From Vulcanococcus limneticus LL (GTDB lineage Bacteria; Cyanobacteriota; Cyanobacteriia; PCC-6307; Cyanobiaceae): 62,845 nt of DNA. Made by a program: the position numbers and the translations under genes. The notes beneath the pieces were generated by a model. The model worked only from the letters and a program-made list of their open reading frames with translations, was not told the DNA's origin and searched no databases. Below, piece by piece: positions 1 to 62,845 of this stretch (positions are counted from its first letter, which is position 1; each line of letters begins with the position of its first letter). The DNA is taken from positions 1 to 62,845 of the forward strand of contig NZ_NQLA01000013.1 of assembly GCF_002252705.1 (NCBI RefSeq). Direction: 5' to 3'.

Positions 1-196
1 GGGTAGCCCCCTGCGAAAATAGCTCGATGCCAGGTAAAAACTTGTTCCAGCCAAAGCCTGACTCCTCCCTTGCAGCGGAGAGTTCAGGTTTCATCAGCCA
101 GTCCTGGCAGCAGCTTCTGACAAGACACCCCTCGTGAGAGCTGTCTTGTCAGTGTTGTATTGATGACAGGACTGAGGCTAAGACTGATGACGAGAG
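1..196 (+). ncRNA. Structured intergenic region, possible small RNA (partial at window edge)
   Basis: No protein-coding gene is recognisable here, but the sequence is rich in stems. Bases 117-127 and 142-152 form a perfect 11-bp inverted repeat with a 14-nt loop and no T-run after it. Around 56-94 an interrupted hairpin (CCTGA/TCAGG and CTCC/GGAG) sits inside a possible outer GCCAGG/CCTGGC pairing. A strong intrinsic terminator follows at 197-221. A long interrupted hairpin followed by a terminator suits a 6S-like or other abundant small RNA on the plus strand, but I cannot identify the family. It could also be the 3' UTR of a gene left of the window. Strand is inferred from the terminator. 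Confidence 0.3.
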
Positions 197-221
197 AGCC
201 ACCCTACGGGGTGGCTTTTTT
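197..221 (+). terminator. Intrinsic terminator, plus strand
   Basis: AGCCACCC (197-204) pairs perfectly with GGGTGGCT (209-216) across a TACG loop, and a run of T follows to 221. It ends whatever transcript enters from the left edge or arises in 1-196. Confidence 0.85.
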
Positions 222-479
222 GTTGGGCTGATGGATGGCTCCGGCGGGTTGGATGGCCGCTGTGGCGTGGGGACTGTCCTGCCCGCACAGCCAGGACAGG
301 ATTGCGGCACCGCGGTGGCGGAGCGCCATGGCGCCCTGGCCATCCTCGCCACAGCACAGGCACAGGCACAGGCCAGCCGCAGGGATTGCCGCAGGCTTGG
401 CCGGCAGGGCCGTATTCCTGGAAGGGTCCCTCCCTACCCTGGAGATCCCACCGCCGCCGCCTGTGTGAGCAGCCAGTTC

Positions 480-630
480 ATGGGCCGTCGTGTGGGCTTC
501 CGCCACACCGTGAAGATCGGCTGGTGGGCCTATCGCCTCTGGGACCGGGAGGACTGCATCGATCTCAGTGCTGCGTTTGCCTACCACAGCCTCCAGTCCT
601 TCTTTCCGATTCTGTTGATTGCCCTGGGCT
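480..630 (+). pseudogene. Truncated YihY/BrkB-family membrane protein (N-terminal remnant)
   Basis: An in-frame stretch from ATG 480 reads like the start of a YihY/BrkB (formerly 'RNase BN') inner-membrane protein: a short basic head, then WDREDCIDLSAAFAYHSLQS and FFPILLIAL, the conserved segment leading into the first membrane helix. Resemblance stops at about 628, where the frame runs into the clpC terminator and the antisense of the clpC tail. A full family member has roughly 270-330 residues; only about 50 are present. The downstream part is lost, probably by deletion. Between 222 and 479 I see nothing else that I can name. The family match is from memory of the motif. Confidence 0.5.
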
Positions 631-641
631 CTCACCATGAC

Positions 642-664
642 AAAAGGGGCCCGGTAAGGGCCCC
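642..664 (-). terminator. Intrinsic terminator of clpC
   Basis: On the minus strand GGGGCCC (664-658) pairs with GGGCCCC (652-646) across a 5-nt loop, followed by TTTT (645-642). It lies 48 bp beyond the clpC stop codon. Confidence 0.85.
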
Positions 665-711
665 TGCTACAACGTTAGTTGCAATCACGAATTCACCGTT
701 AGTCTGCTGGT

Positions 712-3246
712 TCAGACACCGCTTCCGGCAAGCTCGGGGATGGCCACGGCGCCTTGCTTGCGGATGACCACCTGCTTGTCGTCGTTGACATCAACCACGG
801 CAGAGTCACCCTCGCCAATGCGGCCGCTGAGGAACTCTTCGGCCAGGGAATCTTCCAGTAGCCGCATTACAGCCCGACGCAGGGGACGGGCCCCATAGCT
901 GGGGTTGTAGCCCTCTTCCACGAGACGCTCCTTGAAGGCCTCGGTGACGGAGAGGTGGATCCCCTTCTCGGCCATCCGGCCAAAGACCTCCTTGAGCATG
1001 ATCTCGGCGATCTCCTTGACCTCGTCGCGGCTGAGCTGACGGAAGACGATGATCTCGTCGAGGCGGTTGAGGAACTCGGGGCGGAAGTACTGCTTCAGCT
1101 CCTCATTCACCAGCGAACGGATGCGGTTGTAGTTGGTCTCCTCGGCATCGCCACCGCCGAATTCAAAGCCAAGACCGCCACCCCCTTTCTCGATGACTTT
1201 CGAACCGATGTTCGAGGTCATAATGATCAGGGTGTTCTTGAAATCCACCGTGCGGCCCTTGGAGTCGGTCAGGCGACCGTCTTCAAGTAGCTGCAGCAGC
1301 AGGTTGAACACATCGGGGTGAGCCTTCTCGATCTCGTCGAACAGCACCACGGTGTAGGGACGCCGGCGTACGGCTTCGGTGAGTTGACCGCCCTCGTTGA
1401 AGCCCACGTAGCCCGGAGGCGAGCCGATCAGCTTGCTGACCGTGTGGCGCTCCATGAATTCCGACATGTCGAGGCGGATCATCGCCTCTTCGCTGCCGAA
1501 GAAGTAGGCCGCCAGCGACTTGGTCAGTTCGGTCTTGCCGACGCCGGTGGGGCCGGAGAAGATGAAGCTGGCAATGGGACGGTTGGGGTTCTTGAGCCCC
1601 ACGCGGGCACGGCGGATAGCGCGGGACACGGCCTTGACGGCTTCGTCCTGACCAATCAAGCGCTGGTGGAGGGTTTCCTCCATGTTCAGAAGCTTGACGG
1701 ACTCGCTCTCGGTGAGCTTCTGCACGGGCACGCCCGTCCACGAGGCCACGATGTGGGCGATGTCCTCCTCGGTGACCACCGGGCTGCGATCAACCGCAGA
1801 CCCTTCGGCCACGGCCACAGCTCCCTCGGCCTCCTTGCTGAGCTCGCTCGTGGGTTCTTCGTCTTTGCGGGTCTGCAGGATGGAGCGGATCTGATCGCGC
1901 AGCTCTACTTCCTTGTCGCGCAGTTCGCCGGCCTTGCCGAAGTCCTGCTCGCGGACGGCGTCCTCTTTCAGCTTCTGGATCTCCCGCAGCTGCTTGTCCA
2001 CCTCCTTGGCGGCAGGGGGCAGCTTGGAGTTCATCAGCCGCACGCGGCTGCCGGCCTCGTCGATCAGGTCGATCGCCTTATCGGGCAGGAAGCGATCGGA
2101 GATGTAGCGATCGCCCAGGGTGGCGGCGGCGATCAGTGCTTCGTCGGCGATCTTGAGGCGATGGTGGGCCTCATAGCGCTCCTTGAGACCCCGCAGGATC
2201 TCGATCGTGTCGTCGACCGAAGGCTCACCCACCATCACCGGCTGGAAGCGGCGCTCCAGGGCCGCATCGCGCTCGATGTGCTTGCGGTATTCATCGAGGG
2301 TGGTGGCGCCGATGCACTGCAGCTCGCCGCGGGCCAGGGCGGGCTTGAGGATGTTGGCGGCGTCGATGGCGCCCTCCGCCGCACCGGCCCCGATCAGGGT
2401 GTGCACCTCGTCGATCACGAGGATCACGTTGCCGGCGCTGCGGATCTCCTCCATGATCTTCTTGAGGCGCTCCTCGAACTCACCCCGATATTTGGTGCCT
2501 GCCACCAGCAGGCCGATGTCGAGGGTGAGGACGCGCTTCTCCTCAAGGATGTCGGGCACATCGCCCGAGTTGATGCGCTGGGCCAGGCCCTCGGCGATGG
2601 CGGTCTTGCCGACGCCCGGTTCGCCGATCAGCACCGGATTGTTCTTGGTGCGGCGCCCGAGGATCTGGATGACGCGCTCGATTTCTTTCTGGCGGCCCAC
2701 CACCGGGTCCAGCTTGCCGTCGGCGGCCTGCTGGGTGAGGTTGCTGCCGAATTCGTCGAGGGTGGGGGTCTTGGTGGAGCCCTTGCTGCCGCCACCGGAG
2801 CTGACCTCTGCGGTCTCGCCCAGCATGCGGATCACCTGGGTGCGGACCTTGGCCAGGTCCACGCCGAGGTTTTCCAGTACCCGGGCGGCGACGCCTTCGC
2901 CCTCGCGGATCAGGCCCAGCAGCAGGTGCTCGGTGCCGATGTAGTTGTGACCGAGCTGGCGGGCCTCCTCCAGGGAGAGCTCCAGCACGCGCTTGGCCCG
3001 GGGGGTGAAGGGGATCTCCACGGCCACGAAGCCGGAGCCGCGGCCGATGATCTTCTCGACCTCGACCCGGGCGTCCTTGAGGTTGACCCCCATGGACTTG
3101 AGGACTTTGGCGGCCACACCGGTGCCCTCGCCGATCAGGCCCAGCAGGATCTGCTCGGTGCCGACGAAGTTGTGGCCGAGGCGGCGGGCCTCCTCCTGGG
3201 CCAGCATGATCACCTTGATGGCCTTCTCGGTAAACCGCTCGAACAT
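712..3246 (-). CDS. clpC: ATP-dependent Clp protease ATP-binding subunit ClpC
   Basis: This is a class I Hsp100/AAA+ unfoldase of 844 residues. It unfolds substrates and feeds them to the ClpP/ClpR peptidase, and in cyanobacteria it is an essential housekeeping chaperone. Order: two Clp N-terminal repeats (about 1-145), first AAA+ module with Walker A GEPGVGKT (208-215), a middle region with a UVR-like segment ([14 protein letters not shown]) that distinguishes ClpC from ClpB, second AAA+ module with GPTGVGKT (about 550), and the ClpP-contact/D2-small domain. The ATG at 3246 gives the classic [20 protein letters not shown] start. It is monocistronic with its own terminator at 642-664. The open frame antisense to it (plus strand) is only a codon-bias shadow. 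Confidence 0.98.
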
Positions 3247-3426
3247 GGGGCGGTGCCTTTTGCGGGTGTCACCAACCTATCAGGGTTGGACGGTGGTGTG
3301 TGGTTGCGGCGGCCACGGGGGCAAAGCCGTTGCAGCGCAGCTGGACTGCCCAGGTGTTTCCAACAATTCAACCGACTGAACTTTCGGTTCTTCGCATCAA
3401 AAAATGGCGGCAATCCGCACAGCCGC

Positions 3427-3969
3427 TCAGCGGTCGCAGGACGGAGCCTCCCGCCCGATTCGACGCCATTGGATCAGGGCGTCCTGGCCGTTGCGGTAGT
3501 AGCGGCGACGGACCCCTGCAGTCTCGAAGCCCAGGGCCCGATAGAGGGCCTGGGCCGGGCCGTTGTCGGCCGCGACCTCCAAGGTGGCGTGGCGGGCTCC
3601 GCGCCCCACGGCCTCGGCCAGCAGGGCCTCCAGCAGCTGGCGGCCCAGGCCGCCGCGTCGATGGGCCGGATCCACCGCCACCACGGTGATGTGCAGCTCA
3701 TCCACCACCAGCCAGCCGCAGGCCAGCCCCACCAGCGCCCGCCCCTGCCAGAGGCCGAGCCCGGGGCGCTCCGCCGCCGCCAGTTCCGTGTGCCACTGCT
3801 GGTCCGACCACAGGCCGCCCAGGGCAGCGGCGTCCAGGCCCAGACAGGCCTCCAGGTCCGCCGGGGTCAGGGGGGCCAGCTGCGGGGTCGATGGGGCCGC
3901 CCCATCCCGGGTCGTGCCCTCCACCGTCGTGGCCGCCGGCTGGGCTGGCGCGTCGGATTCGCTGGGCAC
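3427..3969 (-). CDS. rimI: Ribosomal-protein-alanine N-acetyltransferase (RimI-like GNAT)
   Basis: This is a 180-residue GNAT-fold acetyltransferase. RimI-type enzymes transfer acetyl from acetyl-CoA to the N-terminal amine of a ribosomal protein. The acetyl-CoA P-loop is VDPAHRRGGLGRQLL (Q/RxxGxG pattern). The C-terminal half has the RimI-typical NxxAxxLYxxLGF-like NGPAQALYRALGFETAGVRRRYY. The first 35 or so residues are a Pro/Ala/Thr-rich extension not usual in RimI (about 150 aa), so the true start may be internal. It is divergent from lysA with only 58 bp between the assumed starts, and lies downstream of clpC's promoter region on the same strand. A weak hairpin (GCGG/CCGC) followed by T6 near 3398-3416 may terminate it. 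Another GNAT specificity cannot be excluded. Confidence 0.8.
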   Translation of the reverse strand: MPSESDAPAQPAATTVEGTTRDGAAPSTPQLAPLTPADLEACLGLDAAALGGLWSDQQWHTELAAAERPGLGLWQGRALVGLACGWLVVDELHITVVAVDPAHRRGGLGRQLLEALLAEAVGRGARHATLEVAADNGPAQALYRALGFETAGVRRRYYRNGQDALIQWRRIGREAPSCDR

Positions 3970-4027
3970 GGAAGACAGGCCGGGTGCTGCCTACGATTGT
4001 CAACTCGTTCTGTCATACGGCCCCGAG

Positions 4028-5473
4028 ATGAGCAGCAGCACGGCCAGCGCCCCCTCCGGTGCCGCGATCAGCGCCGATGCCGCTGGCGCCGGGGCAGGAA
4101 GCCCCGCGGCCACCTCTGCTCCGCGCCCCTTCGAGGTCGAGCGGGATGCGGCCAGTCCCAACCGCAACCTGACCCCGCTCACCACCCGCATCGACGGCCA
4201 AGGTCAGCTCGAGGTGGGTGGCATTGCCCTGGGCGAGCTGGCCCGCCGCTACGGCACTCCCCTCTACGTGCTGGATGAGGCCACCCTGCGGGGCACCTGC
4301 GCCGCCTATCGGGACGCTCTGGCCGCCCACTACCCCGGCGAGGCTCTGGCCCTCTACGCCTCCAAGGCCAACAGCAGCCTGGCGATCACCGCCCTGGTGG
4401 CCTCCGAGGGGCTGGGCCTCGATGCAGTGTCGGCCGGCGAGCTGCTCACGGCCCTGGACGGCGGTATGGCGCCCGATCGGATCGTCTTCCACGGCAACAA
4501 CAAGTCGCTTGAGGAGCTGGACCTGGCGGTGCAGCGCGGCGTGACTGTGGTGGTGGACAACTGGTTCGACCTGGAGAACCTGGCGGCCCTGGCGCCGACG
4601 GCCCCGGTGAACCTGATGCTGCGCTTCACGCCCGGCATCGAGTGCCATACCCACGAGTACATCCGCACCGGCCACCTCGACAGCAAGTTCGGCTTTGACC
4701 CCGACCAGCTGGAGCCGGTGCTTAAGCACCTGGCCGGCTGCCCCTGGGCTCGCCTCAGCGGCCTGCATGCCCATATCGGCTCCCAGATCTTCGAGCTGCA
4801 GCCCCACCACGATCTTGCGGCGGTACTGGCCGATGCCCTGGCCCTGGCCCGCTCCCTCGGCCATCCCGTGACCGATCTGAACGTAGGCGGCGGTCTCGGC
4901 ATCCGCTATGTGGCCAGCGACGATCCCCCGTCGATCCAGCAGTGGGTGCGCACCGTGGCTGAGGCGGTGGTCGCCGCTTGCCAGGCACGTGGCCTGGAGC
5001 TGCCCCGGCTGCTGTGTGAACCAGGGCGTTCCCTGGTGGCCACCGCCGGCGTGACCCTCTACACGGTGGGCAGCCGCAAGGAGATTCCCGGAATCCGCAC
5101 CTACCTGTCGGTGGACGGGGGCATGAGCGATAACCCCCGGCCGATCACCTATCAGTCGCGCTACACGGCGTTGCTGGCGGAGCGGCCCGAGGCCGAGGCC
5201 AGCGAGACGGTGACCGTGGCCGGCAAGCACTGCGAATCCGGCGACGTGCTGCTCAAGGACCTGGCCCTGCCTCCCGCCACCAGCGGCGAGGTGCTGGCCG
5301 TGTTCGCCACCGGCGCCTACAACGCCTCCATGGCCTCCAACTACAACCGCATCCCCCGGCCCGCCACGGTGCTGGTGGGCGATGGTCAGGCTGATCTGGT
5401 GCAGCGCCGTGAGCGGCCAGAGGAGCTGCTGCGCTACGACGTCCTGCCCGAGCGCCTGCGGCCGGTAGCCTGA
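4028..5473 (+). CDS. lysA: Diaminopimelate decarboxylase
   Basis: This PLP enzyme performs the last step of lysine synthesis, decarboxylating meso-diaminopimelate to L-lysine in the cytosol. It is a fold-III alanine-racemase-type barrel of 481 residues. The PLP lysine is K113 in YASKANSS. HAHIGSQ, the NVGGGLGI phosphate-binding loop, EPGRSLV and the CESGD substrate-binding cysteine motif are all present, and the C-terminal beta domain contains GAYNASMASNYN. I chose ATG 4028; the frame is open further upstream but that part overlaps rimI antisense. About 60 residues before the conserved core form a low-complexity Ala/Ser-rich head. It heads a plus-strand run with cdaA 24 bp downstream, so cell-wall precursor supply and c-di-AMP signalling may be co-transcribed. 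Confidence 0.95.
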   Translation: MSSSTASAPSGAAISADAAGAGAGSPAATSAPRPFEVERDAASPNRNLTPLTTRIDGQGQLEVGGIALGELARRYGTPLYVLDEATLRGTCAAYRDALAAHYPGEALALYASKANSSLAITALVASEGLGLDAVSAGELLTALDGGMAPDRIVFHGNNKSLEELDLAVQRGVTVVVDNWFDLENLAALAPTAPVNLMLRFTPGIECHTHEYIRTGHLDSKFGFDPDQLEPVLKHLAGCPWARLSGLHAHIGSQIFELQPHHDLAAVLADALALARSLGHPVTDLNVGGGLGIRYVASDDPPSIQQWVRTVAEAVVAACQARGLELPRLLCEPGRSLVATAGVTLYTVGSRKEIPGIRTYLSVDGGMSDNPRPITYQSRYTALLAERPEAEASETVTVAGKHCESGDVLLKDLALPPATSGEVLAVFATGAYNASMASNYNRIPRPATVLVGDGQADLVQRRERPEELLRYDVLPERLRPVA

Positions 5474-5497
5474 CCCGGAGCACGGGGGCAGTGGGCG

Positions 5498-6394
5498 GTG
5501 TTTGGGCTCGGGCCGTTGGATCTGAGGCTGCTGCTGGATCTGCTCTTCGCCACGGCCCTTGGCATGGTGCTGTTGTCGCGGGTGAACGAGCCGCGCACCC
5601 TCTGGCTGCTGCGGGGCTATCTCACCCTGGTGGCGCTGGCCTGGGTGGTGCAGCGCTACGCCGATCTGCCGCTCACCAGCAAGTTGGTGGATGCCCTGGT
5701 GCTGGCCTGCAGCCTGGCCCTGGCCATCCTCTGGCAAGGGGAGCTGCGCCGGCTGATGGAACTGCTCGGCACTGGCCGGCTTGATGTGCTGTTCGGCAGT
5801 CGTCGGGCCGACCAGCTCGCCTCGGGCTCGGTGGCGGTGCTGAGCGAGGCGGCGGGGCGCCTGTCCCAGCTGCGGCGCGGTGGCCTCATCGTGCTGGATC
5901 TGGGCAGTGATCTGCGCCCCGAGGACTTCCTCAATCCCGGCATCGCCCTCGATGCCCAGCTCTCGGTGGATCTGGTGCTCAATCTCTTCGCCCAGGACAC
6001 GCCCCTCCACGACGGAGCTGTGCTGGTCAAGGACAACCGCATCCTCTCGGCCGGGGTGATCCTGCCCCTCTCGCGCCACCAGGGCCTGAACCGCTACGGC
6101 ACCCGCCACCTGGCGGCCCTGGGGATCACCGAGCGCTTCGATCGCTGTCTCTGCATCGTGGTCTCCGAGGAGACCGGCACCCTGTCGCTGGCGCGTCAGG
6201 GCCGGCTGGAGCGCCCGATCACCAGCAGTCGCCTCCAGGAGTTGCTCAGCGCCGCTGTGGTCAAGAGCTCCACCAAGGCTGGCGGCAAGGGCTCCGTCAA
6301 ACCCGCCGCAAAGGCGGCTGCCAATCCTGCCCCGCTGTTGCCATCGGCCAGTGGGCGTAGCGTGTCAGCGGATTCGCCCGATCGTCATCCATGA
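5498..6394 (+). CDS. cdaA: Diadenylate cyclase (CdaA/DacA family)
   Basis: It makes cyclic di-AMP from two ATP at the membrane; the nucleotide controls potassium and osmotic homeostasis and, in cyanobacteria, night survival. The protein has 298 residues. The N-terminal third has three hydrophobic helices (about 10-30, 38-52, 60-80), followed by a DAC domain. The catalytic DGA motif is D172-G173-A174 in LHDGAVLV. The second motif, RHR in most members, reads RHL at 203-205 (GTRHLAALG). The C-terminus is a Lys/Ala/Pro-rich tail. The start is GTG 5498, which places the first helix correctly; no ATG fits. The stop overlaps the uppS ATG (ATGA at 6391-6394), so the two are translationally coupled. 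Confidence 0.93.
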
Positions 6395-7185
6395 GTCGCG
6401 CCCTGGCGACCTCCGATCCATCCCAGGGGAGTCGACCCGTGCTGCAGGCCCTGCCGGCGGACCTCGATCCGACCCGGCTGCCGGCCCACGTGGCCGTGAT
6501 CATGGACGGCAACGGCCGCTGGGCCCGACGCCGCAACCTGCCGCGGGTGATGGGGCATCGGGAGGGGGTGGAGGCCCTCAAGCGCACCCTGCGCCTCTGC
6601 AGCGACTGGGGCATCGGCGCCCTCACGGCCTACGCCTTCTCCACCGAGAACTGGAGCCGGCCCGGTGAGGAGGTGAGCTTCCTGATGGCCCTGTTCGAGC
6701 GGGTGCTGGCCCGCGAACTGGAGGGTCTGGAGCGCGAGCAGGTGCGCATCCGCTTCTTCGGTGATCTGCAGCAGCTGCCCACAGGCCTGCAGGAGCTGAT
6801 CGCCAGCGCCGAGGCCCGCACCGCCAACAACGTCGGCATCCATTTCAACGTCTGCACCAACTACGGCGGCCGCCGCGAGCTGGTGCGCGCCGCCCGCCGC
6901 CTGGCGGACCAGGTCGCCCGTGGGGAGCTGGATCCGGCGGCGATCGATGAGGCTGCCTTCGCCGCCGAGCTGCACACCGCCGGCGAGTCCGACCCTGACC
7001 TGCTGATCCGCACCAGCGGTGAACAGCGCATCAGTAACTTTCTGCTCTGGCAGCTCGCCTATGCCGAGTTGCACGTCACCGATGTGCTCTGGCCCGACTT
7101 CGACGCCCAGTCCCTGACCCTGGCCCTGCAGGACTATCAGGGCCGCCAGCGCCGTTTCGGCGGCGTCGATCCCGTCTCCCCCTGA
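6391..7185 (+). CDS. uppS: Undecaprenyl diphosphate synthase (cis-prenyltransferase)
   Basis: It condenses isopentenyl diphosphate onto farnesyl diphosphate in cis to make the C55 lipid carrier for peptidoglycan and other glycans. It has 264 residues. Conserved region I is [13 protein letters not shown] with catalytic D39, followed by [24 protein letters not shown] comes next, and [20 protein letters not shown] is region V. The ATG overlaps the cdaA stop and is the only sensible start. About 30 Pro/Ser-rich residues precede the domain. bioB begins 10 bp later. cdaA-uppS coupling recalls the cell-wall linkage of diadenylate cyclases in Firmicutes, although the glmM partner is not here. Confidence 0.96.
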
Positions 7186-7195
7186 TCACCCCGCC

Positions 7196-8221
7196 TTGAT
7201 CGCCACCCCCGCTTACCACGCCAGCACCGCCGCCAACGCCGTCCCCGGGGCTCCGCCGGCACCGTCGATCCGTCACGACTGGACGGTCCCAGAGATCCAG
7301 GCGCTGCTGGAGCTGCCCCTGATGGACCTGCTCTGGTGGGCCCAGGCTGTGCACCGCGCCGCCAATCCCGGCTACCGGGTGCAACTGGCTTCGCTGCTGA
7401 GCGTCAAGACCGGCGGCTGCGAGGAGGACTGCGCCTACTGCCCCCAGTCGCTGCACAACAGCAGCGATGTAACGGGCCGGCCCGAGCTTGAGGTGGAGCC
7501 GGTGCTGGAGCGGGCCCGGGCCGCCAAGCAGGCCGGAGCCCACCGCTTCTGCATGGGCTGGGCCTGGCGCGACATCCGCGATGGCGCCCCATTTGAGGCG
7601 ATGCTGCAGATGGTGCGTGGGGTGCGGGAGCTGGGATTGGAGGCCTGCGTGACCGCCGGCATGCTCACCGACAGCCAGGCGGCGCGGCTGGCGGAGGCCG
7701 GCCTCACCTCCTACAACCACAACCTCGACACCAGCCCCGAGCACTACGACCGGATCATCAGCACCCGCACGTATCAGGAGCGGCTGGAAACCCTGGCGCG
7801 GGTGCGCCGGGCCGGTATCTCCATGTGCTGCGGCGGCATCATCGGCATGGGCGAGACCACCACGGACCGGGCCTCCCTGTTGCAGGTGCTGGCCAGCCTC
7901 AACCCCCATCCCGAGAGCGTGCCGATCAATGCCCTGGTGGCGGTGGAGGGCACGCCGCTGCAGGAGCAGCCGCCGGTGGATCCGCTGGAGCTGGTGCGGA
8001 TGGTGGCCGTGGCCCGGATCCTGATGCCCACCAGTCGGGTGCGGCTCAGCGCGGGCCGCGAAACCATGAGCCGCGAGGGCCAGGTGCTCTGCCTGCTGGC
8101 GGGCGCCGATTCGATCTTCTACGGCGACACCCTGCTCACCACCGGCAACTCCGCAGTGGACGCTGACCGCGAGCTGCTGGCGGCCGCGGGCGTGAACCCC
8201 TGGCTCGATCCCTCCCGCTGA
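7196..8221 (+). CDS. bioB: Biotin synthase
   Basis: This radical-SAM enzyme inserts sulfur into dethiobiotin, the last step of biotin synthesis. It has 341 residues with the radical [4Fe-4S] motif C75-x3-C79-x2-C82 ([13 protein letters not shown]), then the TIM-barrel core with [33 protein letters not shown] and SAGRETM. BioB also binds a [2Fe-2S] cluster that is the sulfur donor; the relevant cysteines and the SAGRE arginine are in place. The start is assigned to TTG 7196, 10 bp after uppS, because no ATG or GTG fits before the conserved core; the first 25 residues are low complexity, so this start is uncertain. Confidence 0.95.
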
Positions 8222-8229
8222 GGTCGGCC

Positions 8230-9183
8230 ATGACAGTGCAGGTGGCGGCCTTCTACGGCTTTGCGGCAATGGAAGGCCTGCTGGAGCTGCAGCAGGAGCT
8301 GAAGGCTCTGGCGGCGGCTGGGACTGTGCGGGGCACGATCCTGCTGGCGGGTGAGGGCGTCAACGGCACCATCAGCGGGCCGCCGGCCGGGGTGGGGCGG
8401 GTGCTGGCGCGGCTGCGGGCCCTGCCGGGCCTGACGAACCTGGAGGCCAAGCTCAGCTGGGCGCCGCAGCCGGTGTTCCACCGGCTCAAGGTGCGGCTCA
8501 AGCGCGAGATCGTGACCATGGGCTGCCCCACGGTGAAGCCGGCTGAACAGGTGGGCACCTACGTGCCCCCCGAGCACTGGGACGAGCTGATCCGCGACCC
8601 CGACACCCTGGTGATCGACACCCGCAATGCCTACGAGGTGGCGATCGGCAGCTTCGAGGGCGCCCTCGATCCCGGCACCGCCAGCTTCCGGGAGTTCCCC
8701 ACCTGGGTGGAGCAGGAGCTGCGGCCCCTGGTGGCTCAGCGCCGGCCCAAGGCGATCGCCATGTTCTGCACGGGCGGTATCCGCTGCGAGAAGGCCACGG
8801 CCTACCTGCAGCAGCAGGGCTTCGCCGGGGTGCATCACCTCCAGGGCGGGATCCTGAAGTATCTGGAGGAGGTGCCCGAGCAGGGCAGCAGCTGGCGGGG
8901 GGAGTGCTACGTGTTCGACCGGCGCGTGAGTGTGAATCACCGGCTGGAGCCAGGGATCTACAGCCTCTGCCATGCCTGCGGCCTGCCCCTCTCACCTGCC
9001 GATCGGGCCCTCCCCAGCTACCGGGAGGGGGTGAGCTGTCGTCACTGCATCGAGCGGTTCAGCGAGGCCGATCGCGAGCGCTTCGCCGAGCGTCAGCGGC
9101 AGATGGAGCGGGCCCGCACCCGCCGGGATGTCCCCATGGGGGTGTCGCCGGGGGCTGTGGCGCGGGGAGGCCAGGGGGCGTGA
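8230..9183 (+). CDS. trhO: tRNA uridine(34) hydroxylase, rhodanese family
   Basis: TrhO (YceA/UPF0176 family) hydroxylates U34 of certain tRNAs to 5-hydroxyuridine using molecular oxygen. The 317-residue protein has an N-terminal acylphosphatase-like domain with GEGVNGTISG (about 41-50), then a rhodanese domain with VIDTRNAYEVAIG and the active-site loop CTGGIRCEKAT (Cys180), and a C-terminal region with cysteine pairs CHAC and CRHC that may bind metal. ATG 8230 follows bioB by 8 bp. The last residues overlap the GTG start of the next gene by 4 bases (GTGA). Confidence 0.93.
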   Translation: MTVQVAAFYGFAAMEGLLELQQELKALAAAGTVRGTILLAGEGVNGTISGPPAGVGRVLARLRALPGLTNLEAKLSWAPQPVFHRLKVRLKREIVTMGCPTVKPAEQVGTYVPPEHWDELIRDPDTLVIDTRNAYEVAIGSFEGALDPGTASFREFPTWVEQELRPLVAQRRPKAIAMFCTGGIRCEKATAYLQQQGFAGVHHLQGGILKYLEEVPEQGSSWRGECYVFDRRVSVNHRLEPGIYSLCHACGLPLSPADRALPSYREGVSCRHCIERFSEADRERFAERQRQMERARTRRDVPMGVSPGAVARGGQGA

Positions 9184-10172
9184 CCAACCGCATCGGGGCG
9201 CTGCCGATCCTCTACAGCTTCCGGCGCTGCCCCTATGCCATCCGGGCCCGGCTGGCGATCGCGGTCTCCGGTCTGGTGGTGGAGTTGCGGGAGGTGGACC
9301 TCAGGGCCAAGCCCAGCCCACTGCTGACGGCCTCTCCCAAGGGCACGGTGCCCGTGCTGGTGCTCGGGGATGGCTCCGTTCTGGAGCAGAGCCTGGAGCT
9401 GATGGGCTGGGCCCTGGACCAGCACGATCCGGGCGACTGGCTCCGCCGGGGACCTGGAACCAAGGCGATCGTGGAGCGGCAGCGCATCGCCGATCTGATC
9501 GCCTGCAACGACGAGCAGTTCAAGCCCCATCTCGACCGCTACAAGTACGCCAGTCGCTACCCGGGCGCTGACCCGCTGGAGAACAGGCAGGCGGCTCTGG
9601 AGATTCTCCGGGACTGGAACGGTTGGCTCCAGGCCGGTGGCTGGCTGCTGGGGGAGCGGCCCTCGCTCGCTGATGCCGCGTTGCTGCCGTTCGTGCGTCA
9701 GTTCCGCCTGGCCGATCCGGCCTGGTTTGATGCCCTGGAGGATCTCGCTCCGCTGCAGGCCTGGCTGAGGCGGTTCCTGGCCAGCCCCGAGCTGGCGGCG
9801 GCCCTGGAGTCCGTCTCCCCGTGGCGGCCGGAGGATCCCCAACGCCTGTTCCCCTCCCATCGCCGTCTGCATCACCTGGCTCTGGCCAGCGAGTGGGAGC
9901 AAGCCCGCCGCGACGGCAGCTACCGGCGCTCCACCCGGGGGCAGAGCCTTGAGCAGGTGGGCTTCATCCACGCCAGCTTCGAGCACCAGCTGGCGGCCAC
10001 CCACGCTCGCTTCTTCGCCGAGGCGCCGCCGTTGCTGCGGCTGGAGATCGATCCGGCCAGGCTCTCCGCGCCCCTGGCCCTGGAGCCCGCTCCGGGCGGC
10101 CATGAGCTGTTCCCCCACATCCACGGGCCCCTGAATCTGGACGCCGTGGTGGCGGTGGAGCCCTACCCATGA
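9180..10172 (+). CDS. Glutathione S-transferase-like protein fused to a DUF952 domain
   Basis: This predicted 330-residue protein combines two parts. Residues 1-215 or so form a GST: a thioredoxin-like N-domain with the SFRRCPYAIRARLAI motif (CPxA in the glutathione-binding position), KGTVPVL with the cis-proline, and SLELMGWAL, then an all-helical C-domain with ERPSLADAALLPFVRQFR. Residues 225-330 match the DUF952 pattern: LHHLALASEWEQARRDGSYR, GFIHAS, and a C-terminal FPHIHGPLNLDAVV. DUF952 folds like a small ADP-ribosyltransferase-related domain; its role is unknown. The start is GTG 9180, overlapping the trhO stop. Both halves lie in one uninterrupted frame. Substrate unknown. Confidence 0.82.
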   Translation: MTNRIGALPILYSFRRCPYAIRARLAIAVSGLVVELREVDLRAKPSPLLTASPKGTVPVLVLGDGSVLEQSLELMGWALDQHDPGDWLRRGPGTKAIVERQRIADLIACNDEQFKPHLDRYKYASRYPGADPLENRQAALEILRDWNGWLQAGGWLLGERPSLADAALLPFVRQFRLADPAWFDALEDLAPLQAWLRRFLASPELAAALESVSPWRPEDPQRLFPSHRRLHHLALASEWEQARRDGSYRRSTRGQSLEQVGFIHASFEHQLAATHARFFAEAPPLLRLEIDPARLSAPLALEPAPGGHELFPHIHGPLNLDAVVAVEPYP

Positions 10173-10690
10173 CCACACCCGCCGTGGTCGATCCTCCGAT
10201 CGGCCTGGAAACGATCGAAGCCAGGGCAGCCCGGCGCGGCCTGCTGCTGCGGCTGCGGGCCCCGCGCCGCCTGGGGGTCTGGAGTCTGCAGGTGGTGGTG
10301 GCACGGCCCCGGCCTGGCCAGTCGCCCCTGCTGCTGGGGGAACTGAAGGGGTGGGCCGTCCCGACGGCGACGGGTCTGCATCTGGACACACTGCGGGTGT
10401 GGGGGGAGACCAGCTACAGGGTGGGCCCCCTGATCTGGGCCGCCACCTTCGCCTGGGCCCTGGAGACCACCCCTTGCCGCCGGGCCCGGCTGCTCGCCAT
10501 CCGCGATGGGCCTGAACAGCACAGACGGCTGGTGCGTTATTTCCAACGGCTGGGCTTTTGGCCGCAGCGGGAGCTGGGGGCCGGGCCCCTGGATCTGGGG
10601 CCCCGGCTGCTGTGGGGCGGCTCGGGGCTGCTGATGGAGGGTGACTGTGCCGGCGGGCTGCGGCGCTGCCAGCACTTGCTGGGGGAGTGA
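10169..10690 (+). CDS. Conserved hypothetical protein
   Basis: This 173-residue protein has no motif I can name with confidence. It is Arg/Leu-rich and has no signal peptide or membrane helix. The second half (ARLLAIRDGPEQHRRLVRYF, then LGFWPQREL) resembles the tail of GNAT acetyltransferases (LYxxLGF-like), but the acetyl-CoA loop is not evident. The ATG overlaps the stop of the GST-DUF952 gene by 4 bases (ATGA), so it is the last gene of the lysA-led run. Bases 10691-10818 hold no other gene that I can see. Confidence 0.7.
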   Translation: MTTPAVVDPPIGLETIEARAARRGLLLRLRAPRRLGVWSLQVVVARPRPGQSPLLLGELKGWAVPTATGLHLDTLRVWGETSYRVGPLIWAATFAWALETTPCRRARLLAIRDGPEQHRRLVRYFQRLGFWPQRELGAGPLDLGPRLLWGGSGLLMEGDCAGGLRRCQHLLGE

Positions 10691-10818
10691 ACAGCGCGAC
10701 CGGCCTGAGCATCGAGCCGTCTCGGGTCGCACCGTCACCCGGGCGCGAAGGCCCTGGAACTACAGCGACCCGTCGCACCTGTCCCCTACATTGCGGCCCC
10801 CGTTGACCGGAACCCACC

Positions 10819-11190
10819 ATGGCGGTCCATGACCCGGACTTTCTGCGCAGGGCCGCTGAGGCTCGATCCAGGATCACCGAGCTGAGCCCCGCCGAGGTGG
10901 AGGCCCTGCGGGACCAGGGAGCCCCGCTGCTGGATCTGCGCAGCGCCGCCGATTTTGCCGCTGGCCACATCGAGGGTGCGGCGCAGGTGGCGTTCGATCG
11001 ACTCGCTGAAGAGATCTCCGCGCGGGTTCCCGATCGAAACACCCCGGTGATCTGCTACTGCAACGCTGGCAACCGCGGCGCCCTCGCCGCCGATGCGCTC
11101 CAGCAGCTCGGCTACCGGCGGGCCACCTCGATTGCCGGTGGGCTGACGGCCTATCGCGAGGCGCAGGCCAGCCGTTCCCCGGAGCCATGA
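10819..11190 (+). CDS. Single-domain rhodanese (sulfurtransferase)
   Basis: This 123-residue cytoplasmic rhodanese domain moves a sulfane sulfur as a persulfide on its active-site cysteine. The core has LLDLRSAADFAAGHIEGA (the LDxR...HIxGA signature, about 37-54) and the catalytic loop C81-NAGNRG, a six-residue loop typical of sulfur rather than phosphate chemistry. The C-terminal helix SIAGGLTAYRE is typical. ATG 10819. The stop overlaps the ATG of the following acetyltransferase gene (ATGA). Physiological donor and acceptor are unknown. Confidence 0.9.
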   Translation: MAVHDPDFLRRAAEARSRITELSPAEVEALRDQGAPLLDLRSAADFAAGHIEGAAQVAFDRLAEEISARVPDRNTPVICYCNAGNRGALAADALQQLGYRRATSIAGGLTAYREAQASRSPEP

Positions 11191-11654
11191 GGCTGGGACC
11201 CGTCCTCTGCCGTGGGGTCACCGCCGCCGATGCGCCGGCTCTGGCGCAGCTGGCGGACCAACTGGGCTACCCCGTGAGCGCTCTCGAGGTGCTCGGGCGT
11301 CTGGAGCGCCTCCTGGAGCGTCAACGGCATGGGGACCGGGAGCGGGTGATCGTGGCCGAGGGGCCGCAGGCGCTGGTGCTGGGCTGGACCAGCTGCCGCC
11401 TCTGCGAGCCGCCCCATGAGCCTGCCCACGTGGAGATCGCGGGCTTCGTGGTGGACAGGTCGGCCCGACGGCAGGGGGTGGGCCGGGCCCTGATGGAGGC
11501 CGTGGCCGTCTGGGGACGGGAGCAGGGGGTGAGGTCCATTCACCTGGGCGCCAACGTGCTCCGTGAGGATGCCCATGGTTTCTATGCCGCCCTGGGGTTC
11601 CGGGAGGTGAAGCGTCAGGTGCGTTTCACCAGGGCCATCGATCCCGCGCCCTAG
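11187..11654 (+). CDS. GNAT-family N-acetyltransferase
   Basis: This 155-residue GNAT protein has the acetyl-CoA-binding signature VVDRSARRQGVGRALMEAV (about 91-109; RxxGxG/A) and the C-terminal DAHGFYAALGFREVKRQVRF. The N-terminus CRGVTAADAPALAQLADQLG is the usual first helix. The substrate cannot be told from sequence. It is translationally coupled to the rhodanese upstream, and its stop overlaps the convergent hypothetical gene by 4 bases. Confidence 0.88.
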   Translation: MRLGPVLCRGVTAADAPALAQLADQLGYPVSALEVLGRLERLLERQRHGDRERVIVAEGPQALVLGWTSCRLCEPPHEPAHVEIAGFVVDRSARRQGVGRALMEAVAVWGREQGVRSIHLGANVLREDAHGFYAALGFREVKRQVRFTRAIDPAP

Positions 11655-12034
11655 GGCCGCTCCGCCGCACGGTCGCCATTCCGTGGGGCCTGGCGCCGCT
11701 GGGGCCATTCCTGGGGGGCGAAGCTGCGGATCCAGCCGGCCCCAGGCTTCGGGGAGTGCCAGCCGCAGAGCACGACGCGAGGGAGCGGCGATCCGTGCAG
11801 GCCCACGAGGTAGCGGTCGCGCACCTGGGACCAGCAGGGAGTCGCCACCCGTCTGGCCCCGGCCAGATCTTTCAGTCGCTCCCCCAGGCAGGTCGCCAGG
11901 TCATCGGGTTCGCCGGCGGCGCAGCGGAGCTGATCGAAGAGCCTGGCCGGGCTGTCCAGCCCCTGTGGCAGCCACCAGTGGTGCTGCTCTCCTGACGCGA
12001 CGGACAACACGGAGACGATGGCGCCCTGGCCCAT
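11651..12034 (-). CDS. Hypothetical protein
   Basis: A 127-residue frame fills the gap between two convergently placed genes and has a plausible globular sequence (VSVLSVASGEQHHWWLPQGL, then CLGERLKDLAG, VVLCGWHSP and a basic tail). I recognise no family. Support is its position, ATG start and the near-zero overlap with the acetyltransferase gene; a shadow ORF is not excluded. Confidence 0.5.
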   Translation of the reverse strand: MGQGAIVSVLSVASGEQHHWWLPQGLDSPARLFDQLRCAAGEPDDLATCLGERLKDLAGARRVATPCWSQVRDRYLVGLHGSPLPRVVLCGWHSPKPGAGWIRSFAPQEWPQRRQAPRNGDRAAERP

Positions 12035-12128
12035 GGGGGATCGATGTGGCTATCCGATCAGTGCCACCCCCGTTCCAGCAGGATCCGTGTGCTGGGTCGG
12101 CAGGCCCACCGCCCCTGAGCTCACCAGC

Positions 12129-13046
12129 TCAGGCCAGCTCCCCGGCGTGGTAGCTGCTGCGCACGAGCGGGCCGCTGCGGACCTGGGTGAAACCCTGCTC
12201 TCGGGCGATGGCGCCCAGCGCGGCGAACTCCTCAGGGTGCCAGTAGCGGGCCACGGGGATGTGGGCCAGAGAGGGGCGCAGATACTGCCCCAGGGTGAGC
12301 CGCTGGCAGTCGACGGCGCGCAGATCCGCCATGGTGGCCACCACCTCCTCGAAGCTCTCTCCCAACCCCAGCATCAGGCCGCTCTTGGTGGGGATTCCGG
12401 GGGCCAGCTCCCGGGCGGCGGCCAGCAGCTCCAGGGAGCGCCGATAGGTGGCGCCGCGGCGCACCTCGCCCTGGAGCCGCTCCACGGTTTCGAGGTTGTG
12501 GTTGAAGCACACCGGGCCCGCCGCCAGCACGGTGCCCAACCGCTGCCGCTGGGCCGCCAGACCTTCCGCCTCGTCGCGATGGCCGCCCCAGAAGTCCGGG
12601 GTGAGCACCTCGATCCTCACAAGCGGATTGCGGTGGCGAATGGCCGCCATGGCTGCGGTGAACAGGCCGGCGCCGTGGTCGGGCAGGTCGTCGCGGGCAA
12701 CGGCGGTGAGCACCACGTAGCGCAGGCCCAGGACCTGCACCGCCTCCGCCACCCGTTCGGCCTCGGCGGGATCGAACGGGGTGGGGGCGCTGCCCTTCTC
12801 CACCTGGCAGAAGGCGCAACTGCGGGTGCAGATCGGACCGCCCAGCAGGAAGGTGGCGGTGCCGGCGGCGTAGCACTCGCCGCGGTTGGGACAGCGACCC
12901 TCCTCGCAGATGGTGTGCAGCCGCTGCTGCCTCACCACGCCCTGCACGGTCTCCAGCTGGGAGGCGTTGCCGATGGGTGCGTGAATCCAGTCGGGCAGCC
13001 GCTGGGCCGGGGGGATGGCGCTGTAGCGGGTTGATCGGGTGGCCAT
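12129..13046 (-). CDS. lipA: Lipoyl synthase
   Basis: LipA inserts two sulfur atoms into octanoyl groups on lipoate-dependent enzymes such as pyruvate dehydrogenase and the glycine cleavage H-protein. This 305-residue radical-SAM enzyme carries both clusters' ligands: the auxiliary motif C47-x4-C52-x5-C58 ([12 protein letters not shown]) and the radical motif C73-x3-C77-x2-C80 (CTRSCAFC). Further family motifs are [19 protein letters not shown], and the C-terminal RSSYHA with the catalytic arginine-serine. I chose ATG 13046 because the longer open frame overlaps recR. It lies 28 bp downstream of recR on the same strand. Confidence 0.96.
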
Positions 13047-13074
13047 GGCCGGCGTGCGGGGTGGCTCGTGGGGG

Positions 13075-13698
13075 TCAGCCCATGGGCCGGCGCCCCTCCA
13101 GGGCCCGCGCCAGGGTGACCTCATCGGCGTACTCGAGTTCGCTGCCCACCGGCAGGCCGTAAGCGATGCGGCTCACGGCGGTGAAGGGCTTGAGCAGCCG
13201 CGCCAGATACAGGCTGGTGGTGTCACCCTCCACGCTGGGGGTGAGGGCCAGGATCACCTCCTCGATGCCATCGCGATCCACCCGCTCCACCAGCGGCGGG
13301 ATCTGCAGCAGCTCCGGTCCCACCCCATCCATCGGCGAGATCAGCCCCCCCAGCACGTGGTAGCTGCCCTTGAATTCACGGGTGCGCTCCAGGGCCAGCA
13401 GGTCGCGCGAGTCGGCCACCACGCACAGCACGCCCGTCTGGCGGTTCTCGTTGCGGCAGATCTCACACAGCGGCTCAGCCGAGAGGTGGAAGCAGCGCTG
13501 GCACTGGCCCACCTGGCTGCGGGCCGTGAGCAGCGCATCCGCGAAGGCCTGGATCTGCTCGCTGGGCTGGCGCAGCACATGCAGGGCCAGCCTCTGGGCC
13601 GTGCGCGGACCGATGCCCGGCAGCCGCTCGAACTGGTCGATCAGGCGGGCCAGGGGGCGGGTGAAGCCGCTCAGGGCGCTGCTGCAGATGGCTGGAAT
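13075..13698 (-). CDS. recR: Recombination protein RecR, with no canonical start codon
   Basis: RecR works with RecO (and RecF) to load RecA on SSB-coated single-stranded DNA. Conserved parts are all present: the N-terminal helix-hairpin-helix region ([20 protein letters not shown]), the zinc finger C-x2-C..C-x2-C ([16 protein letters not shown]), the Toprim domain ([16 protein letters not shown]) and the C-terminal [16 protein letters not shown]. In this frame a TAG stop sits at 13701-13699 and no ATG, GTG or TTG occurs before the first GTG at 13578, which would remove the HhH region. Candidate starts are ATT 13698, ATC 13689 or CTG 13674. A GTG in the adjacent frame upstream would need a frameshift. 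lipA follows. Confidence 0.85.
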
Positions 13699-13796
13699 CT
13701 AGGGGCGCTGCCACGGCGGCGGCCGCCGGACCGCCAGCCCCGGCAGCGCCCGTGCCCTGCGGACGGGAGAATGGCCATCACTCGCTCCCCCGATCC

Positions 13797-14390
13797 GTGC
13801 TCCTGGCCCCCCTCCGCTCGATCTGGACGCGCCTGCACGGGCGCCTCGGGGCCGGGGCCCGGGGCCTGGCCCTCGCAGTGGTGCTGAGCCTGGCGCTGGT
13901 GGGCTGCAGCGCCGCGGCAGCCGGTCTCAACTCCTTCCAGAGCCCCGATGGCCGCTACGCCTTCCTCTACCCCACCGGCTGGACACGGGTGCAGGTGAGC
14001 GATGGGCCCCAGGTGGTGTTCCACGACCTGATCAACAGCGATGAGACCCTCAGCCTGGTGATCTCCGATGTGAATGCCACCAACGACCTGGAGTCCCTCG
14101 GCAGTGCCGTGGCGGTGGGCGAGAAGCTGCGCCGCGTGGTGATCGCGCCCGAGGGCAGCGGCCGGCAGGCCGAACTGGTGGAGGCCCAGGAGCGACTGGA
14201 CGGCGGCCGCACCTTCTACGACCTTGAGTACTCCGTGCACCTGAGCGACCGGGACCGCCACGAGCTGGCCACCGTTGTGGTGGACCGCGGCCGTCTGTAC
14301 ACCCTGGCCGCCAGCACCAACGAGGCGCGCTGGCCGCGGGTGAAGGTCCTGTTCCACCAGGTGATCCAGTCGTTCACGCTGCAGATCTGA
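13797..14390 (+). CDS. PsbP-like (CyanoP) lumenal lipoprotein
   Basis: This 197-residue protein has a type II signal peptide with lipobox LVGC (Cys37), placing it as a lipoprotein, in cyanobacteria usually on the lumenal face of the thylakoid. The mature part fits PsbP: FQSPDGRYAFLYPTGWTRVQ, VVFHDLINSDETLSLVISDV, then TFYDLEYSVHLSDRDRHELA and the C-terminal HQVIQSFTLQI. Cyanobacterial PsbP homologues assist photosystem II assembly and stability and are substoichiometric. I chose GTG 13797 because it gives a normal signal peptide; the frame is open from 13752. The next gene's ATG overlaps the stop (TGATG). Confidence 0.87.
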   Translation: MLLAPLRSIWTRLHGRLGAGARGLALAVVLSLALVGCSAAAAGLNSFQSPDGRYAFLYPTGWTRVQVSDGPQVVFHDLINSDETLSLVISDVNATNDLESLGSAVAVGEKLRRVVIAPEGSGRQAELVEAQERLDGGRTFYDLEYSVHLSDRDRHELATVVVDRGRLYTLAASTNEARWPRVKVLFHQVIQSFTLQI

Positions 14391-15436
14391 TGGCGGTGCC
14401 TGCCGGGGAGTTCTCCTCGGAGCGACTGGTGATCGGCGGGGGGCTGGCCGGATCTCTGCTGGCCCTGGCTCTGCGCGAGCGCGGGCTGGCCGTGACGCTG
14501 CTGGATCCCGGATCCGGTGAGACCGCCACCGAGCTCAGCTACGGCGTGATCCCTGGCTGGCCGCTGGCCGCCACGGGTCTGGCCCGGCTTGCCGCCCAGG
14601 CGGGTGCGCGCTGGCGGGTCTTGGAGGATCGCCATGGAGCCCTGGGCTGGCATCCCGCCCACTGGCGCCTGCCCCTGCCCGTGTCGCAGGTGGATGGGGA
14701 GGTCTTCGGCCAGCGGCTCCCGGCCGTGCTGGCCGCGGCGGGGGTGGAGCGGCGGCGGGGCCAGGCCCAGGGTCTGGAGCGCTCGGGTGCCGGCTGGCGC
14801 GTGGACCTGGTGGAGGGGCCGCCGCTGCAGGCCGCCCAGGTGGTGCTGGCGGCGGGCAGTGGCTGCCGGGCGCTCTGGCCGAAGCTGCCGGTGCGGCTGC
14901 GCAGCAGTTGGGCAGGGGTGCTGCAGCTGCAGGCCCGTCCCCGTGAGCTGCAGCCCGATCAGCTGCAGCTGCCGCTGCAGTTCCAGCGGGCGGATCTGGA
15001 GCGGCGGGCGCCGCAGCTGCAGGCCGAGGCCTGGATCGTGGATCCTGGCGTGGTGCCGCGGGGCCGTGGCGCCCTGGTGGGCCAGCTCACCCTGGTGCGG
15101 CCGGCCGACACCAGCTCCGGCGCCCCGGCAGATCCGGAGCCCGACCCCCAGCGGATGGAGCAGCGCCTGCGCCGGGGCCTGGAGCCCCTGGCCCTGGGCT
15201 GGCAGGCCGTGCCGGCCCGCTACCGCCAGGCCCGCGTGAGCTTCTGCAGCGAAGGGCAACCCCTGGTCGGACCCGTGGCCGGGGCCCCAGGCCTGTGGGT
15301 GTTCAGCGGCTTCAGCGGCGGCTTTGCCCAGGTCCCGGTGCTGGCGCCCCTGCTGGCGGAGTGCCTGGCTGATCCTGGCGGCCAGGCCCTGGACTCCCTG
15401 CAGCGGCTTGGGCTGCTGCCCCAGGCGGCAGGTTGA
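14390..15436 (+). CDS. FAD-dependent oxidoreductase, DAO/glycine-oxidase family
   Basis: This 348-residue flavoprotein has an N-terminal dinucleotide-binding motif VIGGGLAGSLLALALRERG (about 14-32), an acidic-strand end (LLDP), and the family's C-terminal FAD-contacting segment VGPVAGAPGLWVFSGFSGG. The family (DadA, ThiO, MnmC-C) oxidises amines such as amino acids or N-methyl groups; the substrate here is unknown. It overlaps the PsbP-like stop by one base and probably shares its transcript. Its 3' end overlaps the convergent tolC coding frame by 125 bp. Confidence 0.85.
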   Translation: MAVPAGEFSSERLVIGGGLAGSLLALALRERGLAVTLLDPGSGETATELSYGVIPGWPLAATGLARLAAQAGARWRVLEDRHGALGWHPAHWRLPLPVSQVDGEVFGQRLPAVLAAAGVERRRGQAQGLERSGAGWRVDLVEGPPLQAAQVVLAAGSGCRALWPKLPVRLRSSWAGVLQLQARPRELQPDQLQLPLQFQRADLERRAPQLQAEAWIVDPGVVPRGRGALVGQLTLVRPADTSSGAPADPEPDPQRMEQRLRRGLEPLALGWQAVPARYRQARVSFCSEGQPLVGPVAGAPGLWVFSGFSGGFAQVPVLAPLLAECLADPGGQALDSLQRLGLLPQAAG

Positions 15437-17192
15437 GCTGGGGTGTGAGTGGTGCCTGCGGATCCAGGGGCATCGGCAGCAGCTCCCGCAGCAGCCGCGC
15501 GTAGCTGATGTTCACGCCCACGGTGGCGTTGAGCCGTTGCACCAGGCTGGCGATGAGCCGTTCCTGGGTATTGGAGAGATCCAGTTCACTGGAGAGGCCG
15601 GTGCGGTAGCGCAGGGTCACGTCGCGGAAGGCCTCAAGGGCGGCGGCGACACCCCAGCGGGCCGCCGAGAGTTTTGCCAGGCTGGCCTCGTGGCTGAAGA
15701 AGGCCTGCTCCAGCCTCAGCCGGATGGCATCCCGCTGGGCGGCGTATTGCTGACTGGTGGCGGCCTCGCGGCGGGCCAGGGCGCGTGCCTGGCCGGCGCT
15801 GCTGCCGGCGTCGAACAGCAGCCACTGCAGGCTCAGCCCCACCGACCACTCGCCGCCGCTGCTGTTCTGCACCGGGATCACCGTGCTGCCGCAGCAGCCG
15901 CCGTTGCTGGCGCTGACGTTCGAGCTGTTGGCGTTGCTGCCGTAGACGCCGCCATTGGCGAACAGCGACAGCCTGGGCAGCAGCGCAGCCGCCGTGGCAT
16001 CCCGCTGCCGGGCCAGGGCCTCACGGGTGGCGAGGATCGCCTCCAGTTCGGGGTTGCCGCGGTAGGCGCCCAGCAGGCTCTCCTCCAGGTTGAGGGGCCA
16101 CCGGGGCATCGGCGTGATCGGATCGCCGGCGCTGGGCGTCAGGCCCGGTGGAAGGTTCAGCAACACCGCCAGCTGGCGACGGGCGACGGCCCGATCCGCC
16201 AGGGCCTGGATCAGGGTCTCCTGGTTGGCCGCTTCGATGGCGCGTCGCCGCAGCACATCGAGGCGCGGCACCAGGCCGGCCTGCTTGAGATCCAGGGCAT
16301 CCCGCAGGATCAGCAGGTCGTTGCGCACGGCGGCGTCCTGGATGCGCACGGTCTGATCCGCCTGCTGCAGCTGGTAGTAGGCCTCACTCACCTGCAGCTG
16401 CAGCAGGCGAAGCTGGTTGGCGTAGCTGTGCCGCTCCCGCTGCAACCGTGCCCGGGCCGCCTGCACCGTGGGGGTGCGGGCGAAGTCGATCAGGGCATAG
16501 TCGAGCTGCAGACCCGCTGTGCCACCGCTGGTGGTGGTGGTGAGGGAGGCGGAACCGCCGCTGGGAACGTAGAAGGCGCCGGCCGTCGCCTGGCCGTTGG
16601 CGCCCAGCAGCCCCGTGGCCGAAAACTGGGGTCCCAGGCCCAGCCGGCCATTGCCCACCGGCGCGTTGGCGTAGAGGCTGCTCTGGCCGCTGCTGCCATT
16701 GGCGAAGGCACTGATGCGCGGCCAGTAGCTGCCCAGCTGGGCCTGCAGCTCCGCCAGGGCCGCTGCCACCAGCTCCCGCTGGGCCTGCAGGGTGGCGCTG
16801 TTGGCGAAGGCGATCGCCAGGGCCTGCTCCAGGCTCAGGCTCTGGACGCCCCCTGTCTGCAGGCTGGAGGCGGTCGGCAGGCTCAGGGGCGGGACCGGTG
16901 TGGCGGCAGGCCGCATCAGCGCACCCGTGGCGGGGCGGTTGGGTTGGAGCAGGGCCTCCGGCAGGGGCTGGCTCGGGGTGAGCCCACCGGCGCTGCGGTT
17001 GGCGCCCGGCTCGGGGTCGGGTGGGATCAGGGCATCGAGGGCCCGCAGCTGCTGATCCAGCTCCCGCCAGCTGCGCTCCAACAGCGCGGTGCCCGGGCTC
17101 TGGGCCTGGCTGGGGGCGGGCAGGGCCATCAGCGCGGTGAGAACGCCTGCGAGGGCGCCCCGCCAGCTCCCATGCGGTGCAGCCGTGCCCAT
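15312..17192 (-). CDS. TolC-family outer membrane efflux protein
   Basis: This 626-residue protein, with a signal peptide cleaved about after SQA (residue 30), forms the outer-membrane/periplasmic exit duct for a tripartite exporter or type I secretion system. After a Pro-rich linker come two homologous OEP repeats of long helices and paired beta strands (QSLSLEQALAIAFANSATLQ at the first; a second starting near LNLEESLLGAYRGNPELEAI). Strand regions rich in Gly/Ser/Asn follow each repeat's helix. The last 60 residues are Pro/Gly/Ala-rich and overlap the convergent oxidoreductase gene. I chose ATG 17192 for the signal peptide. It is divergent from the hlyD gene, 119 bp away, which suggests that they serve one exporter. 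Confidence 0.9.
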   Translation of the reverse strand: MGTAAPHGSWRGALAGVLTALMALPAPSQAQSPGTALLERSWRELDQQLRALDALIPPDPEPGANRSAGGLTPSQPLPEALLQPNRPATGALMRPAATPVPPLSLPTASSLQTGGVQSLSLEQALAIAFANSATLQAQRELVAAALAELQAQLGSYWPRISAFANGSSGQSSLYANAPVGNGRLGLGPQFSATGLLGANGQATAGAFYVPSGGSASLTTTTSGGTAGLQLDYALIDFARTPTVQAARARLQRERHSYANQLRLLQLQVSEAYYQLQQADQTVRIQDAAVRNDLLILRDALDLKQAGLVPRLDVLRRRAIEAANQETLIQALADRAVARRQLAVLLNLPPGLTPSAGDPITPMPRWPLNLEESLLGAYRGNPELEAILATREALARQRDATAAALLPRLSLFANGGVYGSNANSSNVSASNGGCCGSTVIPVQNSSGGEWSVGLSLQWLLFDAGSSAGQARALARREAATSQQYAAQRDAIRLRLEQAFFSHEASLAKLSAARWGVAAALEAFRDVTLRYRTGLSSELDLSNTQERLIASLVQRLNATVGVNISYARLLRELLPMPLDPQAPLTPQLNLPPGAAAQAAAGSPGPGRQDQPGTPPAGAPAPGPGQSRR

Positions 17193-17311
17193 CTGCCCAG
17201 GTTCCGCCAGCGGCGCCCAGTTTGCTCGATCGATCTGAGCCGTTTGAACTCCTGGCGCTGCCCTCTGCCGGCCTTGCTTCAATCGGGTCAGCCTGCCCCA
17301 AGCTGGGCGCC

Positions 17312-18640
17312 ATGGTGCCGTCTCCACCTCCCCCCGAATCCGCGTGGCCCCAGCGCTTGCATGGCCGCTGGCGGGGGCTCGGCGAGCACGGCCAGGTGGG
17401 GGTCTGCCTGGCCGGCATGGGCGGGGCCCTGCTGCTCTGGGGGCTGTTCTGGCCAGTCCCCACCGAGGTGATGGGCCATGGGGTGCTCCTCTACCCCAAC
17501 GACGCCGGCATCCTCGATGCCCGCGCCGGTGGCCAGGTGCGGCGCCTCCACGTCCAGGTGGGCGAAGCGGTGCGCCGGGGGCAGGTGCTGATGGAGCTCT
17601 ATCTCCCCGTGCTGGAGCGGCAGCTGCAGCAGCAGAAGGGCAACCTGGCCCAGCTGGAGCGCATCAACCGCGATCTCGATCGTCGTGATCGGCTGCGGCT
17701 CACCAGCGAGCAGCTGAGCGTGGACACCGCCCTGGCCAAGCTGCAGGGCGACCGCCGTCGCTATCAGCGCCTGAAGACCACCTATGCCGACAAGCTCAGC
17801 AGCCTGGAGTGGCTGGCCAAGCGCGAGGTGGTGGCTCCGCTCTCCAACGCCGTGGTGGCGGCGGAGCAGGGCTTCACGAGCACGGGCGTCGATCTCGACC
17901 AGGTCGCAATCGACGAGAAGACGGTGCTCACCAACTACCAGAAGGTGAAGCTCCAGATCGAGAGCGAGGCCCAGCAGCGGCGCTATGAGATCGACGATCT
18001 CAAGCGCCAGATCCGGGTCACCGAAGCCAGGATCGCCTACGACGGCCAGGTCGAGGCCGAACGGGACGGCACCGTGCTCGACCTGCAGGTGATTCCCGGT
18101 CAGACCGTGGGCACCGGGCAACGGCTGGGCACCATCGGCCGCCCCATCGCGCCCGGTGCCAAGCAGCCTCCGCTGATGGCGGTGGCCTACTTCGATCCCG
18201 CCGATGCCCGGCGCCTGCCCCTGGGGCTGCCGGTGGAGGTGGTCCCGATGTGGAACCAGCGGGGGCGCTTCGGGGGCATCGTGGGCACGGTGAGCCGGGT
18301 CCTGACCCTGCCTGCCACCGAGGACGACATCTCGACGACGATCGGCAACCCGCAGCTGGCCCGGGAACTCAGCAAGGGTGGGCCGGTGATGCGCGCCGAT
18401 ATACGCCTCCTTCGCGACCCCCGCAGCACCGATGGCTACCGCTGGACACTCTCCGGTGGCAGTGGGGTCTTCCCGGTGCGCGAAGGACTCACCGTGAGTA
18501 GCCATGCCTATGTGGAATGGCGGAGTCCGATCAGCTATGTGATTCCGGGCCTGCGCTCCCTCACTGGCGGGTACCGCAGCCTGAGAATCGACAGCCTCTG
18601 GAACAGGCCGTTCCTGCGCCAGCCCGGCGCCCTGCCCTGA
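17312..18640 (+). CDS. HlyD-family periplasmic adaptor, NHLM-bacteriocin-export type
   Basis: This 442-residue membrane-fusion protein has a cytoplasmic head, one membrane helix (about 29-48), a biotinyl/lipoyl-like half-motif (DARAGGQVRRLHVQVGEAVR), a long coiled-coil hairpin (about 105-260), the second lipoyl half (EAERDGTVLDLQVIPGQTVG), then a beta-barrel region. The GHGVLLYPNDAGILDARAGG entry and the extended C-terminal barrel resemble the adaptor of NHLM (nitrile-hydratase-leader) peptide export systems rather than ordinary HlyD. Such systems need a peptidase-containing ABC transporter and leader peptides, neither of which is in this window. I chose ATG 17312. It is divergent from tolC. 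Confidence 0.82.
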   Translation: MVPSPPPPESAWPQRLHGRWRGLGEHGQVGVCLAGMGGALLLWGLFWPVPTEVMGHGVLLYPNDAGILDARAGGQVRRLHVQVGEAVRRGQVLMELYLPVLERQLQQQKGNLAQLERINRDLDRRDRLRLTSEQLSVDTALAKLQGDRRRYQRLKTTYADKLSSLEWLAKREVVAPLSNAVVAAEQGFTSTGVDLDQVAIDEKTVLTNYQKVKLQIESEAQQRRYEIDDLKRQIRVTEARIAYDGQVEAERDGTVLDLQVIPGQTVGTGQRLGTIGRPIAPGAKQPPLMAVAYFDPADARRLPLGLPVEVVPMWNQRGRFGGIVGTVSRVLTLPATEDDISTTIGNPQLARELSKGGPVMRADIRLLRDPRSTDGYRWTLSGGSGVFPVREGLTVSSHAYVEWRSPISYVIPGLRSLTGGYRSLRIDSLWNRPFLRQPGALP

Positions 18641-18645
18641 TTGCC

Positions 18646-18834
18646 ATGGCCTTTCCCCGCCCGAGGTTCCGAAACCCGCTGTTGCGTCAGGAGTTGCCTT
18701 GGCTGGTCAGTGAGCTGGTGTTGCTGATCGTGCTCTGCAATGCCAACCCACCGGAGCTCTGGTTCTGGCTGGTGGTGCTGCTTGTGCTGCTGGGCTACCG
18801 GATTGAGCGCTGGCTGGCCTCCCGGCCCGACTGA
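18646..18834 (+). CDS. Small membrane protein
   Basis: This 62-residue protein starts 5 bp after the hlyD stop. It has a basic N-terminus (MAFPRPRFRNPLLRQ) and two closely spaced hydrophobic segments (about 18-31 and 38-52), then RIERWLASRPD. It may be co-transcribed with hlyD. Its 3' end overlaps the convergent FUSC gene by 40 bp. No family recognised. Confidence 0.6.
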   Translation: MAFPRPRFRNPLLRQELPWLVSELVLLIVLCNANPPELWFWLVVLLVLLGYRIERWLASRPD

Positions 18835-19922
18835 AGCTCTGGCCAGCCCTGCTCCAGGCGGGCCACGCTGGCGAGGGCCTGGCGGCACAGCATCAGACGG
18901 GTGGCGATGCGCTCCAGCTGCGGTAGCTCGAGTTCACCCGGATCCCCAGCGGTGGCGAGGGCCGGGGCCAGCAGCCAGCTCTCCACGGCCAACCAGCTGG
19001 CTGGGGGATCCAGAGGCTGGCGCTGTGCGCTGCGTCCTGCTGAGGCCGAACGGCCCGCACCGCTCCTGGTCAGAGCCCCAGCCCAGTGGCGCAACCGCAA
19101 GGCGAGCCAGGCCAGCAGCTCGGCTTCACCCCGGTGCAGGTGCTCCAGAGTGGCTTGCCCCTGCCGTGACGGTTCGGTGGCTGCTGGCGCCTGGCGCCCC
19201 AGGCCATCGACCACGCCGATCAGGCGGGAGCAGGCCACGTCGAGCCGTTGCAGGTGCCTGTAGCTGGGGTGGTGCTGGGGATTGCTGCCAAGTTCCGCGG
19301 CCACCGTCTGCATCTGCCGCCGCAGCCCTACCAGCTGGCTGCGCAGGCCGGCACTGGAGGGTGGCGGTGCCGCCCTCCGATCCGACCCTGTCGGCCCCAC
19401 CGATTCGGCCCGCTGCTCCAGCTGGTTCGCCAGGGCCAGCACCAGTGTGGCGAAGTCGCGGTGGGCGGCATCCAGGGCCCGGGCCGGCCAGAACAGGCGC
19501 AGGCTCAGCAGGGCCCAGAGGATGCCGAGGGCGGTCCAGAACAGGCGCAGGGGAACCCAGGTGCCGAGCTGGCTGTCGTGCACCACCCAGCCCATCACCA
19601 GCACGATGCCGCCCACCTTGTAGCCCACCTGCAGCCCCAGGGCTCCGCCCAGCAGCCGCAGCCCACCCAGGGCGATGGCGATCCCCAGCGGCAGCGGCAG
19701 GCTGCCCAGTCCAGCCGAGGCCACCAGCAGCACGGCCGCCCCCAGCACCGATCCCAGCAGCCGCTGGCGCCCCAGGGCCAGGGAGCCGCCGTAGGAGCCG
19801 GTGCAGACCGCCAGCACCGCCAGGGGCATGTAGTAGCCGTAGGGAAGGCCCCCCAGCTGGCTGAAGGCGTTGGCCAGGCCAGCGGTGAGGGCCAGCCGCA
19901 GCTCGGAGCGCGTGATCAGCAC
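18795..19922 (-). CDS. FUSC-family membrane protein (second of a pair)
   Basis: This 375-residue protein has a block of about five to six membrane helices in the first 150 residues (LALTAGLANAFSQLGG, YYMPLAVLAVCTGSYGGSLA with the conserved GRQRLLGSVLGA loop) followed by a soluble helical tail. It resembles the FUSC/YccS-like family of aromatic-acid or stress-related exporters, whose substrates are mostly unknown. Start GTG 19922 overlaps the last codons of the upstream FUSC gene (7-bp overlap). The long open frame upstream to 20294 is a shadow of the first FUSC gene. The two genes may encode halves of one complex. Confidence 0.78.
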   Translation of the reverse strand: MLITRSELRLALTAGLANAFSQLGGLPYGYYMPLAVLAVCTGSYGGSLALGRQRLLGSVLGAAVLLVASAGLGSLPLPLGIAIALGGLRLLGGALGLQVGYKVGGIVLVMGWVVHDSQLGTWVPLRLFWTALGILWALLSLRLFWPARALDAAHRDFATLVLALANQLEQRAESVGPTGSDRRAAPPPSSAGLRSQLVGLRRQMQTVAAELGSNPQHHPSYRHLQRLDVACSRLIGVVDGLGRQAPAATEPSRQGQATLEHLHRGEAELLAWLALRLRHWAGALTRSGAGRSASAGRSAQRQPLDPPASWLAVESWLLAPALATAGDPGELELPQLERIATRLMLCRQALASVARLEQGWPELQSGREASQRSIR

Positions 19923-21001
19923 AGCGCCTCCCGGGGGCCGCCAGCTGCTCCGGTTGTCCGAATCCCAGATCCCGCCCGTGGGGCGACGTTGGTGGCGCGG
20001 CGCAGCAGGGCCAGGCTGCTCAGGCTCGCCTGCAGGGGGTATTGCTCCTCCGCCAGGGCCAGCAGCGGCAGCAGCGGCAGACCCGCGGCGGCGGCCAGCG
20101 CCTGCCAGGTGCCTGGGCGGCGCTCCGGCCCGATGGGGGGGCCCCCTTCCAGCAGGTCGGCCATGGCCGCGATGCTGGCCTGCAGGGGGCCGGCGACGCG
20201 ACCGGCGATCGGTTGATCGGCGATGCGGCCGGGGATCGTTGGATCGGCGATTGGGCTGCCGGGAAGCTCCAGCCCGCCCAGCTGCCGTTCCCATTGGATC
20301 CAGTGGTGATGGACTGCCTGCCAGAGCAGCAGGCGCTGGGGCCAGCGGCCACCTGCCAGGCCCCGGCGGTGGGGGCCGCGCCGCTCCTGCTGCACCAGCT
20401 GCTCCATCCGCAGCAGGGCTTCGCTGAGGGGGGACACGGCCAGGGGCTGGGGGCGCCCCGCCTCACCCCGCAGCCAGCGGTCGTAATGGCCCAGCTGCCC
20501 GGCCAGGGACGCGCGCAGCTGCTCCTCCAGCTGCTGCAGCTGGTGCAGGCCGTTGCGGGGCCAGAACAGAAGCCCCACACCGATGGCGATCAGGCAGCCC
20601 ACGGCCGTGTCCAGGCTGCGGTCCAGCACGTAGGTCCAGTCGAGGGCGGCGTAGTGGGCGACGCTCAGGAACATCACGCTCACCAGGGTGGCGGTGCCGG
20701 CGGAGGCCTGCCAGCCGCAGCAGCGCAGCAGCGGCAGCAGGATCAGCAGCGACACCAGCACCCCGATCCAGCCGTCGAGGACCGTGTGCACCACAAAGGT
20801 GACCAGGCCCCCCGTCAGGGTGCCCAGGATGCGGCCGCTGGCGGATCGCAGGGTCTGGTCGTCGTTGTCGTCGACCACCACCACCACCGCCAGCAGCGGA
20901 TACCAGAGGAAGGCGATGCGCTCCCACCACATCGCCACCGCGGCCGTGAGCAGGGCGGCAACCGCCAGCTTGAGGCTGTGGCGCAGCAGCTGGGGATCCA
21001 C
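19916..21001 (-). CDS. FUSC-family membrane protein (first of a pair)
   Basis: This 361-residue protein has six predicted helices in the first 155 residues (LKLAVAALLTAAVAMWW, LWYPLLAVVVVVDD, the conserved GRILGTLTGGLVTFVVH, LVSLLILLPLL, TAVGCLIAIGVGLLFWP) then a cytoplasmic helical domain. The pattern of hydrophobic core, GxxxGT loop and FWPRN junction fits FUSC/aromatic-acid-exporter-like proteins. The start is GTG 21001; no ATG is in frame nearby. It is divergent from the mgtC homologue by 69 bp and overlaps the second FUSC gene. Confidence 0.8.
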   Translation of the reverse strand: MDPQLLRHSLKLAVAALLTAAVAMWWERIAFLWYPLLAVVVVVDDNDDQTLRSASGRILGTLTGGLVTFVVHTVLDGWIGVLVSLLILLPLLRCCGWQASAGTATLVSVMFLSVAHYAALDWTYVLDRSLDTAVGCLIAIGVGLLFWPRNGLHQLQQLEEQLRASLAGQLGHYDRWLRGEAGRPQPLAVSPLSEALLRMEQLVQQERRGPHRRGLAGGRWPQRLLLWQAVHHHWIQWERQLGGLELPGSPIADPTIPGRIADQPIAGRVAGPLQASIAAMADLLEGGPPIGPERRPGTWQALAAAAGLPLLPLLALAEEQYPLQASLSSLALLRRATNVAPRAGSGIRTTGAAGGPREALC

Positions 21002-21070
21002 CGATGGCCACGGCCCGAAGGTGCCCGGAGCCTATGGCGCCCGCCGGCTTGCCGCCCTAACCATGGGAGC

Positions 21071-21697
21071 ATGCCGGTCATGCAGCTCACCCCGGACCTT
21101 GAAGCCCTGCTGCGCATGGGCTTGGCCGTGCTTTGCGGTCTGGCCGTGGGCTTCAACCGCGCCCGCCACACCCAGGCGCCCCATCCCAACCGGGTGCGGG
21201 TGCACGTGCTGGTGGGGCTGAGCGCCTGCCTGATGGTGCTGGCGGCGGCGGGCCTGGATGGTGATCCCCAGGCCCGCAGCCGCGCGATCCAGGGGGTGGC
21301 CACTGGCGTGGGCTTCCTCGGCGCCGGCGAGATTCTGGTGGACCGGGGTACGCGCAAGCGCGGCACGCCCCAGGTCCATGGGCTCACCAGTGCCGCCTCG
21401 ATCTGGTTCACCGCCTCCCTGGGCGTCACCGTGGCGGCCTCCACGCCTGTGCTGGCGCTGGCGGCCCTGGGCCTGGCCCTGATCACCCTCTCCAGCAGCG
21501 AAAACGGCCACGGCGAGGGCCCCATCGCCGCGCCCAAGGTCGCAGCTCACGCCGATGCCGCCCCCAGTGATCACCGCGCCCATCACCACGGCGTCCATGG
21601 GGCTGGGGCAGATGGGGGGGCTGGCCGGGAGCGCCGCGCCGCTGGCGATCGGCGCGCGGGCGAGCGCCGCCGCGGCGCGGACAGACCCGATGGCTGA
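21071..21697 (+). CDS. MgtC/SapB-family membrane protein
   Basis: This 208-residue protein has four hydrophobic segments within the first 140 residues and the family signature RAIQGVATGVGFLGAGEIL (canonical G-I/V-GFLGAG) followed by VHGLTSAASIWFTASLGV. MgtC proteins are linked to magnesium limitation and inhibition of ATP synthase in pathogens; the cyanobacterial role is not established. The start is ATG 21071 or 21080. The C-terminal 55 residues are soluble and unusual: a His cluster (DHRAHHHGVHG) then Gly/Arg/Asp-rich sequence, which could bind metal. Confidence 0.85.
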   Translation: MPVMQLTPDLEALLRMGLAVLCGLAVGFNRARHTQAPHPNRVRVHVLVGLSACLMVLAAAGLDGDPQARSRAIQGVATGVGFLGAGEILVDRGTRKRGTPQVHGLTSAASIWFTASLGVTVAASTPVLALAALGLALITLSSSENGHGEGPIAAPKVAAHADAAPSDHRAHHHGVHGAGADGGAGRERRAAGDRRAGERRRGADRPDG

Positions 21698-21705
21698 GTG
21701 ACGCA

Positions 21706-21978
21706 ATGGCTGACGAGGCAACGGCCCCCGACTCCCTCTGGCAGCACAAGCCCTGGTGGTGTCAGCCCTGGTCGATCCTGCTGAGCGGAGTGGCGGTGGT
21801 CACCGGCAGCTGGTTCCTGCTGGGGCGCTGGTGGATCACCGTGCCCCTGGCGGCGGGGGTGCTGCTGTGGTGGTGGCTGTTCCTGGTGCTGGTGCCCGCG
21901 GCCTACAGGGCCGAAGTGGCTGACCTGGCGGTACGGCCAGGCACGGGCGAGCAGCCGGCGATTGCCGAGAAGCCCTGA
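21706..21978 (+). CDS. Conserved small membrane protein (DUF6737-like)
   Basis: This 90-residue protein has an aromatic-rich head (WQHKPWWCQPWS), then two hydrophobic segments (about 22-42 and 46-66), and a short soluble tail. The WxHKPWWCQPW head is, as I recall, typical of a small protein family conserved in cyanobacteria (DUF6737). It lies 8 bp after the mgtC homologue and is probably in the same operon. Function unknown. Confidence 0.75.
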   Translation: MADEATAPDSLWQHKPWWCQPWSILLSGVAVVTGSWFLLGRWWITVPLAAGVLLWWWLFLVLVPAAYRAEVADLAVRPGTGEQPAIAEKP

Positions 21979-22021
21979 GATTGCCGAACACCCGGGGCTG
22001 CTGAGTCGCTACCCCCCAGGA

Positions 22022-22954
22022 TCAGAACAGGAAGCGGTAGCGGTCGCTGGTGGCCCCGGCGGCGGCCCCGGCCGCGCCTGCTGCGGCCTGGGCGGGCCAC
22101 TCGGCCTCCCAGTAGCTGATGCCGTCACGCTCGAAGGGGCGGCCGCCGAGGCGCTCCGCATCGAGCTTGGTGCCACCCATGGCGGTGATCAGACCGCCCA
22201 GTTCCATGGGGCCCAGGTCGGTCTTGAGGTCCTTGCCGGCGGCCGACAGCAGGGCAGGCAGCCTCACCAGGTTCTCGGGGGTGGTGATCTTCTGGAACAG
22301 GGCCTTGAGCAGCAGCTTCTGGCGGTCGAGCCGGCCGATGTCGCCCATCTCGTCGTGCCGGAAGCGCAGGAAGCCCTCCAGATCGCGGCCCTTGAGGGTC
22401 TGGAGACCGGGCTGGAGATCGATGTAGAGCCCCTGGGTGTTATCGGTGTAGTACATCCGCTTGGGCACGGTCACCTCCAGGCCGCCGAGGGCATCGCCCA
22501 GGCGCCGGATCACCGACAGGTTCACCAGGATGTGGTGGTCGATCGGTCGGCCCAGGTGGCGGGAGAGCTCGCCCTTCACGGCCTCCGGTCCGCCCATGGC
22601 GTAGAGGGCATTGGCCTTGAGCGGCCCGAAGCTGCTGGAGTCGATGTAGGTGTCCCGCGGCACCTGGGTCAGGTGAGTGACCCCGTCCTTGACCCGCAGG
22701 GTGTACATCACGTCGGTGTTGCCGCCGCCCACATCGGTGCCCAGGATCACCACCTCCTGATCCCCCAGGCCGGCCCAGGCGCTGAAGGGGTTGATCAGGG
22801 CCTTGGTCTGCTCCTGCAGCTGGCCCTGGAGCAGCTCGGTGAGGGGGGCCGCCAGCAGCAGTCCGCCCCCCAGGCCAATCGCAGCCGCGAGCAGCACCGG
22901 AGTGCGGCCATCGCGGCGGGGAGCCTGGGACATCTTCAGGGCGGGACTCTTCAT
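22022..22954 (-). CDS. LytR-CpsA-Psr (LCP) family protein
   Basis: LCP enzymes transfer glycopolymers from undecaprenyl phosphate carriers onto the cell wall. This 310-residue protein has one N-terminal membrane anchor (about 19-37) and an extracytoplasmic LCP domain with VVILGTDVGGGNTDVMYTLR, QVPRDTYI (phosphate-binding Arg-Asp), and FLRFRHDEMGDIGRLDRQK (catalytic arginines). The C-terminus is Ala/Gly-rich. I chose ATG 22954; a TTG lies two codons earlier. In cyanobacteria the acceptor polymer is not well known. Confidence 0.9.
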   Translation of the reverse strand: MKSPALKMSQAPRRDGRTPVLLAAAIGLGGGLLLAAPLTELLQGQLQEQTKALINPFSAWAGLGDQEVVILGTDVGGGNTDVMYTLRVKDGVTHLTQVPRDTYIDSSSFGPLKANALYAMGGPEAVKGELSRHLGRPIDHHILVNLSVIRRLGDALGGLEVTVPKRMYYTDNTQGLYIDLQPGLQTLKGRDLEGFLRFRHDEMGDIGRLDRQKLLLKALFQKITTPENLVRLPALLSAAGKDLKTDLGPMELGGLITAMGGTKLDAERLGGRPFERDGISYWEAEWPAQAAAGAAGAAAGATSDRYRFLF

Positions 22955-23079
22955 TCTCAAAACTTATTTCATGCCTCTTGACCCGCTGCATTCTGCGACC
23001 TAGCAGGCGGTCAGTTTCTGGGCTGGCCGGTGCTGGGCGAACCTGGTCCGCAGCGGACCCTCGGATCGCCGAGCCCGGT

Positions 23080-23385
23080 TCACGACCGACTGGCGGCCAG
23101 GGCATGGAGGCCCATGCGGATGTGGGCGCCGAGGGCACCCAGGGCCATCAGCTGCTGGGTGGTGCGGTTGGCCTGGAGCTCGCCGCTGTCCTGGTCCAGC
23201 TGGTCGAGCACGGTGCGGCCGATGCGCGCATAGGCCTCCAGGAGCCGCTCCAGCTGGGCCAGCTGCCCTTCGCTGGCTTCACCCGCTGTGGACCCATCGG
23301 CCGCGGCGTTCTCCAGCAGGCTGCTGAGCTGGCGGAAGCTGATGGCCTCGGGGACGGCCTGGGGGCCGGGAAAGGACCCTTCCAT
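23080..23385 (-). CDS. Conserved hypothetical helical protein
   Basis: This 101-residue acidic, mostly helical protein lacks membrane segments (ISFRQLSSLLENAAAD, QLAQLERLLEAYARIGRTVL, QLMALGALGAHIRMGLHAL). The heptad-like spacing of Leu suggests a helical bundle. I recognise no family. It starts at ATG 23385 (a GTG is one codon earlier) and lies between the LCP gene and the ABC exporter gene on the same strand. Confidence 0.65.
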   Translation of the reverse strand: MEGSFPGPQAVPEAISFRQLSSLLENAAADGSTAGEASEGQLAQLERLLEAYARIGRTVLDQLDQDSGELQANRTTQQLMALGALGAHIRMGLHALAASRS

Positions 23386-23505
23386 CACGGCTGGGGAACA
23401 ACACGATGGATTGAGCCTATGGAGGGCTGATGGTGGGCAGAAGCCCTGCGCTGGTAGGGATCTCCCGACCCGGGGGTACGGTCTGGCCCGGTGGCGCCGC
23501 AGGCC

Positions 23506-25320
<1,815 letters not shown>

Positions 25321-25423
25321 GGGAACGGCGGCCTGGGGCCGGCGGATTAGGCGCCATTTAAAGGGCTGGGCTGGGAGGAACCGCGTAGCCGGAGGCCATT
25401 CAGATTGCACCCCCCAAAAGAAA

Positions 25424-25453
25424 CCCCCGGACTCGCCTTGGCGCGTCCGGGGG
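25424..25453 (-). terminator. Intrinsic terminator of the RRM protein gene
   Basis: On the minus strand CCCCCGGA (25453-25446) pairs with TCCGGGGG (25431-25424), with further pairing inside, followed by TTTCTTTT just beyond. It lies about 20 bp after the stop codon at 25476. Confidence 0.85.
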
Positions 25454-25475
25454 GAGGGATGTCAACGGGGGATGC

Positions 25476-25895
25476 TCACCAGCGGTTGCCGCCGCCGCCG
25501 TAGCCGCCAGCATCGCCACCGCCGTAGCCGCCACCGCCGCCGCCGCCATAGCCGCCGCGACCGCCGCCACCACCGCCATAGCCACCGCCGCGGTTGCCAC
25601 CGCCGCCGCCGCCGTAACCACCGCGGCCGCCGCCGCCGCCACCACCGCCACCTTCACGGGGGGTGGCCTTGTTGACGCGGATCATGCGGCCCATCCACTC
25701 CACGTTTTGGAGGTCGTCGATGGCCTTCTGCTCATCGGCGTCGTTGGCCATCTCCACGAAGGCGAAACCGCGCTTGCGCCCGGTCTCGCGGTCGAGGGGA
25801 AGGCTGCACTTGGAGACTTCGCCGTACTGGCTGAAGAGATCGAGCAGATCCTCCTGTTCGGCCTGGAACGAGAGGTTGCCTACGTAAATGGTCAT
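25476..25895 (-). CDS. RNA-binding protein with one RRM and a glycine-rich tail
   Basis: This 139-residue cyanobacterial Rbp-type protein has an RRM at residues 1-80 with RNP2 (IYVGNLSF) and RNP1 (RKRGFAFVEM). The tail (about 85-139) is almost pure Gly with Arg/Tyr/Asn. Family members bind RNA, are often cold-induced, and can localise photosynthetic mRNAs. ATG 25895 is preceded by AAAGGA. The poly-glycine part is encoded by repeated GGC/GGT codons, which makes a GC-rich repeat tract at 25490-25660. It is divergent from the small gene at 26155. Confidence 0.95.
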   Translation of the reverse strand: MTIYVGNLSFQAEQEDLLDLFSQYGEVSKCSLPLDRETGRKRGFAFVEMANDADEQKAIDDLQNVEWMGRMIRVNKATPREGGGGGGGGGRGGYGGGGGGNRGGGYGGGGGGRGGYGGGGGGGYGGGDAGGYGGGGNRW

Positions 25896-26154
25896 TCCTT
25901 TAGCGGAACCTGGAACTGATTCGTGGATGCTGCGGTTCCGAGTGGAGCCTGAAAGCCTTGGAATCAGGGCCAAGCCTACAGGGTCAGCGCGGCGTCCAGC
26001 CAGTGGCCGCAGGCCGTTCGGGGCCTGGTGCGCCCGCAGGGGAAGCTCCATGTAACGAGGCTTGAAGCAGAAGCGAAGCGAAGCGGAAGGAAGCCCCGCT
26101 CGCCCGACTACTGTCCCATTGTCAGAGAATCCTCACCCGTTACCGAGTCCTGCG

Positions 26155-26355
26155 ATGACGGCACCCGTTCCCTGGAGTCTGGCCTGGCGCGACGATGGTG
26201 AGCTCAATCACCAGGATCGCTTTGACCTCCTGCAGAGCCTGGTCGCCTGCGAAAGCGAGGCTGTTCAGGCCACGTTGATTGCGGCCGTTGAGCAGCTGAG
26301 CCTGGAGCAGGTCAGCGTGCTCTCCATCGGTGAAGTCACCGGCCTCTGCTCCTGA
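26155..26355 (+). CDS. Conserved small protein of unknown function
   Basis: This 66-residue soluble protein (VPWSLAWRDDGELNHQDRF, ACESEAVQATLIAAVEQLSL) starts at ATG 26155. It is helical and acidic. Its upstream region, shared with the divergent rbp gene, contains a short purine-rich run of GAAGC-like repeats at 26063-26093. No family assigned. Confidence 0.55.
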   Translation: MTAPVPWSLAWRDDGELNHQDRFDLLQSLVACESEAVQATLIAAVEQLSLEQVSVLSIGEVTGLCS

Positions 26356-26477
26356 GCCTCGCTCTGGGGCCTGGAGGGGGTGGATCTCCAGGCCCGTCGC
26401 GGCCAGCCAGGCGGACAGCCGGGGCTCGCTCGGTTATGGCTTCCGGACAGGGACTGATCCCGCCGACGCCAGACCCC

Positions 26478-26501
26478 TGAGCCCCAGGGGACTGGGGCTC
26501 A
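26478..26501 (-). terminator. Terminator-like hairpin overlapping the DEAD-box helicase stop codon
   Basis: TGAGCCCCAG (26478-26487) pairs perfectly with CTGGGGCTCA (26492-26501) across a 4-nt loop. The stop codon of the helicase gene (26499-26501) is part of the stem. No T-run follows on either strand, so it may be an RNA-stabilising 3' structure rather than a true intrinsic terminator. Confidence 0.45.
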
Positions 26502-28478
26502 GATCCGCACGCGGCTGATCTGCAGCTCCTTGTTCATCACCCGCAGGCGCTTGAGCGAGGTGAACACGTCCTCGGGCATGCCCTTGGGCAGATCCACCAT
26601 GCTGTGGCTGTCGAAGATCTGGATGCGGCCGATGCTGCGACCATTCAGGCCGGCCTCATTGGCGATGGCGCCGACGATGTTGCCCGGCTTGACCCGGTCC
26701 TGCCAGCCCACCTCGATGCGGAAGCGCTCCATGTGACCTTCCGGCGGGCCGGCCTGCTCACGGGGGCCGCGGCGGGCGGCGCCAGCGTCGGCGGGGCCGG
26801 GGCGATCGCCGCGTTCCCGCTCACCCCGGCGGCTATCGCGGGCGCCGGGGAGCTGGCGCAGCCAGTTCTCATCGCCGTGGACCAGCAGGGGCTGCTCACC
26901 CACCGCCAGCTGCAGGGCGGCCAGGGCCAGCTGGTCGCCGCTGACACCCTGCTCCCGGGCGACGCGCTGCAGGATTTCGGAGAGCAGGGCCCGTTCTTCC
27001 GCCTTGGGGTCGCGGTTGGACTGCTGGCCAGGATCGGCCTCGACCAAGCTGGTGGCCAGGGTCTTGGTGAGCCGGTCCCGCAGGCGATCGAGGCGGTTCT
27101 GGTTGATGGTGGCGTTGCTGGGCACCTCCATCGGCTCGATCGGCCGGCCCACGGCCCGCTCCAGGCCGCCGAGGAAACGGCGCTCCCGCGGGGTGATGAA
27201 CAGGATCGCGTCGCCGGTGCGGCCGGCCCTGCCGGTGCGGCCGATGCGATGCACGTAGGCCTCTGAATCGAAGGGGATGTCGTAGTTCACCACCAGGGTG
27301 ATGCGATCCACATCCAGGCCGCGGGCGGCCACATCGGTGGCTACGAGGACATCGACACTGCCGCTCTTGAGCCGCTCGATCGTGCGTTCGCGCTGGTTCT
27401 GGGCTACGTCGCCGTTGAGCACGGCCACGTCGTAGCCCTTGGCCTCAAGGGATTCGGCCACAGTGACGGTGATCGCCTTGGTGCGGGCAAAGATGATCAC
27501 CCCCTCCTTGGTTTCCGCCTCGAGCACGCGGCTGAGGGCCTCCAGCTTCTGGGGGCCGTTCACCGTGATGTAGCGCTGGCGGATGCGGCTCGAATCCGAC
27601 CCCTTGGTCTTGATCGTGATCTCGGCCGGATCGTTCAGGTATTGATGGGAGATGCGGCGGATCTCGGCGGGCATGGTGGCCGAGAACAGCACCACCTGGC
27701 GCTTCTCGGGCAGCTGACCCAGCACCCATTCCACGTCGTCGATGAAGCCCATGCGCAGCATCTCGTCGGCTTCGTCGAGCACCAGGCTGCGCAGCCCGGA
27801 CAGGTCGAGGGTGCCCTGGCGCATATGGTCCATCACCCGGCCGGGGGTGCCCACCACCACCTGCACGCCGCGCTTGAGTCGGGCGATCTGGTCGCGGAAA
27901 TCGGCGCCGCCGTAGATGGGAAGCACCCGCAGGTGCGGCAGCTTGGCGGCGTAGCTGTTGAAGGACTCGGCCACCTGGATGGCCAGCTCACGGGTGGGGG
28001 TCAGCACCAGCACCTGGGGGGTGCGCTGGGCCGGATCGAGGGCGGCGAGCAGCGGCAGGGCGAAGGCCGCGGTCTTGCCGGTGCCGGTCTGGGCCTGGCC
28101 CACCAGGTCACGGCCCAGCATCAGCTCGGGGATGGCGGCCTTCTGGATCGGCGAGGGCTCCTGGTAGCCAATGGCCGCCAGGGCTTCGAGCAGTTCGGGG
28201 CCGAAGCCGAAGCCGGAGAAGCCACTGGCTGGGGCTGGGGTGGCGCTGGCGTCGATGTCCTCGCTGAGGACGGCGCTGGCTGTGGTCTCCAGCACATCGC
28301 TGTCGCTGCTGGTCACGACGGACTGGCTCACCGTGGCGCTGGTCACCACGGTGGTTTCGATCTGGTCGCGGAGGATGACGCCCTGGTCCGAGAGCGTTTC
28401 GGAGAGCTGTTCGGATACGTGTTCCGACACGCTGAGATCCACAGAGCAGCTGAAGCTCTCGACGGAGGTATGGGTCAC
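26499..28478 (-). CDS. deaD: DEAD-box ATP-dependent RNA helicase (DeaD/CsdA type)
   Basis: This 659-residue RNA helicase remodels RNA duplexes, typically in ribosome assembly and cold-stressed translation. Residues 1-82 are an acidic Ser/Thr/Val-rich extension. The helicase core follows: Q-motif region GYQEPSPIQKAAIP, Walker A AQTGTGKT (129-136), PTRELAIQV, VLDEADEML, SAT, then domain 2 with ARGLDVDRI and HRIGRTGRAGR. After a charged linker the last 80 residues form a DbpA-type RNA-binding domain (MERFRIEVGWQDRVKPGNIV). ATG 28478 has a roughly 200-bp gene-free leader upstream, typical of cold-regulated helicase mRNAs. A hairpin overlaps its stop codon. Confidence 0.95.
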   Translation of the reverse strand: MTHTSVESFSCSVDLSVSEHVSEQLSETLSDQGVILRDQIETTVVTSATVSQSVVTSSDSDVLETTASAVLSEDIDASATPAPASGFSGFGFGPELLEALAAIGYQEPSPIQKAAIPELMLGRDLVGQAQTGTGKTAAFALPLLAALDPAQRTPQVLVLTPTRELAIQVAESFNSYAAKLPHLRVLPIYGGADFRDQIARLKRGVQVVVGTPGRVMDHMRQGTLDLSGLRSLVLDEADEMLRMGFIDDVEWVLGQLPEKRQVVLFSATMPAEIRRISHQYLNDPAEITIKTKGSDSSRIRQRYITVNGPQKLEALSRVLEAETKEGVIIFARTKAITVTVAESLEAKGYDVAVLNGDVAQNQRERTIERLKSGSVDVLVATDVAARGLDVDRITLVVNYDIPFDSEAYVHRIGRTGRAGRTGDAILFITPRERRFLGGLERAVGRPIEPMEVPSNATINQNRLDRLRDRLTKTLATSLVEADPGQQSNRDPKAEERALLSEILQRVAREQGVSGDQLALAALQLAVGEQPLLVHGDENWLRQLPGARDSRRGERERGDRPGPADAGAARRGPREQAGPPEGHMERFRIEVGWQDRVKPGNIVGAIANEAGLNGRSIGRIQIFDSHSMVDLPKGMPEDVFTSLKRLRVMNKELQISRVRI

Positions 28479-28684
28479 TGGTTAGGTCTGGGCCTGTTGA
28501 TTCCTTCGTCGCAGGCCGGCAGACACCCGTGGATCACTGCGAGCACCGAGGTGAGCCGTTGCGTGGATCCATGGCCTGGGTGCCGATGAATCTGCGGACG
28601 GCTGGTGCGGTCGCGGATCAGAAAACTGCCTTGCCCTTCACAAAGGGTGAAAGACAACCTTAACACCTGGCCCGAAGCACCCCA

Positions 28685-29074
28685 TCAGGCCCGGTTGTAG
28701 TCGTCGGCGAAGCGCTCGATGTCGTCCTCGCGCAGATCGGCTCCCCGCTGCACCTCCACGATCACCAGGTCGCTGGCGCCGGCCGTGGCGCGGTGGATGG
28801 CGCCGCAGGGCACCATCAACACGGTGCCGGGGCTCGCCTCATGCTGCTGGCCATCGCACTCGAGCAGGCCCGAACCGGCCACCACCACCCAGTGCTCGCT
28901 GCGGTGGTGGTGACGCTGCAGGCTGATGCGGGCGCCGGCCTGGATCCAGAGCCGTTTGACCCGATAGCCCTCACCGCCGCCCAGGCCCTCAAACCAACCC
29001 CAGGGCCGCAAGACCCGCTCGCCGCTCTCCTGAGGAGCTGAAGGATCGGCCGAAGGATTGCTGGGCTCACACAT
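28685..29074 (-). CDS. Cupin protein, mannose-6-phosphate isomerase type II-like
   Basis: This 129-residue cupin matches the C-terminal isomerase domain of ManC-type bifunctional enzymes: RPWGWFEGLGGGEGYRVKRL, LQRHHHRSEHWVVVAGSGLL (metal-binding His/Glu set), and VPCGAIHRATA. In that family the full protein also has a GDP-mannose pyrophosphorylase domain, absent here. As a stand-alone cupin it could be a phosphomannose isomerase or merely a metal-binding cupin. It is monocistronic, upstream of the helicase gene on the same strand. Confidence 0.85.
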   Translation of the reverse strand: MCEPSNPSADPSAPQESGERVLRPWGWFEGLGGGEGYRVKRLWIQAGARISLQRHHHRSEHWVVVAGSGLLECDGQQHEASPGTVLMVPCGAIHRATAGASDLVIVEVQRGADLREDDIERFADDYNRA

Positions 29075-29187
29075 GGAGCGGTGTCGGACAGGCCCGGCAG
29101 TGCCTGGACCTTAGGCAGGCTGCACCATCTTCAGACCGGCCCAACCCGGCGGACGCCGCCCCACTGCTGCGCGATGGGGTGCCCTGC

Positions 29188-31047
29188 TCAGGGCAGCAGC
29201 CACTCCGGATCCGGCGGTGTGAAAAGGCTGGCCTGCAGGCGGGCGCGGGTGAGTCCGGTGTAGAGCAGCCGCGGATCCCAGTGGCGACTGGGGGGCAGCA
29301 ACAGCAGCACCTCGCCGTACTGGCTGCCCTGGGACTTGTGGACTGTCAGGGCCAGGGCCGGTTCCGCGCCGACCAGCCGGGCTGGGTGCAGCAGCCTCGG
29401 GCCCGGAAACAGCACGAGCCGCTCGCCCCGGCGCTCCACCAGCACGCCGATGTCGCCGTTGGCCAGGCCCTGCTCCGGCAGGTTGCGCTGGTTCAGCACC
29501 GGCGTGGCCAGGGGCCAGTGCTGCAGCGGGCGGCTCAAGCTATCCCCCAGCAGCTGGCGGTGGATCTCCTCCACCCCCCAGCGCCCCTGGCGGACGGGGC
29601 TGAGCAGGATGCAGGCCTCCAGCTCCGCCAACAGCGCTTCCACTCCACCGGCAAGCGGCGGTTGGGTGGGCGCCCCCGTGGCGGGGGAATCCGGGCTGAG
29701 ATCGGCGTTGGCTTCGGCGGAGGCTTCGGGCCAGGTCAGCGCCAGCGCCAGGGCCCGCAGCCGCTGCTGGTGGGCGCGCAATCGCTCAAGGGCCGGCTGG
29801 GGCGCACGGTTCAGCGGCAGCCGGTGCCAGCGCAGGTTGTCCGCGGGGGAGAGATCCTGCAGCTGCACGAGCAGTGGCGGCGCCTCGCCCGGTGGCAATC
29901 CAGGCCGCAGGCTCTGCGCCACCCGTGCCAGGGCGCCGTTGTTGCGGTAGGTCGTTGTCAGTTCCAGCATCGTCTCCCCCAGGGCGACCTGGCGGGCGGG
30001 CCGGTGCAGCTCCAGCAGTACGGCCCCGGGGCCCACTGGCGCCAGCTGGGCCGGATCCCCCACCAGCACCAGCTGGCAGCGGGCCGGCAGGGCATCCAGC
30101 AGGGCCTGCATCAGGGGCAGATCCACCATCGACACCTCATCCACCACGAGCAGATCGAGACCCAGAGGATTGCGGCGGTGACGGCCAAAGCGCTCGCCGT
30201 TGCTCTCCAGCAGTCGGTGCAGGGTGGTGCATGGGGCGCGCTCCAGCCGGGCCGCGATGGCGGGATCGAGCCGGCCGGAGCCCGCCGCCAGGGCCTGCTG
30301 CAGGCGGGTGGCGGCCTTGCCGGTGGGGGCCGCCAGGTGCAGCCGCAGCATCGGATCGACGGCCAGGGCGGCCCCCAGCATCTGCACGACGGTGCTGGTT
30401 TTGCCGGTGCCGGGGCCGCCGCCGAGCAGCACGAGGCGATGGCGCAGCAGAGCCGCCACGGCCCGCTGCTGCTGGCGGTCGAGGCCATGGCCGGCGGCTG
30501 TGGCCATGGCGCGCTCGATGGTCTCGGGCGGCAGCGGCGGCTCCAGCGGCGCGGCGGCGCGCTCGGCCAGGGTCGCCAGCACCGCCTCGAGCTGGCTGTG
30601 CCAGCGGCGCCAGCGCAGCCGGTCCCCATCCAGCACCAGCGGTGCCTCGATCGGGGTCGTTGGGTCTGCGGGGTGCCCGTTGAGGGCCTCGCCGGGTTGG
30701 GCCAGGGCCTCCGCGCGCACCACCAGCGGCGAATCCTCCAGGGTCCGGCGGTGGCCCTCCGGCCAGTGCGGGGCCGCCACCTCCGCGGGCGCCGGCCCCG
30801 CCAGCGCCAGCTCCAGCTCGCCCCGCTCCAGGGCTGCCGCCAGGGCGGCGATCAGCTCCAGCAGCAGGGGATCACCGGCTCCTCCATAGAGCCGCGGCAG
30901 GGTTTCGAGCAGGGCAGCGGCCAGAGGCCCCAGGGCCTGGGCCTCAGCCCGGGCCGGCTGGGCGGCCGGCGGTTGGAACCCTGGAGGGTCTGCTTGTGGA
31001 TCCGGTGCTGCCGGCAGGTCCGGCGCTGTCTGTGGTTTCCGCGTCAT
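29188..31047 (-). CDS. recD: Exodeoxyribonuclease V alpha subunit (RecD)
   Basis: RecD is the fast 5'-3' helicase of RecBCD, which resects double-strand breaks and degrades linear foreign DNA. It has 619 residues: a variable N-terminal region (1-170), then superfamily 1B helicase motifs, Walker A GGPGTGKTS (210-218), LVVDEVSMVDLPLM, VLVGDPAQLAPVGPGAVL, and near the end ALTVHKSQGSQYGEV and LLYTGLTRA. ATG 31047 overlaps the recB stop by 4 bases (ATGA). The larger open frame upstream is shadow within recB. It is last in recC-recB-recD. Confidence 0.95.
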   Translation of the reverse strand: MTRKPQTAPDLPAAPDPQADPPGFQPPAAQPARAEAQALGPLAAALLETLPRLYGGAGDPLLLELIAALAAALERGELELALAGPAPAEVAAPHWPEGHRRTLEDSPLVVRAEALAQPGEALNGHPADPTTPIEAPLVLDGDRLRWRRWHSQLEAVLATLAERAAAPLEPPLPPETIERAMATAAGHGLDRQQQRAVAALLRHRLVLLGGGPGTGKTSTVVQMLGAALAVDPMLRLHLAAPTGKAATRLQQALAAGSGRLDPAIAARLERAPCTTLHRLLESNGERFGRHRRNPLGLDLLVVDEVSMVDLPLMQALLDALPARCQLVLVGDPAQLAPVGPGAVLLELHRPARQVALGETMLELTTTYRNNGALARVAQSLRPGLPPGEAPPLLVQLQDLSPADNLRWHRLPLNRAPQPALERLRAHQQRLRALALALTWPEASAEANADLSPDSPATGAPTQPPLAGGVEALLAELEACILLSPVRQGRWGVEEIHRQLLGDSLSRPLQHWPLATPVLNQRNLPEQGLANGDIGVLVERRGERLVLFPGPRLLHPARLVGAEPALALTVHKSQGSQYGEVLLLLPPSRHWDPRLLYTGLTRARLQASLFTPPDPEWLLP

Positions 31048-34000
31048 CGGGCGCCCTCCTGCAGGAGCTGGTCGAGGGCCAGCAGGCGCTGCAGCGGCGG
31101 CTGCTCCACCAGCATCCCCGGCACGGGGTCCGCCGTGGTGGGGCCGGGCGCGCCGCGCAGAAACACGTAGGCATAGCCGCCCAGGTGACGCTCCGGCGCG
31201 TAGCCGGGCATGCGCCAGCGCAGGTAGCGGTGCAGGGCCACCAGATAGAGGTGGGCCTGAAGCGGGTAGTGGTTGGCGGCCATCAGTTCGGCCATCGCCA
31301 GCTGGTCGTAGTGGGCCGGGCCGCAAGCCAGGGGCTGGCCGCTGGCGTCGCGCTCCCCCAGCCAGTTGCTCTTCCAGTCGGCCACCCACCAGCGCTCGCC
31401 GCAGCGGAACACCAGGTCGATCGAGCCGGTGAGGAAGCCGCGGCTGGCCACCTCCAGCCGGGAGAGGGCTCTGGCATAGCCGGTGCCGAACAGGCCGCTG
31501 GGATGGGCGGCGAACACCTCCGCCAGGGCCCGGGCCGTGACGCACTGGCGCAGGGCGGACTCCCCGCTGGCCGCACCCATCCCCGCGCCCGCGGGCACCG
31601 CCAGGGGCAGATCGAAGTTCATCTCGTTGAGCCGCTGCCGCTGCTCCAGATCCGCCAGGCGGAATTGGCCGAGGGGGCCGCCGAGGGGCGTGAGTCGCAG
31701 TCGCTCGAGGCCCTCCAGCAGGGGACCAGCAAGGGCCAGGTCCAGGCCGGCCCGCCCCAGCTCCCGGTTCACCACGGCCACCGTGCCCGGGTGGCCGGAC
31801 TCCTGGCGGTAATCGATCTGCTCGAGGATGGCGTGCAGGGCCTCGCCGGGGCCTGCACCGCGGGGAAAGTCCGCCAGGGGACCCCGGCGCTCCAGGGATG
31901 CATCCGGGGCGGGGGGGATCGGCGCCTGGTCGCTCGCCAGGGCGAGGACCTCGCTGTCGCGGCTGAGGGCATCGGTGTCGCGCCCCTCCTCGGCGGCCTG
32001 GGGCGGCAAGGGGCTGGCGCTGTGGGCCCAGCTGGAATAGCTGGCCCGGCCCCAACTGGTGTCGAGCCGGTGCTGGGGGATGGGCCCGCAGCTGAGGGCG
32101 CCCTCGGGAGCCTGCGGGCTCCAGTGCCGCTCAGGGGCGGGGAGTGGGGTGGGATCGAGGCGATGCAGCGGCAGGTCCGTCCGCAGGACGCCGGCGGTGT
32201 CGAGCAGCCAGGGGGCCAGGGGATTGGCAGCGTGCTTCTTCTCCTGCCGCCAGCCGAGCACCAGCAGGTGCTGGGCCCGGGTGGCGGCCACGTAGGCCAG
32301 GCGCTCGCTCTCCTGCTCCTGGGCGAGCTGGTGCTCCAGGGCCGCCTGGCGGCCCACCCCCCAATGGGGACTGAGGTGCAGATCCAGGCGCGCCGCCCGG
32401 CTATCCCGCGGCCGCCAGCGGCGCCCGAGCTCGCGGCTGGCGCTGGTGGGGGGCTGGGGCGCCATCCACAGATAGGGGCAGATCACCACCGGGTACTCCA
32501 GACCCTTGCTGCGGTGCACGGTCACCACCGCGATCGAGGAATCGGCGGCGGCGCTGTGCAGCTGGTGGGCTTCAGGCACCTCCCGGTCGGGATCGAGCCG
32601 AAGGCGCCGCAGCCAGTCGGCCGCGGCGGCAGCCGTGAGGCCGTGGCGGTGCATGTGCTCCTGGGCCAGCTCCGCCGCCTGTTGCAGGTCGGCCAGGGCC
32701 CGCCCCCCCAGCGACAGCCGGGCCAGGCCCTCGGTGCGCAGCAGCTGGCCAAGGGCCGCCATCAGCCCCTGGCGCGGCAGGGCGACGGCCAGGCGGCTGA
32801 GGGCATCGGCCAGCGCATCCCAGGCCTCCGGTGGTGCCGTGGCGATCCGCTCGGCCGACCAGCCCAGCAGCGCTGAGGCCGCCAGCAGCCGCAGCCGGCC
32901 GGCGTGGCCTGGATCCGCCAGGGCATCGAGCAGCCGCTGCAGGCCCGTGGCCCCCTCGCTGGCGAACACATCACCGCGGCTCACCAGCCGGCTGGGCAGG
33001 TGGCGGCGCTCCAGGGCCCGCCGCAGCTCCTCCGCCTGGCTGTGGCGGGCCACCAGCAGGCAGAGATCGCCAGGCTCCAGTGGCCGTTCGCGGCCCGCCG
33101 TGCCCTCCGGGCCGGGCTGCCGCAGCAGCAGGCGGCGCTGCAGCAGATCCAGGCAGAGGCCTGCCACCTGTTCCGGCAGGGTCTCGCTGTCCAGCTCCAG
33201 CAGCTGCAGCGGCGCTTCGCCCGCCGGCAGCAGCAGCTCCCCCTTGCGGGCGCAGGCCTCCACCGCCGGCACAGCCAGTTCGGAGCGCCGCAGGCCAGCG
33301 GGCACCATCAAGGCGTTGAACCCCGCCACCAGCCCCTGGGAGGAGCGGCGGTTCTGGGTGAGGCCGTAGCAGGCGTCGGCCCGCTCGCGGGCCTGGCGGT
33401 AGGTGGCCAGCTCGCCGCCGCGGAAGCGGTAGATGGCCTGCTTCGGGTCACCCACCATCACCAGCAGGTGGCGCGCCGGTTCACCGGCCGCGGCGGTGAA
33501 GGCCCGCTCGAGGATGCGCCACTGGATCGGATCGGTGTCCTGGAACTCGTCGATCAGGGCCACGCGGTAGCGCTCAGCCACCGCCGCGATCAGGGTGCCC
33601 TGGCCGCCGTCCGCCCCGGGATCCAGGCCCTCGAGCAGCTGGCCGAATCCCATACGGCCGCTGCGGCCGCGGCGCCGGGCCAGCTCGCGGCGGCCCCAGT
33701 GGCCGAAGTGCAGCAGCAGCCGCTCGGCGGGCCCATCCACCAGCTCGGCGACCGCCCGCAGCAGCGGCGCCTGCGGCAGGGGCCTGCCCTCCCCTTCGAT
33801 CGGCGCCGTGGCCTTGACGTAGGGACCGGGGTGGAACACGTCGAGCAGCAGGCTTTCGCGGCTCTTCTTGGCGCTGTTGCTGAAGTCCAGCACCTCCGCG
33901 TAGCCCGGCACCGTCCCGTTCTGGGCCGCGATCCAGGTGCTCACCTGCGCGTCCCGCCCGCTGGGCTTGAGCACGTAGGGGTCGTATTTGGCCCCGGCTT

Positions 34001-34826
34001 GCTTCAGGTCGGCGGCGGCGGCGCAGAGGGCCTGCTCCAGGGCCGCCCCCCGCTGCTGCCACTCGGCCTGGAACCGCTCCCAGAGCCCGGGCCAGAGCCC
34101 GTCGAGCTGGGGGGCCAGGGGCTGCTCCAGATCCAGCTCCGCCGGCAGGGGATCCAGCTCCAGGGCGGGATCGCCGTCGAGCCGCTGCAGCAGCTTCTCC
34201 AGCACCTGGGGGTCGAGCCCCCGCTGCCGCAGGCCCGCCAGCAGCGCCGGGGGAACGGGTAGCACCTGCTGCTGCCAGTAGTCGTGGCAGACCTGGGCCC
34301 GCCGCTCCCCGTCGTCGCTCTCCAGCTCCACGGCCGGCCCCAGGCCCGCTTCGAGGGAGCGGCGCTGCAGGGTGCGGCGGCAGAAGCCGTGGATCGTGGT
34401 GATATCGGCCCGATCGAGCTGCTCGAGGGCCAGCAGCAGCTGGCCGCGCAGCCGCTGGCCGTCGTGCTGTTGCTCCAGCCAGGCCAGCAGCACCGGATCG
34501 GGCTGCTGGCCGCCAGGGTCAGGGACCTCCGGATCGGGGGCGCCGGATCCAGGCAGCCTGGCGCTGCCCTCCACCAGGGCCAGGGCCTGCTGCAGGCGCA
34601 GGGCGATCCGGTCCCGCAGCTCGGCGGCGGCGGCCTCGGTGAAGGTCACCACCAGCAGCTCCTGAAGGGTGAGGGGAGCCTCGGGGCGGGTCACCAGCCG
34701 CAGCACCAGGTGGGCCAGGGCAAAGGTCTTGCCGGTGCCGGCGCTGGCCTCCAGCAGCCGCACGCCCGGATCCAGCGGGAAACAGTTGGCCTCGAACGGC
34801 TGCAGGGCGGGGCTGGCGGGGCTCAC
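31044..34826 (-). CDS. recB: Exodeoxyribonuclease V beta subunit (RecB)
   Basis: RecB is the 3'-5' helicase and nuclease subunit of RecBCD. The 1260-residue protein begins with Walker A LEASAGTGKTFALAHLVLRL, followed by VVTFTEAAAAELRDRI, LIDEFQDTDPIQW (Walker B), MVGDPKQAIYRFRGG, TVHRSKGLEYPVV and YVAATRAQHLLVLG. Its C-terminal nuclease domain has WWVADWKSNWLG, the DxK catalytic motif, plus GSIDLVFR. I chose GTG 34826, overlapping the recC stop (GTGA) and directly before the conserved FEANCFPLDPG start; the frame upstream is a recC shadow. Confidence 0.96.
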   Translation of the reverse strand: MSPASPALQPFEANCFPLDPGVRLLEASAGTGKTFALAHLVLRLVTRPEAPLTLQELLVVTFTEAAAAELRDRIALRLQQALALVEGSARLPGSGAPDPEVPDPGGQQPDPVLLAWLEQQHDGQRLRGQLLLALEQLDRADITTIHGFCRRTLQRRSLEAGLGPAVELESDDGERRAQVCHDYWQQQVLPVPPALLAGLRQRGLDPQVLEKLLQRLDGDPALELDPLPAELDLEQPLAPQLDGLWPGLWERFQAEWQQRGAALEQALCAAAADLKQAGAKYDPYVLKPSGRDAQVSTWIAAQNGTVPGYAEVLDFSNSAKKSRESLLLDVFHPGPYVKATAPIEGEGRPLPQAPLLRAVAELVDGPAERLLLHFGHWGRRELARRRGRSGRMGFGQLLEGLDPGADGGQGTLIAAVAERYRVALIDEFQDTDPIQWRILERAFTAAAGEPARHLLVMVGDPKQAIYRFRGGELATYRQARERADACYGLTQNRRSSQGLVAGFNALMVPAGLRRSELAVPAVEACARKGELLLPAGEAPLQLLELDSETLPEQVAGLCLDLLQRRLLLRQPGPEGTAGRERPLEPGDLCLLVARHSQAEELRRALERRHLPSRLVSRGDVFASEGATGLQRLLDALADPGHAGRLRLLAASALLGWSAERIATAPPEAWDALADALSRLAVALPRQGLMAALGQLLRTEGLARLSLGGRALADLQQAAELAQEHMHRHGLTAAAAADWLRRLRLDPDREVPEAHQLHSAAADSSIAVVTVHRSKGLEYPVVICPYLWMAPQPPTSASRELGRRWRPRDSRAARLDLHLSPHWGVGRQAALEHQLAQEQESERLAYVAATRAQHLLVLGWRQEKKHAANPLAPWLLDTAGVLRTDLPLHRLDPTPLPAPERHWSPQAPEGALSCGPIPQHRLDTSWGRASYSSWAHSASPLPPQAAEEGRDTDALSRDSEVLALASDQAPIPPAPDASLERRGPLADFPRGAGPGEALHAILEQIDYRQESGHPGTVAVVNRELGRAGLDLALAGPLLEGLERLRLTPLGGPLGQFRLADLEQRQRLNEMNFDLPLAVPAGAGMGAASGESALRQCVTARALAEVFAAHPSGLFGTGYARALSRLEVASRGFLTGSIDLVFRCGERWWVADWKSNWLGERDASGQPLACGPAHYDQLAMAELMAANHYPLQAHLYLVALHRYLRWRMPGYAPERHLGGYAYVFLRGAPGPTTADPVPGMLVEQPPLQRLLALDQLLQEGAR

Positions 34827-37800
34827 GGCTTCACCTCCTCGTACAGGGCCAGCACGGGTTGCCAGAGCTCCAGGGCCCACTGCGCGAAGGCTTCCCCCAG
34901 CAGCTCCCGGGCCGGCAGCGAAGCCCCGAAGCAGAGGGCCTGGGCCTCCTGGTCGCGCTCGCCCGGCCCCTGGAAGCCCCCCTCCCAGGCCGCCGCCGCC
35001 TTGATGAAGCCCGATCCGGGCTTCCTGGCTTCGGCGGCCGCGAAGGCCCAACCCGTGTCCGGGGGCACGGGCCAGCAGCGGTGTCGGAACTGCTCCCGCC
35101 AGGCCCGCAGCCGCTCCAGCTGCTCCCGGGCCGCGGCGGCCGGTGGGGTCCCGAAGCGCCCCACCACGCGGAAGCGCGGCCCGTCGCGGCCGATCAACAC
35201 AGCGCGCGCCGGCGCCTGGCCGGCGGCCGCGGCCAGCACCAGCTCCAGCCACAGCTGCAGCACCTGGCGACTGCGCACCTTGGCGGTATGGGCCAGTACT
35301 AGGGCGTCGCCACGCCAGCGCAGCTCCGCCGCCTGCTCACCATGGCGGGCGGTCTCCAGCCGCTCCTCCCCCAGCTCCGCCAGGCAGTCCCGCAGGGAGC
35401 TCCAGCGGCTGGTGAGCTGCTGGGCCTCCAGCTGGCCGGCCGCGTGGGGCGGCAACACCCCCTGCCCCCGCTGCAGCCGCACCCAGTCGGGGGCTCCTTC
35501 GCCGGGGGCGGCGCTCCGCTCGAGCTCCTGGCGCAGCAGGGCGGAGCGGCTGCGCTCCTCCAGGGCCAGGGGTTCAAGGTTCTGCACCTGCAGGCCCCAT
35601 TCCTTTGGCTTCAGGCCCAGGGATGCCAGCCAGCTCTCCTGGGGGGCCAGTAGCCAGTGCTGCAGGTCGCTGAAGGCCTCGGTTTCGGGATCCGCCAGGC
35701 TGCCGGGCCCAGGGGCTGGACCGGCGGCCAGGGGCTGGGGCGGGCTGGCGCCGCGCCCATCCAGCAGCTGGCGGGCCTTCAGCAGGCGCCGGTCGCAGCT
35801 GGCGGGCGGCCAGGGTCCCTCCGCCAGGAAGTTGCGCCGCTCCAGGGGATTGGGACTGTGGTCCCGCCGCAGCCGCGCCATGGTTCCGGAACCCAGCTCC
35901 TGCTCCAGCAGCGCCAGCCATTGGCGCACGGGAGTGGAGGGCATCAGGGCCTCGCCGGTGCGCTCGTCGCGGCTGCTCCAGCTGATCAGCAGGTGGTCCC
36001 GGGCCGAGAGCAGGCTCTCCAGCAGCACGTAGCGGTCCTGGTCGCCGGGGCTGGGGTCCCCCAGCTGGCGCTGCTGTTCCATCAGGTGGAAGCCGGGGCG
36101 CTCCCGCTGGCGGGGGAAGCTGCCGGCATCCAGGCCCATCAGCACGATCACCCGGTGGGGGATGGCCCGCATCGGCTCCAGGGCGCTGATGGTGAGGGCG
36201 CCGCTGCGGTGGCCGAAGCGGCCGCTGTCGGCGCTGAGGCGCTCCCCCAGCACCTCCGCCACCACCGGCGCCTCCAGCTGCAGCGGACTGGCGGCGGCCA
36301 GCTCCACCCAGTCGGCGAGGGCCGCGTGGATCGCCTGCAGCTCCCAGGCCCGCTCGCCGCCCTGGCCGAACAGATCCGCCAGCAGCTGCCGCAGCAGCGC
36401 AGCCCAGGCCGCCGGGGTGCGGGGCCGGGCCAGCTGATCGAGGGCCCGCCTCAGGCCCTGCAGTAGGTGCAACCAGCGGCCCTGCTGCTCCAGGCTGCCG
36501 GCCATGGCCAGCGGCGCGGTCCCGGCCGGTGCCAGGCCGGGCTGCTCCGGCAGCACCAGGCCGAGCACCAGCCGGTCCAGGGCCCAGGCCAGGCTGTGGG
36601 TCGGATCGCCGCCGCGGGCGGCACCATCGAGGCCCCAGCGGAAGCCGGCGCGCTGCAGCAGCTCCGTGATCGCGCCGGCCTCACCGGGCGGCACCTGGCG
36701 GTGCTCCAGCAGGGGCCGGCAGGCCATCAACCCCTCCAAGGCCGAGGCCGTGAGCCGTTCGCCCCCCAGCTCCAGCAGGGCCAGCAGGCCGCTGCTGATG
36801 CCGGCCTCGCTCTGCTGGCTGCGGTCGGTGAGCCGCCAGGGGAGTTCCACCCCGGTGGCCTCGCCGTCGCCGAAGACGGCTCCCACCAGTGGGGCGAAGG
36901 CATCCACCTGGGGCGTCATCACCAGGATGTCGCGGGGGGCCAGGCTGGCATCGGCGGCCAGCAGCTGCAGGATGCGGTCGCGCACGATCTGCACCTGGCG
37001 CAGCCGGCCCGGGCAGGCGTGGAACTCCACGGAGGGGTCGCCCGCGGCCAGCTGCAGCGGCTCGGCCTCGTCCGGATCCACCAGCCGCTGCTGCAGCTGC
37101 TCCAGCAGGGTGGGTTCCCGATGCTGCTGCTCCCGGGCCAGGGAGGCGGCACCCAGGAACAGGTCGCGCTCCTCCCAGGCGCCGAGCTGGGTGTCGCCCG
37201 AGCCCTCCAGCAACTGCTGGAACTCGGCCCCCAGCCGCCCGAAGCGAGCCTCCAGGCCGGGGACCTGCAGCAGCCAGTCCTCCCCGAGGGGATCGAGGCC
37301 CGCTCCGCTGAGTCCGCCACCGTCCGTACCTAGCCGCTGCCAGAGCGCGCGGCAGGGGGTGAGCAGGTAGAGCTCCACCTCAAGACGACCGGAGAGGGCC
37401 TGCAGCAACTCCACCTGCACCGGCGCCATGCTGCTCAGGCCAAACAGGCGCAGGGGGCTGCCGCTCTCCAGGCCTGGGATCGGCCGCTCCCGGGGCCAGT
37501 GGCGCAGCCGCTCGATGGCGTCGGCCACCCGCAGCCCGAAAGGCGCCCGTCCCAGCCGCTCCGTCAGCCGGGTGAACAGCAGCGGCTGCCACTGCTGCAG
37601 GGCCGGCAGGGGCTGGCCGCGCCCATCCAGCCGCTGGCCGGCACTCCAGGCGGCGAGCATCGCCGGGCGGTAGAGGGTGTAGTCGTCAAAGGCATCGGCG
37701 ATGGCCCGGCCCAGCTGCCATAGGGGACGGTCCAGGTGGCCCAGGGCCATGCCCCCTGAGGCGTGGCCTTCTGGTCCTTCGCCATGGCCCCGCTGCTGCA

Positions 37801-38182
37801 GCCACTGGCGCAGCAGCGTCGCCTCGCCCTGCTGCACCAGGTCTGGCAGCAGCTCCAGCAGCGGCCACACCAGCTGGCTGGCGCGCCAGGGATCGGCGGC
37901 AGCTGCACTTCCCCCTTCCCCGTCCTGCAGCACGGCCTCCACCAGCTGGCGCAGGTGGCTTCCGGGGAAGGGAAAGCGCAGGTTGGCGGCGATGCCGTCG
38001 GCGAAACCAGCGGCGCCGCTGCCGAGCCCGAGCGCCAGCTGTTCCCCCAGCCAGCGGCTGGTGGGCCAGGTGTTGACCACCACCTGCACCTGCTCGAAGG
38101 GCCCGGGCGGACTGATCCGTAGACGGGCTGCCAGGAGCTGGGCCAGCAGTTCAGCCCGATTGCTGCGGTAGACCGTGAGCAA
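34823..38182 (-). CDS. recC: Exodeoxyribonuclease V gamma subunit (RecC)
   Basis: RecC is the subunit that splits the strands and reads Chi in RecBCD. The 1119-residue protein has the family opening LTVYRSNRAELLAQLLA, VNTWPTSRWLGEQLAL, FPFPGSHLRQLV, then LFGLSSMAPVQVELLQAL, FHACPGRLRQVQIVRDRIL, LVMTPQVDAFAPLVGAVFG, VIVLMGLDAGSFPR and ISWSSRDERTGEALMPS. It retains degenerate helicase and nuclease folds. The start appears to be TTG 38182, 3 bp after the stop of the upstream phosphatase gene. The whole recCBD set is intact, so this strain should have a working RecBCD rather than AddAB. Confidence 0.95.
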   Translation of the reverse strand: MLTVYRSNRAELLAQLLAARLRISPPGPFEQVQVVVNTWPTSRWLGEQLALGLGSGAAGFADGIAANLRFPFPGSHLRQLVEAVLQDGEGGSAAAADPWRASQLVWPLLELLPDLVQQGEATLLRQWLQQRGHGEGPEGHASGGMALGHLDRPLWQLGRAIADAFDDYTLYRPAMLAAWSAGQRLDGRGQPLPALQQWQPLLFTRLTERLGRAPFGLRVADAIERLRHWPRERPIPGLESGSPLRLFGLSSMAPVQVELLQALSGRLEVELYLLTPCRALWQRLGTDGGGLSGAGLDPLGEDWLLQVPGLEARFGRLGAEFQQLLEGSGDTQLGAWEERDLFLGAASLAREQQHREPTLLEQLQQRLVDPDEAEPLQLAAGDPSVEFHACPGRLRQVQIVRDRILQLLAADASLAPRDILVMTPQVDAFAPLVGAVFGDGEATGVELPWRLTDRSQQSEAGISSGLLALLELGGERLTASALEGLMACRPLLEHRQVPPGEAGAITELLQRAGFRWGLDGAARGGDPTHSLAWALDRLVLGLVLPEQPGLAPAGTAPLAMAGSLEQQGRWLHLLQGLRRALDQLARPRTPAAWAALLRQLLADLFGQGGERAWELQAIHAALADWVELAAASPLQLEAPVVAEVLGERLSADSGRFGHRSGALTISALEPMRAIPHRVIVLMGLDAGSFPRQRERPGFHLMEQQRQLGDPSPGDQDRYVLLESLLSARDHLLISWSSRDERTGEALMPSTPVRQWLALLEQELGSGTMARLRRDHSPNPLERRNFLAEGPWPPASCDRRLLKARQLLDGRGASPPQPLAAGPAPGPGSLADPETEAFSDLQHWLLAPQESWLASLGLKPKEWGLQVQNLEPLALEERSRSALLRQELERSAAPGEGAPDWVRLQRGQGVLPPHAAGQLEAQQLTSRWSSLRDCLAELGEERLETARHGEQAAELRWRGDALVLAHTAKVRSRQVLQLWLELVLAAAAGQAPARAVLIGRDGPRFRVVGRFGTPPAAAAREQLERLRAWREQFRHRCWPVPPDTGWAFAAAEARKPGSGFIKAAAAWEGGFQGPGERDQEAQALCFGASLPARELLGEAFAQWALELWQPVLALYEEVKP

Positions 38183-38185
38183 GGG

Positions 38186-38878
38186 TCAGCCGCGGCTCAG
38201 GCTGGGGGCTTGCAGGGAGTAGCGACCCATGCCCGGCCAGGGCTCCAGACCCAGGGGCTGGTCGCCGGCCCGCAGACCTGGCACGGACACCACGTCTCCG
38301 GTTTCCGGGCAGTAGGCACTGAGGGCGCCGCCGTAGCAGGCTCCGGTGTCCACCATCACGATGTGGCGCAGATGCCGCACATGGGGCCCGGGGGTGTGGC
38401 CGATCACCACCTGGCCGAAGCGGCCGTCGTAGTGCTCCCAGAAGGCCATGCGGATCGTCAGATCCGGCTGCCAGGTGATCGGGTCGAAGCCGGCGTGGGT
38501 GGCGACCCAGCCGTCGCCCCAGTAGGCCAGGGGCAGGTGGTCGAGCCGCTCCTGCCAGGCGCGACAGAGGCGATCGCCGAGGTGGCGATAGGTGTCGCAG
38601 CCGGCCAGACCCTGCTGGGCGCGCCAGCTGCCGCGCTGCAGCGCCTGCACCAGTTCCTGTTCGTGGTTGCCCTTGAGCCACACGGCCCGGCCGCGCTGCA
38701 CCAGCCCCCAGGCGCGCTCCATGGTGGCCCCGATCCCGGGGCCCCGATTGATCACATCGCCGCAGAACACCAGCCGGTCCTGGGCCGGCAGCACGTCGAG
38801 CAGCCGCTCAAGGGCGGCATCACAGCCATGGACATCGCCGATCACCCAATGGCGTGAGCTGCTGCTTGGGGACGCCAT
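38186..38878 (-). CDS. Metallophosphoesterase, ApaH/PP2A-like
   Basis: This 230-residue calcineurin-fold phosphatase has the full metal site: GDVHGCDAALERLL (about 14-27), FCGDVINRGPG, LKGNHEQELVQAL, HAGFDP and IGHTPGPHVRH. Family members hydrolyse phosphoserine/threonine or diadenosine polyphosphates; which applies cannot be told. ATG 38878. It ends 3 bp before the recC start and so probably leads the recCBD transcript, a link that may reflect only packing. Confidence 0.9.
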   Translation of the reverse strand: MASPSSSSRHWVIGDVHGCDAALERLLDVLPAQDRLVFCGDVINRGPGIGATMERAWGLVQRGRAVWLKGNHEQELVQALQRGSWRAQQGLAGCDTYRHLGDRLCRAWQERLDHLPLAYWGDGWVATHAGFDPITWQPDLTIRMAFWEHYDGRFGQVVIGHTPGPHVRHLRHIVMVDTGACYGGALSAYCPETGDVVSVPGLRAGDQPLGLEPWPGMGRYSLQAPSLSRG

Positions 38879-39019
38879 GAATCGGACGCGTTAGGACCAG
38901 TGTTGCCTCCGACACCCCCATCTGTCAGCCCCCAGCTAGGCGGATTGCCGGCTCGGCAGTGGCTCGGCATCGCTGGTAACTTGCGCCCACAGGCAGCAGC
39001 GGCCGGAGGCGCGGTAGCC

Positions 39020-39460
39020 ATGGATCCCGAAGCCCCGCTTCCCGACGTCCAGGATCCGCAGGCCGCGGCTGCATCGGCTCCAGCCCCAACCCCTCCGGTG
39101 CAGGATCTCAAGTCCCTGCCCGTGGGCCGCCGGGTGGACGCCCTGGTGAAGGCCCTCGATGGGGCCAAGCGCACCAACGAGGCGTTGGCCCGCTGCGCCG
39201 ACGGCGACGCGATGGTTGAGGTGCTGCTCGATGCCTCCCGCAAGCTGGGTCTGGGCCTCAGCCGCGGCGACCTGCTGAGCACCCCGCCGATCCGCGACTG
39301 GATCTGGTGGAAGAACAAGGAGGCGGTGTTCACCGTGGGCGACTCCAAGCCCCGCTATCAGCAGGACGGCCAGCAGGGCCGCCCCGCGCCTGGCAAGCCC
39401 GGCGAGTCCTCCGCTCCAGAGGGCGAAGCACCGCGCAAGAAGTTCCTCGGGCTGTTCTGA
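39020..39460 (+). CDS. Conserved hypothetical cyanobacterial protein
   Basis: This 146-residue protein has a Pro/Ala-rich head, a helical core (RVDALVKALDGAKRTNEALA, then MVEVLLDASRKLGLGLSRGD), a tryptophan-rich segment PPIRDWIWWKNKEAVFTVG and a basic Gly/Pro tail ending KKFLGLF. I recall similar proteins in other picocyanobacteria but no function. ATG 39020 chosen; the frame is open to 38900. Confidence 0.7.
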   Translation: MDPEAPLPDVQDPQAAAASAPAPTPPVQDLKSLPVGRRVDALVKALDGAKRTNEALARCADGDAMVEVLLDASRKLGLGLSRGDLLSTPPIRDWIWWKNKEAVFTVGDSKPRYQQDGQQGRPAPGKPGESSAPEGEAPRKKFLGLF

Positions 39461-39495
39461 GCTTCGCAGCTCTGAGCTTCTCCGCCCTGAGCGGC

Positions 39496-39816
39496 TCAGC
39501 CGACGCTGGCCAGGGCGTCCGCGATGGCGGGGCTGGGTGCCTCGAAGCTGCCCCTGGCCACGAATTCGAGGCGCAGCTTCAGGAATTCGATGAATTTGGC
39601 ATCGGTGGACACCACCGCAGCCGCCGGCCGGGGTACGCCGGCAGCTGCGCTCGCCAGTTCGGGGGCCTCGAGGAAGGCCGGGCGCTTCACCAGCCAGAAG
39701 TCGATCGCCTTGCCGGTTTCGCCGTAGTGGCGCACGCGCTCCCTGAGCACCTCATCGAGGGGCTCCTCCACAGTGAGGAAGGCCTCGCTGGCGGCCACGA
39801 AGTGGTACTGGGTCAT
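39496..39816 (-). CDS. MgPME-cyclase complex family protein (DUF2488)
   Basis: This 106-residue soluble protein matches DUF2488: [20 protein letters not shown], then [20 protein letters not shown] and [20 protein letters not shown]. The family is conserved in cyanobacteria and plastids and has been tied by name to the Mg-protoporphyrin monomethyl ester cyclase step of chlorophyll synthesis. Its stop-proximal end and pdxJ are coupled: pdxJ's stop overlaps this ATG by 4 bases. Confidence 0.9.
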
Positions 39817-40562
39817 GGGGCGGTGTTGCCGAACAGGGGGTCCCGGCGGGGATTCTGAACCAAGGCCCGCATCTCGCTCACGGCCTGCTGCAGGCCCACC
39901 GCCAGGGCCCGGGCCACGATCGTGTGGCCGATGTTCAGCTCCTCCATCCCCTCAATGGCTGCCACTGGCTCCACGTTCTGATAGGTGAGGCCGTGGCCGG
40001 CATTGACCCGCAGGCCGAGGCTGCGGGCGATGAAGCTGCCCTCGGTGAGTCGGGCCAGCTCCAGGGGCTGCCGGCTCCAGCTGGCCTCCGCGTAGGTGCC
40101 GGTGTGCAGCTCCACCCAGCGGGCGCCGGTGGCTTGGCAGGCCTCCAGCTGGCGCGCCTCGGCATCCACGAACAGGCTCACGCCGATGCCGGCGTCCTGC
40201 AGGCGGCCCACCAGAGCCTGGAGGGGCGCCTGCTGGCCTCCCACATCCAGCCCCCCCTCCGTGGTGACTTCCTCCCGTTTCTCGGGCACCAGGGTCACCA
40301 TGTCGGGCCGGAGCCGCAGGGCGATGGCCTCCATCTCGGGGGTGGCGGCCATCTCCAGGTTGAGGCGGCTGCGCACCACCTGGCGCAGCAGCTCCACATC
40401 CCGGTCCTGGATGTGGCGCCGGTCTTCGCGCAGGTGCACGGTGATGCCATCGGCCCCGCCCAGTTCCGCCAACAGGGCGTAGGTCACCGGGTCTGGTTCA
40501 ACGGTGCGGCGGGCCTGGCGCACGTTGGCGATGTGATCGATGTTCACGCCGAGGCTGGCCAT
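39813..40562 (-). CDS. pdxJ: Pyridoxine 5'-phosphate synthase
   Basis: PdxJ condenses 1-deoxyxylulose 5-phosphate with 3-amino-2-oxopropyl phosphate to give pyridoxine 5'-phosphate. It has 249 residues, the usual length. Motifs: [66 protein letters not shown], and [12 protein letters not shown] (phosphate loop). I chose ATG 40562; the long open extension upstream includes the antisense of the 18-bp repeats and is not family-like. Confidence 0.96.
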
Positions 40563-40727
40563 GGCACCGGGGATGGGGCGAGTCCGGATCCTATGGATCG
40601 CCTGGTCGGAGCGCGGAGCTCGCCGTGCGGACTGTTGGCCAGGGGGGCCGCGCCGGCAACTGCCCGCACCCTCTCCCTCGGCCGCCTGGTGGCCCCTAGG
40701 TTGCGAACCACGCCGAGGGCGGCGTCC

Positions 40728-40817
40728 AGGCCCAGTTCTTGGCCGAGGCCCAGTTCTTGGCTGAGGCCCACAGTTCAGTTCAGGCCCACAGTTCAGTTCA
40801 GGCCCACAGTTCAGTTC
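40728..40817 (+). repeat. Tandem 18-bp repeat, five units
   Basis: Two copies of an AGGCCCAGTTCTTGGCYG unit (40728-40763) are followed by three identical copies of AGGCCCACAGTTCAGTTC (40764-40817). In the acyltransferase frame they would encode six-residue repeats (AEAQFL, then [12 protein letters not shown]). They sit just before the most likely ATG, so they may be 5' leader instead of coding. Confidence 0.9.
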
Positions 40818-40825
40818 AGGCGCGG

Positions 40826-41635
40826 ATGACGGCCCACCAGGCGCAGATGACAGCCCCGACGATGGCCAACCAGACCAGGGTCGAGCCACTGCCGCCTCCC
40901 GTACCGCCAACCCCCAAGGCCGAGGCGGCCACCTCCCTGGCCCTGAGCGAGCGGGAGCGCAGCCTCTGCAACGGCATCAACCCCTGGCTGGCGCCCCTGG
41001 CGATGGTGCTCACCCAGGACGTGGCGCTGCGGGGCTTTTTTCGCGCTGGCGTGAGCGTGCAGGGGGCCGAGCACCTGCCGCGCTCCGGGCCGGTGCTGCT
41101 GGCCCCCACCCACCGCTCCCGCTGGGACGCGCTGATGCTGCCCCACGCCGCCGGCCGCCGCGTCAGCGGCCGCGATTGCCGCTTCATGGTCAGCAGCGAC
41201 GAGATGGTGGGGCTGCAGGGCTGGTTCCTGCATCGGCTGGGCTGCTTCCCGGTCAACCCCCGCAAGCCCGCGGCGGCCTCGCTGCGCTTTGCGGTGGAGC
41301 TGCTTCAGGCCGGCCAGCAGCTGGTGGTGTTCCCCGAGGGCCGGATCATTCAGGACGGTGAGGGTGCCCTGCGGCTGATGCCAGGCCTGGCGCGGCTGGC
41401 GGCCCTGGCGGTGGGCCAGGGGGTGTCGGTGCCCGTGGTGCCGGTGGGCCTGGCCTACGGCCATGGCAAGCCCCGCTTCGGGGACCGCGCCGCCCTCTGC
41501 TTCGCGCCCCCGCTGACGCTGGCGGGAGTGGGCCGTCAGGCGGCGGCCGATCTGAACCGGGAGCTGGCGGCCGCAATGCGATCAGCTGAGGAAGCGGCCC
41601 GCCGGCTGGTGGGGCGTCCCCTTGAGGGCCCGTAG
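40826..41635 (+). CDS. 1-acyl-sn-glycerol-3-phosphate acyltransferase family protein (PlsC-like)
   Basis: This is an acyltransferase of the lysophosphatidate family, involved in membrane lipid synthesis. From ATG 40826 it has 269 residues. Block I is [12 protein letters not shown] (H-x4-D catalytic pair); block III is [12 protein letters not shown] (acyl-acceptor binding); block IV is [11 protein letters not shown]. About 45 low-complexity residues precede the domain. The frame is open back to a TTG at 40739 through the 18-bp repeats; other ATGs lie at 40844 and 40859-40862, so the start is uncertain. Confidence 0.87.
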
Positions 41636-41661
41636 AGTTTTTTCACCTCATCGGAGTTGCC

Positions 41662-42222
41662 GTGCGCCGGCCCCTCGCAGCCCTTAGCCTTGCCGCCCTG
41701 GCCGCCGCTTCGGCTGCTGCACTGGCCCTTAGCCCCGCCCTCAGCAGTCCCGCGGCCGCCCAGGAGGAGCCCCAGAAGGTGCTGGAGTCCGGCACGACAG
41801 GCCTCAACCTGGCGGCGATCAACGCCAAGGTGGCCCAGGGCGATGCCGCCGCCGCCGCCGGCCGCCTGGCCGAGGCCCGCGCCGCCTACGACCAGGCCCG
41901 CTCCGGCTCCCAGAGCCTGACCCGCTTCTACCGCAACCTCAGCGGTGCCTTCCGCGGTCTCGATGCCCGCATTCCCCGTGAGATGGACCAGAAGGGCCGC
42001 GAAGCCCTGGAACTGCAGGCCAGCATCAACCTGCGCCTGGCCGCCCTGCTGCGCCGCCAGAACCAGCCCGAGGTGGCCGTGCCCCTGCTGGTGGAGGTGG
42101 TGCAGATCATGACCCCCGCCAGCGCCATGGGCCAGAAGGCCTACCAGAACCTGCTGGAGCTGGGCTTCGTCTCCACCCCCTACGCCGCCGCCGGCGCCCC
42201 CGCGCCGTCTCCCGGTCGCTGA
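41662..42222 (+). CDS. Secreted helical-repeat (TPR-like) protein
   Basis: This 186-residue protein has a clear signal peptide (basic start, hydrophobic stretch 6-30, AAA-Q cleavage site about residue 33). The mature part is helical, with TPR-like spacing: [39 protein letters not shown], and [20 protein letters not shown]. Its C-terminus is Pro/Ala-rich. The start is GTG 41662. Periplasmic or thylakoid-lumen location is inferred. Specific function unknown. Confidence 0.75.
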
Positions 42223-42322
42223 TCCGGTTTCGACCGTTCGCAGCACCTGCCGCACCCAGCGCCAGCCAGATCGCGAGCGCGGGTGCCTAGATTCTGCGGC
42301 CGTTGCCGCGTCCCCGGTCTGC

Positions 42323-42556
42323 ATGGTCCATCCCGACCAGGTCCGCTCCGCCATCACCCAGGCCCTGCCCGATGCCGTCGTCGCGGTGGAGGACCTCACC
42401 GGTGGTGGCGATCACCTTTCGGTGAGCGTCGTCTCGGCGGCCTTCGCCGGTCTCAGCCGGGTGAAGCAGCACCAGCTCGTCTACGGAGCCCTGCGCAGTG
42501 AGCTGGCCAGCGAGGCCATCCACGCCCTGGCCCTCAACACCTCGATTCCGGCCTGA
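42323..42556 (+). CDS. BolA family protein
   Basis: This 77-residue BolA/IbaG-type protein has [40 protein letters not shown] and [11 protein letters not shown] with the conserved His of the HQ(L/M)VY motif. BolA proteins pair with monothiol glutaredoxins to bind a [2Fe-2S] cluster through that histidine. The adjacent downstream gene is such a glutaredoxin, 41 bp away, so the two likely act together in iron-sulfur handling or iron sensing. Confidence 0.93.
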
Positions 42557-42597
42557 ACCCTGTTCTTGCCTGAGTCTTTCCCGCCACTTTCTGACCC

Positions 42598-42918
42598 ATG
42601 GATCCCAGCACCCAGCAGCGCATCGAAGCCCTGGTCTCCGCCAGCCCCGTGTTCGTGTTCATGAAGGGCAGCAAGCTGATGCCCCAGTGCGGCTTCAGCA
42701 ACAACGTGGTCCAGATCCTCAACTCCCTGGCGGTGCCGTTCGAGACCTTCGACGTGCTCTCCGATCCGGAGATCCGTCAGGGCATCAAGGAGTTTTCCGA
42801 CTGGCCGACGATTCCGCAGGTGTATGTGAACGGTGAGTTCATCGGTGGCTCGGACATCCTGATCGAGCTCTACAACTCCGGCGAACTGCGCGAGACCCTG
42901 GCCGTCGCCCTCGCCTGA
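42598..42918 (+). CDS. grxD: Monothiol glutaredoxin Grx4 (CGFS type)
   Basis: This 106-residue glutaredoxin has the single-cysteine active site CGFS (C31) in MPQCGFSNN, WPTIPQVYVNGEFIGGSD with the cis-proline and glutathione-binding GG, and FVFMKGS at the first strand. Monothiol Grx proteins hold and transfer [2Fe-2S] clusters with glutathione rather than reduce disulfides. It lies next to bolA, its usual partner. Confidence 0.96.
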   Translation: MDPSTQQRIEALVSASPVFVFMKGSKLMPQCGFSNNVVQILNSLAVPFETFDVLSDPEIRQGIKEFSDWPTIPQVYVNGEFIGGSDILIELYNSGELRETLAVALA

Positions 42919-42968
42919 GGGGCGGAGGCCAAGGCAGCTGCGCAGCCCGGCCAGTCGCCCTCAGCGCC

Positions 42969-43235
42969 TCAGTTGCGGCCCGTTTCGTAGAGGGTGCTGA
43001 GGTCGCCACCCGGGCCCACGAAGCTGGAGGGATCGAGGATCCAACGGTCCACCATCTCCTCCAGTCGGCGCTGGGCGATCGGATCGAGGATGGCGGTGCG
43101 GCGCAGGGCGTGCAGATAGCCATCGGCGTAGAGCCGCAGCTCCGAGGGCCCGTGGTAGCGGCTCGCCAGCGACTGGCAGGCGTCACAGAGCGACTGGAAG
43201 TGACGGATGGCGTCGGGGTTCTGCAGGGAGGTCAT
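42969..43235 (-). CDS. Small conserved cyanobacterial protein (DUF6761-like)
   Basis: This 88-residue helical protein (DAIRHFQSLCDACQSLASRY, LRLYADGYLHALRRTA, LEEMVDRWILDPSSF) ends with a short tail (GGDLSTLYETGRN). As I recall it fits DUF6761, a small family widely kept in cyanobacteria. Convergent with grxD and divergent from the response regulator gene (150 bp). Function unknown. Confidence 0.8.
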   Translation of the reverse strand: MTSLQNPDAIRHFQSLCDACQSLASRYHGPSELRLYADGYLHALRRTAILDPIAQRRLEEMVDRWILDPSSFVGPGGDLSTLYETGRN

Positions 43236-43384
43236 GACCGGGGTTCAGGCTGTGTGGCCTGGAACGACGACGCGGGTGGGGGTCTGGGGAGAGGGCCAGG
43301 GCTTGGGCCAGCTGGGAAGGCAGCGCCCGATACCGCTGTGCCGCTGGAATTCCCGATAGCCTAAGCAGAGACCGGGAGAGGCGG

Positions 43385-44173
43385 GTGGAACTCGCGCCAA
43401 AACAGATCCCAGTCGCGGCGGCTTCTGGTCCGACGCCAGGGGCCGGCTTGGGCGCCGGTGGTTCCGCCTCGGAGGTGGGCCTCAAGCGGGTGTTGGTGGT
43501 GGATCCCCATCCCACCCTGCGCACGGTGCTGGCCCAGCGTTTGCGCCAGGACGGCCACCTCTCGGCGGCCGTCGCCACGGCCGCCGAGGCCGTGCTCCTC
43601 TGCGAGGACCAGACCCCGGATCTGCTGGTGTCCGCCGAGCTGCTGGAGGAGACCAGCGCCCTGCGGCTGGCGGCCCAGCTGCGCTGCCCGGTGATGGTGC
43701 TCACGGCCCGCACGGGCGCTGAACCGGTGGTGGCCCTGCTCGATGCCGGCGCCGACGACGTGCTGCGCAAGCCCTTCGGCCTGGAGGAACTGGCGGCCCG
43801 CTGCCGCAGCCTGCTGCGCCGCAGTGGTAGTGGTCTGCAGGAGCGGGTGTGCGTGGGGCCTTTGGAGGTGCATCTTCTGTTGCGCCAGGTGACCCTGCGG
43901 GACCAGCCCGTGGAGCTCAGCCCCCGTGAATTCGCCCTGCTCTGTGCCCTTCTGATGCCTCCGGGCACCGTGCGCAGCCGGTCTGAGCTTCTGCGCATGG
44001 CCTGGCCCCCTTTCAGTGGTGGCCCCCGCTCGGTGGATACCCAGGTGCTCACCCTGCGCCGCAAGCTCGAACAGGCCGGCCTGGGCGAGGGCGGCGGCAT
44101 CGAGACGGTGCGCCAGCAGGGCTATCGCTTCAGCCTCGACACCTTGCCCGAGCCGGCCAGCGTCCAGCCTTAG
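43385..44173 (+). CDS. OmpR-type response regulator with a degenerate receiver
   Basis: This 262-residue protein has a 33-residue Ala/Gly head, a receiver domain (about 34-148) and an OmpR/PhoB winged-helix DNA-binding domain (about 155-252: LSPREFALLCALLM, SRSELLRMAW, VDTQVLTLRRKLEQ, IETVRQQGYRF). In the receiver, the usual acidic pair is reduced to D40 (VLVVDPHP), the phosphorylatable Asp position is Ala84 (PDLLVSAELL), while the Thr (LTART) and Lys129 (RKPF) remain. It is therefore unlikely to be switched by ordinary phosphorylation. Start GTG 43385 with GAGG upstream. No sensor kinase gene is nearby. Confidence 0.88.
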   Translation: MELAPKQIPVAAASGPTPGAGLGAGGSASEVGLKRVLVVDPHPTLRTVLAQRLRQDGHLSAAVATAAEAVLLCEDQTPDLLVSAELLEETSALRLAAQLRCPVMVLTARTGAEPVVALLDAGADDVLRKPFGLEELAARCRSLLRRSGSGLQERVCVGPLEVHLLLRQVTLRDQPVELSPREFALLCALLMPPGTVRSRSELLRMAWPPFSGGPRSVDTQVLTLRRKLEQAGLGEGGGIETVRQQGYRFSLDTLPEPASVQP

Positions 44174-44781
44174 CCGGCGGCCATGGCCGCCGGAATGGCC
44201 CACAGGCCCCGGGCCAGGGCCGCGCCGGCCAGCAGTTCCGCCGCCAGCATCAGGGCCGTGAGCCCTGCCAGCAGCTGGTAGGTCCAGGGCGGGCTGATGC
44301 GTCCGATGGCGCTGGTGTCCAGGCCGGTGTGCATCTGGAACTGCGCCAACAGCGCCTCCAGGTGCTGTACCCGCTGCGGCAGCAGGTAGGCCTGCGCAGG
44401 GGTCGTGCCACCAGCTGCCGTGGCCCGGCGCACGTACCAGACGCGGCCCCCCTGGCTGGTGGCCACGGGAGTGAGGCCCCCGATCTCGTGCCACTCCAGC
44501 CGCCAGCCGCGCCGCAGCAGCCAGGCGCACCAGCGGGGATGCCCCACGGCCAGGGCGGTGTCGTCCACGCTCACCTGTTCGCTGGTGGCGGCCACCACCA
44601 GCAGCAATCCCAGCGGTAGGGCCAGGCCAAGGCCGGCGCGCAGCTCCGGCGGCGCCAGGGCGGGCAGGGGCAGCACCAGGGCCAGGTAGAGGCCGATCAG
44701 GGTGAAGCGGATCAGCGGCGCCATCGGGTAGCGATGAACTGCTCCCAGGCGGTCGGTGACGGCTGCCGGGGCTGAGGTCAT
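44170..44781 (-). CDS. Conserved membrane protein of unknown function
   Basis: This 203-residue protein has hydrophobic segments at about 23-43, 50-66 and two near the C-terminus (165-200). The middle region (QVSVDDTALAVGHPRWCAWL, WHEIGGLTPVATSQGGRVWY) resembles the PH-like fold of small bacterial membrane proteins that read like 'bPH' domains. ATG 44781 overlaps the stop of the gene upstream (ATGA). Convergent with the response regulator gene with a 4-bp overlap. Confidence 0.7.
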   Translation of the reverse strand: MTSAPAAVTDRLGAVHRYPMAPLIRFTLIGLYLALVLPLPALAPPELRAGLGLALPLGLLLVVAATSEQVSVDDTALAVGHPRWCAWLLRRGWRLEWHEIGGLTPVATSQGGRVWYVRRATAAGGTTPAQAYLLPQRVQHLEALLAQFQMHTGLDTSAIGRISPPWTYQLLAGLTALMLAAELLAGAALARGLWAIPAAMAAG

Positions 44782-45086
44782 CGGTCTTCGGGGGAGCCGG
44801 GCAGGGGTTCGATCAGGGTCGGCGGTACGTAGCGGCCGGTGAACACCTCCTGTTCGCGCCCCTTCCAGAACTCGCCCAGACGCAACAGATCGGCGGTGGC
44901 CTCCTGCAGGCTGACCACGAACTCGTCGGGGTCCATGGAGTCCTTGGCCTCCTTCAGTTTGGTGAGTCGCAGCAGGTGCAGCATCCAGGGCTTGCCCAGC
45001 TCGCCCCGCTGCTCCAGGTAGCGGGCCAGGTCCTCGGAACTGGGGGTGGGAGAACTTGGCGAGGAGAAGCTCATGGCCAGGCGCAT
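44778..45086 (-). CDS. Conserved hypothetical protein
   Basis: This 102-residue soluble protein (SEDLARYLEQRGELGKPWML, LKEAKDSMDPDEFVVSLQEA, then FTGRYVPPTLIEP) looks like a conserved cyanobacterial family whose role I do not know. ATG 45086 or 45074. It is upstream of and coupled to the membrane protein gene. Confidence 0.7.
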   Translation of the reverse strand: MRLAMSFSSPSSPTPSSEDLARYLEQRGELGKPWMLHLLRLTKLKEAKDSMDPDEFVVSLQEATADLLRLGEFWKGREQEVFTGRYVPPTLIEPLPGSPEDR

Positions 45087-45180
45087 CGGTTCTCAATCCT
45101 ATGGACTCCGGCTCGGCACCGTTGTGCTGCTGCCGTGAAAACGATCTAGTTTGAGAGGGAACTTTCCAGGAATCTGATCG

Positions 45181-46581
45181 GTGGTGCAACGCAACCGGGC
45201 TTCATTGTTGGATCTTGAGTCTCGGCTGGGGCACCGTCTGCACCTGCGCAATCTGCCCGCCCAGATTCCACGGGATCGCCTGGGTGAGGATGGTCTTCCG
45301 GCTGATCTGGCCTACCAGTTGGTGCACGATCACCTGATGCTGGATGGGAATGCGCGCTTGAATCTTGCAACGTTTGTGGGCACCTGGATGGAGCCCGAGG
45401 CGCTACAGCTGATGCAGGAATGTGCCGAGAAGAATATGATTGATAAGGATGAATATCCGCAGACTGCCGAAATAGAGGAGCGTTGTTTGCGGATTCTCGC
45501 TGACCTCTGGCATGCGGATGCTGCCGATGATCCCATTGGTACGTCCACCACCGGCTCCAGTGAGGGCTGCATGCTCGGTGGGATGGTACTGAAGTGGCAT
45601 TGGCGCCAGCGCCGTCAGGCGGCGGGGCTGGATGATCGCCGCCCAAATTTAGTGATGGGAGCCAATACCCAGATCTGCTGGGACAAGTTCTGTGCCTACT
45701 TCGATGTGGAGCCAAGACTGGTGCCGATCACGCCGGAGCGGTTGCATCTCACCGGAGAGGAGGCTGTGGCCCGTTGCGACGAGAACACCATCGGTGTGGT
45801 TGGCATCCTTGGCAGCACCTTTGATGGCAGCTATGAACCCATCGCCGCGATGCAGCGCTGTCTTGACGACTTGGAACAGCGTACGGGGCTCGATATCCCG
45901 ATCCATGTGGATGCGGCTTCGGGTGGCTTCGTCGCCCCGTTCAACTCCCCTGACCTGGCTTGGGATTTCCGTTTGCCTCGGGTGAAGTCGATTAACGCCA
46001 GCGGCCACAAGTATGGAGGTGTTCTGCCTGGGGTTGGCTGGGTGCTCTGGCGTTCCCAGGATGCCTTGCCAGATGCATTGCGGTTCAACGTTAATTATCT
46101 TGGTGGCCAGATGCCAACCATTGGCATGAACTTCTCCAGGCCAGGAGCCCAGGTGGTGGCTCAATATTTTAACTTCCTGCATCTTGGGCGCTCCGGTTAT
46201 GCCCAGCGCATGGCGATGCTTGAGGCGATTGCCTGCTACCTGGCGGATGGCATGGCTGGGCTGGCCTGCTTCCGTTTGGTGAGCCATCCGCGGGGACAGT
46301 TGCCGGTATTTGCTGTGCAGTTGGATCCTGCTGTCCGCAATTGGACGGTGTTTCAACTCTCCGACAGGCTGCGGGTCCGAGGCTGGTTGATCCCCGCCTA
46401 CACCATGCCTGGCGATTGTGAGTCGATGGCGGTTCTTCGTTTTGTGGTGCGGGCTGGCTTCAGTCGGGACATGGCCGATCAGTTGCTGGAGGACATCCAG
46501 CGGGCTGTTGATTGGTTTGAGCGCCTTCCTGGCCCCATGCCTGAGCCTGGTGTTGTTGCCGATCAGGCCTTTCACCATTGA
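45181..46581 (+). CDS. gadB: Glutamate decarboxylase
   Basis: This PLP enzyme converts glutamate to GABA, consuming a proton; in bacteria it serves acid resistance and the GABA shunt. The 466-residue length equals that of E. coli GadB. The PLP lysine is K277 in INASGHKYGG; upstream are GTSTTGSSEGCMLGG (PLP phosphate), NTQICWDKF, and HVDAASGGFVAPF. The C-terminus ends in ...FHH; in E. coli GadB the penultimate His465 plugs the active site at neutral pH, and His465 is kept here. The start is GTG 45181. Base composition is visibly less GC-rich than neighbours, suggesting later acquisition. The next gene's ATG overlaps the stop. Confidence 0.95.
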   Translation: MVQRNRASLLDLESRLGHRLHLRNLPAQIPRDRLGEDGLPADLAYQLVHDHLMLDGNARLNLATFVGTWMEPEALQLMQECAEKNMIDKDEYPQTAEIEERCLRILADLWHADAADDPIGTSTTGSSEGCMLGGMVLKWHWRQRRQAAGLDDRRPNLVMGANTQICWDKFCAYFDVEPRLVPITPERLHLTGEEAVARCDENTIGVVGILGSTFDGSYEPIAAMQRCLDDLEQRTGLDIPIHVDAASGGFVAPFNSPDLAWDFRLPRVKSINASGHKYGGVLPGVGWVLWRSQDALPDALRFNVNYLGGQMPTIGMNFSRPGAQVVAQYFNFLHLGRSGYAQRMAMLEAIACYLADGMAGLACFRLVSHPRGQLPVFAVQLDPAVRNWTVFQLSDRLRVRGWLIPAYTMPGDCESMAVLRFVVRAGFSRDMADQLLEDIQRAVDWFERLPGPMPEPGVVADQAFHH

Positions 46582-47240
46582 TGGATCACACCTCGTTCCA
46601 GCACTATTTGTTCGGCCTGCTGGCAATCGGGAACAATGTTTCGGCCCTGGGTGTTTTCCTGTCGCACACCAAAGGCTTACCGCAAGCGAAGGTGCGGCGC
46701 ATCATTCTGATCACCAGTGGCGCCTGCCTCGGGATGTTGTTGATGTTCATGCTCGTTGGCCCGGCGATTCTTGATTTCTTCGGGATTTCGATCAGCTCCT
46801 TCCAGATCGCTGGCGGTCTGTTGCTGGGTGGCGTTGGCCTCGACATGATGAACACCAGGCAGACCGATGATGTCGATCTAAAGGCTGTGGACCCCAGCCG
46901 CGCGCTGCAGCGCTCTGGAGATGATGCCCATCTCTATGCTTCCGCCGTGGTGCCGATCGCGATTCCGCTCACGGTGGGGGCTGGCACGTTTTCAGCTGTG
47001 ATCCTGTTTGCCGATCTGGCTGAGCGCTCTGGTGCATCCATCAATCTGTTTGCGGCGATTGTGGCCCTGGTGCTGGTTAATCATCTGGTGTTCAACTTCA
47101 GTGTCCGCATCGTTCGCTATGCCGGAGAGGTGGGGCTCAGCGTGTTCACCAAGATCATGGGACTGTTCACCCTGGCGATCGGCGTTGAATTCATCGTGCG
47201 CGGCCTGAGCACGATCTATCGCCAGCTCCATTCCGGCTGA
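46581..47240 (+). CDS. MarC-family integral membrane protein
   Basis: This 219-residue protein has six hydrophobic helices and the MarC/NAAT pattern: HYLFGLLAIGNNVSALGVF at the start (family reads xxxxNPxGxxxxF-like), FGISISSFQIAGGLLLGGVG, VVPIAIPLTVGAGTFSAVIL (family PLaxPxlaGPGaI-like) and NFSVRIVRYAGEVGLSVFTK IMG-type second repeat. MarC proteins were once tied to antibiotic resistance; some relatives are reported as amino-acid transporters. ATG 46581 overlaps the gadB stop (TGATG), so the two are coupled. A GABA/glutamate transport role in place of the usual GadC antiporter is an inference from position only. Composition matches gadB. Confidence 0.88.
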   Translation: MDHTSFQHYLFGLLAIGNNVSALGVFLSHTKGLPQAKVRRIILITSGACLGMLLMFMLVGPAILDFFGISISSFQIAGGLLLGGVGLDMMNTRQTDDVDLKAVDPSRALQRSGDDAHLYASAVVPIAIPLTVGAGTFSAVILFADLAERSGASINLFAAIVALVLVNHLVFNFSVRIVRYAGEVGLSVFTKIMGLFTLAIGVEFIVRGLSTIYRQLHSG

Positions 47241-47268
47241 ACCCTGCAGGCCGGCAACCTCGGCCGGC

Positions 47269-48864
47269 TCAGTCCGGCAACGACCAGGGGTTGAGGCCCA
47301 GGTCGGCGCCGATGCGGTGGGCGCAGGCGAAGCCGCTGAAGGCCACGGCGTTGAGGCCCTGGCCGGGGAAGCAGGAATCGCCCACGCAGTAGAGCCCGCC
47401 CAGGCCGGTGCGGTTGAAGGGCATCGGCAGCAGGCCGGGCAGGCGCAGGGCTGGGATCGGGCCGTAGCTGCCCCCCATGCGGCCCAGGAAACGGCGATGG
47501 CTGCGGGGGGTGCCCACCTCCCGGTGGCGGATGGCCCCGGCCAGGCCCGGCAGGATCGCCTCCAGGCGTTGGATGAGCCGGTCGGCGTCGGCCTGTTTCT
47601 TGGCGGCGTAGGCACTGGGGCCGAGTCCCTGCCAGTGCTCCATGGAGCTGGGGGTGAAGCTGTGCACGATGTGGCGGCCGGGCGGGGCCAGGGCGGGATC
47701 CAGCAGGGTCGGGATCGACACGAAGATCACCCCCTGTTCGTCCTCCATGGCGCTCCACTCCTCGAGGATCAGGTGGTGGCAGTGGAAGCCCTCCGGGATC
47801 AGTGAGGCCTCCACCCCCAGGTGCAGGGAGAGGAAGGAGGGCGAGGGCCGGTAGCGGCGACGCCAGCGGCTTTCGGCGGCTGGGGTGTGCGCGGCATCCA
47901 CCAGGGCCGAGGCTGCCGGACGGTGGATGGCGTCGTCCTCCGGCTCCGTGGCGAAGGTGTCCCAGCGGGTGGCGTTGCTCACCACACGACGGGCCTGGAT
48001 CTGCTCGCCACTGGCCAGCTGCACCCCCACGGCCCGGGCGGTGGCGCCCTCTCCGTCGAAGAGCACCCGGGTGACGCGTGCCTTGTAGCGGATCTGGCCG
48101 CCATGGCTCTCGAGCCCCGCCACCAGTTTCTCGGCGATCACGCCGACTCCCCCCCTGGGGTAGTTGATGCCGCCGGCATGGCGATCAGAGAACACCATCC
48201 CCGCGTTGATCATCGGCGTGAGGTCCGCTGGCATCACGCTCCAGCAGAAGCACTCCATGTCGATGAACTTGAGCAGGGCTTGATCACTGATGTGTTTGCG
48301 GGCCACATCGCCCACGTTCACCGGTAGCCAGCGGGCCAGGCCAAGGCAGGCCAGTGGTGCCCTGAAGAACACCTTGGCCAGGTAGGCCGGATCCTCCAGC
48401 GACAGCAGCGGCATCGCATCGAGGCAGCGGAACACCTGCCAGCAGGTGTCATAGAAGGCGCGGATGCCCTTGGCCTCGTGGGGGAACAGGGCCGTGAGCC
48501 GGGCGACGAAGCTGTTGTAGTCGCGGTCAACGGCCACGTTGAGGCCGCCGGGCAGGTGGTACTCGAGCTGGGCCGGATCGGGAACGGTGTCGCAGTGCTG
48601 GCCCACATCCGCGAGGGCCCGGGTGAGCAGGTTGGTGTGCCCGTTGTCTCCGAAGCCGAAGATCATCGAGGCGCCCACATCAAAGGTGTAGCCGTCTCGC
48701 TGGAAGCTGCCGCCCGAGCCGCCCGGGATCAGGTAGCGCTCGAGCACCAGCACCTTGGCGCCCTTGGCGGCCAGTTGGCTGGCGGTCACGAGGCCGCCGA
48801 TGCCGGCGCCGATCACCACGACATCCCAGGTGGAGGCGGGGCTGCTGGCGGGCACGGGGAGCAT
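47269..48864 (-). CDS. crtH: Carotenoid cis-trans isomerase (CrtISO/CrtH)
   Basis: CrtH converts poly-cis-lycopene to all-trans-lycopene after the desaturases in the plant-type carotenoid pathway. This 531-residue flavoprotein is close to the family length. It has the dinucleotide motif VVIGAGIGGLVTASQLAAKG near residues 15-34, the CrtISO-specific FGFGDNGHTNLLTRAL, CFCWSVMPADLTPMINAGMV, INYPRGGVGVIAEKL, and the C-terminal VGDSCFPGQGLNAVAFSG. The SRHRRFLGR region is typical of CrtISO over CrtI. Gene lies alone, convergent with the gadB-marC pair and downstream of trmFO on the same strand. Confidence 0.95.
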   Translation of the reverse strand: MLPVPASSPASTWDVVVIGAGIGGLVTASQLAAKGAKVLVLERYLIPGGSGGSFQRDGYTFDVGASMIFGFGDNGHTNLLTRALADVGQHCDTVPDPAQLEYHLPGGLNVAVDRDYNSFVARLTALFPHEAKGIRAFYDTCWQVFRCLDAMPLLSLEDPAYLAKVFFRAPLACLGLARWLPVNVGDVARKHISDQALLKFIDMECFCWSVMPADLTPMINAGMVFSDRHAGGINYPRGGVGVIAEKLVAGLESHGGQIRYKARVTRVLFDGEGATARAVGVQLASGEQIQARRVVSNATRWDTFATEPEDDAIHRPAASALVDAAHTPAAESRWRRRYRPSPSFLSLHLGVEASLIPEGFHCHHLILEEWSAMEDEQGVIFVSIPTLLDPALAPPGRHIVHSFTPSSMEHWQGLGPSAYAAKKQADADRLIQRLEAILPGLAGAIRHREVGTPRSHRRFLGRMGGSYGPIPALRLPGLLPMPFNRTGLGGLYCVGDSCFPGQGLNAVAFSGFACAHRIGADLGLNPWSLPD

Positions 48865-48896
48865 GGCTTAGAAGGCTCCGACCCTAGGTGCCGGCC

Positions 48897-50315
48897 TCAG
48901 GCGCAGACGAGCGGGGGCTCCGCGGCCTGGGCCATGAAGGGAGCCAGATCCGCCAGGGCCCGGTCGCGGTAGGCGCCGTAGCGCTCGCGCTTGCCCTGGA
49001 TGCGGCTGGGAAGTTCCGGCAGGAGGCCGAAGTTGGGCGGCATCGGCTGGAAGCCACCCCGTTTGCCCTTGCCGCCGCAGGGGGCCTCGGCGACGAAGTG
49101 GGTCAGGGCGCCGATCATGGTGGTGGGGGGCAGGGCGATGGGCTCCAGGCCCCGGGCCAGGCGGGCGGCGTTGGTGCCCGCCAGCCAGCCACCGGCCACT
49201 GCCGCCGCGTAGCCCTCGGTGCCGGTGATCTGCCCCGCCGCCAGCAGGCTGGGCCGGCTGCGGAACTGCAGGGTGGGATCGAGCAGCTGGGGCGATTCCA
49301 GGAAGGTGTTGCGGTGCATCACCCCGAAGCGCACGAACTCGGCGTTTTCCAGCCCCGGGATCAGCCGCAGCACCCGCTTCTGCTCGCCCCACTTGAGATT
49401 GGTCTGGAAGCCCACCAGGTTCCAGAGGCGGCCGTCCCGGTCTTCCTGGCGCAGCTGCACCACCGCATAGGCGCGCCTGGCGCGGCGCACCTCCCGGTCA
49501 TTCACGTCGCCCCAGCGGGGATCCCAGAGGCCGATCGGCTTGAGCGGTCCGTAGCGCATCGTGTCCTCGCCGCGGCGGGCAAGCTCCTCGATCGGCAGAC
49601 AGCCCTCGAAGAACGTGGCGCTCTCCTGTTCGAAGTCCTTGAGGTCGGCCTGTTCGGCGCTCAGCAGCGCCTCGCGGAAGGCGAGGTACTGCTCCTTGGT
49701 CATCGGGCAATTGATGTAGTCGGCGTCGCCCTTGTCGTAGCGGGAGGCGCGGAAGGCCACCGAGAGGTCGATGCTCTCCCCCTCCACGATCGGGCTGGCG
49801 GCATCGAAGAAGTGGCAGTCGTCGCGGCCGGTGAAGGCCCGCAGCTGCTCCGCCAGGACTTCGCTGGTGAGCGGGCCGGTGGCCAGCACGGCGATCTCGC
49901 CGGGCTCGGGCAGGGTGGTGTGCTCGCGGCGCTCGACCGTCACCAGGGGGTGCTGCTCCAGGGCAGCGGTGAGGGCAGCGCTGTAGCGGCCCCGATCGAC
50001 CGCAAGGGCGCCGCCGGCGGGCACGGCATGGGCATCGGCGGTGCCGATCACCAGGGATCCCAGGCGCCGCAGCTCCTCCTGGAGCAGCCCGGCGGCCCGA
50101 TCACTGCTGAGGGCTCCGAAGCTGTTGCTGCAGACCAGTTCAGCGAACTCGGCGCTGTGGTGGGCCGGAGAGCGGATCACCGGCCGCATCTCCACCAGCC
50201 GCACCGGCATCCCGGCCTGGGCGATCTGCCAGGCAGCTTCAGTACCAGCCAGGCCAGCCCCGATCACCAGCAGGGGGTCTGGGCTGGTGATGCTGCTGGC
50301 GCTGGGCAAGGACAC
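48897..50315 (-). CDS. trmFO: Folate/FAD-dependent tRNA (uracil-54-C5)-methyltransferase
   Basis: TrmFO makes m5U54 (ribothymidine) in the T-loop of tRNAs using methylene-tetrahydrofolate and FADH2. The 472-residue protein has [21 protein letters not shown] at its N-terminus, [55 protein letters not shown], and the FAD-binding [20 protein letters not shown] with YINCPM near the catalytic cysteine. The start is GTG 50315. It sits only 3-7 bases after the T-run of the psbY terminator hairpin, which leaves no room for a free leader if psbY terminates. Confidence 0.95.
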
Positions 50316-50317
50316 GC

Positions 50318-50357
50318 GAAAACCGGCTCGGCCTGAAGAGGCAGGCTAGGAGCCGGT
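50318..50357 (-). terminator. Intrinsic terminator between psbY and trmFO
   Basis: On the minus strand ACCGGCTC (50357-50350) pairs with GAGCCGGT (50329-50322), with inner GCCTG/CAGGC pairing, followed by TTTT (50321-50318). It is 18 bp beyond the psbY stop and directly before the trmFO start at 50315. Confidence 0.8.
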
Positions 50358-50374
50358 CTGCGCTGACGAGGCGA

Positions 50375-50497
50375 TCAGGCGCGTGCGCGCTTGAGCATGA
50401 GCTGCAGCTGGCCCACGGCGGCCCGGCCGATGTTGAATGCGGCCCAGCCCACGGCCAGCAGAACGGGGGTGGCAACGAGTAGGAGCCGTGCGTCCAT
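50375..50497 (-). CDS. psbY: Photosystem II protein Y
   Basis: This 40-residue single-pass photosystem II subunit binds at the edge of the complex next to cytochrome b559. It has a short head (MDARLLLVATP), one membrane helix (about 5-27) and a basic tail (LQLMLKRARA). The ATG 50497 is clear; the longer open frame to 50608 is not PsbY-like. A strong terminator follows. Confidence 0.92.
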   Translation of the reverse strand: MDARLLLVATPVLLAVGWAAFNIGRAAVGQLQLMLKRARA

Positions 50498-50614
50498 GGC
50501 GAGGGAAAAACTGCGTGGCGTGATCTTACGAACTTGTCCAGGCTCCGGAGGGCAGCGGCGCCGCGGCTGATCGAATTCGCAGCAAATGGAGGCGCCGCTG
50601 GGCGCCAAACGGCC

Positions 50615-51136
50615 TCAGGGGCTGAAGCCCAGCTCCGGGCTGCGGCCGGCGTGGGCCATGGCCAGTTGCCGGTAGCGGCGGGCATGCTGCCGCTGCTCGG
50701 CGGCCGCTTCCTGGCTCAGCTCGCGCTTGACCTGGGCAGGCGCCCCCATCACCAGGGCCCTGGGCGGCACGTCCCGGGTCACCACCGAACCCGCCGCCAC
50801 CAGCGCTCCGGATCCCACCGTGACGCCGTTGAGCACCACGGCGCCGATGCCGATCAGGCAGCCGTCCTCCAGGGTGGCGCCGTGCACCACGGCCCGGTGG
50901 CCGATGGTCACGTCCGCCCCGATCAACACCGGCTGGCCGGGATCGCCGTGCAGCACCGCCCCGTCCTGCACGTTGCTGCCCTCCCCGATCACAATCGGGC
51001 AGACATCGCCGCGGGCCACGGCCGTGGGCCAGAGGCTGGCGCCCGCCGCCAGCTGCACATCACCGATCAGCACTGCCGAGTCGGCCACCCAGGCGTCGGG
51101 ATGCACGCTCGGTTCAGGCCAGGGAAAGGCGTCCAT
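50615..51136 (-). CDS. Gamma-carbonic-anhydrase-like left-handed beta-helix protein
   Basis: This 173-residue protein has hexapeptide repeats that build a left-handed beta helix, as in gamma-carbonic anhydrases and YrdA-like proteins. The three zinc-ligand histidines appear in place: VLHGDPG and TIGHRAVVHGATL. Further repeats: GCLIGIGAVVLNGVTVGSGA and APAQVKREL. Many members lack measurable carbonic anhydrase activity, so only the fold is sure. I chose ATG 51136; the open frame extends toward the tRNA gene but is not family-like. Confidence 0.9.
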   Translation of the reverse strand: MDAFPWPEPSVHPDAWVADSAVLIGDVQLAAGASLWPTAVARGDVCPIVIGEGSNVQDGAVLHGDPGQPVLIGADVTIGHRAVVHGATLEDGCLIGIGAVVLNGVTVGSGALVAAGSVVTRDVPPRALVMGAPAQVKRELSQEAAAEQRQHARRYRQLAMAHAGRSPELGFSP

Positions 51137-51251
51137 GGGAAGGGCTTTGGGGCGCAGACTCCCATCCTGCGGCGGCTTGGAGCTCGGACCCGCTGGGTGA
51201 TACGTTCTTTTGGTGCCCGAAAGGGCCACCCCGCGGGTTCATCCCATGGGC

Positions 51252-51323
51252 GGGTCGCTAGCTCAGCGGTAGAGCACTCGGCTTTTAACCGATTGGTCCT
51301 GAGTTCGAATCTCAGGCGACCCA
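51252..51323 (+). tRNA. tRNA-Lys (anticodon UUU)
   Basis: A full cloverleaf can be drawn: acceptor GGGTCGC (51252-51258) with GCGACCC (51316-51322), D-stem GCTC/GAGC, anticodon stem TCGG/CCGA with loop CTTTTAA giving anticodon TTT, and T-arm CCTGAG/CTCAGG around TTCGAAT. The discriminator is A; CCA is not encoded. A tyrosine recombinase gene follows within 240 bp, so this is probably the island's integration site. Confidence 0.97.
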
Positions 51324-51448
51324 TGTTCTGAGACTTCTGCCCTGCTGGCGGCTTTGGTTGCTGCGCAGTAGATCTCAGCGATTTCAGCCGCTGGTGCGAT
51401 TCTCGGCTTAAGACCGCAGATGACCGCCAAAAACCGCAGTTGTGTCAT

Positions 51449-51473
51449 TTCCTTGGGACTCTGTCCCAAGGAA
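51449..51473 (+). repeat. Perfect 10-bp inverted repeat upstream of the recombinase gene
   Basis: TTCCTTGGGA and TCCCAAGGAA are separated by CTCTG. No T-run follows, so a DNA-binding or recombination-arm site, or an mRNA leader structure, is more likely than a terminator. Confidence 0.8.
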
Positions 51474-51481
51474 TCCGGCCT

Positions 51482-51498
51482 GTCTCGTACTGCGAGAC
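51482..51498 (+). repeat. Second inverted repeat upstream of the recombinase gene
   Basis: GTCTCG and CGAGAC are separated by TACTG, 8 bp after the first inverted repeat. A weaker GGTG/CACC pair follows at 51527-51542 just before the recombinase ATG. Confidence 0.65.
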
Positions 51499-51558
51499 TG
51501 GCTAGAGCGGGTCCAGAGCTTGGCGAGGTGGGAACCCTCACCAGAACGAGCGATTCCC

Positions 51559-52920
51559 ATGGCCACGATTCAGAGCCCTTTGCAGCGCTGCAACGCCGTG
51601 CTGCGTGCTCTGGGAGCCCGTTACCGCCTGCGGGAGCACCGTCGCAGCCCTTGGCTCACCATCTATCAGCTGTGCCCGGGTGGCAAGACCCGCGAGGTCG
51701 CGGTTCACGGGTATGCGGCGTCAGATCCCGCAGCTGTTGCGTCTCTGCAGGAGCTGCTGATCGACGCGACCACAACCGGCAACTCCCTCGTATTGCCGGA
51801 TCGCGGGGCCGTCGCCTCCGCTCCTCAGAACCAGCCCTGCTGGCCGGAGATCTGTGACGCGGTGGTGCGGTTCCAGCGGGGCCAGGGCGTGAACATGAAC
51901 CTGGCGGGGCCGTTCAAGGGCAAGGGTTACTTCTGCCTGCTGCCGGCCGACCAGCCGGCAACTGAAGAAGACGTGCGCCGCTTTGCGCTGCACACCAGCG
52001 AGAGCCTCAAGGCCCGGCTGGAGGATCCCGCGGAACCGCTGATCCCGATGGCGACCCATCGCCAGGGCTTCCGGCAGAAGCGGGAGGTGGTGTCGCTGCT
52101 TCGCCGTGCCGGCTTTGGGGCGATTGCCCCGCAGGCGCTGAGCGAGGAGCTCAAGGGGCTGGTGAACCGCAAGAAGCAGGCGCTGGTGGCGGCGGGTGAG
52201 TCGCGGCGGCGGATCCCGAGCACGGAGGCGATCGAGCAGTGGCTGGATGCGGTGATGGAGGAGGACCCGCTGTGGGGCTGGGTGTTCGCGATGGTGGCCA
52301 CCTACGGCCTGCGGCCCCATGAGGTGTGGCACATTGCCGAGCTGCCCGATGCGCAGGGCATGGTGAGCGTGGGTGTCGCCGCCCGCCATATCAAGGTGAC
52401 CAAGACCGGCTTCCGGGTGGCGCTGCCCCTGCCGGCGGCCTGGGTGGAGCGGTACGCGCTCGGCGGTGTCAATGGTGAGCGGCGGCTGGAGGAGCTGCGG
52501 CGCCGCTACCGGCCTCGCTACGTGAATGAGGAGGGGGTGCCCTATGACCCCGAGCGGGACCTGGTGATGCGCTGCGACAACAACGAGCGGCTGGGCGCGG
52601 TGTGCTGCCACAAGCTGCGCAGCAGTGATGCCCGGGCGGAGTTCGAGCTGCAGACCAAGCTGTACGCCTGGGTGGAGACGGCGCCGGCCCAGGGGAAGCG
52701 CAAGGCCCAGCGCCGCCGGGAGCGCTGCGTGCCTTACGACCTGCGGCACGCCTACGCGATCCGGGCGCGGGAGACGACGAGCTGGAACTACGCGGATGTG
52801 GCGGCGGTGATGGGCCACAGCCCGGAGGTGCACCGCCGCACGTACCTGAGGGAGATCAGCGGGGAGCAGACGAAGGCGTCGGTGGCGCGGCGGATGCTCA
52901 CGCAGGCCGAGGCCGCCTGA
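51559..52920 (+). CDS. Tyrosine recombinase / island integrase
   Basis: This 453-residue site-specific recombinase has a long N-terminal region (arm/core binding) and a C-terminal catalytic domain. The catalytic set reads: first Arg in VATYGLRPHEVWHI, box II PYDLRHAYAIR (the first His of HxxR is Tyr here), His in AAVMGHSPEVHRR, and the nucleophile Tyr in RTYLREI. Its position just downstream of tRNA-Lys, and the mobile content to the right, point to tRNA-targeted integration of a genomic island. I chose ATG 51559; the frame is open upstream to 51442 through the inverted repeats. Its 3' end overlaps the convergent HTH gene by 23 bp. Confidence 0.9.
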   Translation: MATIQSPLQRCNAVLRALGARYRLREHRRSPWLTIYQLCPGGKTREVAVHGYAASDPAAVASLQELLIDATTTGNSLVLPDRGAVASAPQNQPCWPEICDAVVRFQRGQGVNMNLAGPFKGKGYFCLLPADQPATEEDVRRFALHTSESLKARLEDPAEPLIPMATHRQGFRQKREVVSLLRRAGFGAIAPQALSEELKGLVNRKKQALVAAGESRRRIPSTEAIEQWLDAVMEEDPLWGWVFAMVATYGLRPHEVWHIAELPDAQGMVSVGVAARHIKVTKTGFRVALPLPAAWVERYALGGVNGERRLEELRRRYRPRYVNEEGVPYDPERDLVMRCDNNERLGAVCCHKLRSSDARAEFELQTKLYAWVETAPAQGKRKAQRRRERCVPYDLRHAYAIRARETTSWNYADVAAVMGHSPEVHRRTYLREISGEQTKASVARRMLTQAEAA

Positions 52921-53173
52921 GGGAGCTGGCCGGGAACCACCGCCTGGCAGCGATCACGTCCTTGCAGTGATCGAGGTGCCAGAGGTGGTCGGAGCGCGGC
53001 GCGGCGGGGTTCTTGCGCACCCAGTGGAAGCCGTGGCGCAGGACCCGCCGTTGCCGCCAGCGACAGAGGGTGGAGCGGCTGATGCTCAGGTGCTGGCAGA
53101 GCGCAGCGGTCTCCAACCAGGGGCTCTCCGCTGGTTGAGGCGGCTCTGCCGTGCTGGTGGGGACGTCAGCCAA
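52898..53173 (-). CDS. Small HTH DNA-binding protein, excisionase-like (copy 1)
   Basis: This 91-residue protein has a winged-helix/MerR-like core: LETAALCQHLSISRSTLCRW (helix-turn-helix) then RQRRVLRHGFHWVRKNP, followed by LWHLDHCKDVI. It resembles excisionase or recombination directionality factors and prophage-type regulators. It is clearly paralogous to the next gene upstream on the same strand. The start appears to be TTG 53173, overlapping that gene's stop by 8 bp. A role in excision of the island with the adjacent recombinase is inferred. Confidence 0.7.
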   Translation of the reverse strand: MADVPTSTAEPPQPAESPWLETAALCQHLSISRSTLCRWRQRRVLRHGFHWVRKNPAAPRSDHLWHLDHCKDVIAARRWFPASSLRRPRPA

Positions 53174-53363
53174 GGCGCCCCAGGGCGAGCTGACAGCGCT
53201 GCAGGTGCCAGAGCAGGTGCGAGCGGCTGGCGGTGGGGTTCTTGGGCACCAGATGGCGGCCGTCCTTGAGCAGGCCCTGGCGGCGGATGAGGAAGAGGGT
53301 GGAGCGGCTGATGGCCAGCTGGGCGCAGAGCTGGTCGGTGGTCAGCCAGAGGTCAGCGGCCAT
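53166..53363 (-). CDS. Small HTH DNA-binding protein, excisionase-like (copy 2)
   Basis: This 65-residue paralogue of the neighbouring gene has LTTDQLCAQLAISRSTLFLI, RRQGLLKDGRHLVPKNP and SHLLWHLQRC, aligning over its whole length with copy 1 (shared features: L-C-x-x-L-x-ISRSTL, KNP-A-x-RS-x-LWHL-x-x-C). ATG 53363. The tandem pair probably arose by duplication and may act as a heteromer or as two regulators. Confidence 0.72.
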   Translation of the reverse strand: MAADLWLTTDQLCAQLAISRSTLFLIRRQGLLKDGRHLVPKNPTASRSHLLWHLQRCQLALGRLG

Positions 53364-53457
53364 GGGGTGTGGCGTGGAATCCGCTGCGGCTGGTGCCGGC
53401 AGCAGGGGAGGCTACCGGCGGCGTCAGGTAGGCCCGGTGCCTGTCCTGCATGACCCC

Positions 53458-53757
53458 TCACTCCTCCCAGTCCCAGACCCCCAGCCGCTCGAGCCAGGCA
53501 TCGCACTGCTCGGGGTTCCAGCCGTGGTGCTGCTCGAGCCGATCGGCGATGGAGAGCATCAGGTCAAAGACCTCCCCCTCGTAACCGCCCTGCCACTGGG
53601 CCTGCTGCTGCAGGGCCTGGGCGAGCTGGAGCAGGTCCAGCTCAGCCAGCAGGTTGGCCTGGTCCGCGGTTGCCTGGGCGTGGGTGGCAACGGCCCTGGC
53701 GCGGGGCGGCCATCGCCAAAGCCGGCACCAGGCGAGGAGCTGTTGGAGAACCGGCAC
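53458..53757 (-). CDS. Hypothetical protein
   Basis: This 99-residue protein has a start at GTG 53757, is Gln/Ala/Leu-rich and helical (LLAELDLLQLAQALQQQAQW), and has a C-terminal acidic/aromatic end (CDAWLERLGVWDWEE). It lies upstream of the HTH pair on the same strand. No family recognised. Confidence 0.5.
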   Translation of the reverse strand: MPVLQQLLAWCRLWRWPPRARAVATHAQATADQANLLAELDLLQLAQALQQQAQWQGGYEGEVFDLMLSIADRLEQHHGWNPEQCDAWLERLGVWDWEE

Positions 53758-53826
53758 GGGCGCAGAGGCGGGGCCCTTGAGGGTTCCGGGGAGCTCCAGG
53801 TGGACATTTAATCGACGTGCCGCTCA

Positions 53827-54027
53827 TCAATCTTTCTCCTCAATCGCATTGAGCGTGTCTGGTGTGATGTGGCTGATGATGCGAGGTAATCCATCGGGCT
53901 CCACAATGGCTCCGCAGAAGTCGATGCCCTTGGCGATGGCCTGTTCCCTCATCGCGATGAGCAGTTCGATTGTTTCCTGATCGTCACTGTCATCGGGTGA
54001 TGGGCTTGGCTGTCGTTCCTGGGTCAT
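53827..54027 (-). CDS. Hypothetical small acidic protein
   Basis: This 66-residue protein starts at ATG 54027 with AGGA immediately upstream as a ribosome-binding site. It is acidic with a disordered head (SPSPDDSDDQETIE) and a helical middle (ELLIAMREQAIAKGIDFCGA). Function unknown; an island gene by location. Confidence 0.55.
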   Translation of the reverse strand: MTQERQPSPSPDDSDDQETIELLIAMREQAIAKGIDFCGAIVEPDGLPRIISHITPDTLNAIEEKD

Positions 54028-54974
54028 TTCCTGATTGCTGTTAAGCAGAGCTATAGCAAAGCAAAGCGGCGATAAAAAGCGCCAGCGCATCCAGTAAGGT
54101 GGTGGCTGGGAGGAGGAGGTGGCTGTCTAGGAATTAGAAGCAGTTGCATTCTAGCCGCACTCCCACTGACATGCCCCCCCTTTTTTTTGTTGATCTAGGC
54201 AGATTGCGATTGGGTGGTCAAATGGCCGCTGCTTGCCATGTCCCTGGACTCACAGTTCCCTATGAGTCGAATAGGAAATTCTGCAGCGGCTGATCTGTGA
54301 CTGCACCGCAGATAGCCTTGCACATGAATAATCCTCCACTTCGTCTCCCAGTCCGCCGAGGCAGTCACTGAGCCAGTCTGAACCCCTGCTTCTGCGCTCA
54401 TGACGTGGTATTCGGCATTCGTCTGGAATACTGAAGACCTTGTCACTCGAATCTGCTATGTGGTTCATAACCACGTGTCGTACCAGGTAATATGAGTGAT
54501 CCCAGTGGCACATGTCTAGGCATTTTCGAGCGCTGCTTGCTATTCGCCCCAAGCCGCTGGTGGCGCGCCACCACCCTGTCTCCATGGCGGATCGCCGCTT
54601 GCTGTTCCTTTGCCAGAACGCTCACCTGTTATTTGAGCAGCTTTCAGCAGGCGCTGTTCCACTTGCCCTCCACCTCGATGCAGGCCTTGTCATTGACTCA
54701 CGCGCTCCAGCTCCCGTTCCGTCAGAAACGATGGCCGGTGTTGTAGGACCTGCGGGTTTCACTGCCATATCCCGGCAAACCGCAGCAGTTGCTTGTCGGG
54801 GGTGCCACGGATGCGCAGATCGGCCACCTCCCCGCCTTGGACCCTCGCGGGTCGGCATATTCGATGGGGAGATCCAAATCCAGGGCATGGCCCTCACCGT
54901 CCAAGCCATGGCTATACTGCTGTTAGGGCTGAGGTTTGAGATACCATCGACAGCGGCTCTGAAGCCAGTCACTG
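54028..54974. other. Gene-poor region with no convincing ORF
   Basis: About 950 bp without a frame I can support. Composition is lower in GC than the core genome. A C7T9 run lies at 54174-54191. Several minus-strand frames (54195-54984) contain short stretches that read like protein but are broken by stops, for example between 54640 and 54900. This suggests decayed coding sequence of unknown origin. Confidence 0.6.
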
Positions 54975-57068
54975 ATGGCAGCAAGCGTTTTCAATCACGC
55001 CCGTGCTCTTCATCTGCTGCGGGCAGGATCGGGTAATCCCAAGGCCGATTTCCGCGATGGCCAACTGGAGGCGATCCAGGCCGTCTGCGAACAGTCCAGC
55101 CGCGTAATGGTGGTGCAGAAGACGGGGTGGGGCAAGAGCTTCGTCTACTTCATTTCTACCCTCCTTTACCGCGATGCCGGGCGAGGCCCGTCGCTGTTGA
55201 TCTCACCTTTGCTCTCTCTGATGCGCAACCAGGTGGCCGCCGCAGAGCGCATGGGTCTTCGTGCTGCCACAGTCAACACTGAGAATCAGTACCAGTGGCA
55301 GCGTATTGAGCGTCAGGTCGCCAATGGAGAGCTTGATCTCCTGTTGATCTCGCCAGAGCGCCTGCAAAACGAACGGTTCATCCTTGGGCCTATGGCAGCT
55401 CTGAACCCGAGCCTGGTTGTGATTGATGAAGCTCACTGCATTTCCGACTGGGGACACGACTTCCGCCCCGACTATCGGCGCCTGGGCCGGCTGGTGAAAA
55501 CCATTCCTAATATCTCGCTGCTCGCCACCACCGCTACAGCTAGCCAGCGCGTGATGGACGACCTCGCTGCCGAACTGGGTCCGAGCCTCTATCAACTCCG
55601 CGGAGACCTTAACCGCTCCTCGCTCACCTTGCAGACGCTGCAGCTCCCAAGCCAGACCGCACGGTTGGCCTGGCTGGCGAGCACCATTCGCACCATGGAA
55701 GGCAGCGGCATCGTCTACACCCTCACTAAACGCGATGCCCGCGTGGTGGCGGGCTGGCTCAAAGAGTGCGGCATTGAGGCTGAGGCCTACTTTGGTGGTA
55801 GCAGCATGGTGAGCTCAGAGCGCGAGCGCCTGGAGGAAGCGTTGATCCGCGACCAGCTGCAAGTTCTCGTGGCCACAACAGCGCTGGGTATGGGCTACGA
55901 CAAACCCAATCTCGCCTTCGTGTTCCATTACCAGATGCCGGGCTCGGTCGTGGCTTACTACCAACAGGTGGGGCGTGCCGGTCGGGCCTTAGAAGCTGCG
56001 CGGGGTGTGCTGCTCTCAGGCCGGGAAGACCTCCGCATCAATCAGTTCTTCATCCGCAATGCCTTCCCAACACGGGCTGCCGTGGAGGAGGTGCTCACCG
56101 TGCTGGATCAGGCACCTGAGGATGGACTCCACCTCAATCGCTTGATGGAGACCATTAATCTCAGTGAGCAACGCATTCAGCAAACACTCAAAATCCTATC
56201 GCTTGAGGTGCCAGCTCCAGTGGGCTGCACCAACAACATGTGGCAGCGCCTACCCGCGCCGGTCTCTCCATCCTTCTGGCAGCGAGTGGAGCGTCTTGAG
56301 CAGCGGCGCGAAGAAGAGCTCAATCAGATGCAGGCCTTCCTTGAGCTCCCCTACGGTAGTCACATGCCGTTTGTGGTCCAGGCCCTTGACGGCGACCCCT
56401 TTAACGTGGATGCGCCTCGGTTAGCACCCCTGAGCGAGCTCGTGGACAGGGAGCTCGCCATGCACGCTGCCGCCTACCTCAAACGCCTGGATATCCCCAT
56501 CTACCCCCGCAAGGAGTGGCCGATTTGGGGCATCCCTAGTTTCGCGCCACCCAAGAACAAGTACATTTATACCAGTCGCAAGGCTGAGGTGGGGCGGGCT
56601 CTCTGCTACTGGAGTGATGCCGGTTGGGGGGGGCTGGTAGAGCAAGGCAAGTACAAGGACGGCCGCTTCTCTCAGGAGCTTGTGGATGCCTGCGTTGCTC
56701 TCCTGGAGCGCTGGAGCCCCTCTCCCGCTCCGGAATGGGTCTGCTGCATCCCCTCCAGCCGCCATCGCGAGCTCGTCCCAGATTTCGCCTACCGGCTGGC
56801 TGGCGCGCTGGGTCTGCCCTTTGTTGAGGCTCTGGTGAAGGTGCGGGAGAACGAGCAGCAGAAAGCCATGCAGAACAACACCCAGCAGGTCCGCAACCTG
56901 GATGGAGCGTTTGCGGTATGCCCTGAACTGCCTCCCGGACCCTGCCTCCTTGTCGACGACATGGTCGACAGCCGCTGGACATTTGCCGTAGCAGCCTGGC
57001 AGCTGCGAGCGGCCGGCAGTGGGCCAGTGTTACCGCTTGCATTGGCCCAGACTGGACAAGGCCGATGA
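54975..57068 (+). CDS. psyrT: RecQ-like helicase with C-terminal phosphoribosyltransferase domain (PsyrT/RqlH)
   Basis: This 697-residue protein pairs two domains. Residues 1-360 are a RecQ-type superfamily 2 helicase: FRDGQLEAIQAV, Walker A TGWGKS (50-55), ISPLLSLMRNQV, VIDEAHC (DEAH 151-154) then ISDWGHDFRPDYRRL, LATTATAS, ATTALGMGYDKPNL and YQQVGRAGR. The RQC and HRDC domains of true RecQ are missing. The C-terminal 200 residues contain a phosphoribosyltransferase-like domain with CLLVDDMVDSRWT (DD 661-662). This architecture next to a DprA-family gene is that of the PsyrTA (RqlHI) toxin-antitoxin system, known to restrict plasmids and phage. The partner gene overlaps its stop (ATGA). Confidence 0.85.
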   Translation: MAASVFNHARALHLLRAGSGNPKADFRDGQLEAIQAVCEQSSRVMVVQKTGWGKSFVYFISTLLYRDAGRGPSLLISPLLSLMRNQVAAAERMGLRAATVNTENQYQWQRIERQVANGELDLLLISPERLQNERFILGPMAALNPSLVVIDEAHCISDWGHDFRPDYRRLGRLVKTIPNISLLATTATASQRVMDDLAAELGPSLYQLRGDLNRSSLTLQTLQLPSQTARLAWLASTIRTMEGSGIVYTLTKRDARVVAGWLKECGIEAEAYFGGSSMVSSERERLEEALIRDQLQVLVATTALGMGYDKPNLAFVFHYQMPGSVVAYYQQVGRAGRALEAARGVLLSGREDLRINQFFIRNAFPTRAAVEEVLTVLDQAPEDGLHLNRLMETINLSEQRIQQTLKILSLEVPAPVGCTNNMWQRLPAPVSPSFWQRVERLEQRREEELNQMQAFLELPYGSHMPFVVQALDGDPFNVDAPRLAPLSELVDRELAMHAAAYLKRLDIPIYPRKEWPIWGIPSFAPPKNKYIYTSRKAEVGRALCYWSDAGWGGLVEQGKYKDGRFSQELVDACVALLERWSPSPAPEWVCCIPSSRHRELVPDFAYRLAGALGLPFVEALVKVRENEQQKAMQNNTQQVRNLDGAFAVCPELPPGPCLLVDDMVDSRWTFAVAAWQLRAAGSGPVLPLALAQTGQGR

Positions 57069-58447
57069 CCCTTGCTCCTGAGCCACCGATGGGTCCTGTA
57101 ACCCTCTCGGACAACACCCAGGCAGTGCTGCTGCTCACCTCGCCTCTGTTAGTTGGAGGATCTGAGGGGTCAGCGGGTGCCAAGGTGCTTAGCGCAGGTG
57201 AATACAGCCAGCTGGCTATGAGCTTGCGGCAGTCGCGACACCAGCCAGCCGATCTTCTCAATGGTGGACGCGACGCGCTGCTGGCCTCTTTGCCAGCCCA
57301 TTTCGACCCCGAGCGCCTGAGTCAGCTGCTATCGCGCGGCTTCCAACTAGGTCAAGCGATTGAGCACTGGGCCAACCGCTCGATCACCGTCATCAGCCGC
57401 GCCGACGAGGTCTACCCCAGGCGCTACAAGCAGCGCCTGAAGCACCTGGCTCCACCGTTGCTCTACGTCTGCGGCCATCTTGCGCTGCTCGACAGCCCTG
57501 CGCTGGCAGTGGTCGGCTCACGTTCGACACCGGAGGTTGTCTTACAGCAAACCACCGAGATCGCTTCCTTAGCGGCATCCGCAGGCGTTGTTATTGCCTC
57601 CGGTGCCGCCCGAGGTGTTGATGAAGCGGCCATGCTCGGCGCCCTCAATGCAGGTGGGTATGCCATCGGTGTAGTGGCGGACAGTCTTGAAAAAATGAGC
57701 GCAAAGCCCATTTGGCGCCAAGGGCTGATTGATGGACGCTTACTGCTGCTATCCGCAGACGCGCCGAGTGCACGCTTCCAGCCGTGGCGGGCGATGGCAC
57801 GCAACAAATTGGTCTATGCCTTATCTGATGCCGCTTTAGTGATGAGCTCTGACAAGGATCGTGGCGGGACATGGGAGGGAGCCAAGGAGCAACTAACCAA
57901 GATCAGATCTTGTCCTATCTATGTGATGGATGACCCGCGGGGAGGGGAGGGCCTTCCAGCAATTCATGCGATGGGAGCAGGCCTCTGGCCCTATCCATCG
58001 TCTCCAGAACAGCTGAAATTAGTCGTGGTCGATAAGCCTCCGCTACGCCATACTCCCACTGCTTATCATAATAAGATGCACGCTGATCTTCATGCAGAGT
58101 CTCTGCAGCAGTCACTATGGGATCTAGGTGACTTCAGTCCTAGACTGGTTTTATCAGAAGTCAATGAGGATATTGGTGCGGCTACCGATTGCAAGTCCGG
58201 CGAAACAAAGCAGCCATCTCTAAAGCCAGATCATAGCCTTCTGGGTCGAACACTCTCCCCCGCAGATGAATTGCATGCTTTTGCCAAGAAGGTAATCCTC
58301 GAAGCGCTGGAGCACCCCAAAACAGAATCTGATCTTGTGGAACTGCTCAAGATTGCAAGACCCCAGATCAAAGACTGGTGTAGTGCGCTAGTTGCCCAAG
58401 GGCACGCTAAGAGATTGAATAAGCCCATCCGATATGTCAGATCCTGA
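57065..58447 (+). CDS. psyrA: DprA-family nucleotide-binding protein (PsyrA/RqlI)
   Basis: This 460-residue protein has a DprA/Smf Rossmann-like core: RADEVYPRRYKQRLKHLAPP, LAVVGSRSTPEVV, VIASGAARGVDEAAM (the SGxAxGID-like motif) and YAIGVVADSLEK, with ARNKLVYALSDAALVM as the C-terminal part of the fold. Flanking regions are longer than in plain DprA. A C-terminal segment (residues about 410-460: LEHPKTESDLVELLKIARPQ) resembles a winged helix. In PsyrTA the DprA-like partner is reported as the antitoxin of the helicase toxin. The ATG overlaps the psyrT stop by 4 bases. Confidence 0.85.
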   Translation: MTLAPEPPMGPVTLSDNTQAVLLLTSPLLVGGSEGSAGAKVLSAGEYSQLAMSLRQSRHQPADLLNGGRDALLASLPAHFDPERLSQLLSRGFQLGQAIEHWANRSITVISRADEVYPRRYKQRLKHLAPPLLYVCGHLALLDSPALAVVGSRSTPEVVLQQTTEIASLAASAGVVIASGAARGVDEAAMLGALNAGGYAIGVVADSLEKMSAKPIWRQGLIDGRLLLLSADAPSARFQPWRAMARNKLVYALSDAALVMSSDKDRGGTWEGAKEQLTKIRSCPIYVMDDPRGGEGLPAIHAMGAGLWPYPSSPEQLKLVVVDKPPLRHTPTAYHNKMHADLHAESLQQSLWDLGDFSPRLVLSEVNEDIGAATDCKSGETKQPSLKPDHSLLGRTLSPADELHAFAKKVILEALEHPKTESDLVELLKIARPQIKDWCSALVAQGHAKRLNKPIRYVRS

Positions 58448-58599
58448 ATTTGGTGTTCGTATCTGATTCAGTGGCGGCCAGGGCGAATTTGAGGCTTTAT
58501 CGCGGGAAAGATCGTGCCCATTGCCTTCAAATAAACGGCGAACGTAATTGCCATAGTAGCGCTCTTAATTGTTCTGCAGGCTACGGGCTGGTGCAACTT

Positions 58600-58636
58600 T
58601 GACGTGGACCCCGGAAACCGGTCCAGGGTGAATGAG
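58600..58636 (+). repeat. Left terminal inverted repeat of the IS3 element
   Basis: TGACGTG, CCCC, GGTCCAGG and ATGAG blocks match the reverse complement of 59804-59839 in order, with small spacing differences. Confidence 0.85.
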
Positions 58637-58673
58637 AGTCCTCATCCGGCCAGACTGGGCCGGGGACTCGACC

Positions 58674-58952
58674 ATGAAACGCACCAGGCACACGGCGGAG
58701 CAGATCATCCGCAAGCTCAAAACCGCCGAGCAGCTGATCGCCCAGGGCAAGACCGTGGCCGACGTCTGCCGTGTCATCGAGGTGACGCAGCCGACTTACC
58801 ACCGCTGGAAGCAGCAGTACGGGGGCATGCAGGCCGAGGAGGCCAGGCGGCTGACTCAGCTGGAGAAGGAGAACGCTCGGCTCAAGAAGCTGCTGGCAGA
58901 GGCCGAGTTGGAGAAAGCGATGCTCAAGGATCTCGCCGAGGGAAACTTCTGA
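58674..58952 (+). CDS. IS3-family transposase OrfA
   Basis: This 92-residue protein has the IS3 OrfA layout: a helix-turn-helix (TAEQIIRKLKTAEQLIAQG, VADVCRVIEVTQPTYHRWK) that binds the element ends, then a leucine-rich coiled coil (EKENARLKKLLAEAELEKAM). The last codons include the slippery heptamer GGGAAAC at 58940-58946, read as G GGA AAC, six bases before the stop TGA at 58950. Start ATG 58674. Confidence 0.93.
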   Translation: MKRTRHTAEQIIRKLKTAEQLIAQGKTVADVCRVIEVTQPTYHRWKQQYGGMQAEEARRLTQLEKENARLKKLLAEAELEKAMLKDLAEGNF

Positions 58953-59788
58953 GCCCGGAGCGTCGCCGCAGAGCCGTTGCGGTTCTGCAGGAGCGTTACC
59001 GGGCCTCTGAACGCCTGGCCTGCCGGGTGGTGGGCCAGCACCGCAGCACCCAGCGTCACAACGGCAACGTTGTTTCGATCGAGGAGGCCAAGCTCCGCCA
59101 CCGTCTCCGCGAAATCGCGGCTGAGCACATCCGCTGGGGCCGCCGGATGGCCTACCGCCTGCTCAGGCGAGAGGGCTGGACGGTGAACCACAAGCGGGTG
59201 CAGCGGCTCTGGCGGGAGGAAGGCCTGCAGCGGCCCACTCCCCGGAAGCGAAAGCGGGCTCGGCCCGCAGATGGCTCTGTGCGGCGTCACCAGGCTGAGC
59301 ATCCCCACCAGGTGTGGGCCATGGACTTCCAGTTCGATGCCACAGCTGATGGCCGCAGGCTCAAGTTCCTGAACGTGATCGATGAGCACAGCCGCCTCTG
59401 CCTGGCCATCCGGGTGGGAAGGCGCTGCAAGGCAAAGGATGTGGTGACTGTGCTGGAGGAGCTCACCAGCCTCTACCCGGCCCCGGCGTTCATCCGATCA
59501 GACAACGGTCCGGAGTTCATCGCCCAGGCACTACGGGGCTGGTGCGAGGCCAGCACCACCACCAGCACGGCCTACATCGCGCCCGGATCTCCGTGGGAGA
59601 ACGGTTTCGCGGAATCGTTCAACGGACGGTTCAGGGATGAGTTCCTCAATACGGAGCTGTTCACCACAGCTCCAGAGGCGCAGATCCTGGCCGATCGTTG
59701 GCGCTGGGCGTACAACACCCTCAGGCCGCATTCGGCCCTCCAGGGGCGTACGCCCGTGGAGGCAGCTCAACAGGGAGCTGCAGCATGA
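58946..59788 (+). CDS. IS3-family transposase OrfB (catalytic part, made by -1 frameshift)
   Basis: This frame, about 280 residues, is read after a -1 shift at GGGAAAC and continues through RRRRAVAVLQERYRASERL, the HTH_21-like region (HIRWGRRMAYRLLRREGW) and the DDE integrase core: D in VWAMDFQFDA, D in FIRSDNGPEFIA, and E in GSPWENGFAESFNGRFRDEF. The D-35-E spacing and the FNGRFRDEFLN segment fit the IS407/IS2-like groups of IS3. No disabling stop is present, so the element may be active. Confidence 0.93.
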   Translation, partial: LLSPERRRRAVAVLQERYRASERLACRVVGQHRSTQRHNGNVVSIEEAKLRHRLREIAAEHIRWGRRMAYRLLRREGWTVNHKRVQRLWREEGLQRPTPRKRKRARPADGSVRRHQAEHPHQVWAMDFQFDATADGRRLKFLNVIDEHSRLCLAIRVGRRCKAKDVVTVLEELTSLYPAPAFIRSDNGPEFIAQALRGWCEASTTTSTAYIAPGSPWENGFAESFNGRFRDEFLNTELFTTAPEAQILADRWRWAYNTLRPHSALQGRTPVEAAQQGAAA

Positions 59789-59803
59789 CCACACCCACCA
59801 ACT

Positions 59804-59839
59804 CTCATAAGGCCTGGACCAACGAAGGGGGTCACGTCA
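59804..59839 (+). repeat. Right terminal inverted repeat of the IS3 element
   Basis: Reverse complement begins TGACGTGACC, with GGTCCAGG and ATGAG further in, pairing with the left repeat at 58600-58636. Confidence 0.85.
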
Positions 59840-59840
59840 C

Positions 59841-60839
59841 TTCGATAACCGGGAGCAGGTGTTGATCCCCTCCACGCCGGTGCGCGACCCCCACCCCTTC
59901 CTCGCGGCGATCAACACCATCCACAGTGGCAGTTGCACGGCCCTGTTCGACGGATGGTTGGCCGGCGCACTGCAGGCAGCCGAACATCAAAATCCAGCAG
60001 CCCTCAATCGGGTGCTGCTCCTCTCCGATGGTCAGGCCAACCGTGGCCTGACTGACATGGGAGAGATCGCCGACCGGGTGGCCGGACTGACCCAGCGAGG
60101 AGTCAGCACCAGCGCCTTCGGGCTAGGCATGGACTTCGATGAGGACTTGATGGGGGCGATCGCCATGGCCGGTGACGGCACCCTGGCCCACATCCAATCC
60201 CCCCGGCAGCTCGATGAGCTCTACGACGCCGAATTACAGGGCCTGGCTACGACCTTTGGCCATAGGGTGAGCCTTGGCCTCCGGGCCACGAACGGCGCCG
60301 AACTGGAGGATGTCCTCAACGATCTGCCCCTCACCCCATTGGGCAATCGCCAGCTCCCTGGGCTGCGCTACGGGCGGGAGCTGAATGTCGCGGTTCGGTT
60401 GCAGCTGCCCGCCTGGCAGGCGAACCAGGAGATCGCCAGCGTGCGGCTGGCCTGGAATCCACCCGGCGATGAGCAGCGCCAGGAGCTGGTTCAACTCCTG
60501 GCCCTGCCGGTCCTTCCTGCAGAAGAGATCGCAGCCCTGCCCACTGACAGCGCCGTGGCCGAGGAGTTTGCCGTGCAGGCCGCCAATCGTGCCCGCAGAC
60601 AGGCGATGGCGGAGCTAGATCGTGGCGACATGGTCGCCGCCACAGGCACTCTCGCACGGATGACCTCCTGGATGTCGAGCCTTTCCCCCTCGCCACGCAC
60701 AACCCGGGAACTGCAGCTGTTGCAGGAGAAGCTGGGACTGCTGATGAGCGACCGGAATCTGGCCCGCAAAAACCTCAGCAGGGAATCCCTTCGCTCCAGC
60801 CTTGAGGTATGGGAGAGCGAGAACAGACCCTCGGACTGA
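59841..60839 (+). pseudogene. von Willebrand factor A domain protein, N-terminus lost at the IS edge
   Basis: The frame enters from the IS boundary (TTC GAT AAC = FDNREQVLIPSTPV), which is the interior of a vWA domain following a strand that normally reads like xxLVxFD. It continues with STAL-like CTALFDGWLAGAL, RVLLLSDGQANRG (the strand with the conserved Asp-Gly) and STSAFGLGMDFDEDLM, then a C-terminal half rich in beta strands and a helical end. The first part, with the MIDAS DxSxS motif, is missing. The bases left of the IS do not encode it. About 332 residues remain; a TTG at 59859 could start a shortened protein, but the metal site would be incomplete. Confidence 0.75.
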
Positions 60840-60889
60840 TTGCCGATCCAGGGAACCCCAGACGAACACCCACCATCCGGAGCACAACC

Positions 60890-61420
60890 ATGACCAGCAC
60901 CCCACAGAATCTGATCGATCGCCTCAAGGCCAGGATCCAGCGTGAAGTCACCGAGATCGAGGCCAGGGCCGACCTCACCACAGAGGAGAAGGTCTCTCGC
61001 ATCATCCATATCTTTTCGGCCACCTGTGCAGCCGCCGCCGCACAACCACTTCCATTTGCCGACATCTTTATTCTCACTCCGATTCAGGCTTACATGGGAG
61101 CGCGCCTGTCAGCCATCCGGGGGATGCCGATAAGTGATGCAAAGGCCAACGAACTTCTTAAGGAAGTCCTAGGCACCGTCGGGATGGGGATGTTGGCCCA
61201 GCAGGCCGCCTTGGGTCTCTACAAAGTGGGGCTACCTTTCCTCGCAGGCGTCACCACCATCCCGCTGGTGTATGGCCTGACCTTCGCCATTGGGAGAACC
61301 ATGGACTATTACCTCAAGGAGAAGGCTAGAGGGAAAGTTGTTAGTGCCGTCGATCTCAAGCGCATGTGGCATGACTACCAGAAGGAGGGCCGTAGCAAGG
61401 GCAAGGAGTTCAAGCCATGA
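60890..61420 (+). CDS. DUF697-like membrane-associated protein
   Basis: This 176-residue protein has a helical head (LIDRLKARIQREVTEIEARA), then LPFADIFILTPIQAYMGARL and MGMLAQQAALGLYKVGLPFL and AGVTTIPLVYGLTFAIGRTM, the Gly/Ala-rich amphipathic helices characteristic of DUF697 (YcjF-related), which associates with membranes and often follows a GTPase domain. A charged tail (LKRMWHDYQKEGRSKGKEF) follows. ATG 60890 has GGAG upstream. Overlaps the next gene by 4 bases (ATGA) and follows the vWA frame by 50 bp, so the three are one operon. Confidence 0.75.
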   Translation: MTSTPQNLIDRLKARIQREVTEIEARADLTTEEKVSRIIHIFSATCAAAAAQPLPFADIFILTPIQAYMGARLSAIRGMPISDAKANELLKEVLGTVGMGMLAQQAALGLYKVGLPFLAGVTTIPLVYGLTFAIGRTMDYYLKEKARGKVVSAVDLKRMWHDYQKEGRSKGKEFKP

Positions 61421-62283
61421 CGCGCATCCCGTCGCCAATGGTCCGGTTCCTCAGCTGCCGGTTCGATGAAGTTGCCATCCTTACGGCGCTGGCCAAGATC
61501 ACATGGGCCGACGAGCCCCCCGGAGAGACGGACTATGCGGTGCTGGCTGCCCTCAAGCGAAGTTCACCGGAATGGGATCTTCCCCTGGAGCAGATCAGCG
61601 AGAAGCTCTCTACCTTCAACGATGACCAGATTGTGGGACTTGTCAATAATGTCAAAGGGATTCTTCATGAGATGGAATTCCAGGCTTTGGAGAACAGCGA
61701 TGGGGATACTGTCTACGCGGCACTGTTCCCGGATACAAATCACCAGGGGGTTGACGTCCAGTTGACGGATGCCAGCTCAGGTGAGATCTGGGAGGTACAG
61801 CTCAAGTCCACAGACAACCCAGGCTTGATCAATGAATGGTTGGAATCAAATCCGGATTCTCAAATCCTGGTCACTGAGGAGCTAGCAGAGAAGATGAACC
61901 TGGAGTCTTCTGGCCTTAGTAATCAGGAGATGACCATCAGGGTGGAAGACTTTGTGGACCGAATGCAGGAGTTGAATCAGACGACCGATGACACGATATG
62001 GACATACTTCCCCTTTCTGCCGCTTCTCTCGACTGGCATCATTGTCTTTGAGCTCTGGCGGCGGCATCGTGCGGGAATTCTTACAATTGATCAATTCCGT
62101 GATCTCACCCTGAAGACTCTTGGGATCAAGGCCGCAAAATACGCCACGCTTTTTGCTGCTCTGTCAGTACCTGGCTTGAATGTTGTGGTTGCGGTGTATC
62201 TCCTGGCTTCACTTGTGATGTCTAGCGCATCCATTGCTCATGAGGCAATGAGTTTTCGGCCGCTTAAGTGGATAAAACGCTGA
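61417..62283 (+). CDS. Membrane protein with a possible nuclease-like domain
   Basis: This 288-residue protein has a soluble N-terminal half, a central segment with a D(x)n-ExQ-like signature (HQGVDVQLTDASSGE, then WEVQLKSTDNP) resembling a degenerate PD-(D/E)xK nuclease core, followed by SNPDSQILVTEELAEKM. The C-terminal third has hydrophobic helices (about 200-217 and 238-275: AAKYATLFAALSVPGLNVVV). The predicted match to a nuclease fold is from motif shape only. It is the last gene of the vWA-DUF697 operon, overlapping the DUF697 stop. Family unknown. Confidence 0.6.
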   Translation: MTRIPSPMVRFLSCRFDEVAILTALAKITWADEPPGETDYAVLAALKRSSPEWDLPLEQISEKLSTFNDDQIVGLVNNVKGILHEMEFQALENSDGDTVYAALFPDTNHQGVDVQLTDASSGEIWEVQLKSTDNPGLINEWLESNPDSQILVTEELAEKMNLESSGLSNQEMTIRVEDFVDRMQELNQTTDDTIWTYFPFLPLLSTGIIVFELWRRHRAGILTIDQFRDLTLKTLGIKAAKYATLFAALSVPGLNVVVAVYLLASLVMSSASIAHEAMSFRPLKWIKR

Positions 62284-62472
62284 ATTGCAATGCCATACAG
62301 CAGCACGTGACGTGGATCATCTCATGCGGAATTCTGGAGCCGAACCTTAGAGAAGTGGATTGTTGGTCTATTCACGTCTTCCTCCTTCTCTGGCCTAGTG
62401 ATCGTGTAGGAATTGACCCACACGGCTGCTATCACTAAGATAAGCGCAGGGAATCGCTGCTAATTCAACTCC

Positions 62473-62790
62473 ATGAGCCTTGTTAACACGCCGATTGTTG
62501 GGGCCCAGATTTCCGAAGTATACAAATGGCTTTGCTTTGTCGGATACTTAAGTCATTCGATGATTCCAAGAAGTGCCGGTCGAATGGATGATATTCAGTC
62601 CGTCTTGGAATATGTTTCTAAGCACCGCGCTCGTGATCTAAGCGAGTCTGGCGCTTGGTGGGACTCTTTCTTGATTAACCGTGATAATAGGCTGTATACT
62701 GCATTTCTCATTAATGGTATTCGCTCAATTCCAAGAGAAGAGACTCTTGGGCACCTCGAAAAATCAACAATACACTTGATTCCGGCATGA
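62473..62790 (+). CDS. Hypothetical protein
   Basis: A 105-residue frame from ATG 62473 to a stop at 62790 (SLVNTPIVGAQISEVYKWLC, then MDDIQSVLEYVSKHRARD and SGAWWDSFLINRDNRLYTAF). Composition is AT-richer than the rest of the window, consistent with foreign origin. I recognise no family. 62284-62472 upstream holds no gene that I can see; 62791-62845 is non-coding to the window edge. Confidence 0.5.
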   Translation: MSLVNTPIVGAQISEVYKWLCFVGYLSHSMIPRSAGRMDDIQSVLEYVSKHRARDLSESGAWWDSFLINRDNRLYTAFLINGIRSIPREETLGHLEKSTIHLIPA

Positions 62791-62845
62791 TCTCGTTTAT
62801 GATTGGTTGAACAATTTTCATGCCAACAGTGGGTCAGAGAGGCTT

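Follow-up and report, generated by a model that had tools for sequence, protein, structure and literature searches.

A recurring gene pair encoding a DUF697-like protein and a probable nuclease beside PsyrTA in Vulcanococcus limneticus LL

A gene pair and an interrupted neighbor

The window, by which we mean the whole stretch of 62,845 nucleotides analyzed here, is one complete contig of the 3.55-Mb genome of V. limneticus LL, which is assembled in 160 contigs. Two PsaA/PsaB matches in this genome identify the host as a cyanobacterium, since among 14 control genomes searched in the same way, Synechococcus elongatus alone gave a match. Near the end of the window, a von Willebrand factor A (vWA) frame is followed by two genes, here called A and B (Table 1), after which 562 bases remain to the end of the contig. 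The original prediction had read the three frames as a module of a vWA protein, a DUF697-like protein, and a nuclease-like membrane protein, and all three are present as it described, with a 50-bp gap followed by a 4-bp overlap. Our analysis separates this proposal into two parts: the pair of A and B is a recurring unit, found again in seven further loci, whereas the vWA gene is an interrupted neighbor. The recurring module thus consists of two genes, not three.

Table 1. Features of the window around the A–B pair.
Feature	Position	Strand	Basis
Neighboring PsyrTA (RecQ-like PsyrT, DprA-like PsyrA), outside the pair	54975..58447	+	PADLOC, PsyrT E 4.5e-250, PsyrA E 6.4e-113
IS3-family insertion sequence truncating the vWA gene	58599..59841 (ends approximate)	+	NF033516 IS3 transposase, E 7.5e-68
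5'-truncated vWA gene remnant, neighbor outside the A–B pair	59841..60839	+	
Gene A, all-helical DUF697-like protein of 176 aa, probable anchor or sensor partner at the membrane	60890..61420	+	DUF697 match, homologues, model
Gene B, 288-aa PDC-M72B-type PD-(D/E)XK-like protein with C-terminal hydrophobic region	61417..62283	+	PADLOC match, residue pattern
Putative catalytic core of B, from Glu85 through Asp113 and Gln128 to Lys130	61669..61806	+	Conservation over 24 homologues

The interruption is caused by an IS3-family insertion sequence (IS). We placed its ends with the help of 30 further matches in the genome, all partial and mostly short (27 measure 87-112 bases). Nearly all left-side matches start at window positions 58597-58601 (one at 58583), all right-side matches stop at 59839-59843, and it is at this right border, at about 59839-59843, that the vWA frame opens. 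The window copy is the only full-length IS match among the 31 matches listed, from 40 scored candidates of 200, and 13 of the 30 others start at the very beginning of a contig, at base 1 or 3; the assembly therefore breaks at copies of this IS, and the joining of the PsyrTA side to the vWA-A-B side could be an assembly choice.

The vWA frame is accordingly not the intact gene that had been supposed. Its match to the VWA Pfam profile covers profile positions 53-173 only, lacking positions 1-52, and falls under the cut-off, and the DxSxS signature of the MIDAS motif is absent from it. A full-length homologue from the same genus (genome G136), 63% identical to the window frame, carries DRSGS at residue 80, and the window frame starts at about residue 123 of that homologue. 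A search of the genome for the missing half gave nothing beyond a weak 37% match elsewhere, and the translated left flank of the IS showed, by eye, no likeness to it. Further, with either the window or the G136 sequence as the query, tblastn at E up to 0.01 found no vWA match in the 23 other B loci (3.0 to 18.0 kb long), the only match being G136's own vWA locus, and B was not matched in G136, the carrier of the nearest vWA relative found. Because of the IS3 border, the missing motif, and the lack of a match in the other B loci, we consider the vWA frame an IS-cut neighbor and reject it as a module component; a three-gene system is therefore not supported.

The A–B pair and its distribution

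The starts of both genes are preceded by plausible ribosome-binding sequences, namely a Shine-Dalgarno-like GGAG 7 bases upstream of the ATG of A and an AGGAG 8 bases upstream of that of B; for A, comparison with the homologues favors the ATG at 60890 over a longer frame starting at 60809. A promoter scan found no promoter-like site between the IS and A. The seven further loci in which the pair recurs come from cyanobacteria, Pseudomonadota, and Bacteroidota, and comprise two from Gammaproteobacteria (L003, and L004 from Halopseudomonas), one from Seonamhaeicola in the Bacteroidota (L005), one from a viral-contig record (L008), and three from whole-genome searches, of which L006 lies in G198, a genome of the same family as the window, and L055 and L056 in genomes G846 and G705, respectively. 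In all eight loci, the window included, A immediately precedes B and the two frames overlap, by 4 bp in six loci, by 1 bp in L005, and by 8 bp in L003; in L006, for example, A ends at 7269 and B starts at 7272 on the minus strand, again a 4-bp overlap. The end of A in L003 looks frame-shifted.

When 24 B cores are placed in a tree, the eight DUF697-partnered B proteins form one clade (support 100/99). Gene A is 51-81% identical to its counterparts in five relatives, and the closeness of the window to the viral-contig locus L008 in amino-acid identity (81% for A, 72% for B) is accompanied by synonymous differences past saturation (pS 0.80 and 0.79, respectively). Between L008 and L006, dN/dS is 0.05 for A and 0.15 for B. 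A and B are under purifying selection and look like real genes.

The composition of the pair is foreign, at 54% G+C vs 71% for the first 45 kb of the window, and its occurrence is sparse. Within the window's order, 2 genomes out of 200 have B (the window genome and G198), and within its class 1 out of 388 (the window's own). The counts are 9 out of 321 in the class to which G525 belongs (G524 and G525, already known, among them), 1 out of 247 in that of G526 (also already known), and 5 out of 299 in the phylum of G525 (one already known); since the first two counts used the single window B as the query and the other three a profile, these rates are not comparable with one another. A profile of A matched 31 of 300 genomes in the window's family, strongly only in the window genome and G198, while the other 29 matches were weak (at most 27.4 bits) and lay within frames of 283-576 aa. 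Partial matches to B were found on two plasmids, one of them typed as conjugative, and a profile scan of viral contigs with B returned L012 and L008; phage records contained no match to B, and distant B proteins, used in two scans of viral contigs, returned no relative. Hence, A and B most likely constitute a horizontally moving module with a patchy distribution.

The two proteins and the partners of B

The DUF697 resemblance claimed for A is real but borderline: A matches DUF697 (PF05128) with an E of 3.1e-6 over profile positions 8-95 of 162, its score of 27.5 bits is 0.2 under the curated cut-off of 27.7, and the A protein of the related locus L055 scores 17.9. DUF697 often forms the tail of a GTPase; A, with no GTPase domain match in Pfam, stands alone. 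An AlphaFold2 model built from five sequences has seven helices (pLDDT 83.6) and gave no significant Foldseek match, and the best VIA-align row, a TetR regulator (Z 6.8, rmsd 4.1, 133 aligned), is in a range common for unrelated folds. Neither a profile search of the PDB (nothing significant) nor PADLOC (no match at E up to 0.1) related A to a known protein. The expectation of membrane segments held for both proteins, each of which has one hydrophobic segment above threshold, modest in A (1.67) and located at residues 256-274 in B. No such segment rises above threshold in B from L012 or L046 or in the extended B of L062, and the membrane tail is therefore not universal.

B belongs to the PADLOC candidate family PDC-M72B (E 2.3e-21, residues 42-191), the model of which also matched all 14 of the other B proteins scanned from the set of 23. 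Across the 24 B proteins, no replacement occurs at Lys80, Gly81, Asn93, Asp113, Lys130, Thr153, or Glu155; Glu85 is present in 23 (replaced once by Asp), and Gln128 in 22 (replaced twice by Ser). The signature of PD-(D/E)XK nucleases is a Glu in helix 1, then an Asp, then (D/E/Q)-x-Lys, Gln variants included, and B presents the same order in Glu85, Asp113, Gln128, and Lys130. The EVQLK segment, which had been singled out as resembling a divergent PD-(D/E)XK nuclease, thus sits within a residue pattern conserved over the whole set. The AlphaFold2 model of B, built from six sequences, is poor (mean pLDDT 53.7), and at this low confidence it places a helix at 69-94, strands at 99-103, 114-118, and 124-129, a helix at 135-144, and a strand at 149-152, an order that agrees with the alpha-beta-beta-beta-alpha-beta core of PD-(D/E)XK enzymes. 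A Foldseek search with this model returned no significant match, although restriction enzyme BstEII ranked first in the PDB (E 0.39) and a restriction-endonuclease-like protein third (E 1.9), both below significance. In VIA-align, the best row was a membrane subunit of oligosaccharyltransferase (Z 8.0, rmsd 7.9, 101 aligned; common for unrelated folds), and no nuclease family stands out among rows that cover mainly residues 191-282; because those residues fill the rows, this silence on nucleases is uninformative. By sequence, comparison of B with known nucleases gave nothing significant in PDB profiles, Pfam (24 cores and whole proteins), or NCBIfam. Judged from its residue pattern, B is a probable nuclease.

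What accompanies B varies among the 24 proteins. Eight have a DUF697-like partner and five a PDC-M09A-like partner by PADLOC, the latter preceding B in L010, L012, and L092 and fused to it in L009 and L093; L058 appears, by eye, to have a PDC-M09A-like partner as well. These PDC-M09A-like partners are glycine-rich proteins, and they share no profile similarity with A (hhalign probability 0.8 of 100). Ankyrin partners matching PDC-M72A are found in L094 (E 1.6e-179) and L095 (E 5.1e-172), where the partner gene also overlaps B, and four B proteins (L060, its look-alike L059, L062, and L064) have N-terminal extensions or fusions, that of L060 with strong hydrophobic segments. Other neighbors serve as the apparent partners in L061 and L063, the one in L063 bearing a weak resemblance to zinc ribbons that stays below the cut-off, and the partner is unclassified in L046 and in L057, which lies at a contig end. 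On the B tree, the partner labels require seven changes, the fewest possible, compared with a mean of 14.5 when shuffled, and the DUF697, ankyrin, zinc-neighbor, and two fusion groups each fall on one side of a tree branch. The PDC-M09A-like group is not one clade: it requires three changes, bootstrap trees never unite it (0%), and the tree program warns of long branches meeting. The type of partner changes from branch to branch and stays the same within most branches; given the split PDC-M09A-like group and the meeting of long branches, we are unsure of the number and order of the exchanges.

Two candidate systems of PADLOC-DB bear directly on these findings. PDC-M72, listed there as a candidate with a blank function, combines an ankyrin protein with PDC-M72B, and thus shares the B family with the window pair; it differs in that the window partner is DUF697-like instead of the ankyrin PDC-M72A, and in that the C-terminal hydrophobic region is longer in the window B (288 aa vs 193 and 198). 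Because B matches PDC-M72B and its partner is other than ankyrin, the window pair is, as its sequence classifies it, a DUF697-partnered variant of candidate PDC-M72. PDC-M09 resembles it in that PDC-M09A-like proteins precede other B proteins or share a chain with them, whereas the window A has no PDC-M09A match at E up to 0.1.

Defense context and a possible role at the membrane

The surroundings of the pair bear defense genes, as had been proposed. PsyrT and PsyrA, which together form a toxin-antitoxin system, lie directly upstream of the IS, and four other upstream proteins of the window had no PADLOC match. Curated defense genes lie near B in at least 6 of the 20 loci scanned (all but L057, L058, L062, and L064), a tally that comes from hand-picked neighbors without a control rate and is not a statistic. 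Specifically, the neighbors include a type IIG enzyme at L005, QatC at L012, GmrSD (by Pfam) at L010, a CBASS cyclase at L093, and UzuA of Uzume at L009. Neighbors at L006 match PDC-M45A-C, and L008 has the same three genes by eye; C3a187 (L094), PDC-S31 (L063), and PDC-M16B (L095) occur likewise, all of which we take to be candidate families only. No PADLOC family was matched among the neighbors scanned at L003, L004, L055, and L046 (two each) or at L056, L059, and L092 (one each), the three scanned at L061 gave one weak match (E 0.008), and those at L060 gave weak TPR and ATPase matches. Because the pair travels together between distant bacteria and adjoins anti-virus genes, it is probably anti-phage, a role that we infer from neighborhood and spread.

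We give a probability of roughly 0.55 to the reading that A and B form a two-gene, horizontally moving, membrane-located nuclease module that is most likely anti-phage. In such a module, the DUF697-like helices of A would lie in or on the inner membrane and hold B there, with B consisting of a cytoplasmic PD-(D/E)XK-type domain (Glu85, Asp113, Gln128-x-Lys130) and its C-terminal hydrophobic region. This tethering would keep the nuclease off the chromosome; phage entry or a disturbance of the membrane would be sensed through A, leading to the release of B, which would then cut the incoming DNA. We infer each of these elements, from nuclease activity and topology to the A–B contact, the trigger, and the target. 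The combination of a constant nuclease-like domain with a variable hydrophobic, fused, or repeat partner fits an effector that is held by a sensor or anchor. A wider reading, which we would place a little short of even odds, is that B founds a widespread set of plug-in nuclease effectors, their conserved PD-(D/E)XK-like domain being combined with interchangeable membrane or repeat-protein sensors (DUF697-like, PDC-M09A-like, ankyrin, or fused membrane segments). The DUF697 form would then be a new defense system, with a membrane domain that otherwise occurs in larger proteins acting as both sensor of phage entry and anchor.

The main rival is an abortive-infection or toxin-antitoxin system, in which B would be a toxin degrading host and phage nucleic acid alike, with A, or an ankyrin or PDC-M09A-like partner, as the inhibitor that is released on infection. 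An abortive toxin held by A would suit the tight overlap with A in first place, the different partners around a constant effector-like domain, and the proximity of PsyrTA, which shows that such systems collect here; a hydrophobic A together with a hydrophobic B tail would, however, be unusual for a simple antitoxin-toxin pair, and the fused forms in L009, L060, and L093 would put toxin and inhibitor in one chain, so that we regard this as a serious but unlikely explanation. Weak matches to the A profile within larger frames (those of 283-576 aa in 29 of the 300 family genomes) could instead indicate a housekeeping or stress role that is located at the membrane and has no connection with phages, A being a relative of the DUF697 membrane domains of larger proteins, and several loci have no defense gene among the few neighbors scanned. 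The very patchy distribution and foreign composition of the pair, the B copies on plasmids and viral contigs, and the repeated defense neighbors make such a role improbable.

Two further alternatives carry very little weight. B could be a nuclease effector injected into other bacteria, with A as its partner or immunity protein, as might be suggested by the presence of hydrophobic segments and diverse N-termini next to a nuclease-like domain; by eye, no secretion-system gene is among the listed neighbors, and A precedes B and is itself hydrophobic, which renders this very unlikely. Least credible is a complex of vWA, DUF697, and nuclease proteins, for which the contiguity of the frames in the window speaks, and against which stand the IS3 truncation and lost MIDAS motif, the 23 other B loci without a vWA match, and the nearest vWA relative found, in a genome (G136) without a B match.

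For the membrane-located nuclease module that we favor, the closest working analogy is SNIPE. As described in excerpts of PMC13190303, SNIPE is a membrane-bound GIY-YIG nuclease with DUF4041 in one chain, its transmembrane anchor spares the host from the nuclease and positions it at the site of phage DNA entry, and the anchors vary among homologues while the nuclease is conserved. By analogy with this membrane-held nuclease and its varied anchors, A and B may act as SNIPE does, with A holding B and infection releasing it. The pair differs from SNIPE in that neither A nor B has a GIY-YIG or DUF4041 match in Pfam at E up to 1. Models of Kiwa, in which the membrane protein KwaA works with KwaB, and of Zorya are included in the PADLOC library, and the scan with it (E up to 0.1) gave only PDC-M72B for B and nothing for A. 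The likeness to them, as far as excerpts of a review that counts Zorya, Kiwa, and SNIPE among membrane-acting defense systems describe it (PMC12904381), lies in a membrane sensor combined with a partner that acts on DNA, the response probably taking place at the membrane.

In the open-licence literature, a partial sample, we found no papers on PDC-M72 or on DUF697 with phage defense; judged by titles, those on DUF697 include none about defense, and judged by titles and the starts of abstracts, none presents a characterized version of the pair, topics of ankyrin/nuclease and PsyrTA included. This agrees with the original prediction, which knew of no named system with its set of three proteins. 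The B family itself is already on record, as a PADLOC-DB candidate to which no function is assigned; what appears to be new is the partnership with a DUF697-like protein, the occurrence of the pair in three phyla, and the picture of B as an effector that combines with partners of several kinds. If the favored reading is true, the pair would stop phage DNA at the membrane, as a further system of this type beside SNIPE, Kiwa, and Zorya, would provide a role for DUF697, and would help to explain how membrane systems separate incoming DNA from their own. PDC-M72B, so far catalogued and functionally blank, now has a described residue pattern and variety of partners, and its compact 1.4-kb two-gene form, present in three phyla, can be tested in a laboratory strain.

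Flanks of the pair in the window

In the window as assembled, an almost full-length PsyrTA system lies next to the pair formed by the DUF697-like gene A and the PD-(D/E)XK-like gene B. The IS3 element of the window is present in many copies; among the matches listed, 13 of the 30 others start at contig base 1 or 3, and the assembly therefore breaks at copies of this element.

The short frame that follows B in the window is related, at 61% over 92 aa, to the protein that follows B in the viral-contig record L008, and is probably degraded. The L008 protein matched no family in PADLOC or Pfam.

Neighbours of A and B at other loci

Candidate PDC-M45 genes immediately precede the pair in genome G198 (locus L006) and, judged by eye, likewise lie directly before it in L008. 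In the viral-contig record L012, a QatC gene lies downstream of a PDC-M09A-like/B pair, and the gene that separates them gave no PADLOC match. At L060, the gene upstream of a membrane-fused B encodes a TPR protein whose matches to AAA-ATPases (IetA/TRIP13) are weak. At L094, an ankyrin and B pair is followed by a NERD and UvrD helicase gene matching the candidate PADLOC family C3a187.

Coordinates of features neighbouring A and B
Feature	Locus	Position	Components
PsyrTA	window	54975-58447	RecQ-like PsyrT, DprA-like PsyrA
IS3 element	window	58599-59841	
Frame after B	window	62473-62790	
Candidate PDC-M45 set	L006	7988-9763	dual-OB protein, two more small proteins
Candidate PDC-M45 set (judged by eye)	L008	5153-7276	dual-OB protein, two more small proteins
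Protein next after B	L008	8934-10229	431 aa
PDC-M09A-like/B pair and QatC	L012	4334-8194	
TPR protein and membrane-fused B	L060	360-3593	
Ankyrin/B pair and helicase	L094	4311-8104
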